A stretch of 35,364 bases of DNA, from NCBI GenBank assembly GCA_024280935.1, contig JAJRPE010000245.1, forward strand, positions 1-35,364, in the 5' to 3' direction. The notes beneath the pieces are model-generated. The model worked only from the letters and a program-made list of their open reading frames with translations, had not been told where the DNA came from and did not search any database. This stretch comes from Candidatus Hydrogenedentota bacterium. Lineage in GTDB: Bacteria > Hydrogenedentota > Hydrogenedentia > Hydrogenedentales > JAEUWI01. Shown here in pieces: positions 1 through 35,364 of this stretch (position 1 is the first letter of the stretch; each line of letters opens with the position of its first letter). The position numbers and the translations under genes were made by a program.

Positions 1-583
1 AGGCAGATGCTTCGTCGGGGATCCAGCTTCGCATGGGATCTACATGGGCCGCATAGATAGTCATGGCCGTTTGAAGATGGGGTATCGCCAGTCTTACGGT
101 AACGTTCTCCAAATCGATGTTCCCCGTCCCTACCCCCCACCTGCTGAAAAAACCTGGCTCCGAATCCGATTCATCCTCCCCAGGCAGCAACAAGCCACCA
201 AGAACTATCTCGCCGTCTTCCGTCTGCGTAATATCGATGGTCACATCACGAATTACGATGTCTTCTATCATGAACTGTTGACTGAGCAGAGGCCACCATT
301 CCACACGCAACCGGGTCTCACCCAAGGCAATCTGCTTTTCCTCGGCACTGCGTGCATCCACCGCATAGACCACCAGCCGCCCCGTGAAGAGATTAAAATC
401 AACATCCTCCACCACCACCATGGGATGGCCGTTGTCCCGTAAGGCACGCTGAAGCCCCCACCGAATGCCCCAGGGCAGCAACACCACCAGGACCGCGAAT
501 CCGAGCAGCAACAGGGTCAGCCCGACAAGCATGCGGCGCTTCCAGCTTTTTTTCTTTTTGGTGGATTCGGTTTTCGTGCCCAA
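1..583 (-). CDS. AsmA/DUF748-like membrane-anchored protein, N-terminal part only
   Basis: The reading frame is open on the minus strand and runs off the left edge, so the C-terminus is missing. A lysine/arginine-rich start is followed by one strong hydrophobic helix (LVGLTLLLLGFAVLVVLLP) and then by a pattern typical of AsmA/DUF748 proteins: a helix, then VEDVDFNLFTGRLVVYAVDA and alternating beta strands with 'IEDIVIRDVTIDI'. Such proteins sit in the inner membrane with a large periplasmic beta-rich domain and are linked to envelope lipid transport or assembly. I chose a TTG start at 583 because AAAGGCGG lies about 7 nt upstream and this keeps the basic residues before the membrane helix; an ATG at 532, preceded by GGAAG, is an alternative. 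Family assignment is by pattern only. Confidence 0.5.
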   Translation of the reverse strand, partial: MGTKTESTKKKKSWKRRMLVGLTLLLLGFAVLVVLLPWGIRWGLQRALRDNGHPMVVVEDVDFNLFTGRLVVYAVDARSAEEKQIALGETRLRVEWWPLLSQQFMIEDIVIRDVTIDITQTEDGEIVLGGLLLPGEDESDSEPGFFSRWGVGTGNIDLENVTVRLAIPHLQTAMTIYAAHVDPMRSWIPDEASA

Positions 584-650
584 GCCTTGACCGCCTTTCT
601 GTGAAAAAATTCTTACGTATTCACCGCGAACCTTGTCCGCACTTAAACTA

Positions 651-690
651 ACCCACCCCCCGCCCCGCCGAGGAGGGGTACCTTTTCCGC
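651..690. repeat. GC-rich hairpin repeat R4, copy 1
   Basis: The segment reads CCCACCCCC...CCGAGGAGGGG..CCTTTTC with a CCCC-GCC/GGAGGGG hairpin at 663-678. A near-identical block is at 14677-14716. It lies between the truncated membrane protein and the macro-domain gene. Confidence 0.6.
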
Positions 691-700
691 TTATGACGAT

Positions 701-1225
701 TCACCCCTCCTTGAGGCGAGCGTGACACGCGGAAAACACATTAAAGGTCGTTTGCCCAAACAAGACAAATCGTACGCAGGTAATAGTATCATCCTGTGTC
801 AGAAACTTCGCCACGCTATCCACCGCAATTCCTGCCGCCGCCGGAATGGGGTACCCAAAAACGCCGCAACTGACGGCGGGGAAGGCAATCGTCTTGACCC
901 CATTCTCCACCGCCACCTCCAAGCTCCGCCGATAGCAGCTTGCCAGCAATTCAGGTTCTCCCTGCTGACCATCACGATAGATGGGACCCACCGTGTGAAT
1001 TACGTAGCGTGCAGGCATGTTGCCCGCCGTAGTAATCTTGGCGTCCCCCGTCTTGCACCCCTGAAGTTTACGACATTCCTCCAGAACAGCCGGACCGCCC
1101 GCCCGATGAATGGCACCGTCCACCCCGCCGCCCCCCAAGAGGGGTTCCGCAGCAGCATTGACGATGGCATCGACGGCCTGGGTGCAAATATCGCCTTCTG
1201 CTATCTCAATACGTGAATGGGACAT
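701..1225 (-). CDS. Macro-domain protein (O-acetyl-ADP-ribose deacetylase type)
   Basis: A 174-aa single-domain macro protein of the YmdB/Af1521 type, which binds ADP-ribose and usually hydrolyses O-acetyl-ADP-ribose or removes mono-ADP-ribose from proteins in the cytoplasm. Diagnostic motifs are GDIC near residue 11, VDAIVNAA at 18-25, the glycine loop GGGGVDGAIH at 31-40, TAGNMPARYVIHTVGP in the middle, and the second ligand loop FPAVSCGVFGYP. The start was placed at ATG 1225 (MSHSRIEIAEG) because GGGAGA lies 6 nt upstream; a longer frame to 1318 adds residues unlike the family. A sirtuin that makes O-acetyl-ADP-ribose is encoded 30 kb away at 30390-31136, but there is no operon link. Confidence 0.93.
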   Translation of the reverse strand: MSHSRIEIAEGDICTQAVDAIVNAAAEPLLGGGGVDGAIHRAGGPAVLEECRKLQGCKTGDAKITTAGNMPARYVIHTVGPIYRDGQQGEPELLASCYRRSLEVAVENGVKTIAFPAVSCGVFGYPIPAAAGIAVDSVAKFLTQDDTITCVRFVLFGQTTFNVFSACHARLKEG

Positions 1226-1372
1226 GGAGAATCTCCCTGGTATTCCAAAGTCTTCACGTGTACGTTGCATTTTACAACGAATCGTACAAAGATAGCCGTG
1301 GGGACTGACGCGCCCCAACGACGTGGCGTATTCTCGTTTACACGAAATTCCAAAAAAACTGTTGACTCAACG

Positions 1373-1470
1373 AAGGGCACTTTAATGGGCGTGGCTGTCC
1401 CGTCGTTTGCGAAGTGATCGGCGATTCCTCCGCCAACGACGGGACAGCCACGGACCTTGAAGTGGCCCTT
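1373..1470. repeat. Long imperfect palindrome (98 bp)
   Basis: A perfect 17-bp inverted pair (1391-1407 GTGGCTGTCCCGTCGTT and 1435-1451) lies within a longer imperfect palindrome that extends outward to AAGGGC-ACTT at 1373 and AAGTGGCCCTT at 1470. It fills the gap between the macro gene start (1225) and the heparinase gene stop (1542), which otherwise contains nothing I recognise. It could act as a transcription terminator or be a mobile palindrome; no T-tract follows directly. Confidence 0.7.
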
Positions 1471-1541
1471 GTTTTCAGGAGATTCAGTGTGTGAAGTCGT
1501 GTTCTCCCTGTGTATCTGAGGTGCTTGGTCCGTGTCAGTCC

Positions 1542-3395
1542 CTACCAATCTTTCAGCGGAACCATGGTCGGCAGCGCCACCGGGCCACCTTCGGGCCAAT
1601 CGGGCCGCAGGCAAACCGTGACCGTTACCGCCTTCGCCCCTGCAGGAACCTGGGCAAGGAGGCGGCGAACGCCCCGATTGCGGCGCTCTGGCTTGGGACG
1701 CTCGGCAGACTCCACCACGAAGCTAGCGTCTACCGGTGTCAGAATATTCACGTGGAGGGTCTTGCCCTTCTGGGTCAAGATGGCGTGTTGGGTATTTTCG
1801 ATGGTAATTTCGGCATCGGTTGTCATGGCCCAGGTCACCGCTACGCCGGTTTTGAGCATATACTCATCCTGAATCACAACGGCACGGCGTTCGGCAATGG
1901 TTGCCGCGCCACGCAAGACCGACCTTGCGTGATCTTCATAGGCACTGCTGAGATCAAGGATGGCAAAAGCTCCCTGCGCGTTGCCGCCGGTGCGGACCAT
2001 GGGAGCCTTCCCAAGGGGATCCTGCCCTTGACCATCGATAAGGGGCACATTGTGGCTGAGAGAGTTCAGCCGGTAGTACTGCCACCGCTTACCCCCTTTT
2101 TTCTTGTCCCAATAACCCGGCAGGTTATAGTTATCCGAACCCAGATCTCGGGTCCAACGTATCCCCAGCGCATCCATCTCAAAATTACCCAAATCGAGAT
2201 GGCCGTGGTTTACCTGATTGTAGCCCCCTTTGACGCCGAGAAAAAGAGCCTCCCAGTCATCCCAGGCACTTCGGCTCACGGCCACCGGCACCGTGCTCGC
2301 AAAGTAACGGTCCAGCGGAAGGGCCGCGCCCGCCCCCTCGGGTGGCGGCACATACCAGATAAGGTGATGGGGTTTGGCGGCGTGATTCTGAAGGAACTGA
2401 TGCTCCGCACGGGCCACATCCGGCAGATCAAAGGTACGGGAGAGCCAGAACAGTGGCGGCATGGGGCCGCGCCGACTTTTCTCTCCGCTATCGGCGAAGT
2501 TCAGAAAGTGTCCGGTGGGACCCGCCGTGAGCAATGGGAAATAAGCGGTCCTGGCAAGGCCCGGAAATTCGTCCAGACCAAAATAGGAGCCCAACGCACT
2601 CTTCAAGGCGGCCAGACCGTAGGCGGTATAGCTTGTGGCGTAATTCCAATAGCCCGGTCCCTCATTCCAAAGGCCATCCGGGTTGTAGGAGGCGAGGGCT
2701 CTGGGGAGCGATTTCACGGCGGTGGGCACGATGGTCTCCCCGTAACCAGGGTCCGACTCGATGACGGCCAGGGCACCAATCAGCAAGCCACTGTTGCAGA
2801 CCTGATTCCAGTTGAACTCGGACGTGATCCACCAGGGCTTGTCCTGGGTGTAGGCACGCACCCCCGGCTCCAGTCCCAGCCGAATCAGGCCACGCCGGAT
2901 TGTATCCCGGGTCTCCGGGTCCATATAGTCATAGAGCCAGTCGTAACCGATGCCCACCGCATGGCTCATCTCCGCCGTATCCAGAAAATGAGACGGATTC
3001 CAATCGGGAAAAGCGCACACCACACGAAGATTGGAAAGGGCGGCCTCCGCATACCGGTCCTCCCCGGTCCACCGCCACGCCAATGCCAGGGTGTAGACCC
3101 GATCAAGGCATGCACGACTGACATGAAGCAAGCGCGGACCTTTCAGCTTGTGCTGCAAGGGAGGCGCTTCGAGGGCCTTATCAGCCTGCCCCACAATTTG
3201 CTGCGCGATACGTTGAAGCACCGGGTCCGATGTTGCACGCTCCTTCAATTCGCCCAACGCAGGAGCGGACAAGAGTAATCGGGGGTGGGCTTTCACCGTC
3301 TTGAGCGCGGCAGAAACTTCGGTGCTCTCATCGGCGTATGCGGAAACGAGGGTGATCAGGGCACATACCACTATACCAATAAGCTGCTTGGACAT
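1542..3395 (-). CDS. Secreted heparinase II/III-like polysaccharide lyase
   Basis: A 617-aa exported protein with an N-terminal signal peptide (MSKQLIGIVVCALITLVSAYA). It has an alpha/alpha-toroid-like first half with HPRLLLSAP at the start, AVGIGYDWLYDYM, the NWNQVCNSG motif near residue 194 and GPGYWNYATSY near 248. The second half is a beta-sandwich domain containing NHGHLDLGNFEMDALG near residues 395-410, the H-x-x-x-D-x-G-x-F signature of heparinase II/III-type lyases and relatives (PL12, PL17, PL21). The expected role is cleavage of uronate-containing polysaccharide in the periplasm or outside the cell; the substrate cannot be read from the sequence. ATG 3395 is chosen because AGGAG lies ~8 nt upstream. 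It is divergent from the secreted hydrolase gene at 3578. Confidence 0.85.
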   Translation of the reverse strand: MSKQLIGIVVCALITLVSAYADESTEVSAALKTVKAHPRLLLSAPALGELKERATSDPVLQRIAQQIVGQADKALEAPPLQHKLKGPRLLHVSRACLDRVYTLALAWRWTGEDRYAEAALSNLRVVCAFPDWNPSHFLDTAEMSHAVGIGYDWLYDYMDPETRDTIRRGLIRLGLEPGVRAYTQDKPWWITSEFNWNQVCNSGLLIGALAVIESDPGYGETIVPTAVKSLPRALASYNPDGLWNEGPGYWNYATSYTAYGLAALKSALGSYFGLDEFPGLARTAYFPLLTAGPTGHFLNFADSGEKSRRGPMPPLFWLSRTFDLPDVARAEHQFLQNHAAKPHHLIWYVPPPEGAGAALPLDRYFASTVPVAVSRSAWDDWEALFLGVKGGYNQVNHGHLDLGNFEMDALGIRWTRDLGSDNYNLPGYWDKKKGGKRWQYYRLNSLSHNVPLIDGQGQDPLGKAPMVRTGGNAQGAFAILDLSSAYEDHARSVLRGAATIAERRAVVIQDEYMLKTGVAVTWAMTTDAEITIENTQHAILTQKGKTLHVNILTPVDASFVVESAERPKPERRNRGVRRLLAQVPAGAKAVTVTVCLRPDWPEGGPVALPTMVPLKDW

Positions 3396-3577
3396 AATTC
3401 TTTCTCCTGACGAAGATTCAAGGTGTTGCACGGGCGACCGCTTGATTTAAGCAGTCCAGCGTCCGAGAAATCAATCGCGGGTTCCGCACGCCAACACGGC
3501 AGCAGACACCAATATGCTATGCTGTGCGCTCGAAGCGCCGAATTGATACAGCCCCCATTGAGCAAGGAGTCCGCCCC

Positions 3578-5179
3578 ATGAAACCTCTTCCCGCCCGCCA
3601 TATCGTTCTTCCGCTGCTTTGTGTGTTTCTGGCAACGCTGGGCAACCCACCGGCAGCCCGTGCGGAAGGAAATGGTGCCAACATTAAACAACAACGCCAC
3701 GAGGCTGCGCACCGCACACGACGCATAATCTTCGACAACGACGGCAACGAAGTCGTCTACTACATGGACGAAGCCACGCCCGAGGCCCTGCTCAAGAAGC
3801 GTACCACGGGTGTCGTGGGCACGCAGGTCGATACCATCGTCTATTGCACCTGGAGTTCCGGTTTCAGCTATTTCACCCACAACACCAAGGTGGGCGTACC
3901 CTTTGTGTCCACCGCCGAAGAGCCGGGCAAGGGACCGGGTTCGGGGTTTTCCAGGAACAAGGCCCAGGCACTTTTCGACCAGGGACTTGACCCACTGACC
4001 ATCGTGGCCGACTATTGCCGCGAGAAGGAGATTGAGTTTTTCTGGTCTATGCGCATGAATGATGTTCACGATGCCTGGGGAGCGTGGTATTCCCCCTTTC
4101 TCTTCCCACCCCTCAAGAAGGCGCACCCGGAATGGCTCATTGGAAGCAAGAAAAACGTACCCCCGAACGGCACCTGGAGTTCTGTGGACTATACCCGCCC
4201 GGAGATTCGTGATCTGGCCTTCAAGTTTATCGAAGAAGTCTGCAACAACTATGACGTGGATGGGATCCAACTCGATTTTTTCCGCCATCCAGTCTATTTC
4301 AAGAGTTTCGCCTTTGAGGGCAACACCACGCCCGAAGAGCGCGGAATGATGACCGACTTGCTCCGGCGTATCCGCTCCATGGCCGATGACGTCGGCAAAA
4401 AGCGTGGTCGGCCTATTCTCATTTCTGTGCGTGTGCCTGATTCCATGGAGTACTGCCGTGCCATGGGTTTCGACATCGAAGGCTGGATGAAAGATGATCT
4501 CATCGACATACTGGTGCCCAGTGGCTATTTCCGACTGCGCCCTTGGGAAGACAGCGTCGCGTTGGGAAAGAAATACAACATCCCCGTCTACCCCAGCCTG
4601 AGCGAATCACGCCTCAGAGACAAGGAAGCTCGTAGCGTCCGCGCCTCCCTGGAAAGTTACCGGGCGCGTGCCATGGATGTGTGGCAATCCGGTGCCGATG
4701 GGGTTTACATGTTTAACTTTTTTCATGCGCCCCATCCCCTGTGGAACGAGCTGGGCGCTCTTGAGACACTCGCGCCCCTCAACAAGGTCTATACCACCGG
4801 TGCACGGGGCCTGCGTGAAATGAGCTACTGGAACAAGAAGGGTGATCAGTTTCTCCGCCGAGAGCATCTCTCCCCCGAACGCCCCCGAACAGTTTCTCCC
4901 GGTGAATCGGCCAATGTATCACTCCGCGTCGACAAGCCGGAACCGGGTGCCACCGTCACCCTCAACCTGCGCATCAAAGACAACGTGCCCACAGACAGCC
5001 TCGCCGTGGTCTATAAGGATGTGACCCTGCCTTTATTGAAATCCGACGGGGCCTGGCGCAGTTACAACGTCATTCCCTCTATTATCCATACCGGCATGAA
5101 CCGAATCGCCTTCACCAACGAACACACCGCCACCCACGCCATCACCATTGATGACATGAACCTGCGGGTCGCCTACTGA
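3578..5179 (+). CDS. Secreted family-10-like glycoside hydrolase (TIM barrel)
   Basis: A 533-aa protein with a signal peptide (MKPLPARHIVLPLLCVFLATLGNPPAARA) and a (beta/alpha)8-like domain. Visible motifs are DTIVYCTWSSG, EIEFFWSMRMNDVHDAW, WSSVDYTRPEIRDLAFKFI and DGIQLDFFRHP near residue 227-237, with two further barrel strands (ILISVRVPDS, DILVPSGYFRL, ADGVYMFNFFH). This pattern matches the 'family 10-like' glycosyl hydrolases (GHL10/DUF187 group). The C-terminal ~110 residues form a separate beta-rich domain. The longer frame from 3524 was rejected because AAGGAG precedes ATG 3578. The substrate is unknown. It is followed by repeat R1a and then by the convergent enoyl-CoA hydratase gene. 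Confidence 0.78.
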   Translation: MKPLPARHIVLPLLCVFLATLGNPPAARAEGNGANIKQQRHEAAHRTRRIIFDNDGNEVVYYMDEATPEALLKKRTTGVVGTQVDTIVYCTWSSGFSYFTHNTKVGVPFVSTAEEPGKGPGSGFSRNKAQALFDQGLDPLTIVADYCREKEIEFFWSMRMNDVHDAWGAWYSPFLFPPLKKAHPEWLIGSKKNVPPNGTWSSVDYTRPEIRDLAFKFIEEVCNNYDVDGIQLDFFRHPVYFKSFAFEGNTTPEERGMMTDLLRRIRSMADDVGKKRGRPILISVRVPDSMEYCRAMGFDIEGWMKDDLIDILVPSGYFRLRPWEDSVALGKKYNIPVYPSLSESRLRDKEARSVRASLESYRARAMDVWQSGADGVYMFNFFHAPHPLWNELGALETLAPLNKVYTTGARGLREMSYWNKKGDQFLRREHLSPERPRTVSPGESANVSLRVDKPEPGATVTLNLRIKDNVPTDSLAVVYKDVTLPLLKSDGAWRSYNVIPSIIHTGMNRIAFTNEHTATHAITIDDMNLRVAY

Positions 5180-5202
5180 AGTGGCAAGGCACCGACGAAA
5201 AC

Positions 5203-5406
5203 GCTGTGCAGAACGAAAAAACAAACAAATAACCTCCGTCACATCCGATCCTTTCTTCTCCTAAAACACCACTTCGGGTGCCACGGGTAGGCCCGCAGGG
5301 TTTACCCGTGCAAACCAGGGTCTCCCAGAAGTGGATAATCCTTTTTTTGTCGGCAGGCACTTCACGGGTAAAGCCCTGAGAGGCCTACCCGTGGCACCCA
5401 CAGTGG
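5203..5406 (-). repeat. Dispersed nested palindrome R1a (extended copy, minus orientation)
   Basis: The core is 5269-5406: CCACTTCGGGTGCCACGGG at one end and its inverse ending GTGGCACCCACAGTGG at the other. Each half is itself a hairpin (CACGGGTA...TACCCGTG). The flank 5203-5268 (GCTGTGCAGAACG... CTCCGTCACATCCGATCC) matches the reverse complement of the flank of R1c at 24644-24702, and the inner spacer also matches (CTGCCGACAAA, GGAGACCCTGG), so R1a and R1c are ~200-bp copies in opposite orientation. R1a fills the 372-bp gap between two convergent genes. Confidence 0.88.
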
Positions 5407-5551
5407 ATCTTTACGAAAAAGGTTCCAAACCCAATTCCACCGGGGCCAGAGTTTTGGAGCCATTTTGGCGAATAGGCGGAGAGCTTGGCTCCCAGAATTA
5501 TTCCCTTCGATCCCAAGGTACAGTGAGAGAATCCTCAAACTCCCGCAAAGC

Positions 5552-6319
5552 TCACGGCATCCACTTGGGCTTGCGTTTTTCGATAAAGGCCGCCATGCCC
5601 TCCTGGGCTTCCTCGCTCGTGCGCATCTTCACATGGACATCGTGGGCACCGTCCAAATCGTCGGCCAGGGAATGATGCCATAGCTGGTCGAAAAAGGCCT
5701 TGGTATCCGCAATCGCACCAGGCGGTGCTTTGTGGACTTGGACCACGATGGTCCCCAACGCTTCATCCAAGCCATCCGCCGACACCGTGCGATTAATCAG
5801 GCCCATCTCCTTCGCACGTTCCGCATCGATGATTTCGCCGAGCAGAAGCAGTTCCCGCGCATGGCGCTCATGAAGTTGTCGGCGAAGAAAGGTCATAATC
5901 AAACCGGCAACCAAGCCCCGGTGTACTTCCGGGAAACCAAATTTGCTTTCCTTCGTCGCGAGGGCAATATCGCACGCCACCATAAGGCCCGCGCCCCCCG
6001 CAAGCGCCGCGCCGTGGATCAACGCAATGGTTACGCAAGGGCAGTGGTATACCGATTCCAGCATGCGCCGCACCAACGCTGCAGAACGTCCGCTTATGGC
6101 AGGATCCCCCGCCTCCTTCAGATCGAGTCCTGCACAAAAGACCGGACCCGCGCCTCGAATGGCAAGCGCCCGCTGGTCTTTCCGTGCCGATACGTCTTCG
6201 ATAGCGTCGCAGAGCGCCTCCAGCATGAGAATATTCAGCGCGTTGCGCTTCTCGGGCCGATTCAGGGTAATCGTCGTCACGCCCACTTCGATTTCATCCA
6301 CAAGGATAAGATCACTCAT
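5552..6319 (-). CDS. Enoyl-CoA hydratase/isomerase family protein
   Basis: A 255-aa crotonase-fold protein. It has the N-terminal LNRPEKRNAL motif, oxyanion-hole segment 1 (GAGPVFCAGLDLKE, near residues 56-70) and segment 2 (HGAALAGGAGLMVACDIALA, near 103-122), then FGFPEVHRGLVAG with the Glu used by hydratases, and MGLINRTV. These enzymes hydrate or isomerise enoyl-CoA thioesters in fatty-acid or amino-acid breakdown; some relatives are methylglutaconyl-CoA hydratases. I started at ATG 6319 because AAGGAA is ~9 nt upstream; an in-frame ATG at 6340 and a long extension to 6436 look non-coding. The substrate cannot be assigned. The gene is divergent from 6488. Confidence 0.88.
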   Translation of the reverse strand: MSDLILVDEIEVGVTTITLNRPEKRNALNILMLEALCDAIEDVSARKDQRALAIRGAGPVFCAGLDLKEAGDPAISGRSAALVRRMLESVYHCPCVTIALIHGAALAGGAGLMVACDIALATKESKFGFPEVHRGLVAGLIMTFLRRQLHERHARELLLLGEIIDAERAKEMGLINRTVSADGLDEALGTIVVQVHKAPPGAIADTKAFFDQLWHHSLADDLDGAHDVHVKMRTSEEAQEGMAAFIEKRKPKWMP

Positions 6320-6425
6320 CGTAGTTTTTTCCTTATGCATGTCTGTCTGCCCCGAAAGGGAAAACACCTCTGACTTCACTGTCATTTTAGTGCGGAGCCA
6401 TACGCTCTGGCAACATGCGCCTTGC

Positions 6426-6454
6426 TTGCAGCCCATACGTCGTTTGTTTAGACT
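6426..6454 (+). promoter_or_regulatory. Possible sigma70-type promoter for the propeller gene
   Basis: TTGCAG, a 17-nt spacer and TAGACT precede the ATG at 6488. The boxes are degenerate, so this is tentative. Confidence 0.3.
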
Positions 6455-6487
6455 AACCTACCTGCCGAGAAAACAGAAAGGCCCACC

Positions 6488-7963
6488 ATGACCGTTCTTC
6501 TAATAACGCTCCTGTCCGCAATCAGCGCGCCTGACACCATCATCCTCGATAGCACCCACCAGCTCTTTCTCGATGATCACATTGTCGCCCATACCGAAGG
6601 CATCACCCGGCGGATTATGCCCGCCCAGAAGAGTCCCGCCAATCCGGTGGTGTGGGGCGACTATCCCTGGGAACAGGGGCGACCGCTGCTCTACGGATCG
6701 GTACTCAAGGACGAGGGCCGGTACCGCATGTGGTACTACATGCCCCGTGGCGTGTGTTACGCGGAGAGCGAAGACGGTATCACGTGGACGAAGCCCCTGA
6801 TGGACCAGTATCCGTGGGAGGGGCAGCCTTCCAATATCGTAGTCCATCTCGATGATACTGCTGGAGAAAAGGAGATATTTCCCTGGTTCTATGAGCTTTT
6901 CGGCGTTTTTCGCGATGACAACGACCCCGATCCACAACGGCGCTACAAAATGGGCTACCTGAGTATTCAACGCCCCTATGAAGGCCCGGATATGGATATC
7001 TTCCATCCCGGATCACGCCGGGGTCTGGGTGTCGCGGCGAGCCCGGATGGCATCCACTGGACCAACATCGATTCCTTCGCGACCTGCGCCATCATTGACG
7101 GATCGACCCACTGGGCCTATGACGCATCCAAGAAACAATACCATCTTTATGGACGGAGCAAGCGGCGGCCTCCTGCGCTGGAAGCGGCCTGGGGCGATGA
7201 CCCCTGGTATCAAAAGCACTATTGGGGCCGGGTCGTCGCCCACACAAGCTCCCCTGATTTCCTAAACTGGAAACATACACAGCCCGACAGTGCCCCGATT
7301 GTCATGGGCAGCGATCTGCAGGATGCCGTAGCCACGGAAATCTACGGCATGGGTGTCTTTAAGTATGGCGACGTTTTCATCGGGCTGGTGCAGCACTTTG
7401 AGAACCGCCCGGAAAACGTGTTCCTGGACATTCAACTCGCCGTGAGCCACGAAGGGAACACCTTCAGGCGGATCGGTGACCGCAGTCCTTTCATCGCCAA
7501 TGGCGGCATCGGAGATTGGGATCGCTTCAACACGGCGGTGGCGAACAATCCCCCCATCGAAGACGGGGATGAACTCCGCTTTTACTACAGTGACCGCCGC
7601 TATCGGCATGCCCCCTATAACGGCAATGACAGCGGCCCACCGGTCGGCGGCATCGGCTTCGCCACCATCAAGCGGGATCGTTTCGTGGCCATGGAGGGCA
7701 ACTATGAGGGCGGTGTAATCGTAACAAAACACCTCATTGTTACGGGCGAAACACTTCACCTCAACGCTCGGGCGGAATGGGGTGAAGTACTGGTGGAGGC
7801 CATCGATGGTGCTGGCAACACATTGGCCACCGCCAAACCCATCCAGGAGGATGGACTTGATATACCTCTGGTCTGGGAAACGCCCCTGGCCCTGGAGAAG
7901 GGGCCTATCCAACTGCGTATCACCGTTAAAAACGGGCAGCTCTATTCGCTCTGGTGCGAATGA
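6488..7963 (+). CDS. Secreted GH32/43-like five-bladed beta-propeller protein
   Basis: A 491-aa protein with a short hydrophobic N-terminus (TVLLITLLSAISA) that probably directs export. It then shows repeated propeller-blade features: LFLDDHIV, GRYRMWYYMPRGVCYAESEDGITWTKP, DPDPQRRYKMGYLSIQ, AASPDGIHWTNI, PDFLNWKHT and a late ELRFYYSDRRYRHAP. The 'Y-R-M-W-Y-Y ... Y-A-E-S-x-D-G-I-x-W' pattern is typical of glycosyl-hydrolase propellers related to GH32/GH43. A beta-sandwich tail (THLIVTGETLHLNARAEWGE) follows. It is paralogous to the product of 33129-34694, which shares RMWYY, VCYAES-DGI-W and DDPDP-RRYKM. No catalytic triad can be assigned with confidence, so enzymatic activity is inferred. Confidence 0.7.
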   Translation: MTVLLITLLSAISAPDTIILDSTHQLFLDDHIVAHTEGITRRIMPAQKSPANPVVWGDYPWEQGRPLLYGSVLKDEGRYRMWYYMPRGVCYAESEDGITWTKPLMDQYPWEGQPSNIVVHLDDTAGEKEIFPWFYELFGVFRDDNDPDPQRRYKMGYLSIQRPYEGPDMDIFHPGSRRGLGVAASPDGIHWTNIDSFATCAIIDGSTHWAYDASKKQYHLYGRSKRRPPALEAAWGDDPWYQKHYWGRVVAHTSSPDFLNWKHTQPDSAPIVMGSDLQDAVATEIYGMGVFKYGDVFIGLVQHFENRPENVFLDIQLAVSHEGNTFRRIGDRSPFIANGGIGDWDRFNTAVANNPPIEDGDELRFYYSDRRYRHAPYNGNDSGPPVGGIGFATIKRDRFVAMEGNYEGGVIVTKHLIVTGETLHLNARAEWGEVLVEAIDGAGNTLATAKPIQEDGLDIPLVWETPLALEKGPIQLRITVKNGQLYSLWCE

Positions 7964-7970
7964 CCTGGAG

Positions 7971-8049
7971 ATTCTTTTGAAGCAGGCAGGATGCTGAGAT
8001 TGGGTTGAGGCTGGGACTGCAAGTAATCTGGGTACCCCTGCTCAAAAAT
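7971..8049 (+). repeat. Dispersed repeat R2, copy 1
   Basis: ATTCTTTTGA...GGATGCT...GGTTGAGGCTGGG...GCAA.TAATCTGGG...CTG.TCAAA is shared with 16283-16359. In both places the match runs on into ACCG..GGGTGC, the first bases of an R1 element, so R2 looks like a flanking segment of an R1-type unit left behind as a fragment. It lies just after the stop of the propeller gene. Confidence 0.7.
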
Positions 8050-8094
8050 ATACCGTGGGGTGCAAAACAAACATAAACTTCGCCCGCAGCCCGG

Positions 8095-9963
8095 TTATCC
8101 ATCCAGCACCAGCCGGTGCATGGCAATATCATGATAGGCGTCGTGAAGAAACAAGGCCTCCCGCTCCGTTCCGACGTGCTCAAACCCTATGGCCGAAAAA
8201 AACTCCCCGAGCGCGCCATCCCCTGGACCTGATGCGGCTATCAGGGTGGTAAAGGCCCCGTGCTTCGCCGCCTCCGCAAGTATTCGGGCAAAGCTGTTGC
8301 GTATCCCCTTGTCGAGATAACCCTGCGTGTCTTGGAAAAATATCCAGACCCGCGCAACGCCGGGCACCTGATCGGGGCGCACTTTGAGAAGACCCATGGC
8401 TTCGCCCCGCCGTGACACGACCATAAACTCCTGCTCAATACCCCGTGGATGGAGCGAGTCCATCTCTCGATCATAGCGGGTGGCCAGAAACACGCCGTAC
8501 TCGTTGCCCAGAAAATAGGTGGCTTCGCTCCAGTTTTCCCAGCGCGTCAACAGGGTCGCGTCCGATTCTTCGATGGGACGGACCGCCACCTTCATCGTGA
8601 GCGCCATGCGCGCCATCCCCCAAAACGAGGGGCGCTTTCCTGGCCGGAGACGCTGGTACATGCGGGCAAAATCGACCCCTTCCGCAGAGAGCAGATTAAA
8701 GGCAGCAATTGCCGCGCTGAACCACGTGCGCTGCGCGTCGCACCACGCGGGATTGGGCTGGCGAATTCCCCCGCTCAAGGCGTAGTGAATTGCACTGTGG
8801 CCGCCGCCGCAAAGGTTTCGCGCCCAACACGCAACACAGGCTGATGTGGTTGCCGCGCCCAAATCATCAAATTCCGCACGGCGAGATTCGTCGAATGAAC
8901 CAGCAAGAATATTACCCAAATGGTAGTCAGCGACACCAATGAAGTAGCGGGATGGATAAATGTCGCCTTGGGAATCAATAGCCAGAATCCGGGTGCCTGA
9001 TTCATCGGTGCGTGCTTGCGCTTTCCCCTCATAAATCTGATGAAATAACCCCGCAATGGGTTCGAGACGAAAGTAGTTCCCCTTCAAAAGCTGTTGGGCA
9101 TAGTAGACGGCAGTCGCCTCAATACCTGCGGTCATAGCTGCGGCATCAAGGCCCCCCACCCCCATGTAGGCACCGGGAATATCGAGATAGATCTGTTTGA
9201 AGCCTTGTTCGAGCAGATAGACGACGGCGTCGCAGAAGTCACCATGGCCGGGGACCAAGCGAAGCTCAACGTCCACGCCTTCCGCCTTCTCCGCGAGGCG
9301 GGCCAGCTTGGTCATGGAAGCACCCTCGGCTTTGGACCAGTTCCCTGCAAAGTCCGATACCCCATCCGCCGTCGAAAAGGAATAGCACAGGTTGATTTCG
9401 TGCCCTGCCAATGCCGCGTTGGCCCGGCGTGGTGCCGGGTTCGTGAACACGACGGCAATCGCGAGTGATTTATCGGCAATCTTCGCCAAGCCAAAAGCAC
9501 GGCGGCTCCAGTCGGGGAACCAGCCGCTCAGCCCCTGCGCGTCGGGAACGTACAACTCCAGACGAAGGGACTTCTCTGGCCCGGAGCGTCCCAGCAGCAG
9601 CACAAGAGCACCTTCGCACAAGGCCGTTGCCTGGGCCGAATCACGGCTCGAACCATCCAATACGACCTCGACACGCCGCATACCGGGTGTCAATTCGTAG
9701 GCTTTAAGCTGGTCCTGCGGCTTTTTCTGTGGAAGAATGGACTTGGTCGCCCGAAGCCATTCCAGTTCGCCAACAACCTCCTCCACTTCCGCCGCCGGAT
9801 GGGCATCACGAAGCAAATACACGATGTGGTTGGTCGGCGTGTGGGGATAATGCTCCAACACATCCCAGGAAATCCCATCGCATTCAAAACAGAAACAGGT
9901 ATCCGTATCCAGGACGAAGTGCCGTCCATCCCGTTCGAATCGGTGCAATAGCGATTGGGCCAT
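8095..9963 (-). CDS. SPASM-type peptide-maturase-like protein without radical-SAM cysteines, fused to a GNAT domain
   Basis: A 622-aa protein in three parts. Residues 1-78 (LLHRFERDGRHFVLDTDT... LEWLRATKSIL) resemble the N-terminal peptide-binding (RRE/PqqD-like) region of SCIFF/QhpD-class maturases. Residues ~95-430 follow the rest of such maturases: FKQIYLDIP, the SPASM-like run ILAIDSQGDIYPSRYFIG, and CVACWARNLCGGGH (C376, C379, C385) with C408. The CX3CX2C motif expected at ~95-110 is absent, 'YPC' has become YPS (S338) and 'GGC' has become GGH (H389). Residues ~459-622 are a GNAT acetyltransferase (VRPIEESDATLLTRW...). The ATG overlaps the permease stop as TAATG. Likely role: peptide binding and/or acylation within the cluster; a catalytic radical-SAM function is unlikely. 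Confidence 0.68.
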   Translation of the reverse strand: MAQSLLHRFERDGRHFVLDTDTCFCFECDGISWDVLEHYPHTPTNHIVYLLRDAHPAAEVEEVVGELEWLRATKSILPQKKPQDQLKAYELTPGMRRVEVVLDGSSRDSAQATALCEGALVLLLGRSGPEKSLRLELYVPDAQGLSGWFPDWSRRAFGLAKIADKSLAIAVVFTNPAPRRANAALAGHEINLCYSFSTADGVSDFAGNWSKAEGASMTKLARLAEKAEGVDVELRLVPGHGDFCDAVVYLLEQGFKQIYLDIPGAYMGVGGLDAAAMTAGIEATAVYYAQQLLKGNYFRLEPIAGLFHQIYEGKAQARTDESGTRILAIDSQGDIYPSRYFIGVADYHLGNILAGSFDESRRAEFDDLGAATTSACVACWARNLCGGGHSAIHYALSGGIRQPNPAWCDAQRTWFSAAIAAFNLLSAEGVDFARMYQRLRPGKRPSFWGMARMALTMKVAVRPIEESDATLLTRWENWSEATYFLGNEYGVFLATRYDREMDSLHPRGIEQEFMVVSRRGEAMGLLKVRPDQVPGVARVWIFFQDTQGYLDKGIRNSFARILAEAAKHGAFTTLIAASGPGDGALGEFFSAIGFEHVGTEREALFLHDAYHDIAMHRLVLDG

Positions 9964-10802
9964 TAATAGGTTCCCAGCGTACCCTTGGCGCGGCTCAGGT
10001 TTTCCATGTATTTGAAAAAGCTAATGCCAAGTGTAGTCCAGACGACACAACTGAGCACAAGAAAAAACATAGAGGGATGCTGAAACACGGAGACATACGC
10101 ACCGCCGTCGAGGGTCTGATTGTGAACCAGAACATGTTTGATAAGAATGGACGCATCCGCAATAGGCAGCACGTGCATCAGCGTCGCCATGGCCCATCCC
10201 TGATGGAGCAGTTCTTCCTTGGCAAAAATTGCGAGGGCGAAGAGTGACATTCGGATTAAAATGGCTACCTGACCTACCTGCTTGAAGACCAACACCATGC
10301 CCCCCATCATGAAACCAAAACCAAGCAGGTTCACGAAAGTCAGAATAAACAGGGTGGCCAGGGCAATCGCGTCGAAGTGCAAGGTGCCGCCCACGGTAAT
10401 AGTCACCAGCCAAACCATAATGCAAGAAGAGAATATCGAGTTAATCGCGGCCACGGTGCTGCGTGCCATAAAATTCGTAATCAGCCCGTGGGGACTCAGG
10501 CAGAGCTGCTCCAACACGCCTGTCCCGGCCATCCCCTGGATCCCCTGGGTAAACATGCCCACAATTCCGAAAGCGAACATGCCCACAATAAAGCCCAGAA
10601 CGAAGTTGGTCGCCGATTCTGGATCGCCGAACTTGTTCTGCATGGCCTCGGTCACCTCTTTTCGGCTTACCATGAAACCAGCGATAAGCACGAGCAACAT
10701 GCCGTAGCCCATGGCCATGCCGATAAGGGTGCGAAGCCAATAGCGCCGCATAATAATGAGGGTGCGCACGACTTCGGCTTTCATAACGAGAAGAAAACTC
10801 AT
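9963..10802 (-). CDS. ABC-2 type transporter permease
   Basis: A 279-aa integral membrane protein with about six hydrophobic segments (near residues 24-44, 67-88, 113-138, 145-173, 178-196 and 245-264). The cytoplasmic turn GTGVLEQLCLSPHG near 94-106 is a hallmark of ABC-2 permeases. It should form the channel for the ATPase encoded upstream at 11462-12487 and export a peptide or provide self-protection. ATG 10802 has AGGAG ~10 nt upstream. Its TAA overlaps the ATG of the maturase-like gene, which implies coupled translation. Unlike most such pairs, permease and ATPase genes are separated by ~660 bp of repeat-rich DNA. Confidence 0.85.
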   Translation of the reverse strand: MSFLLVMKAEVVRTLIIMRRYWLRTLIGMAMGYGMLLVLIAGFMVSRKEVTEAMQNKFGDPESATNFVLGFIVGMFAFGIVGMFTQGIQGMAGTGVLEQLCLSPHGLITNFMARSTVAAINSIFSSCIMVWLVTITVGGTLHFDAIALATLFILTFVNLLGFGFMMGGMVLVFKQVGQVAILIRMSLFALAIFAKEELLHQGWAMATLMHVLPIADASILIKHVLVHNQTLDGGAYVSVFQHPSMFFLVLSCVVWTTLGISFFKYMENLSRAKGTLGTY

Positions 10803-10876
10803 GTTTTCCCATACTCCTATCCAATGCCTTCGTTTCGGAGAAGGCCTATAACAAACAAAACAAACTAACTATTTAC

Positions 10877-10912
10877 CACGGATGACACGGATAACACGGA
10901 TAACACGGATGA
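10877..10912. repeat. Tandem repeat, four 9-bp units
   Basis: CACGGATGA, CACGGATAA, CACGGATAA, CACGGATGA in direct succession. Too short and without spacers, so it is not a CRISPR array. Confidence 0.9.
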
Positions 10913-10939
10913 AACAAATCAAACATCGACCTCAAAGAA

Positions 10940-11395
10940 CTTAGCGCAACCGTTGGCCGCCACCAAATTTTTAACCACTAATGGACACCAATGAACACGA
11001 ATAATAACAACACAAATATTCAGGTGCCAGTAATATGAACACCTATTATTAGCCGCAAGAGAACACAGAGAACTCAAAGAGCCGTTTTGCTTTGCGCTCT
11101 CTGCGTTCTTTTGCGGCTATAATTCGTTTCGTTAAGTCTCATGCTTACACGTCCTCGAAACCAGTAAATTTCGGTCGAATATTCAATAAACTCCCGGCGG
11201 TCTCTGCCAATATAAGTTGCTGTATATGAATGCGTTATAGAATTCGGAAGATTTATTCTTGTTAATAAAAAATTAAGTGACGGGTTGTCGTGCAAAGAGC
11301 ACATCATTATCCTTGTTTTTTGCTCTTCATTTCTTTCTTCTTCGTGCTCTTCGTGGTGAAAAATGTTTTTGGTTGCGGCCAACGGCTGCACTAAG
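10940..11395. repeat. Inverted-repeat-bounded insertion (~456 bp), MITE-like
   Basis: The left end, 10940-10977 (CTTAGCGCAACCGTTGGCC..), is the imperfect inverse of the right end, 11353-11395 (..GCGGCCAACGGCTGCACTAAG). The match continues inward through ACCAAA and a TTTT/ACCAC region. There is no transposase frame inside. It separates the ATPase gene (ends 11462) from the permease gene (starts 10802). Confidence 0.65.
11050..11119. repeat. GCCGCAAGAGAAC-type palindrome R5, copy 1
   Basis: TAGCCGCAAGAGAACACAG and, after a short loop, its inverse ending GTTCTTTTGCGGCTA. A second copy is at 33026-33093; partial copies are near 26122-26146 and 34771-34790. Confidence 0.8.
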
Positions 11396-11461
11396 TGATC
11401 CGTGGCAAAAATATTGGCTAAAGCCAATGACGGCGCAAAGTCCACAGCGCATACGATATGT

Positions 11462-12487
11462 TTAGATAGAGCTGGTGGTAAGCTGGAGAAACACGCTTTC
11501 CAGGTTCTGCTGGCGCTGCGTAATGCCGCACAACTCATAGTTCCCTTGGTCAAATGCGGCCGTGATTGCGTAAAGAGCGCGAGATCGGGTCTCCGCGCTG
11601 GGTTCCAGGTTGATGACCGCTGTGGGGCCTTCGGCAGTAAGCTCGGTGGTCACGGAAACCACGCCAGGAATCTGCTCCAAGGCGTTCACGTCGGGCTCGC
11701 GGTCAAGCTGAAAGACATAGACCTGCCCGGAAAAATTGCCGAGGAGTTCCTGGGTCGATTTACAGGCAACCAGCTTCCCCTTGTCGATAATCCCAATACG
11801 GTCGCAAAGCTCCTGGGCAACGTGCATGTCATGGGTTGTCACGAGCACGCTCTTGCCCTGCGTGCGTGTCATCTCAATAATCTTGTCCTTGATGGCCCTG
11901 GAACTTTGGACATCCAAACCCGTCGTCGGCTCGTCCAGCAGCAACACCTGTGGGTCGGCGATAAGGGCAATGCAGATCGCCAGTTTCTGCTTTTGCCCGC
12001 GCGACATATGGCGTACTTCGGTGTTTTTCTTGTCCTTCAGGCCAATAAAATCCAGCAGTTCATGGGAGCGCTTTTTCAACACGGAACCCTTCACGTTCTT
12101 CAGGTTTCCGTAATACGCCAGGTTTTCCATGGGGGTCAGGGGCCAGATGCTCGTCCGGGTGCCTTCGAGCACGACACCCACCTTCTCCAAAACCTTCTTT
12201 CGATTGCGTTCGACCTCAAGGCCGCCCACAATCACCTTGCCCGAATCTGGCTTAACCAAGCCACTGAGCATTTTTACCGTCGTGGTCTTCCCCGCCCCGT
12301 TGGGGCCAAGCAGTCCAAAAATCTCACCCTGGCCAATGCTGAAATTCACGTCTTGCACAGCATGCACATAGGTTTTCTTATAGAAGGGCCGCTTGCCCGT
12401 TTCCTCGTCCTTCAATAAGAAGTTCCGAGCAAGAAAGGTCTTGTGCAGACCAGAAAGTTCGATGAAATTATCCGAGGATTCTGACAT
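11462..12487 (-). CDS. ABC transporter ATP-binding protein
   Basis: A 341-aa ABC ATPase of the ABC-2/DrrA type. The Walker A GPNGAGKTT is at 61-69, the signature is MSRGQKQ at 161-167 (a variant of LSGGQ), Walker B LLLDEP is at 182-187 followed by TTGLD, and the H-loop is LVTTHDMH. A ~110-residue C-terminal extension with the usual alpha/beta fold follows. It should energise the permease of 9963-10802. The CPBP gene stops 6 nt upstream, so the two are co-transcribed; only a weak AAAGG lies upstream of ATG 12487. Gene order suggests export of, or immunity to, the cluster's peptide product. Confidence 0.93.
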   Translation of the reverse strand: MSESSDNFIELSGLHKTFLARNFLLKDEETGKRPFYKKTYVHAVQDVNFSIGQGEIFGLLGPNGAGKTTTVKMLSGLVKPDSGKVIVGGLEVERNRKKVLEKVGVVLEGTRTSIWPLTPMENLAYYGNLKNVKGSVLKKRSHELLDFIGLKDKKNTEVRHMSRGQKQKLAICIALIADPQVLLLDEPTTGLDVQSSRAIKDKIIEMTRTQGKSVLVTTHDMHVAQELCDRIGIIDKGKLVACKSTQELLGNFSGQVYVFQLDREPDVNALEQIPGVVSVTTELTAEGPTAVINLEPSAETRSRALYAITAAFDQGNYELCGITQRQQNLESVFLQLTTSSI

Positions 12488-12493
12488 TCTTTA

Positions 12494-13384
12494 CTACGCC
12501 TTTACGCAAGATTCCGTAACACCACCTGTCGGCAGCGGAGACTCCGCGTGATCGAAGTACACAATTTCAAAGTTCCGAACGGTGTGGATCATCACCACCA
12601 GCATCAGGCTGCCCGTCCAATAATAGAGCGCTCCCAGCAGCACTGAAAACACCAGGAATTCCACGGAGTCCACCACGTGGTTGTAGAAAAAATGGCGATG
12701 CACCACAGAAAACACCACGGCCACGATTCCAATCGCCAACGCGGGGCTGCCCAACAGGGCGATAAGCGCACCCTGGACGGCCACCCGGTAGATGATTTCC
12801 TCCATGAGGCTCACATCAATGCACGCGAAAAGTTGCTGCGGTGCCTTGGCTGCGAACCCGGCCAATGGACGGATATCCACCAGATAGTGCCCAATGCCCT
12901 TGAGCGAACCCAGGGAGCGATGACTGAAGCACAGCGAGACTCCGAAAACACCGTGACCAGCAACCACGCCCAGTATAACCCATCCGGGGGTGAAAAGGCT
13001 CCGTCCAAGAACGTCATTTTCATAAGCGATATAGCAGGAGAGTCCAAGCAGTGCGGTCTGCAACATGCCGCCAAGCACATAGAAAAATCGGGCCGCGAGA
13101 CCCATCGCTTCGCCGTCCTGGGCTTTCTTTCGGGCTTGGCGGAGCAGGAGCCACAAGAAAAAAACACCACCGACTAACAGTGTCTGGGGAGCGAGGAGCC
13201 ATGCGAGGAGGCCTGGCGTTCCGAGCACCTGGCACACGAAGAACAACAGGACGGGCATCACGGGAAGGGGCATGCCGCGATGCAAATGGGAATCTGTCTC
13301 ATCCGCTTCAGGACCTTGCCGCCAATGGACAAACGTCGCGTAGGCCATGTAGCTGCCAAGGGTGGCAAGCAGCAGTACGTTCAC
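12494..13384 (-). CDS. CPBP-family intramembrane protease (CAAX/Abi)
   Basis: A 296-aa polytopic membrane protein with the three signature motifs of CPBP glutamic proteases: EEIIYR (E195, E196, R200), FSVVH (H229) and HTVRN (H267, N271). In bacteria such proteins (for example PlnI-like and SkkI-like proteins) often sit in bacteriocin loci, giving immunity or processing peptides. It starts with GTG at 13384, whose GTGA overlaps the stop of the GNAT gene 13381-14010, and its own stop is 6 nt from the ATPase start. It is the best candidate in the cluster for leader removal or self-protection; which of the two cannot be told from sequence. Confidence 0.88.
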   Translation of the reverse strand: MNVLLLATLGSYMAYATFVHWRQGPEADETDSHLHRGMPLPVMPVLLFFVCQVLGTPGLLAWLLAPQTLLVGGVFFLWLLLRQARKKAQDGEAMGLAARFFYVLGGMLQTALLGLSCYIAYENDVLGRSLFTPGWVILGVVAGHGVFGVSLCFSHRSLGSLKGIGHYLVDIRPLAGFAAKAPQQLFACIDVSLMEEIIYRVAVQGALIALLGSPALAIGIVAVVFSVVHRHFFYNHVVDSVEFLVFSVLLGALYYWTGSLMLVVMIHTVRNFEIVYFDHAESPLPTGGVTESCVKA

Positions 13385-14010
13385 ACCTCCGGCTCCGTGC
13401 CCGACGCGCCCAGGGCCTCAATCATCGCCTTCAAGGACAAGCCTTCCGTCGCACGGTGGTATCGGACTCGGAAGGCATCAAACTCGGAACGCAACAGGCC
13501 ATAGCCATAGAGGTCATGGAGCACGCCATCCCTGGCCACATGGTCACGGAGCGTGAGTTCGCGAACCGCGCCTGTCATTTCGAATATCCGCCACGAGGCG
13601 GAGTTGAAACTGTAGATATAGGCGCTGATGCGATGAAGATTCAACTCGTGAAAGCAGTACTCCAGCGTCTGGTATACGGCGCCCGCAGCGACCATGCCGT
13701 TACGGTGCTTTTCTTTCCCAATATACAGATCAACGCTGCACGAACGGTTGCGCCAACTGATGTTCTGTAAGGAAAGCAAACCGACGGGACCCTGTTCAGG
13801 CGAGTCGATAAGCAGGTAGATGCCTCCCGGCATCGTATGCCCCACCGCACGCCCCAGCATGGCGACGATCTTTTCCCGGACCTGCTTGGGAGAACGGGCG
13901 GGGTCGCCGTAGAGGAAACGCTGGAAGTCTTCGTTCTCCATCCACGCGACGACTGTATCGAGATCATCGCGCTCGGCGCGGCGGATAAATGTCGTCGTGG
14001 AGAATGGCAT
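13381..14010 (-). CDS. GNAT family N-acetyltransferase (RimJ/RimL-like) 1
   Basis: A 209-aa GNAT protein. It opens with TTFIRRAERDDLDTVVAWMEN, followed by VGLLSLQNISWRNRSCSVDLYIGKEKHRNGMVAAGA, where the R/H-x-x-G-x-x-A turn is the acetyl-CoA pyrophosphate loop, and by LNLHRISAYIYSFNSASWRIFEMTGA, the RimL-type C-terminal motif. These enzymes acetylate N-terminal amines or small molecules. The start is 2 nt after the stop of the second GNAT gene, and its TGA overlaps the CPBP GTG, giving tight coupling. A role in acylating cluster peptides is inferred from position only. Confidence 0.87.
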   Translation of the reverse strand: MPFSTTTFIRRAERDDLDTVVAWMENEDFQRFLYGDPARSPKQVREKIVAMLGRAVGHTMPGGIYLLIDSPEQGPVGLLSLQNISWRNRSCSVDLYIGKEKHRNGMVAAGAVYQTLEYCFHELNLHRISAYIYSFNSASWRIFEMTGAVRELTLRDHVARDGVLHDLYGYGLLRSEFDAFRVRYHRATEGLSLKAMIEALGASGTEPEV

Positions 14011-14012
14011 GA

Positions 14013-14591
14013 TTAGATTGAGCGCTCGTACACGTGGTGGGTCGGATTATTCAAGACAAAGGTTTCCAGATGATGCCACCCGCCTTGGGCAAAAAGCACC
14101 TCCCGCTGAACACCCGCAGACGAGAAACCGGAGCGCTGCAAGAACGTGGTCAACGCACTTTCGCTGGAGAGTACGTGGGCCAGTACTTTTCGTAAACCGA
14201 GCCGCACAAAAGCACGCTCGCACAAGAAGGCGTGGGCCTCATCCGCAACCGGGCTTTCATAGGCCTTGGAGTCGCCAAAGTGAATACTGTATTCAGCATA
14301 GCCCGCCTCGGTGCTTAACCCGCGCAAACTGCAAAAACCAGCAATGGCACCCGTGCGCCCCTCAACGGTATAAAAGCCCCCTTCGGTTATTTCTTTCCGC
14401 GTCAATAGATCGCGAATTTCATCCCGATTCGGCAGCAAACGCTCCCGGCGGGCGTCGAGCAGACCCGCCTTGGGTTCATCCAGCATATAGAGCTGGAACA
14501 ACGCCTCAACATCGTCCTGCTCCGTACCCCGGATAAAGGTATGATCCCCACGAATCACGGCAGTGCCCAATCTCCATCCATAGGCGTTCAC
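14013..14591 (-). CDS. GNAT family N-acetyltransferase 2
   Basis: A 192-aa GNAT protein: FIRGTEQDDVEALFQLYML at the N-terminus, IAGFCSLRGLSTEAGYAEYSIHFGD in the central beta strands, ESPVADEAHAFLCERAFVRLGLRKVLAHVLSSES and FLQRSGFSSAGVQREVLFAQGG at the end. It resembles the GNAT1 product only at fold level. It is the first gene after the small-peptide array, 239 bp downstream of peptide 1. The GTG start at 14591 has a poor ribosome site, so a start a few codons further in (GTG of AVIRG) is possible. Substrate unknown. Confidence 0.8.
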   Translation of the reverse strand: MNAYGWRLGTAVIRGDHTFIRGTEQDDVEALFQLYMLDEPKAGLLDARRERLLPNRDEIRDLLTRKEITEGGFYTVEGRTGAIAGFCSLRGLSTEAGYAEYSIHFGDSKAYESPVADEAHAFLCERAFVRLGLRKVLAHVLSSESALTTFLQRSGFSSAGVQREVLFAQGGWHHLETFVLNNPTHHVYERSI

Positions 14592-14625
14592 GCCACGTTG
14601 TTGGCGGAATCAACCCCTTTTAGTT

Positions 14626-14716
14626 CCCCTCCCTGGAGGGGGCAGGAATGTGTTCGCGTGCGCGGGTAGGCAATTAACCCACCCCCAACCCCTCCGAGGA
14701 GGGGAGCCTTTTCTGC
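14626..14716. repeat. Two GC-rich hairpins, including R4 copy 2
   Basis: CCCCTCCCTGGAGGGG at 14626-14641 and CCCCTCCGAGGAGGGG at 14689-14704; the second sits in the R4 block 14677-14716 shared with 651-690. They lie between peptide 1 and GNAT2 and may attenuate read-through. No convincing T-tract follows on the minus strand. Confidence 0.6.
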
Positions 14717-14830
14717 CTCGCGAACGCGAAACTCCATCCAAGAGACAAACGGCAACCGCGTGCCCACAAGGAACCGGAACCCGCGCTTTGGGCGTCAGGC
14801 CCCGGTACTACTTGCATAATTGATGGAGAA

Positions 14831-14956
14831 CTAAAAACCCGAAGTGGTTTCGTCCTTCTTGTCATTACGAAAATCTACCCATGCACGAAAGAGGGCGTTG
14901 TAGAAATCCACAAACGCGTCGGCTTTGGGAGTCGAAATCTGCCTGATATGTTTCAT
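14831..14956 (-). CDS. Small peptide 1 of the leader family (putative RiPP precursor)
   Basis: A 41-aa ORF that starts MKHIRQISTPKADAF and continues with an amphipathic, aromatic-rich segment (FVDFYNALFRAWVDF) and an acidic/polar tail. The N-terminus matches the other four peptides (M-K-H-I-x-x-[LI]-S..P-x-A, with one residue less before the proline). GGAG lies ~8 nt before the ATG. It is the last peptide of the array and the closest to the GNAT genes. No known family was recognised; the precursor role rests on the shared leader and on the neighbours. Confidence 0.72.
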   Translation of the reverse strand: MKHIRQISTPKADAFVDFYNALFRAWVDFRNDKKDETTSGF

Positions 14957-14995
14957 GTATTCACTCCAGTTAGTGCCTTAGTCCGCGAGAACCGA

Positions 14996-15031
14996 CACAA
15001 AAAAGAAGATGCCCCCCTCGACGAGAGAGGG
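14996..15031 (-). terminator. Possible rho-independent terminator between peptides 2 and 1
   Basis: On the minus strand CCCTC-7 nt-GAGGG is followed by GGGCATCTTCTTTTTTG. The stem is short and three G's separate it from the T-run. It could limit transcription of peptide 1 and the downstream enzymes relative to peptides 2-5. Confidence 0.4.
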
Positions 15032-15135
15032 TCCAACCCATAGAGTCTGGCTGTGGCCCAGCCACTTTATTTTGTGACCCGCGCTTATTAGACCATATTT
15101 CGACTGGCGCTACAAGTTTGGGGACGGACCAGCCC

Positions 15136-15321
15136 CTACTGCGGCACAGGATTGCTTGGATCCTTGTTTATGAAGAGGGGAATAGTCGCTGTCAGGATCT
15201 CATCGAAAAGGGTAACTTCTCCCGTCGCCACGACAAAATCGCGAATAAACGTGAGCTTCACCTCGGGCGCGACATCCTGCGCCTTCTCGGGAACCCGGGT
15301 AAGGGTACGCAAACGCTTCAC
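15136..15321 (-). CDS. Small peptide 2 of the leader family (GTG start)
   Basis: A 61-aa ORF starting with GTG and reading M-KRLRTLTRVPEKAQ, then a helical hydrophobic region (KLTFIRDFVVATGEVTLFDE, ILTATIPLFI) and the tail NKDPSNPVPQ. AAGGGAGGT lies ~10 nt upstream, a strong ribosome site that fixes the GTG over an in-frame upstream ATG at 15357, whose product begins MRSGPAKGGSAA. PEKAQ aligns with PERAQ of peptide 3. No cysteine is present. It starts 35 nt after peptide 3 ends. Confidence 0.72.
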   Translation of the reverse strand: MKRLRTLTRVPEKAQDVAPEVKLTFIRDFVVATGEVTLFDEILTATIPLFINKDPSNPVPQ

Positions 15322-15356
15322 AGCCGCACTACCTCCCTTCGCCGGACCAGACCTCA

Positions 15357-15527
15357 CTATGCGCCGGTCTGGGTCGGTGCCTTGAACTCGGCAAAGGACG
15401 GAAAAATGGTCTGCAACGCTTCAATAACGAAGCACAACAACGCTTGGTAGTCGCTGCTAATGTTGGCGCAGATTTCGTTGGTCTGTGCCCGTTCCGGGCA
15501 TTTGGACAGGCAATGAATATGTCGCAT
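15357..15527 (-). CDS. Small peptide 3 of the leader family (cysteine-containing)
   Basis: A 56-aa ORF, MRHIHCLSKCPERAQ at the N-terminus, then TNEICANISSDYQALLCF and an amphipathic FVIEALQTIFPSFAEFK stretch. It has four cysteines (residues 6, 10, 20, 32). AGGAAG lies 8 nt before the ATG. Its start aligns with peptides 2, 4 and 5 over the first 15 residues, while the rest is unrelated, as expected for leader conservation with variable cores. The frame is not open much further upstream of the ATG. Confidence 0.75.
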   Translation of the reverse strand: MRHIHCLSKCPERAQTNEICANISSDYQALLCFVIEALQTIFPSFAEFKAPTQTGA

Positions 15528-15631
15528 GGTACTTTCTTCCTGGCTTTACCCGCCCAATCAGCAGGCGATTACCTTGGTTCAGTAGGCGCTATGAATGCGA
15601 AAAGTCTATCGCGACCGTGAAACGGTTCGCG

Positions 15632-15817
15632 TCAGGAGACATCCGTCGTGCCGCCCAACAATCCCGTAAGGCCGGTCAGGTCGGAACTCTCCTTGGCGGT
15701 GACTGCCACAGCAACGGCCGTAAGAATGTCAGCAACCAAGCCGAAAATAGCCGCAAAACTGAATTCATCTCCCTGCGCACGACAAGGTCGGCAAGACAGG
15801 GTTCTAATATGTTTCAA
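15632..15817 (-). CDS. Small peptide 4 of the leader family (TTG start, hydrophobic core)
   Basis: A 61-aa ORF starting with TTG, M-KHIRTLSCRPCRAQ, followed by a hydrophobic helix-like core (FAAIFGLVADILTAVAVAVT) and a Gly/Thr/Ser-rich end (DLTGLTGLLGGTTDVS). AGAGGA lies ~7 nt upstream of the TTG. The hydrophobic core resembles membrane-active bacteriocins in composition, but no motif proves this. The CxxC falls within the conserved leader, as in peptide 3. Confidence 0.75.
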   Translation of the reverse strand: MKHIRTLSCRPCRAQGDEFSFAAIFGLVADILTAVAVAVTAKESSDLTGLTGLLGGTTDVS

Positions 15818-15881
15818 AACTGAATCCTCTTCAAATTAAGTGTAAGCGCCGCACACGAAAAGCAACGTTCCCCACAACAAT

Positions 15882-16037
15882 TCACCGTACCGTCGTGTTA
15901 GTCGCAGGGGGCGTTTCTTTCGCCGCATAAAAGCTCGATAGCGCCTCGGAAATCCCGGCGGCCAACGCCAATTTCTGACCGGTGCTGAAGTCTTCGGCTC
16001 GATTCGGCTTCCGGGCCAGGAGATTCAAATGTTTCAA
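15882..16037 (-). CDS. Small peptide 5 of the leader family (TTG start)
   Basis: A 51-aa ORF starting with TTG, M-KHLNLLARKPNRAED, then an amphipathic segment GQKLALAAGISEALSSFYAA and a polar tail rich in Thr and Pro. AAGGAA lies ~8 nt before the TTG. An upstream in-frame ATG (16121) would add 28 residues that break the alignment with the other peptides, so TTG is preferred. It is the first gene of the minus-strand array; the promoter is probably in 16040-16200, though I see no convincing -35/-10 pair. Confidence 0.72.
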   Translation of the reverse strand: MKHLNLLARKPNRAEDFSTGQKLALAAGISEALSSFYAAKETPPATNTTVR

Positions 16038-16216
16038 GGGTCTTTTCCTTCCCAAGTATAGGGTCTTCACCTGAGCATAGCATACACGTCCGCAACGGTA
16101 GTAGCCACACGACCACGTCACCCCTATTGTACCAACGGCCAGCCCAGGATGTTACACCCTGTTCCTATAATCACCTGAACAACGAAAAAAGTTCCCTGCG
16201 GGCTGACAAGAATTTG

Positions 16217-16281
16217 CACGGGTAAGCCCTTCGGGCCCGTGGCACCCAGGATTCTCTTTTTGAATCATGAAGGCACCCGTA
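16217..16281 (+). repeat. R1 half copy (R1b-prime) with shared 3' flank
   Basis: CACGGGTAAGCCCTTCGGG..CCCGTGGCACCC (16217-16247) is the right half of R1. The next bases, GGATTCTCTTTTTGAA..GAAGGCACCCGT, match those after R1b (16491-16521), which indicates a local partial duplication. Confidence 0.75.
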
Positions 16282-16282
16282 G

Positions 16283-16359
16283 ATTCTTTTGAGGCTGGAA
16301 GGATGCTTGGGTTCGGTTGAGGCTGGGGATGCAAATTATCTGGGCAAACCTGTTCAAAC
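16283..16359 (+). repeat. Dispersed repeat R2, copy 2
   Basis: Matches 7971-8049 (about three quarters identical by eye) and abuts R1b directly. Confidence 0.7.
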
Positions 16360-16372
16360 AAAAAAACACCGG

Positions 16373-16490
16373 CGGGTGCCACGGCCTGTCAGGGCTTTAC
16401 CCGTGTAGTAGCCTGCCGACAATGAGGGGGCTATCCAATTTTGGAAGACCACGGTTTTTGCACGGGTAAACCCTTCTACCCGTGGCACCC
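16373..16490 (+). repeat. Dispersed nested palindrome R1b
   Basis: CGGGTGCCACGG..TCAGGGCTTTACCCGTG at the left and CACGGGTAAACCC..TACCCGTGGCACCC at the right; the inner spacer AGCCTGCCGACAA matches R1c. It lies between the start of the peptide array and the 3' end of gltD; together with R1b-prime and R2 it fills the 501-bp gap 16038-16538. Confidence 0.85.
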
Positions 16491-16538
16491 AGAGATTCTC
16501 TTTGAAGCTAAAGGCACCCGTTCTCCCAGGCTGAGACA

Positions 16539-18053
16539 CTAAACCGATGCGCCTTCCTTGGCAAAACATGCATAGCCATGAGAGTCATGGGTATGCAAGG
16601 TTGACTCGCCCATCAGGTAAAAATCAACCGCCTGGGCAGCCTCCCTGCCCTCATGAATTGCCCAAACCACCAGCGACTGACCCCGCCGGGCGTCGCCCGC
16701 AACAAAAAACTTGTCCTTTGATGCCTTGAAATCCTTGTTGTTGGCCGCTATCCCCTGGCCAAAACGATTTCGGTCGAGGGTCAGGTCGAGGTCCTTAACG
16801 AAGGTGTCTGTCTCTGGCTGGGTGAACCCCATGGCCAGCAGCACGAGATCGGCAGGAATGCGCTCCTCGGTTCCGGGAACTTCCTTCATTTCCCGGCGCC
16901 CCGTCTTATCGGCTTCGCCCCAGGCCAGCTGGACGGTGTTGAGCGCACATACATTGCCCTTGCCATCGTCTTCAAAGGACTTCGTCAGAATGCTGTAACG
17001 GCGCTCCCCGCCTTCTTTATGACTGGACGAAGTGCGGTAGATAAAGGAATACTGGGGCCAGGGATTGCCCTCGGAACGGTTCTGGGGCAACTTAGGCATC
17101 AATTCCAGATTGACGAGGGTCTTGCACCCCTGGCGCAGGCTCGTGCCCACACAGTCAGAACCCGTATCACCGCCACCAATGACGATCACGTGCTTGTCGG
17201 TGGCCAGGATTTCGTCTTCCTTAACCTCCTTGCCCAAGACCCGCTTGGTTTGCTGCGGCAAAAAGTCCATGGCGGGATAAATACCCCTCAGGTCGGAGCC
17301 GGGGACGTTCATCCCCTCGAAAGTACGGCTTTTCGTGGAGCCAATGGCCACCAGTACGGCGTCATACTGATCGAGCTTGCTGGTGGGCACATCGACGCCC
17401 ACCTCCGCATTGCAGATGAACTCGACCCCCTCGTCCTTCATTTGCTTGACACGCCGAAGGACGACCTGCTTGTCGAGTTTGAAATTAGGGATGCCATACA
17501 TAAGCAATCCGCCAGGCTCGTCGGAACGCTCGTAAACCACGACCTTGTGGCCCGCACGGTTGAGCTGTTGGGCGGCGGCAAGGCCCGCAGGACCCGACCC
17601 TATAACGGCAACCATCTTACCCGTGCGCTGGGCGGGCTTCTGAGGAAGAATCCAGCCCTCGCGCCAACCACGGTCGGCGATTTCCCGTTCGTTAATTTCA
17701 ATAGTCACCGCAGGCTCATTGATGCCCAGAACACAGGCCGATTCACAGGGTGCCGGGCACACCCGCCCCGTGAACTCGGGAAAATTGTTGGTTGCGTGCA
17801 GGACCTCCAAGGCCCCTTCCCAGTCATCATCCTTCATCAACTCGTTGAAGTCGGGGATCTCATTGCCCAAGGGGCAACCGCTGTGGCAAAAAGGAATACC
17901 GCAATTCATGCAGCGATAGGCCTGTTCGGTAATCCGCTCCGGCGGCAGGGAGCTTGAGAATTCCTTGTAATGCTTCAGACGTTCATCGGGTGCTTCGTTA
18001 CGCGAGATCTCTCGGTCAAAGGTCATGAAGCCTTTTTCTTTATCGGGAAGCAT
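16539..18053 (-). CDS. gltD: Glutamate synthase (NADPH) small subunit
   Basis: A 504-aa GltD. It passes electrons from NADPH through FAD and iron-sulphur clusters to GltB for making glutamate from glutamine and 2-oxoglutarate. Cys motifs for two clusters are CMNCGIPFCHSGCPLGN and CPAPCESACVLG in the first 115 residues. The FAD fold is VIGSGPAGLAAAQQL and the NADPH fold is VIGGGDTGSDCVG; the C-terminal FAD motif is FVAGDARRGQSLVVWAI. GGAGG lies 6 nt upstream of ATG 18053. It overlaps the end of gltB by 14 nt, giving translational coupling. Confidence 0.96.
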   Translation of the reverse strand: MLPDKEKGFMTFDREISRNEAPDERLKHYKEFSSSLPPERITEQAYRCMNCGIPFCHSGCPLGNEIPDFNELMKDDDWEGALEVLHATNNFPEFTGRVCPAPCESACVLGINEPAVTIEINEREIADRGWREGWILPQKPAQRTGKMVAVIGSGPAGLAAAQQLNRAGHKVVVYERSDEPGGLLMYGIPNFKLDKQVVLRRVKQMKDEGVEFICNAEVGVDVPTSKLDQYDAVLVAIGSTKSRTFEGMNVPGSDLRGIYPAMDFLPQQTKRVLGKEVKEDEILATDKHVIVIGGGDTGSDCVGTSLRQGCKTLVNLELMPKLPQNRSEGNPWPQYSFIYRTSSSHKEGGERRYSILTKSFEDDGKGNVCALNTVQLAWGEADKTGRREMKEVPGTEERIPADLVLLAMGFTQPETDTFVKDLDLTLDRNRFGQGIAANNKDFKASKDKFFVAGDARRGQSLVVWAIHEGREAAQAVDFYLMGESTLHTHDSHGYACFAKEGASV

Positions 18054-21000
18054 GCGTCACCTCCGGTTGTTCTTGCTGTTGTTGCTTCAATACGCGGGCA
18101 TAATCGCGTGGCATGACCCGAACAAAGTACTGCTGCTCTTCGTCCCAGTTCTCCAGAATGGCCTTCGCAACCGCGCTGTCGGTATATTTTACATGGTTTT
18201 CAAGCATCGTTCGCAATTCGGGAATGCTCTCTTCGTGCAACGCCTTCAGATCGACGCTGCCCATATTGCATCGAATGGCAAAGTTGTCGCCCTTGTCGTA
18301 GATGTAGGCGATCCCCCCGCTCATTCCTGCGGCAAAGTTTCGTCCCGTCTCGCCAAGGACCGCAACACGGCCACCGGTCATGTACTCACAACCGTGGTCG
18401 CCCACGCCTTCGATGACCGCCCATGCGCCGCTGTTGCGCACGCAGAACCGTTCCCCCGCGAGGCCGCAGAAGTAGGCCTGGCCCGAAGTCGCGCCATAGA
18501 GGGCCACGTTGCCGATAATCGTATTCTTCGCGGGCACCCCGGAAAACTCTGGAGGCGGCGATACGATGATCTTTCCGCCCGACAGGCCCTTGCCCACGTA
18601 GTCGTTGCTCTCGCCGGAAACATTCAGGGTCACGCCCTGGATAATAAAAGCACCAAAGCTGTTGCCGCCGATACCCTTGCAATCAATCCAGATCGTGTCT
18701 TCCGGCAAACTGCCGCCATACATGCCCAGGCCGTGACACCGAGTAAGCTCACTGGAGAGCATGGTGCCGACGGTGCGGTGAATATTCAGAATGTCAACTT
18801 CAAAGCGAACCTGTTCCTTGTTCTCCAACGCGGCTTTAGCCTTCTCCATCAGCGTGTGATCCAGCGCGCCAATGAGGCCATGATCCTGGGTCTTGCTGTG
18901 GTAGAGCGTGGACTTCTCCCACGCCTTGGCCACGTAGAGCACACGGGAAAAATCAAGGTGTCGCGCCTTCCAGTGATCGGGCAGGGGCGAGAACGCCAAC
19001 CGGTCGGCCCGGCCAATCATTTCGTTCATCGTCTTGAAGCCCAACTGGGCCATAATCTTACGACACTCTTCGGCCACGAAGAAAAAATAGTTCACCACAT
19101 GTTCCGGCTTGCCCTGGAACTTCTTGCGAAGTTCCGGGTCTTGCGTGGCAATACCGACGGGGCAGGTGTTCAGGTGGCACTTGCGCATCATTATGCAACC
19201 GGATACGATGAGCGGTGCCGTGGCGAAGCCAAGCTCGTCCGCGCCCAGCAACGCACCAATGGCCACGTCGCGGCCAGTCTTCATTTGACCATCAACCTGC
19301 ACCCGGATCCGGTCACGCAAGTCGTTTTCCACCAGCACCTGGTGGGTCTCGGAGAGTCCCAGTTCCCAGGGAAGTCCGGCGTACTTGATGGAGGTCATGG
19401 GCGATGCGCCCGTCCCCCCATCGTGACCACTAATCAGCACCAAATCGGCCTTGCCCTTGGAGACACCGGCGGCAATCGTACCCACACCCACCTCGGACAC
19501 CAACTTTACCGAGACATTTGCGTGGACATTGGCGTTTTTCAGGTCATGAATGAGCTGGGCCAAATCTTCAATGGAGTAAATATCATGGTGGGGCGGTGGC
19601 GAAATAAGCTCGACACCCGGCGTGGAGTAGCGCACCTTTGCAATGGGCTTCAACACCTTGTGACCAGGCAGCTGACCACCTTCGCCGGGTTTGGCACCCT
19701 GGGCCATCTTAATCTGAATCTCGTCCGAGTTGACGAGATACTCATTGGTCACACCAAAACGGCCCGAAGCAACCTGTTTGATTGCGCTGCGCCGCAGGTC
19801 GCCGTTTTCATCTTCCGTGAAGCGCTTGGGGTCTTCCCCCCCTTCACCGGTGTTGCTGCGACCGCCAATGCGGTTCATGGCAATGGCCAGATTTTCGTGA
19901 GACTCTTTACTGATGGAGCCGTAAGACATGGCACCCGTGCAAAAACGCTTCACAATTTCCGAGGCAGGTTCAACCTGCTCCAGCGGGATGGAATCACCCT
20001 CCTTGAACTCCAGCAAGCCGCGAAGGGTCGCGAGGGTGCGACTGCGGTTGTTCACCTCTTCGGCAAACTCATCGTAGGTCTTCTGGTTGTTCTGGCTGGT
20101 GGAATGTTGAAGTTTTGCGACCGTTTCCGGGTTCCACTGGTGGAATTCACCGCGACGACGCCAACGATAGGCACCCCCAACATCCAAATCGGGACGACGT
20201 GCGGGCTTTTCGGGATAGGCCATGGCGTGGCGCATGAGGGTTTCCCGGGCAACTTCTTTAACGCCAATGCCCTCAATGCGGGATGCCGTGCCGGAGAAGC
20301 AGCGCTCCACAAGGGCCGTGTTCAATCCAACCGCCTCAAATATCTGTGCGCAACGATAACTATGCTGTGTTGAGATGCCGATTTTCGACATAACCTTCAG
20401 CAGGCCCTTTTCCACGGCCTTGATATAGTTCTTGTGCGCCGCTCCGGGCTTCTTCTCCACCACCAGTTCCCGGTGCCGCAGGTCATCCAGGGTCTCCAAG
20501 GCCATATAGGGATTCACCGCGCCCGCGCCGTAACCGGTCAGCAAGGCGAAATGCATAATTTCCCGTGCCTCACCGGTTTCGACGATCAACCCGCATTCAC
20601 TGCGCCGGTGCTTGTGAACCAAGTGCTGGTGGACAGCCCCCGTCGCCAAGAGACTGGGAATGGCGGCGTGGGTCTTGCTTACCCCCCGATCCGAGAGGAT
20701 AATCATGGTGGCTCCGTCCCGTACCGCCAGACTGGCCTCCTTGCAAATGGCATGAAGGACACGGTCCATTTCGACTGGACCTTTGGCCGCCTCAAACAGG
20801 GTGGAAATGACCGTTGCCCGAAACCCGTCCCGCGCCAGTTTTTTGATAAATTCCAACTGGGCGTTGGTCAGAATGGGCGAGTTGAGGTGAAGCTGCTTGC
20901 AGTCTTCGGGTTTCTCACCCAAAAGATTGCCTTCCCGGCCAATGTCCGTTTCCAGGGACATGACGATGTCTTCACGGATGGGATCGATGGGCGGGTTGGT

Positions 21001-22578
21001 TACCTGGGCAAAAAGCTGCTTAAAGTAGTTATAAAGGAGTTGCGGCTTGGATGAAAGCACGGCCAAAGCCGCGTCGTTACCCATGGACCCCGTAGGCTCC
21101 TTGCCAGCCGTCGCCATGGGCGCGAGAATCATCTCCATATCTTCCCGCGTGTAGCCGAAGAGCTGCTGGCGTTGCAGCAAGGGTGCCTCTTCCTGAACGA
21201 GACTGATGTCCTTCAGGTCAGTGGGCAGCTCGACACGATGCTTCTCCAGCCACTCCCGGTAGGGATTGCGGGCAGCAAAGGTCGACTTGAGCTCGTTATC
21301 GTCAACGATACGGCCCTCGTCCATATCCACGAGGAACATGCGGCCCGGCTCCAAGCGCCCTTTCTTCACCACCTTGTCGTGCGTTATGTGATGCAAGACC
21401 CCCGCTTCCGACGACATGATGACCTGATTGTCACTGGTCACCCAATACCGCGAAGGACGCAACCCGTTGCGGTCCAGCACCGCACCAATACGGACACCAT
21501 CGGAGAATGTCATGGAGGCGGGACCATCCCAAGGCTCCATCTTGCAGGCGTGAAATTCGTAGAATGCCTTTTTTTCGTCGGACATGGTCTCATGCCCGCT
21601 CCAGGGTTCTGGAATCATCATGGCCATGGCATGATCCACGTCGCGACCGCCACGCACCAACAGTTCAAAGGCATTATCGAAGTTGGACGAATCACTGGCC
21701 CCAGGACTCAGGATGGGCAAAATCTTGCTCATATCCTCGCCGAAGAGTTCACTTTCAAAGTGATGCTCCCGTGAGTCCATCATGTTCAAGTTGCCGCGAA
21801 GGGTATTGATCTCACCATTGTGCGCCAAGAAACGGAAGGGCTGGGCCAAGGGCCAGGACGGCAGGGTGTTTGTGCTGTAACGCTGGTGGACCAGTGCCAT
21901 GCCACTCCCGGCGCGCTCATCTGCCAGATCATGATAGTACTTGTCCATGGCCTCGGGAAGCATGAGTCCCTTGTAGACAATAGTCCGGGCCGACATGCTG
22001 GCCACGTAATATTCCGACCTTCCCGCGATGACGGTATTCCCGATCATGTGGGTGGCCGATTTCCGAATGACGTAGAGCTTGCGTTCAAACTCGTCCGTGT
22101 CAAGGCCCTCGGAGCGCTGAATGAAGACCTGCCGAATGACCGGCTCGTTCTCACGGGCCAACCACCCGATGGCATCGGCGTTACGGGGAACATCACGCCA
22201 GCCCAGAAGTTCCTGCTCTTCCTCCAGAATGGCCTTGTTCAGGATCTGCATGCAGGATTCGCGGGATTCCCGATCCTGGGGCAGGAAAATCATTCCGACA
22301 CCATATTCACCGGGTTCGGGCAGCTCAAAACCGTGCTGCTCCACGTCTTCTTTGAGAAGTTCGTGGGGAATGTGCAGCATGATGCCACAGCCGTCGCCCG
22401 TCTCCGGGTCACAACCACAGGCCCCCCGGTGCGTCAGGTTCACCAGAATCTGGAGGCCATTCTTGATTACTTCATGGGAGCGGTTTCCGTCAATATTGCA
22501 TATGAACCCAATACCACAGGCATCGTGTTCATAGTACGGCTCATACAAACCGCTCCGGGATATTTCTCTCTTAGACAA
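18040..22578 (-). CDS. gltB: Glutamate synthase (NADPH) large subunit
   Basis: A 1512-aa GltB, the usual length. The class II glutamine amidotransferase nucleophile is Cys21 (DACGIGF), exposed after removal of a short propeptide. The amidotransferase domain comes first, then the central and FMN-binding barrel domains (EQVEPASEIVKRF, GAMSYGSISKESHENLA, SPPPHHDIYSIEDLAQLI). The 3Fe-4S motif C-x5-C-x4-C is in CIMMRKCHLNTCPVG near residue 1130, and a C-terminal glycine-rich beta-helix follows. I chose a TTG start at 22578 because GAGGGTGG lies ~7 nt upstream and the longer frame to 22836 runs across the promoter. Divergent from the DUF1080 gene. Confidence 0.96.
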   Translation of the reverse strand: MSKREISRSGLYEPYYEHDACGIGFICNIDGNRSHEVIKNGLQILVNLTHRGACGCDPETGDGCGIMLHIPHELLKEDVEQHGFELPEPGEYGVGMIFLPQDRESRESCMQILNKAILEEEQELLGWRDVPRNADAIGWLARENEPVIRQVFIQRSEGLDTDEFERKLYVIRKSATHMIGNTVIAGRSEYYVASMSARTIVYKGLMLPEAMDKYYHDLADERAGSGMALVHQRYSTNTLPSWPLAQPFRFLAHNGEINTLRGNLNMMDSREHHFESELFGEDMSKILPILSPGASDSSNFDNAFELLVRGGRDVDHAMAMMIPEPWSGHETMSDEKKAFYEFHACKMEPWDGPASMTFSDGVRIGAVLDRNGLRPSRYWVTSDNQVIMSSEAGVLHHITHDKVVKKGRLEPGRMFLVDMDEGRIVDDNELKSTFAARNPYREWLEKHRVELPTDLKDISLVQEEAPLLQRQQLFGYTREDMEMILAPMATAGKEPTGSMGNDAALAVLSSKPQLLYNYFKQLFAQVTNPPIDPIREDIVMSLETDIGREGNLLGEKPEDCKQLHLNSPILTNAQLEFIKKLARDGFRATVISTLFEAAKGPVEMDRVLHAICKEASLAVRDGATMIILSDRGVSKTHAAIPSLLATGAVHQHLVHKHRRSECGLIVETGEAREIMHFALLTGYGAGAVNPYMALETLDDLRHRELVVEKKPGAAHKNYIKAVEKGLLKVMSKIGISTQHSYRCAQIFEAVGLNTALVERCFSGTASRIEGIGVKEVARETLMRHAMAYPEKPARRPDLDVGGAYRWRRRGEFHQWNPETVAKLQHSTSQNNQKTYDEFAEEVNNRSRTLATLRGLLEFKEGDSIPLEQVEPASEIVKRFCTGAMSYGSISKESHENLAIAMNRIGGRSNTGEGGEDPKRFTEDENGDLRRSAIKQVASGRFGVTNEYLVNSDEIQIKMAQGAKPGEGGQLPGHKVLKPIAKVRYSTPGVELISPPPHHDIYSIEDLAQLIHDLKNANVHANVSVKLVSEVGVGTIAAGVSKGKADLVLISGHDGGTGASPMTSIKYAGLPWELGLSETHQVLVENDLRDRIRVQVDGQMKTGRDVAIGALLGADELGFATAPLIVSGCIMMRKCHLNTCPVGIATQDPELRKKFQGKPEHVVNYFFFVAEECRKIMAQLGFKTMNEMIGRADRLAFSPLPDHWKARHLDFSRVLYVAKAWEKSTLYHSKTQDHGLIGALDHTLMEKAKAALENKEQVRFEVDILNIHRTVGTMLSSELTRCHGLGMYGGSLPEDTIWIDCKGIGGNSFGAFIIQGVTLNVSGESNDYVGKGLSGGKIIVSPPPEFSGVPAKNTIIGNVALYGATSGQAYFCGLAGERFCVRNSGAWAVIEGVGDHGCEYMTGGRVAVLGETGRNFAAGMSGGIAYIYDKGDNFAIRCNMGSVDLKALHEESIPELRTMLENHVKYTDSAVAKAILENWDEEQQYFVRVMPRDYARVLKQQQQEQPEVTHASR

Positions 22579-22698
22579 AATGAATCCACCCTCGTTGTAA
22601 AAGTTGTGCCTGGAAAGGAAATCTGTGCAGGCAAGGAAGGTTATCGACGCCCAGCGCCCAAGTATCGGGAGCATCGACCCAAGTTCATTCCATAGCGT

Positions 22699-22728
22699 AT
22701 GATACTCAACAGGCAGGCCAAATGTCAA
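22699..22728 (-). promoter_or_regulatory. sigma70-type promoter of gltBD
   Basis: On the minus strand TTGACA, an 18-nt spacer and TATCAT lie ~120 nt upstream of the gltB TTG start. Confidence 0.65.
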
Positions 22729-22828
22729 CCATCGCCCTAACATACTAAAAGCAAATAACTTACAAGACACAAGCCGCCAAAGCCACGGCTCCCTCGAACC
22801 GTTCACCACAGACAGCCCTGCAAACAAC

Positions 22829-22863
22829 CATACCATTTGGTATGTTTCTGGGCCAATTGGTCC
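22829..22863. promoter_or_regulatory. Two adjacent palindromes in the gltB/DUF1080 divergent region
   Basis: CATACCATTTGGTATG (22829-22844; 7-bp arms) and GGGCCAATTGGTCC (22850-22863; near-perfect). They lie ~100 bp upstream of the gltB promoter and ~30 bp upstream of the DUF1080 -10 box, so they could be operator sites. The regulator is unknown. Confidence 0.45.
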
Positions 22864-22867
22864 AGAT

Positions 22868-22897
22868 TTAACTCAAAGAGACCTCCCATGCTATAGT
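22868..22897 (+). promoter_or_regulatory. Extended -10 promoter of the DUF1080 gene
   Basis: TGCTATAGT (22889-22897) is an extended -10 box, preceded by a weak TTAACT -35. The ATG is at 22946. Confidence 0.5.
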
Positions 22898-22945
22898 GCC
22901 CCCTTGCGCTAACCCACCACCAGCCCCCCCCGGAGTTTCAGTCCT

Positions 22946-24055
22946 ATGGGAATCCGCACCCTCCTTTTGCTTTCCGTCCTTCTCGCCGGGCTTTCAAATG
23001 CCGCCCCACTCCGTCTCTTGGACGATCCCAAGGCTTGGGAACCTCACGGCGGCTCGGCAACTTCCTTCGTCATCCGGAAGGGCGAACTGCGAATGCAGCA
23101 AGGCCAAGGGGAGCCATCGGCCCTATTGACGCGGGAGACCTATGAGAATTTCACCCTGAACTTCGAATTCAAGTATCACGTGTGGGAAGAGTCTGGCCTT
23201 TATCTCCACGTGCCGTGGAACGGGGCCTATCGTGCTGGCATCGAAATCGAGTTGTCGGATCACGCGGGAGACGCGCCCGATCCCTACCGCGCCGGGGCTA
23301 TCTTCCGCCATGTTGCTCCCCGGGAAGTTGCCGTCAACGAACCCGAAGAATGGAACACCTGCGCGGTCCGAATGGACTGGCCCCAGCTCCATGTGACCAT
23401 CAACGGGAAAGTCGTCCAGGATATCAATCTGGAAGAACACCCGCGTTTGCGTCACACCCTGCGACGGGGCCGCATTGGCTTCCAGAACAATCTGGGCTGG
23501 GGCATGAACATCCGCAATTTTGAGTTGACTCCCCTGCCCGACAGCGAAGCCGCCATCACCATGTTTAATGGGCGCGACCTCCAGGGTTGGCAACCGGTGC
23601 GAAACAAACGCGCTTGGTGGACGGTGGAGGACGGCATACTGCGCAGCACGGGTGGCAATGGCTATCTTCAGTTTTTTCAGCCCTGTCAGGATTTTTCGCT
23701 GCGGCTTTATTACCGCTGTGGCTCATCCGCCAATGGCGGCGTTTTCTTCCGCTGGATGACCGACGACTCGGACCGGGGCAACGAAATCCAGATACTTGAT
23801 GTTCCCGGCGCGGGCATGCCCTCGGGCAGTATCTACGGGCTGGTACGTGGTCGAGACGACATCTTTAACCCTGGCACGTGGAACCTGCTCCAGGTCTTCG
23901 TCGCGGGTAATCATGTTACCACCTACATCAATGGTCAGAAGTCCGCCGAATCAAATGGGCTGGACAAAATCAGGCCGGGCCATATTACGCTGCAAATGCA
24001 CCGGGATGGTGCCACCATCGACTGGAAGGATCTGGTGTTGGTTCCGATGGATTAG
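22946..24055 (+). CDS. Secreted protein with two DUF1080 (3-keto-disaccharide hydrolase-type) domains
   Basis: A 369-aa exported protein with signal peptide MGIRTLLLLSVLLAGLSNA. It holds two LamG-like beta-sandwich domains of the DUF1080 type. The first covers residues ~25-200 (WEPHGG, YENFTLNFEFKYHVWEESGLYLHVP, EWNTCAVRMDWPQLHVTINGKVV). The second covers ~205-368 and has the classic TMFNGRDLQGWQPV, WTVEDGILRSTGG, FSLRLYYRCGSSANGGVFFRW, NEIQILD, WNLLQVFVAGNHVTTYINGQ and HITLQMH. Members of the family bind or hydrolyse 3-keto glycosides and are numerous in planctomycete-like genomes. GGAG lies 10 nt upstream of the ATG. Confidence 0.88.
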   Translation: MGIRTLLLLSVLLAGLSNAAPLRLLDDPKAWEPHGGSATSFVIRKGELRMQQGQGEPSALLTRETYENFTLNFEFKYHVWEESGLYLHVPWNGAYRAGIEIELSDHAGDAPDPYRAGAIFRHVAPREVAVNEPEEWNTCAVRMDWPQLHVTINGKVVQDINLEEHPRLRHTLRRGRIGFQNNLGWGMNIRNFELTPLPDSEAAITMFNGRDLQGWQPVRNKRAWWTVEDGILRSTGGNGYLQFFQPCQDFSLRLYYRCGSSANGGVFFRWMTDDSDRGNEIQILDVPGAGMPSGSIYGLVRGRDDIFNPGTWNLLQVFVAGNHVTTYINGQKSAESNGLDKIRPGHITLQMHRDGATIDWKDLVLVPMD

Positions 24056-24145
24056 GCGCGAACTTCGCCCACAACCCGAGTACACGCCTGTCGTGATCAA
24101 CTCTTGGCTTTTTGAATGCACTCGGCAGAATTCATTACGAAAGCG

Positions 24146-24188
24146 CCAAGGGTGCCACCCTCACACGCAGCCGGTTCCCGGCTAAGTT
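24146..24188 (+). repeat. Repeat R3a
   Basis: CCAAGGGTGCCACCCTCAC..GCAGCCGG..CCCGGCTAAGTT. Similar to 24270-24310 and, inverted, to 24826-24870; the middle is a hairpin (AGCCGG/CCGGCT). Confidence 0.65.
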
Positions 24189-24269
24189 CATACTTCCTGA
24201 ACCCGGCGGAATTGGGTTTGGCACTTTTTTGACTCCAGCGCGGCAATCTTCAGGCTGAGAAAAAGATTT

Positions 24270-24310
24270 GGGGTGCCACCTACACGCGCAGCCGCTTCGC
24301 GGCTAAGCTT
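24270..24310 (+). repeat. Repeat R3b
   Basis: GGGGTGCCACCTACACGCG then the hairpin CAGCCGCTTCGCGGCTAAG. Same family as R3a. Confidence 0.65.
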
Positions 24311-24505
24311 GTGGGTGCGAGTTCGCGCAGGGAGGCTCGTGTCTGGTTTGACACCCAAAAGCCCGCCTTGTACCCCTGTGCGCCTCTGCCCCCCGGCATA
24401 TCTTGGTGGCCCACACCCACAAAGCCACCCGTACCTAGTGTCTGTGTAGGTGGCACCCGCCCCTTTTCCTTATAAGGGGTCGTGTCTTTTCAAGTGCCGA
24501 AAGTG

Positions 24506-24702
24506 CCACGTCGGGTGCCACGGGTAGGCCTCTCAGGGCTTTACCCGTGAAGTACCTGCCGACAAAGAGGGGACTATCTGTTCCTGGAGACCCTGGGTTT
24601 ACACGGGTAAACCCTGCGGGCCTACCCGTGGCACCCGCAGTGGTGTTTTATGGAGGAGAGAGGATTGGGTGTGATGGAGGTAATTTGTTCGTTCTGCACA
24701 GC
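24506..24702 (+). repeat. Dispersed nested palindrome R1c (extended copy)
   Basis: The core is 24506-24643 (CCACGTCGGGTGCCACGGG to GGCACCCGCAGTGG) with the inner spacer ACCTGCCGACAAAGAGG..GGAGACCCTGGG. The flank 24644-24702 ends GTTCTGCACAGC and is the inverse of the R1a flank. This is the most complete unit together with R1a. Confidence 0.88.
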
Positions 24703-24825
24703 ATCTCGTTTGTGATGGACACGCCGTGAGGAGAAAAACCTTTCCCAATCAAAAAAGTGCCAAGCCAATTTCCTGAAAATATCCCCAAAAACATGACGGG
24801 ATCAGGGGTCTGATCTTGCACCAGT

Positions 24826-24870
24826 AAGCTCCCCCGCTTCGCACCGACCCGTGAGGGTGGCACCCTTGCC
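24826..24870 (-). repeat. Repeat R3c (inverted)
   Basis: Read on the minus strand: GGCAAGGGTGCCACCCTCAC followed by a diverged middle and GAGCTT, matching R3a. Confidence 0.5.
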
Positions 24871-25172
24871 GCGCTCTGTAATGTCGGCACCAAGAGTCCC
24901 CGGAATACCAACTCCATAGTTGTACGATTCTGGTCCTCAATCGCGATACCGAGAAGCGCAGCCGCCCCTGAAAGAAGGGCCTCTTCTTCCCAGATAGTTT
25001 TTGGGTCGGCCTATCTTGTTCAATGTTCATATCAACTCATTCCTACGAGAAAAAAAGCCCCCAAATCTTCCCGCCCAAGTACTAGGCATTTTTTCAATCC
25101 GCTGAGGAATTCAGTTGTTTTAAGATTGTTCAAGACGTGGCGTCTTCTGCTGGGCTACGTCCGGCCCGAATG

Positions 25173-26105
25173 TCACTCCGAAGGGCTGGAAAACAATGAG
25201 CTGAGGGATGATGATGTGGGCGCTGCGCTTACGAGACCGTCTTCTACTGCGGCCTCCATCTTCTTCTTTCTCTCCGCCCTACGCTTAGCTTCCAGCCGAC
25301 GCTTGGCTTCCGCGATCTCATCTTTGCTCATGGTCTTTACGAGAAGGTAGCGCGTGGTTTTTTGGCCCTGAAGCCCCCATGCATTGGCCAAGTCGTACCA
25401 CATGAGAGCCTCGATCGTGTCTTTCGGGACACCTTCCCCATTCGCGTACATCGTGCCAATGTAATACTTCGCCTCCTCCCAACCCTGTTCAGCGGCTTTC
25501 ATGTACCACTTAAAAGCCTCGGCGGCATCCTCCTCAACATCCTGACCATTCTGGTACATCTGCCCAAGCATCACCTGCCCAGCCACATTACCCTGCTCAG
25601 CGGATTTCCTGTACCACTTGACCGCCTCAACGGCGTCCTTCTCGACACCGCCCCACCCGCGTGCATACAGTTGGCCAAGCTGGACCTGCGCCGCCCCGTA
25701 ACCCTGTTCAGCGGATTTCCTCAACCACCGTAGAGCTTCGGGGGCATCCTTCGGGACACCATCACCGGAAAAATAGAGGAAACCAAGGAGGAGCTGGGCC
25801 TCTGCGAAGCCCTGCTCCGCCGATTTTCTACACCACCCTGCGGCTTCTCCGACATTCCTCTTGACACCCGACCCGGCGAAGTACATTTCGGCAAGGCTGA
25901 ACTGCGCACTCGCATCACCCTGCTCTGCGATTTTCATGGTTTGAGAAAACCGAGCAATTTTCGCTTCGGTGAGCATTGTGCTTTGATTCGCTTCCCATTC
26001 GACAGGTGCTGCGGTTTGACCCACTTCATCCGACCCGCACCCGACAGCACACACACCGAGTGCAAGAACTACACCTGCTGCCCACAAAGATTTTCTACTC
26101 TTCAT
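25173..26105 (-). CDS. Sel1-like repeat lipoprotein
   Basis: A 310-aa protein with a lipoprotein signal: basic start, hydrophobic core and an AVGC lipobox (Cys at residue 23), so probably lipid-anchored. It has five consecutive Sel1-like repeats from ~residue 55 to 245, each with the A-x-A-Q-x-x-L-G-x-x-Y-x-x-G-x-G-V-x-x-D-x-x-E-A-x-x-W pattern (for example SAEQGYGAAQVQLGQLYARG). The C-terminus has a highly charged coiled-coil-like stretch (EIAEAKRRLEAKRRAERKKKMEAA) and a serine-rich tail. Sel1 repeats mediate protein-protein contacts; no enzymatic role. AAGGAG precedes the ATG. Confidence 0.92.
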   Translation of the reverse strand: MKSRKSLWAAGVVLALGVCAVGCGSDEVGQTAAPVEWEANQSTMLTEAKIARFSQTMKIAEQGDASAQFSLAEMYFAGSGVKRNVGEAAGWCRKSAEQGFAEAQLLLGFLYFSGDGVPKDAPEALRWLRKSAEQGYGAAQVQLGQLYARGWGGVEKDAVEAVKWYRKSAEQGNVAGQVMLGQMYQNGQDVEEDAAEAFKWYMKAAEQGWEEAKYYIGTMYANGEGVPKDTIEALMWYDLANAWGLQGQKTTRYLLVKTMSKDEIAEAKRRLEAKRRAERKKKMEAAVEDGLVSAAPTSSSLSSLFSSPSE

Positions 26106-26315
26106 TCCTCACTCCTTTTGTCCTCTGCGCTCATTGCGTTCTTCGTGCTTAATAACGCTGGTTTCGGCTATGCCGCGATAGGCTCCAAGAACATTTCGAT
26201 CTTGCCATAAATCATGACTCAAGTGCGAGATCTCCAAGGGGCGCACGGTTGTACGAATCTGCCCCCTTCATGGTACCATTGACGTACTGGAGAGAACGCA
26301 GGGAAATTACCGAAT

Positions 26316-26771
26316 ATGCAGCACTTCGATGGGGATTATGCTGAGGCTATCATCCAACGGCTTGGCAACATTCGACAGGATGCCCGACCGCGCTGGGGGG
26401 ATTTGAGCCGGGATGGCATGATTGAACACCTCATCTGGACCCTGCGCCACTCCATGGGCCGCTCGCGAAGCATCCCCTTTGTCGGAAATGGCTTCACCCG
26501 ATACCTGGCCCGACCGTTAATTCTCGCTGGGCTGTTACCGCTGTCGCGGAACAGTCGTGCTGCTCGTGCCTTGCAACGTCAGGGTTTGCGGACACAAGAA
26601 CCTGGGGATCTGGAGACCCTCCAGGCGATTCTGGAGGAATATCTGGGCCTGGTGCAGGCCGATGAACTGCAACCCGCGCCCCACCCGACCTTGGGCCGAT
26701 TAAATATCGATGGCTGGGACCGCTTTCACGTCCTTCATTTCGAACACCACCTGAAGCAGTTTGGAATGTAA
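26316..26771 (+). CDS. DinB-like / DUF1569-like protein
   Basis: A 151-aa all-helical protein. The C-terminal PHPTLGRLNIDGWDRFHVLHFEHHLKQFGM resembles the DUF1569 motif HPxFG...W...HxxHHLxQF, a branch of the DinB superfamily, and an N-terminal His (EHLIWTLRHSM) would supply a further metal ligand. DinB-fold proteins are metal-dependent thiol transferases or of unknown function. The ATG follows GCAGGGAAATTACCGAAT, a weak ribosome site. It is upstream of parA but separated from it by the parAB promoter, so it is probably not in that operon. Confidence 0.65.
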   Translation: MQHFDGDYAEAIIQRLGNIRQDARPRWGDLSRDGMIEHLIWTLRHSMGRSRSIPFVGNGFTRYLARPLILAGLLPLSRNSRAARALQRQGLRTQEPGDLETLQAILEEYLGLVQADELQPAPHPTLGRLNIDGWDRFHVLHFEHHLKQFGM

Positions 26772-26786
26772 ATTCGACTTGAAACA

Positions 26787-26816
26787 TTGACTTCCCCGGC
26801 ACCTGCTTCGTATGAT
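26787..26816 (+). promoter_or_regulatory. sigma70-type promoter of parAB
   Basis: TTGACT, an 18-nt spacer and TATGAT; the parA GTG is at 26869. Confidence 0.65.
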
Positions 26817-26868
26817 ACGCGCCTTGTGCAATCTTCATTTCTGAAGTAAAAAACGTTAGGGCCAAAAC

Positions 26869-27627
26869 GTGGGACGTGTCATCGCTATAGCCAACCAAAA
26901 GGGAGGCGTGGGCAAGACAACCACGGCGGTCAACTTGGCCGCCTGCATGGCCGCCGCAGAAAAAATGACCCTCCTTATCGACTTGGATCCCCAGGGAAAT
27001 GCCACACAGGGCCTCGGAATCGACAAGAATAGCCTCGAAGCCAGTGTCTACGACTTTCTGATCAACGACACCCCCGCATCGGAAATCATGTGCGAAACGG
27101 AGTGGGATAATCTTTACATCATGCCCGCGAATCGTGACTTGGTTGGCGCTGAAGTTGAGTTGGTGGATGTCGAGGGCCGCGAGTACCGCCTGAAGAATCA
27201 ACTGGAGGCGCTGCTGGATGAGTTTGACTATATATTTATCGACTGCCCGCCCTCGCTGAGCATTCTCACGCTCAATGGCCTGGTCGCGGCCGATGGCATC
27301 CTCGTAACCCTCCAATGCGAGTATTACGCCCTGGAGGGTCTGAGTGAGTTGTTGCAAACCGTGATCCTGGTTCGTGACAACCTGAATCCCAACCTCTCGG
27401 TGTTTGGCGTTCTATTGACGATGTATCAACACACCAACTTGTGTAAACAGGTCATCGACGATGTACGCGGACACCTTGGCGAATCCGTGTTTCAAACGAT
27501 TATCCCCCGAAATGTCACCCTGAGCGAAGCACCCAGTTTCGGAAAACCCGTCATCTACTACGATCTAAAAAGTGCGGGGGCACAGAGTTATCTGTCCCTG
27601 GCGCGGGAGGTCATCGCCCGTGGCTAG
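26869..27627 (+). CDS. parA: Chromosome partitioning ATPase ParA/Soj
   Basis: A 252-aa ParA-type P-loop ATPase. The deviant Walker A motif KGGVGKTTT is at residues 11-19, the switch I region is LIDLDPQGNATQGLG, Walker B is YIFIDCPPSLSILT, and the C-terminal signature is TIIPRNVTLSEAPSFGKPVI. It uses ATP-dependent DNA binding to move ParB-bound origins. The start is GTG 26869, since the family begins MGRVIAIANQKGG exactly there. The parB GTG lies inside the last codons of parA (8-nt overlap). Size and pairing indicate the chromosomal, not plasmid, type. Confidence 0.95.
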   Translation: MGRVIAIANQKGGVGKTTTAVNLAACMAAAEKMTLLIDLDPQGNATQGLGIDKNSLEASVYDFLINDTPASEIMCETEWDNLYIMPANRDLVGAEVELVDVEGREYRLKNQLEALLDEFDYIFIDCPPSLSILTLNGLVAADGILVTLQCEYYALEGLSELLQTVILVRDNLNPNLSVFGVLLTMYQHTNLCKQVIDDVRGHLGESVFQTIIPRNVTLSEAPSFGKPVIYYDLKSAGAQSYLSLAREVIARG

Positions 27628-28522
27628 TACAAAACGAAAGGGACTGGGCAAGGGGCTGGGGGCCCTCATCGGTGGTGGCGCCCTCAGTAACGTCGCAGCA
27701 AGCGCCAAAGCGCCCACTTCTCCCACCATGGCGGCCCTGACGGACGGTGCCTATCTCGTCGAGATCGACCCGTCCGATATCAAACCCAACCCCAAACAGC
27801 CGCGCCGTCTTTTCAATGAAGAAGCCCTGGAGGAACTGGCGGAATCCATCCGCAAGGATGGGGTCCAAGAACCGGTGCTGGTTAGGAAGGTGGGCGACCA
27901 CTACGAATTGATCAGCGGCGAGCGCCGCGTCCGCGCCAGTATCATGGCCAATCTGGCGCTTATTCCTGCCGTATGTCGTGAGGTATCTGACCGTGACATG
28001 CTCAAGCTCGGTCTCATCGAGAATATTCAGCGGGAAGACCTGAATGCCATTGAAATGGCCCAAGGCTACCAGGATCTGATGGACGAATTCGGCTGGACCC
28101 AGGAGGAAGTATCCCGGGAGGTCGGTAAGAAGCGTGCGACCGTAACCAACATGCTGCGGCTGCTCAACCTGCCCGAGGTGGTGCAGGAACAAGTGGCCGA
28201 TGGCTCCCTGTCCATGGGGCACGCCCGTGCGATCCTGGCCTTCCCGACCGTATCCGCGCAGTTATCCATCGCCCGCAAAATCATCGCACAGGGCCTTTCG
28301 GTACGTCAGGTCGAAAAGCTGGCCAACGAAAGCAAGGCAAAAAAAGCAGCCGATTCCAAAGCCCCACGCGATCCCAACATCACCCAACTGGAAGACGAAC
28401 TACGCCGCAGTCTGGGTACCAGGGTGCATCTAAAAAATCAGAAAGACGGCAAGGGAAAAATCGAGATCGAGTATTACAATCTAGACGATTTGGAACGGCT
28501 CCTGGATATTTTGCGCGCCTAG
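27620..28522 (+). CDS. parB: Chromosome partitioning protein ParB/Spo0J
   Basis: A 300-aa ParB. The basic start KRKGLGKGLGALIGG is the ParA-stimulating tail. The N-terminal CTPase/parS-spreading region has IKPNPKQPRRLFNEEALEELAESI and the GERR box (ISGERRVRA, near residue 100). Next is LGLIENIQREDLNAIEMAQGYQ, then the helix-turn-helix (TQEEVSREVGKKRATVTNMLRL) and a C-terminal dimerisation domain ending LERLLDILRA. GTG 27620 has GGGAGGT ~9 nt upstream and overlaps parA. I saw no 16-bp parS palindrome (TGTTTCACGTGAAACA) in this window. Confidence 0.95.
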   Translation: MASTKRKGLGKGLGALIGGGALSNVAASAKAPTSPTMAALTDGAYLVEIDPSDIKPNPKQPRRLFNEEALEELAESIRKDGVQEPVLVRKVGDHYELISGERRVRASIMANLALIPAVCREVSDRDMLKLGLIENIQREDLNAIEMAQGYQDLMDEFGWTQEEVSREVGKKRATVTNMLRLLNLPEVVQEQVADGSLSMGHARAILAFPTVSAQLSIARKIIAQGLSVRQVEKLANESKAKKAADSKAPRDPNITQLEDELRRSLGTRVHLKNQKDGKGKIEIEYYNLDDLERLLDILRA

Positions 28523-28597
28523 GGACTGCCATCTACTACGCCTGAGGCGGAGGAGGGGCTGTACCGACAGTATGTGCCGCCTCTGGCATTTGCTCTG

Positions 28598-28723
28598 CGG
28601 GTGCCACGGGTAGGCCTCTCAGGGCTTACCCGTGTAGTTTCTACCGGCAAGGGAAACGGTCCAAATTCAGAAACAACGGTTCTTACACGGGTAAACCCTA
28701 CCGGGCCTACCCGTGGCACCCGA
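28598..28723 (+). repeat. Dispersed nested palindrome R1d
   Basis: CGGGTGCCACGGGTAGGCC..CTTACCCGTG at the left, CACGGGTAAACCC..GGCCTACCCGTGGCACCCG at the right. The inner spacer (TAGT..CTACCGGCAAGGG) matches the inverse of R1e. It lies between parB and serS. Confidence 0.88.
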
Positions 28724-28808
28724 CGGTCTTTCTGTCAATTATAGTTGCTCGTGCAAAACAGGGAATGGATAGACATTTGGCTATTGCCTGTTGGGCATGT
28801 TTTCCCGG

Positions 28809-28846
28809 CACGGGCAAGGGCTATCGCCCCTTGTCCGTGGCACCCC
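28809..28846 (+). repeat. R1 half copy (R1d-prime)
   Basis: A single hairpin CACGGGCAAGGG..CCCTTGTCCGTG followed by GCACCCC, a variant of the right half of R1 with CAAGGG in place of TAAACC. Confidence 0.65.
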
Positions 28847-28874
28847 AAGTGGCCCGTGAGCGCTTACCCTTTTT

Positions 28875-30235
<1,361 letters not shown>

Positions 30236-30276
30236 GCTGGGAGCGCTGGCGTCCCGCCGACATTGCACGCCACTGG

Positions 30277-30367
30277 GAGCGCAGGCGGCCCGCCTGCATC
30301 GTGCAACGAAGTTACACGAAGAATTCACGTGCCTTCGGCACGCTATGCAGGCGGGCCGCCTGCGCTC
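30277..30367. repeat. Perfect 23-bp inverted repeat between serS and the sirtuin gene
   Basis: GAGCGCAGGCGGCCCGCCTG.. at 30277-30299 and its exact inverse at 30345-30367; each arm is itself a hairpin (GCAGGCG/CGCCTGC), and a third hairpin GTGCCTTCGGCAC (30329-30341) sits in the loop. A degenerate further copy of one arm is at 30238-30270 (GGGAGCGCTGGCGTCCCGCC). Confidence 0.85.
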
Positions 30368-30389
30368 CTAAACCAAGGAGACCCCTGCA

Positions 30390-31136
30390 ATGACAAATCC
30401 ACTCCAACAAGCCGCACAAGCCATCGTGGCGGGAAAACACGTCATCGCCGTCACCGGCGCGGGCATCTCCGTGGAAAGCGGTATCCCCGACTTCCGCAGT
30501 CCCAGCGGCATCTGGAACACCTACCCCCCAGAGCAATACGCCACCATCGATGCCTTCATGGCGGACCCCGACCGGGTGTGGAACATGTGGTATGACCTCG
30601 GGGCTATGCTCAGCGATGCTGCCCCCAACCCCGGACACCACGCCCTGACCGCCCTGCAGGATATGGGGCGCCTCGATGCCGTCATCACCCAGAACATCGA
30701 CAACCTTCACGAAGAAGCAGGCTGCACGACGGTCATCGAATACCACGGCAACGCCAAGCACATGCGCTGCCTCGACTGCCAACGGGTCGTCCCTCTCGAC
30801 ATGGATAAGCGCACTTCCAAAGCGCCGCGCTGCACCTGCGGCGGCATCATGAAACCCGACGTGGTGCTTTTCGGCGACCTGATACCGGAGGAAGCCGTAA
30901 GGGCCGCCGACCATGCTGCCGAAAACGCGGATGTGGTTATCATCGTCGGCACCTCCGCCACGGTCTACCCCGCCGCCCAGCTACCCATCACCGCCAAGCA
31001 CAACGGGGCCTTCATCATCGAGTGCAACTTGGAGGCGACGGATTTTACGGCGCGAATTACCGATGCCTTTCTGGAGGGTCCGGCTGGAACCACCCTGCCC
31101 ACGCTGGTGGAAGCGGTGTTGGAAATACTTCAATAG
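30390..31136 (+). CDS. NAD-dependent protein deacylase (sirtuin)
   Basis: A 248-aa Sir2-family enzyme that removes acyl groups from lysine using NAD+, giving O-acyl-ADP-ribose and nicotinamide. Motifs: GAGIS at 23-27 with GIPDFRS, TQNIDNLH at 100-107, the catalytic His of EYHGN (H119), four zinc cysteines (C127, C130, C148, C150), KPDVVLFGD, and VGTSATVYPAAQLP followed by an NLE loop. The second zinc pair is CxC rather than CxxC. AAGGAG lies ~9 nt upstream of the ATG. Neighbours give no substrate hint. Confidence 0.95.
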   Translation: MTNPLQQAAQAIVAGKHVIAVTGAGISVESGIPDFRSPSGIWNTYPPEQYATIDAFMADPDRVWNMWYDLGAMLSDAAPNPGHHALTALQDMGRLDAVITQNIDNLHEEAGCTTVIEYHGNAKHMRCLDCQRVVPLDMDKRTSKAPRCTCGGIMKPDVVLFGDLIPEEAVRAADHAAENADVVIIVGTSATVYPAAQLPITAKHNGAFIIECNLEATDFTARITDAFLEGPAGTTLPTLVEAVLEILQ

Positions 31137-31233
31137 TTCCCCCTCCTCAATATCCCGTCGAATTTTCCTACCCGTCACAGCGCGTCTACGACCCGCCAAA
31201 AGGGGTAAGCGTTCATCGACAAAATAGGACCTG

Positions 31234-31357
31234 CGGGTGCCACGGGTAGGCCCGGCAGGGTTTACCCGTGCAGATGCGCTGTCTTTGTTTTTGGCTCGTC
31301 TCCCTTACCGGTAGGGACTACACGGGTAAGCCCTGAGAGGCCTACCCGTGGCACCCG
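31234..31357 (-). repeat. Dispersed nested palindrome R1e (minus orientation)
   Basis: CGGGTGCCACGGGTAGGCCC to GGCCTACCCGTGGCACCCGG; read on the minus strand it aligns along its length with R1d. It lies between the convergent sirtuin and beta-helix genes and occupies most of the 320-bp gap. Confidence 0.88.
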
Positions 31358-31456
31358 GCGGTTGTTCTTGAAGGGACCGTGGACACTTCTGGGGAATAGG
31401 GCGCACAAAGAATACAGCCAACCCTTTGCTGCGGACTGGAAAGCCCGCACTCCTCC

Positions 31457-32848
31457 TCACGGAACCAATATGGCCTTGCCGGTCCCGCCACGAGGCGTGG
31501 TCTTGGGATAGTCGGGGTTGATTTGCTGGTCCTTCACCTGAAGGAACCGCGCCTCCCCATCAGGAACTCCCTGTCCGTTTACGCGGACTTTCCCCAAGTG
31601 AAAATTCCGCACGGTCACGTCCCTATCGGGCGAGAACACTTCCACCCAGCGACTTGGGTCGTCGCCATGGCGCCAGGTCATGGACATGGGACCAATTTCG
31701 ACGAGTCTGAAGTCGGCATCCGGTTCGAACGTAAACTCCACATCCTCTACGCCCATTCCGTCCACGTTGGCGGCGATCTGGATCACACCGGGCCGGGTAA
31801 AGGTCAGGCGCTGTAATCTGATATTGTGCAGCGTGCCCAAGCGGAGACTGAAGTCATTGTCACGCCCTCTTTCGAGGTTGGGCTGATCGTAAAACTTAAA
31901 TTCGCGGATATCTGTAATATCGCGAATCGTAATGTCGCTGATAGTGCAATCGACCGTTTTGCCATCCTCAAAAGCCTTGACACCCGGCAGAAGCCGAATC
32001 GAACTGGCACTCGGAACACCCGTCGGCGCACCGCTCACCCGCTCGATGGTGACATGATGAATGGGACCAAAGGTGGGGGCGTAGCCCTTCCACTCCCAGG
32101 CATTCAGCGCCACGGTATCGTCGTGGGATGTCCCGCCCACGTTGCGAATAACCCCATTGCTCGACGGGCCATTCACATGGACGCCATCTCGGCGGTGGTG
32201 GTCGAGGGTCACGCCATCGATGAGAAAGTTCCGTGCGTTGCCCAGATGGACCGCGAAGGCCTTGCTCTGTCGCACCGTGATGTTGCGCACGGTGACATTT
32301 CGCACGTTGTGCAGCAAGATTACCCCATGGGTGCCAGGAATGTAGTTTTGCTTCGACGAATGCCCCCGCATGTTGCCGTTGGCGGCCTTGTCGCCCGTCG
32401 CGAGGGTCGTCCAGATCCCCCCTTCAATCGTGATGTTTGTGTCGGGCGCGAGGCCTTCCGGCAGCACCTCTTCCTCAAAGCCGACAATGTTTTCATTGCG
32501 CACCATGCAGGTGTTGGTTCCTGGCTTCAAACGGATCACCGCCGTGGAGTCGGCGATGAGGGTATCGCCGGAACGAAGAATCAAGGGGGCATCGATATAG
32601 TAGGGCTTCTCACGGGCAGGTATGTGGAGTTGGTGATGCTTATCCAGGGCCGCCTGAAAGGACTCCGTCCAAATTTCTGTGGTGACTTCACGAGAGCTAA
32701 ATCCGCTATTGGGTGTCGGCCATATCTCCTTCCAACTCTCTGTATGAACGAGGGCCGAAGGGGCGACATGGGACAGGTCCTCGGCGCGTACCATCCCTGT
32801 GAAAAGAAGTAGCAACACCGTTACGATAGCAACTTTGGGGTTCATCAT
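31457..32848 (-). CDS. Secreted right-handed beta-helix protein (pectate-lyase/GH28-like)
   Basis: A 463-aa exported protein (signal peptide around MVAIVTVLLLLFTGMVRA, after the start MMNPK). A helical cap (TESFQAALDKHHQLHIP) is followed by PYYIDAPLILRSGDTLIADS and by repeated beta-helix coils: NITIEGG, VILLHNVRNVTVRNITVRQSKAFAVHL, NFLIDGVTLDHHRRDGVHVNG, HDDTVALNAWEWKG and IRDITDIREFKF. DGVHVNGP and HDDTVAL are reminiscent of GH28/polygalacturonase active-site loops (DG, DD). It may cleave a polysaccharide; the substrate is unknown. Two adjacent ATGs (32848 and 32845) compete; a GGAAAT lies upstream. Confidence 0.82.
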   Translation of the reverse strand: MMNPKVAIVTVLLLLFTGMVRAEDLSHVAPSALVHTESWKEIWPTPNSGFSSREVTTEIWTESFQAALDKHHQLHIPAREKPYYIDAPLILRSGDTLIADSTAVIRLKPGTNTCMVRNENIVGFEEEVLPEGLAPDTNITIEGGIWTTLATGDKAANGNMRGHSSKQNYIPGTHGVILLHNVRNVTVRNITVRQSKAFAVHLGNARNFLIDGVTLDHHRRDGVHVNGPSSNGVIRNVGGTSHDDTVALNAWEWKGYAPTFGPIHHVTIERVSGAPTGVPSASSIRLLPGVKAFEDGKTVDCTISDITIRDITDIREFKFYDQPNLERGRDNDFSLRLGTLHNIRLQRLTFTRPGVIQIAANVDGMGVEDVEFTFEPDADFRLVEIGPMSMTWRHGDDPSRWVEVFSPDRDVTVRNFHLGKVRVNGQGVPDGEARFLQVKDQQINPDYPKTTPRGGTGKAILVP

Positions 32849-32865
32849 GTGTCATTTCCATGTCG

Positions 32866-32953
32866 TGTATGCCGCCCCTTCAGGGCTTTGGCCTGTGGCA
32901 CTTGTTTTCCCAGGGCGTTGCCCTGGGCTATCCTGTTGGGGCCTTTCAGGCCA
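32866..32953. repeat. Palindromic repeat cluster (CCCAGGGCGTTGCCCTGGG type)
   Basis: CCCAGGGCGTTGCCCTGGG is a perfect hairpin near 32911, next to GGGGCCTTTCAGGCC and CCGCCCCTTCAGGGC. Repeats of this type occur in high copy in some planctomycete-like genomes (recollection, not searched). Confidence 0.6.
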
Positions 32954-33025
32954 AACAACAATACACCTCAAACATTAAGACCTTGAGCGCAATGGGCAGG
33001 CGGCAAGCCGGACGAACCTAAAATT

Positions 33026-33093
33026 GGCCGCAAAAGAACGTAGAGAACTCAAAGATCATTTTTTCTTTGCGCTCCTTGCGTTCTCTTGCGGCT
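33026..33093. repeat. GCCGCAAGAGAAC-type palindrome R5, copy 2
   Basis: GGCCGCAAAAGAACGTAGAG..CTCAAAG and the inverse CTTTGCGCTCC..GTTCTCTTGCGGCT. Same family as 11050-11119. Confidence 0.78.
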
Positions 33094-33128
33094 GAAAATT
33101 TTCGCACGGTTATTCGCTACCCTGCACT

Positions 33129-34694
33129 TTACTCAGCGTCCAAATAAATGGCGTAGAGTTTGGCTGCGTCGCTATTCAGGCCGAGCTTAACCCGAATGGT
33201 TTTCCCCGCCAGTTTCGTGAGGCCAGTATCCGCCCACTGCACGACACTGTCGAGGCCCTGTCTCGCCAGAACCGAACCCTTGTTTTCGCCACTGTAGGCG
33301 GGGAGCAGCACGCCATTCTCGTTGGTGAGTTCAACCGTGATGCTTTCGGCGCTGTCCGCGTTCAGGATGATGTTACAGCCATTTTCTGGCAGGGTAATCG
33401 GGCACGACATAACACTGCCTGGCTTCGCGGCATCGGCGAGTTGCAGCGCACCCCAACGGTCACGGGGGAGGGTTGCGAGGGCCACTTCGGCATAATAGTC
33501 TACGCCACTGATGGTCGCATTGCGCCAACGCCCGTGATAAATGAGCGTTTCGTCGCCTACATTCAGGATGCCGTTGGCCTGACAAAGAATCGTGGGGTCG
33601 TCGATACCCGGCACCGGGGTCACGGGTGACTCGTCGCCAGAGATATACACGTAGTCTTTCACCGGTTCGCGAAACTTCACGCCATCGTTACTGACGAGAA
33701 GTCCGAGGTCACAGGTGATGATGCCCGCGCCATACCAGCCGTCCGTACGCTTTTTCCCCTCGGCGGGGTTATGCCAGATACCATAAAGACCCACGGCGAC
33801 ATTACCAAAGCTCGACGCACCAACGCCCAGGTGGACCTGCGGATAGTCGCCGATAAGTCCACGCTTGTTCACGTCCTCCGGCTCAGGGAGACGGAATGAT
33901 TCAAGATAGGTCTTGTTCTCCCAATTCACAAAGTCGGTGGAGACACTTGCGTAGCCCTGACGGCCCTCCGGGATTCCCTTCGCGTCCTTGCCAATTCCTT
34001 GGCCATGGACAACCCAGCGTTCGCCAAAGCGATAGAAACTGCCCATCTCCAGGAACTTCTCCGTGGGATGGTTGTCGGGCACATCCCAGTGGATGCCATC
34101 GGCGCTGGTGGCCGAACGAAAAACCCACGTATTGGCTAGCACCATATACATCATTTTGTAACGACGCTTCGGATCGGGGTCGTCTTCGTCGATGATGACC
34201 GCTGCGCACTGGGTCATTTCATCGGACAACTTGATCACGTTGTTGTCTGTGCTGCCCTTGATTTCGACCTGACCCAGATTGGGCTTGACCCAGTTGATTC
34301 CATCATCACTCTCGGCGTAACACACGGGCCCCTGATAGAATTTGGTCTTCTCGGTGTTGGGCACGAGACTTACTGCGTAGTACCACATGCGATACTTCCC
34401 CGCGTCATGGAGCACCGTACCGTAGAAATGGGAGGCCATCGAATCGGGTTTGCTTAGGTCCCCCCGCTCCGGCGTTAACACAGGTTCTTTCCGGACGTTC
34501 GGTTTGTTAAGCGTAAGCGTTAGGTTTTCCCGATTCCTGAGGGATCGGTCATCGATAGCGAGCAAGGTAACGCGTCCCTTGACGGTCAGATTCGACTCGG
34601 GCAGGGTGAAGGACGACTCCGCCGCGTGCGCCGGTGTTGGCAGTGCTGCGCCAATGAGCAGTAACGCCAATGACCTATAGATTAGTTTTAACAT
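33129..34694 (-). CDS. Secreted GH32/43-like five-bladed beta-propeller protein, paralogue 2
   Basis: A 521-aa exported protein (signal peptide MLKLIYRSLALLLIGAALPT, ending PAHA). It carries propeller features shared with the protein of 6488-7963: GKYRMWYYAVSL, GPVCYAESDDGINWVKPNLG, DEDDPDPKRRYKMMYMV, SADGIHWDVP, STDFVNWENK and LLVSNDGVKFREPV. A late C-terminal beta domain has NIILNADSAESITVELTNENG. AGGAG lies ~9 nt upstream of ATG 34694. Probably glycan-directed like its paralogue; no catalytic residues are assigned. It is separated from the beta-helix gene by 280 bp of repeats. Confidence 0.72.
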   Translation of the reverse strand: MLKLIYRSLALLLIGAALPTPAHAAESSFTLPESNLTVKGRVTLLAIDDRSLRNRENLTLTLNKPNVRKEPVLTPERGDLSKPDSMASHFYGTVLHDAGKYRMWYYAVSLVPNTEKTKFYQGPVCYAESDDGINWVKPNLGQVEIKGSTDNNVIKLSDEMTQCAAVIIDEDDPDPKRRYKMMYMVLANTWVFRSATSADGIHWDVPDNHPTEKFLEMGSFYRFGERWVVHGQGIGKDAKGIPEGRQGYASVSTDFVNWENKTYLESFRLPEPEDVNKRGLIGDYPQVHLGVGASSFGNVAVGLYGIWHNPAEGKKRTDGWYGAGIITCDLGLLVSNDGVKFREPVKDYVYISGDESPVTPVPGIDDPTILCQANGILNVGDETLIYHGRWRNATISGVDYYAEVALATLPRDRWGALQLADAAKPGSVMSCPITLPENGCNIILNADSAESITVELTNENGVLLPAYSGENKGSVLARQGLDSVVQWADTGLTKLAGKTIRVKLGLNSDAAKLYAIYLDAE

Positions 34695-34827
34695 GCTTCG
34701 GTCTCCTGTAGTGTCTGCTGTGAGCAATGCGTGCTACTTTCCGTAATCCACGCTCTTTGGTTTCCTTTTATTTGCGCTCTCTGCGGCCAATCTTGCTCCG
34801 TTTCTTTGACCACAGGGCGCGCAGAAT

Positions 34828-34931
34828 GTAGGACATCCGTCCCGGTTGTCACAGGCCGTTCACGGCCTATACTGAAGACTTCCGTGTGACAGACGTACCG
34901 TCTGTGGTGACAGCCGAGACGGTCGTCCTAC
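34828..34931. repeat. Nested inverted repeat (~104 bp)
   Basis: GTAGGAC..CCGTCCCGG.TGTCAC (34828-34853) pairs imperfectly with GTGACAGCCG.GACGG..GTCCTAC (34906-34931). Inside are two hairpins, AGGCCGTTCACGGCCT and AGACGTACCGTCT, so the whole can fold as a cruciform-like structure. It lies in the 349-bp gap between the propeller gene and the alpha/beta hydrolase fragment, next to a partial R5 near 34771-34790. Confidence 0.75.
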
Positions 34932-35043
34932 ATAGTTTGGTCCTTTTTTATAACAACTTACGCATGCGACTGCTAAATTTTCATGTTCAAAAAAAAAGCG
35001 AGGAAATGACGGGTTGTGGCGCAGCGAGCGCAAAAAAGAAAGA

Positions 35044-35364
35044 CTACTCGATATTCTTCAGCAGCCACATCGCCGCCTTTTCCGGCGACCCTTTGGGCGT
35101 GGTGTGTCCCTTCGGCTCGGGCTGCACGATGAGGGTCACGTCGGCGAACTCGGACTGTTCGAGGGACAACGTCGTAACGCGTCGCGCGAAGGCGATGCAT
35201 GCGTCCGTGCCGACCCGTGTATCCCGGTCACCAATAACCATCCACAGGGAGCGGCCCACCAATCGCTCCGCCCGAGCATAAAGGGATAGCGCGGTCACAT
35301 GATCGGTATTGGTCGCACCGTTAAACTCACGGAGCGCCATCAGATCCGTCACGGGCGCAAATGC
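35044..35364 (-). CDS. Alpha/beta hydrolase, C-terminal part only
   Basis: The frame enters from the right edge, so the N-terminus and nucleophile elbow are missing. The visible end has SLWMVIGDRDTRVGTDACIAFA, where the Asp fits the acid of the catalytic triad, and QPEPKGHTTPKGSP, where the His fits the general base. This is the usual order for prolyl-oligopeptidase/dienelactone-hydrolase-like alpha/beta hydrolases. The family is clear in outline, but the substrate is not. Confidence 0.7.
   Translation of the reverse strand, partial: AFAPVTDLMALREFNGATNTDHVTALSLYARAERLVGRSLWMVIGDRDTRVGTDACIAFARRVTTLSLEQSEFADVTLIVQPEPKGHTTPKGSPEKAAMWLLKNIE

What the first reader, a model, noticed from the sequence alone, without database searches (positions are those of the whole stretch)
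14831..16037. Five tandem small ORFs share a leader-like N-terminus and then diverge
Seen: five minus-strand ORFs of 41-61 aa begin M-[KR]-[HR]-[IL]-x-x-[LI]-[STA]-x-x-P-x-[RK]-A (MKHIRTLSCRPCRAQ, MRHIHCLSKCPERAQ, MKRLRTLTRVPEKAQ, MKHLNLLARKPNRAE, MKHIRQISTPKADAF; the last has one residue fewer before the Pro), each with its own ribosome site. After ~15 residues they differ completely. Known: conserved leader plus variable core is the logic of RiPP precursors. Inference: this is a multi-precursor RiPP-like array with no class I recognise.
Basis: partly seen in the sequence, partly recalled or inferred. Interest (0 to 1): 0.92.

Follow-up and report, generated by a model that had tools for sequence, protein, structure and literature searches.

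The report
Phylum-wide peptide precursors, chemistry partly lost
The five small genes are real members of a family of leader-bearing peptides found across one uncultured bacterial phylum; they sit next to a conserved operon that looks built to bind, trim and export peptides, whose key protein is kin to a known radical-chemistry enzyme but lacks the radical-forming site.

Summary
The peptides belong to a family spread across Candidatus Hydrogenedentota. Beside them lies an operon (two GNATs, CPBP protease, ABC ATPase, ABC-2 permease, a 622-residue "Mat"), found with all six genes in one order in 33 of 40 fetched loci. Mat is kin to CteB, the SCIFF/ranthipeptide maturase (profile E 8e-44; top fold match). 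In 47 of 47 Mats the radical-SAM motif is missing; Aux I cysteines are lost, the four Aux II cysteines stay, and a GNAT domain follows. The leader MKH[ILV]xx[ILV][ST] resembles that of SCIFF precursors. The cores do not "differ completely": they fall into types that recur across families under purifying selection, nearly all with a lysine near the C-terminus. Best reading: a RiPP-like system that keeps SCIFF-type leader recognition but has dropped its radical chemistry. Whether the peptides are modified (for example acylated on that lysine) is unproven, and the GNATs' acyl-CoA signature is degenerate.

The parts
15882..16037 (-). precursor-like peptide 1, type A (TTG start, MKHLNLLARKPNRAE...YAAKETPP)
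   Evidence: similar peptides in G001, G002, G003, pN/pS 0.32-0.44
15632..15817 (-). precursor-like peptide 2, type A (TTG start, MKHIRTLSCRPCRAQ...VTAKESSD)
   Evidence: pN/pS 0.44-0.57
15357..15527 (-). precursor-like peptide 3, type B with two core Cys (MRHIHCLSKCPERAQ...ICANISSDYQALLCF...FKAPTQ)
   Evidence: pN/pS 0.19-0.47; its late Lys is followed by Ala, so it is one of 7 of 95 without K-[EDNTKRQS]
15136..15321 (-). precursor-like peptide 4, type C (GTG start, MKRLRTLTRVPEKAQ...APEVKLTF...FINKDPSNP)
   Evidence: pN/pS 0.40-0.41 in two pairs
14831..14956 (-). precursor-like peptide 5, type E, the best conserved and the one nearest the operon (MKHIRQISTPKADAFVDFYNALFRAWVDFRNDKKDE)
   Evidence: type E profile hits 54 of 68 order genomes; pN/pS 0.14-0.19
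14013..14591 (-). GNAT-A, GNAT-fold protein
   Evidence: PF13302 6e-8; canonical acyl-CoA P-loop pattern in 2 of 21 rows, each at a different place
13381..14010 (-). GNAT-B, most conserved GNAT of the operon (SpeG-like)
   Evidence: PF13302 1.3e-17; closest PDB chain 8fv0 E 1.4e-15; P-loop Gly position is mostly M/L/I
12494..13384 (-). CPBP/Rce1-type intramembrane protease, likely catalytic residues kept
   Evidence: PF02517 1.3e-12; E195, E196, R200, F225, H229, H267 invariant in 19 aligned; motif meaning recalled
11462..12487 (-). ABC transporter ATPase (GPNGAGKTT, LLLDEPTTGLD)
   Evidence: PF00005 1.5e-30; residues read
9963..10802 (-). ABC-2 permease
   Evidence: PF12698 0.0016, below the curated cut-off; place and conservation
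8095..9963 (-). Mat: RRE-like N-terminus, radical-SAM-like barrel without CxxxCxxC, SPASM remnant with Aux II cysteines, C-terminal GNAT domain
   Evidence: CteB 5wgg profile E 8e-44; AF2 pLDDT 86.1, Foldseek top hit 5wgg 6.3e-18; Cys positions

Best explanation
The five ORFs are precursor peptides of a RiPP-like pathway carried by the six-gene operon just downstream. SHOWN by sequence: the leader family; its linkage and co-occurrence with the operon; Mat's kinship to CteB; the absence of Mat's radical-SAM and Aux I cysteines with Aux II kept; a GNAT fusion; conserved protease and ATPase motifs; purifying selection; the conserved late Lys. INFERRED: the MKH... leader lies as a strand in Mat's RRE groove (between beta3 and alpha3, where nearly all invariant RRE residues sit), as CteA does in CteB. 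Mat then presents the helical core to the GNAT-fold domains, which most likely acylate it or transfer another group to it, with the conserved late Lys the leading candidate site. The CPBP protease trims the peptide, perhaps after the conserved Ala14, and the ABC transporter moves it out. Because the peptide types recur across families, the product is more likely a standing envelope or signalling component than a toxin.
For: Leader statistics. At >10 bits, 88 of 90 leader hits in 34 loci (window included) lie in the 4.5 kb 5' of gnatA on its strand. All six operon genes in one order in 33 of 40 loci. Mat in 62 of 68 order genomes, some as fragments; a peptide profile hit at E<=1e-3 anywhere in the genome in 58 of those 62 against 2 of the 6 without Mat. 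CteB match over RRE, barrel and SPASM. CxxxCxxC in 0 of 47 Mats; C376, C379, C385, C408 in 39 of 39. Of the 12 non-Met invariant residues in Mat 1-100, 11 lie in or beside beta3 (F24, C25, E27, C28, D29) or on alpha3 (E62, V63, E66, E68, L70, R71), the two elements that hold CteA in CteB (PMC8326336, passages). 21 of 43 SCIFF leaders score >=10 bits on the Hydrogenedentota leader profile. 94 of 95 peptides have Lys after residue 20, 88 as K-[EDNTKRQS] (mean 49 of 95 in shuffled tails).
Against: No modification, transcript or product can be seen. The canonical GNAT P-loop pattern [QR]xxGx[GA] is not at the expected place in any of 25 GNAT-B rows; GNAT-A has it in 2 of 21 rows at two unrelated places; in Mat 11 of 39 rows have it at position 532, between two strands of the model and ahead of the expected place. 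So acyl-CoA use is doubtful. In the tree Mat is one long branch, not nested inside SCIFF maturases, so descent from SCIFF is not shown, and Mat scores about equally on the QhpD, nif11 and SCIFF maturase models. In 6 of 34 loci no leader peptide was found beside the operon; in three of those genomes an array lies in another contig. The CPBP protease's target and cut site are guesses.
Confidence: 0.62

Rival explanations
1. Escort without chemistry: Mat and the GNAT-fold proteins are pseudo-enzymes that now only bind and chaperone hydrophobic helical peptides until the protease trims them and the ABC transporter exports them. The mature product is an unmodified peptide.
For: Mat's radical-SAM motif is missing in 47 of 47; canonical P-loop not at its place in 25 of 25 GNAT-B rows; protease and ATPase motifs conserved.
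Against: The GNAT-fold proteins stay well conserved (GNAT-B 52-77% identity to the window), which is much for mere scaffolds. The conserved Lys and the kept Aux II cysteines plus Mat-specific Cys23/25/28 suggest a working site.
Confidence: 0.24
2. Bacteriocin or toxin array with export and self-protection: several hydrophobic helical peptides released against neighbours.
For: Hydrophobic cores (median best 18-residue Kyte-Doolittle 1.7 over 95 peptides), ABC transporter, several peptides per genome.
Against: Types recur across families and are under purifying selection; presence in most genomes of the order argues against an arms race, as PMC8326336 (passages) argues for SCIFF.
Confidence: 0.08
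3. Ordinary small membrane proteins whose N-termini resemble SCIFF leaders by convergence; the operon serves something else.
For: Peptide array and operon lie in different contigs in several f11 genomes.
Against: Co-occurrence, tight linkage elsewhere, and kinship of both leader and putative leader-binding protein to the same known system.
Confidence: 0.05
4. Chance ORFs or an annotation artefact.
For: Short ORFs, three with non-ATG starts.
Against: speak against it.
Confidence: 0.01

Closest known systems
SCIFF / ranthipeptide system (precursor TIGR03973, maturase TIGR03974; CteA-CteB, PDB 5wgg)
   Same: Leader MKHIKxLS-like; maturase relative with RRE, barrel and SPASM; precursor genes near the maturase
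   Different: No six-cysteine core; no radical-SAM cysteines; Aux I lost; GNAT fusion; one to six precursors per locus by my counts; two extra GNATs, CPBP protease and ABC transporter in the operon
Selidamides and other GNAT-lipidated RiPPs (phaeornamide, nostolysamide)
   Same: RiPP-like cluster with GNAT and ABC transporter; Lys as possible acceptor
   Different: NHLP/Nif11 leaders and lanthionine enzymes in those described (passages), SCIFF-like leader here; GNAT P-loop degenerate here; acylation unshown
Pseudo-SAM/SPASM proteins (TIGR04347 of haloarchaea)
   Same: SPASM region named as lacking a radical-SAM site (name)
   Different: Only a weak match (18.3 bits against a 525 cut-off)

Membership tests
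SCIFF precursor (TIGR03973) | six cysteines in about 45 residues, model over cut-off | tested here: not met
   no SCIFF hit for the five peptides; 0 of 68 order genomes over the cut-off, 3 of 68 with short matches below it
SCIFF precursor (TIGR03973) | MKHI-type N-terminal leader (feature read from the SCIFF peptides) | tested here: met
   21 of 43 SCIFF leaders (33 distinct N-termini, 2 loci twice, 30 from one class) score >=10 bits on the Hydrogenedentota profile; five of the low scorers look like upstream starts wrongly chosen by my script
SCIFF maturase (TIGR03974) | CxxxCxxC radical-SAM motif | tested here: not met
   absent in 47 of 47 Mats
SCIFF maturase (TIGR03974) | curated score cut-off 425 bits | tested here: not met
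   window Mat 69.4 bits; 0 of 68 genomes over the cut-off
Ranthipeptide | radical non-alpha thioether bond | not testable with these tools
   needs product chemistry; radical-SAM site absent
RiPP (general) | genetically encoded precursor with a leader recognised by a pathway protein | tested here: inconclusive
   leader conservation and RRE homology seen; binding not tested
RiPP (general) | post-translational modification | not testable with these tools
   no product data
Selidamide-type GNAT acylation | GNAT with acyl-CoA P-loop [QR]xxGx[GA] | tested here: not met
   0 of 25 GNAT-B rows at the P-loop place; GNAT-A 2 of 21 rows at window positions 66 and 96; Mat 11 of 39 rows at 532, not at 544-552 where it is expected from the model
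Selidamide-type GNAT acylation | Lys/Orn acceptor in the core | tested here: inconclusive
   Lys after residue 20 in 94 of 95 peptides; use as acceptor unknown
CPBP/Rce1 protease | EExxxR, FxxxH and a later His (motif recalled) | tested here: met
   E195 E196 R200 F225 H229 H267 invariant in 19 of 19 aligned

The most novel reading that the evidence does not exclude
A phylum-typical peptide system in which a SCIFF-type maturase kept its leader-binding domain and one SPASM cluster site, lost radical chemistry altogether, and was re-equipped with GNAT-fold domains using a non-standard donor or donor site, so that one conserved leader feeds several distinct lysine-tagged helical peptides into one export route.
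Probability: 0.45. Interest if true: 0.9.

Novelty: new variant of a known kind. Interest (0 to 1): 0.77.

Why it matters
Radical-SAM/SPASM maturases are known as radical enzymes; here a relative lacks the radical site in every copy examined while leader binding and a precursor family seem to stay. That would separate leader recognition from chemistry in a natural experiment and show what the Aux II site and RRE do on their own. It also gives a widespread, conserved secreted-peptide candidate in Hydrogenedentota, whose records in my scan are all metagenome-assembled. PMC8326336 (passages) calls the active form of SCIFF peptides an open question; a conserved peptide set with the same kind of leader lets it be approached from another side.

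Tried and rejected
Chance ORFs: rejected. Known families: the five peptides hit nothing convincing in NCBIfam or Pfam (best E 0.36 and 0.076). A DNA pattern for MKHIRT with ATG start in the own genome gave 0 matches. RNA families: none over threshold in the window. tRNAs: none. Descent from SCIFF by tree: not resolved; Mat forms one clade (SH-aLRT 100) on a long branch (0.79 + 0.94 changes per column) apart from all 48 other rows (quick method; 69 of 93 rows, near-duplicates and some extra rows dropped; the SCIFF rows themselves need 3 changes). In one search the comparison rows were chosen by my script for having CxxxCxxC and a SPASM motif, so their 100% Cys at those columns is by construction; the absence in Mat, the CteB alignment and one search do not depend on it. 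VIA-align library not available. Papers: searches listed nothing that looked to be on a SCIFF-like system in Hydrogenedentota or a radical-less SPASM pseudoenzyme in RiPP making, in the held open-access library; searches were for context. I saw listings for these and passages of PMC8326336, PMC7470986, PMC9505594 and PMC13060382; the CteB paper is not held. Subsets used: Mat alignment 39 of the 47 Mats; GNAT-B 25 of 36, GNAT-A 21 of 36, CPBP 19 of 36; type E profile 19 rows (25 by pattern), type A profile 18 of 43. The leader profile was trained on the peptides it counts, so its counts show clustering, not independent discovery; in L047 gnatB stood in for the missing gnatA. Peptide types come from simple patterns of mine.

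Full report
The observation. All five ORFs are present as described. Starts are TTG, TTG, ATG, GTG and ATG, each behind a plausible ribosome site. Their first 14 residues match each other far beyond chance: sum-of-pairs 233 against a best of 27 in 200,000 random quintets of window starts and a best of 36 in 50,000 shuffles. The statement that the rest differs completely is true only among the five.

The surroundings. On the same strand, downstream of the array, lie a GNAT (14013-14591), a second GNAT (13381-14010), a CPBP/Rce1 protease (12494-13384), an ABC ATPase (11462-12487), an ABC-2 permease (9963-10802, weak Pfam match) and a 622-residue protein, here called Mat (8095-9963). Upstream are what I take, from recall, to be gltD and gltB; they were not scanned against family libraries.

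Relatives. Mat was found, in some as fragments, in 62 of 68 genomes of the order (the window's own included) and, only as weak partial matches (E 2.8e-14 or worse), in 8 of 79 genomes outside it. A pattern scan of the collection of 84,980 species' genomes kept the best 80 of 106 confirmed matches, as 77 loci. There the strong matches were in records named Candidatus Hydrogenedentota, Hydrogenedentes or Hydrogenedens, in four named only uncultured bacterium, and in one labelled Nitrospiraceae whose contig has the same length as that of G054 of this order; all other phyla gave only partial matches at E 5e-18 or worse. Of the 40 loci fetched hold all six operon genes in one order and orientation, a few genes being cut by contig ends or split; L012, L031, L041, L047, L052, L054 and L061 lack some. 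Seven of the shorter loci (L012 among them) were also looked at and hold only part. L037, L039, L040 and L050 have a second GNAT-B-like copy. gltD lies 5' of the operon in 11 of the 40.

The peptides across the phylum. An iterated leader profile found 95 array peptides in 28 of 34 loci, the window included. Above 10 bits, 88 hits lay in the 4.5 kb 5' of gnatA on its strand and 2 elsewhere, although that region is 140 kb of 1,264 kb searched on two strands. Class HMMs found further members with less usual starts, giving one to six per locus by my reading. In all 28 loci the peptide nearest gnatA reads as type E (27; for L036 it is the one found). The types, by pattern, are A (...KE; 43), B (two Cys, LCT...LCF...K; 14), C (APEVKLTF...NK[DN]PxNP; 9), E (ADAFxDFxNAxWRAWxDFxYxKKNE; 25) and F (...KNP[ST]; 4). 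The type E profile hits 54 of 68 order genomes (34 of 38 good-quality ones), the type A profile 59 of 68 (36 of 38), at E<=0.01. At E<=1e-3 for either profile anywhere in the genome: 58 of 62 Mat-positive and 2 of 6 Mat-negative genomes. Six loci had no leader peptide beside the operon (L047, L057, L058, L059, L062, L063). For G039, G031 and G057 an array lies in another contig; for G026 (L047) the array lies in contig C107 next to a gnatA-like ORF, so the operon may be split by the assembly; for G041 and G053 only single type A hits elsewhere were found.

The conserved lysine. 94 of 95 array peptides have Lys after residue 20 and 88 have K-[EDNTKRQS]; shuffled tails give a mean of 49 of 95, and 37% of all 38-75 residue ORFs in the loci have it. 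The window's own type B peptide is one of the 7 without that pair. In the profile alignments the Lys is invariant (19 of 19 type E; 18 of 18 type A). Eleven lone peptides with the same kind of leader elsewhere in 10 genomes all have a Lys within the last ten residues; they were picked for leader, ribosome site and hydrophobicity, not for Lys.

Selection. pN/pS for 14 window-relative pairs is 0.14-0.57, with amino-acid identity from 24 of 53 to 35 of 40. That is coding sequence under constraint, strongest for type E.

Mat. Profile search finds CteB, the SCIFF maturase, at 8e-44 over positions 4-425, including the RRE. The AlphaFold2 model (39 rows, pLDDT 86.1, pTM 0.70) has CteB as top Foldseek match (6.3e-18, TM by target 0.69, by query 0.51, rmsd 6.0) and RimL/SpeG-type GNATs for the C-terminal part. 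All 39 Mats match the SCIFF maturase model, but the window's is far under its cut-off (69.4 of 425 bits), and the QhpD, nif11 and ScfB-like models match about as well, so Mat belongs to that wider group. CxxxCxxC occurs in 0 of 47 Mats. Cys at 25, 28, 376, 379, 385 and 408 in 39 of 39, at 23 in 36 of 39; position 320, Cys in the SCIFF rows, is Asp in 38 of 39. Against the 22 SCIFF-locus maturases, the three radical-SAM columns are 0% Cys in Mat and the Aux I-like columns 0-5%. The naming of columns as Aux I and Aux II rests on recalled ligand patterns. The SCIFF rows were chosen for having the motifs (see Tried and rejected). The tree keeps Mat as one clade but does not nest it in SCIFF.

Leader kinship. 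From 43 SCIFF loci (33 distinct N-termini, 30 loci from one class) 21 leaders score >=10 bits on the Hydrogenedentota profile; examples read MKHIKVLSRNRL. The other 22 score less, among them a group reading MKFIKVVATKT. No order genome has a SCIFF precursor or SCIFF maturase over the curated cut-off.

Mechanism. The reading, with shown and inferred steps apart, is given under Best explanation. The weak point is the chemistry: the acyl-CoA P-loop is not at its place in GNAT-B and not recognisable in the other two, while the GNAT that acylates a nostolysamide lysine is described as having it (PMC13060382, passages). Hence the escort rival gets 0.24.

Novelty. It looks to work like a RiPP precursor-maturation-export unit. 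It is not a member of the SCIFF or ranthipeptide families by their defining features. I rate it a new variant of a known kind.

Noticed in passing
L182, L183, L184, L185, L186, L187, L188, L189, L190, L192, L193: Lone or paired small ORFs with the same MKH/MRH leader, a long hydrophobic stretch and a Lys at or near the C-terminus lie away from the operon, e.g. G017 contig 192 and G027 contig 66.
   Followed up: partly
L126:3500-5216: An Aminicenantes contig encodes a 572-residue RRE/SPASM-like protein without CxxxCxxC, with what looks by eye like a signal-peptidase part, followed by a relative that has the motif.
   Followed up: partly
L244, L245, L246, L247: Four order genomes (G014, G052, G048, G026) hold full-length radical-SAM/SPASM proteins with CxxxCxxC at 268-283 bits on the SCIFF maturase model, below its cut-off; possibly QhpD-like.
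   Followed up: no
window 16213-16232 and 16457-16476: A 20-base direct repeat (95% identical) lies between the gltD-like gene and the first peptide.
   Followed up: no
L071: A record labelled Nitrospiraceae bacterium OTbin.67 has a contig of the same length (16,613) as that of G054 of this order; the label looks wrong.
   Followed up: no
L194: G009, a 99% complete genome without a detected Mat, still has two leader-bearing peptides after a gltD-like gene near a contig end.
   Followed up: partly
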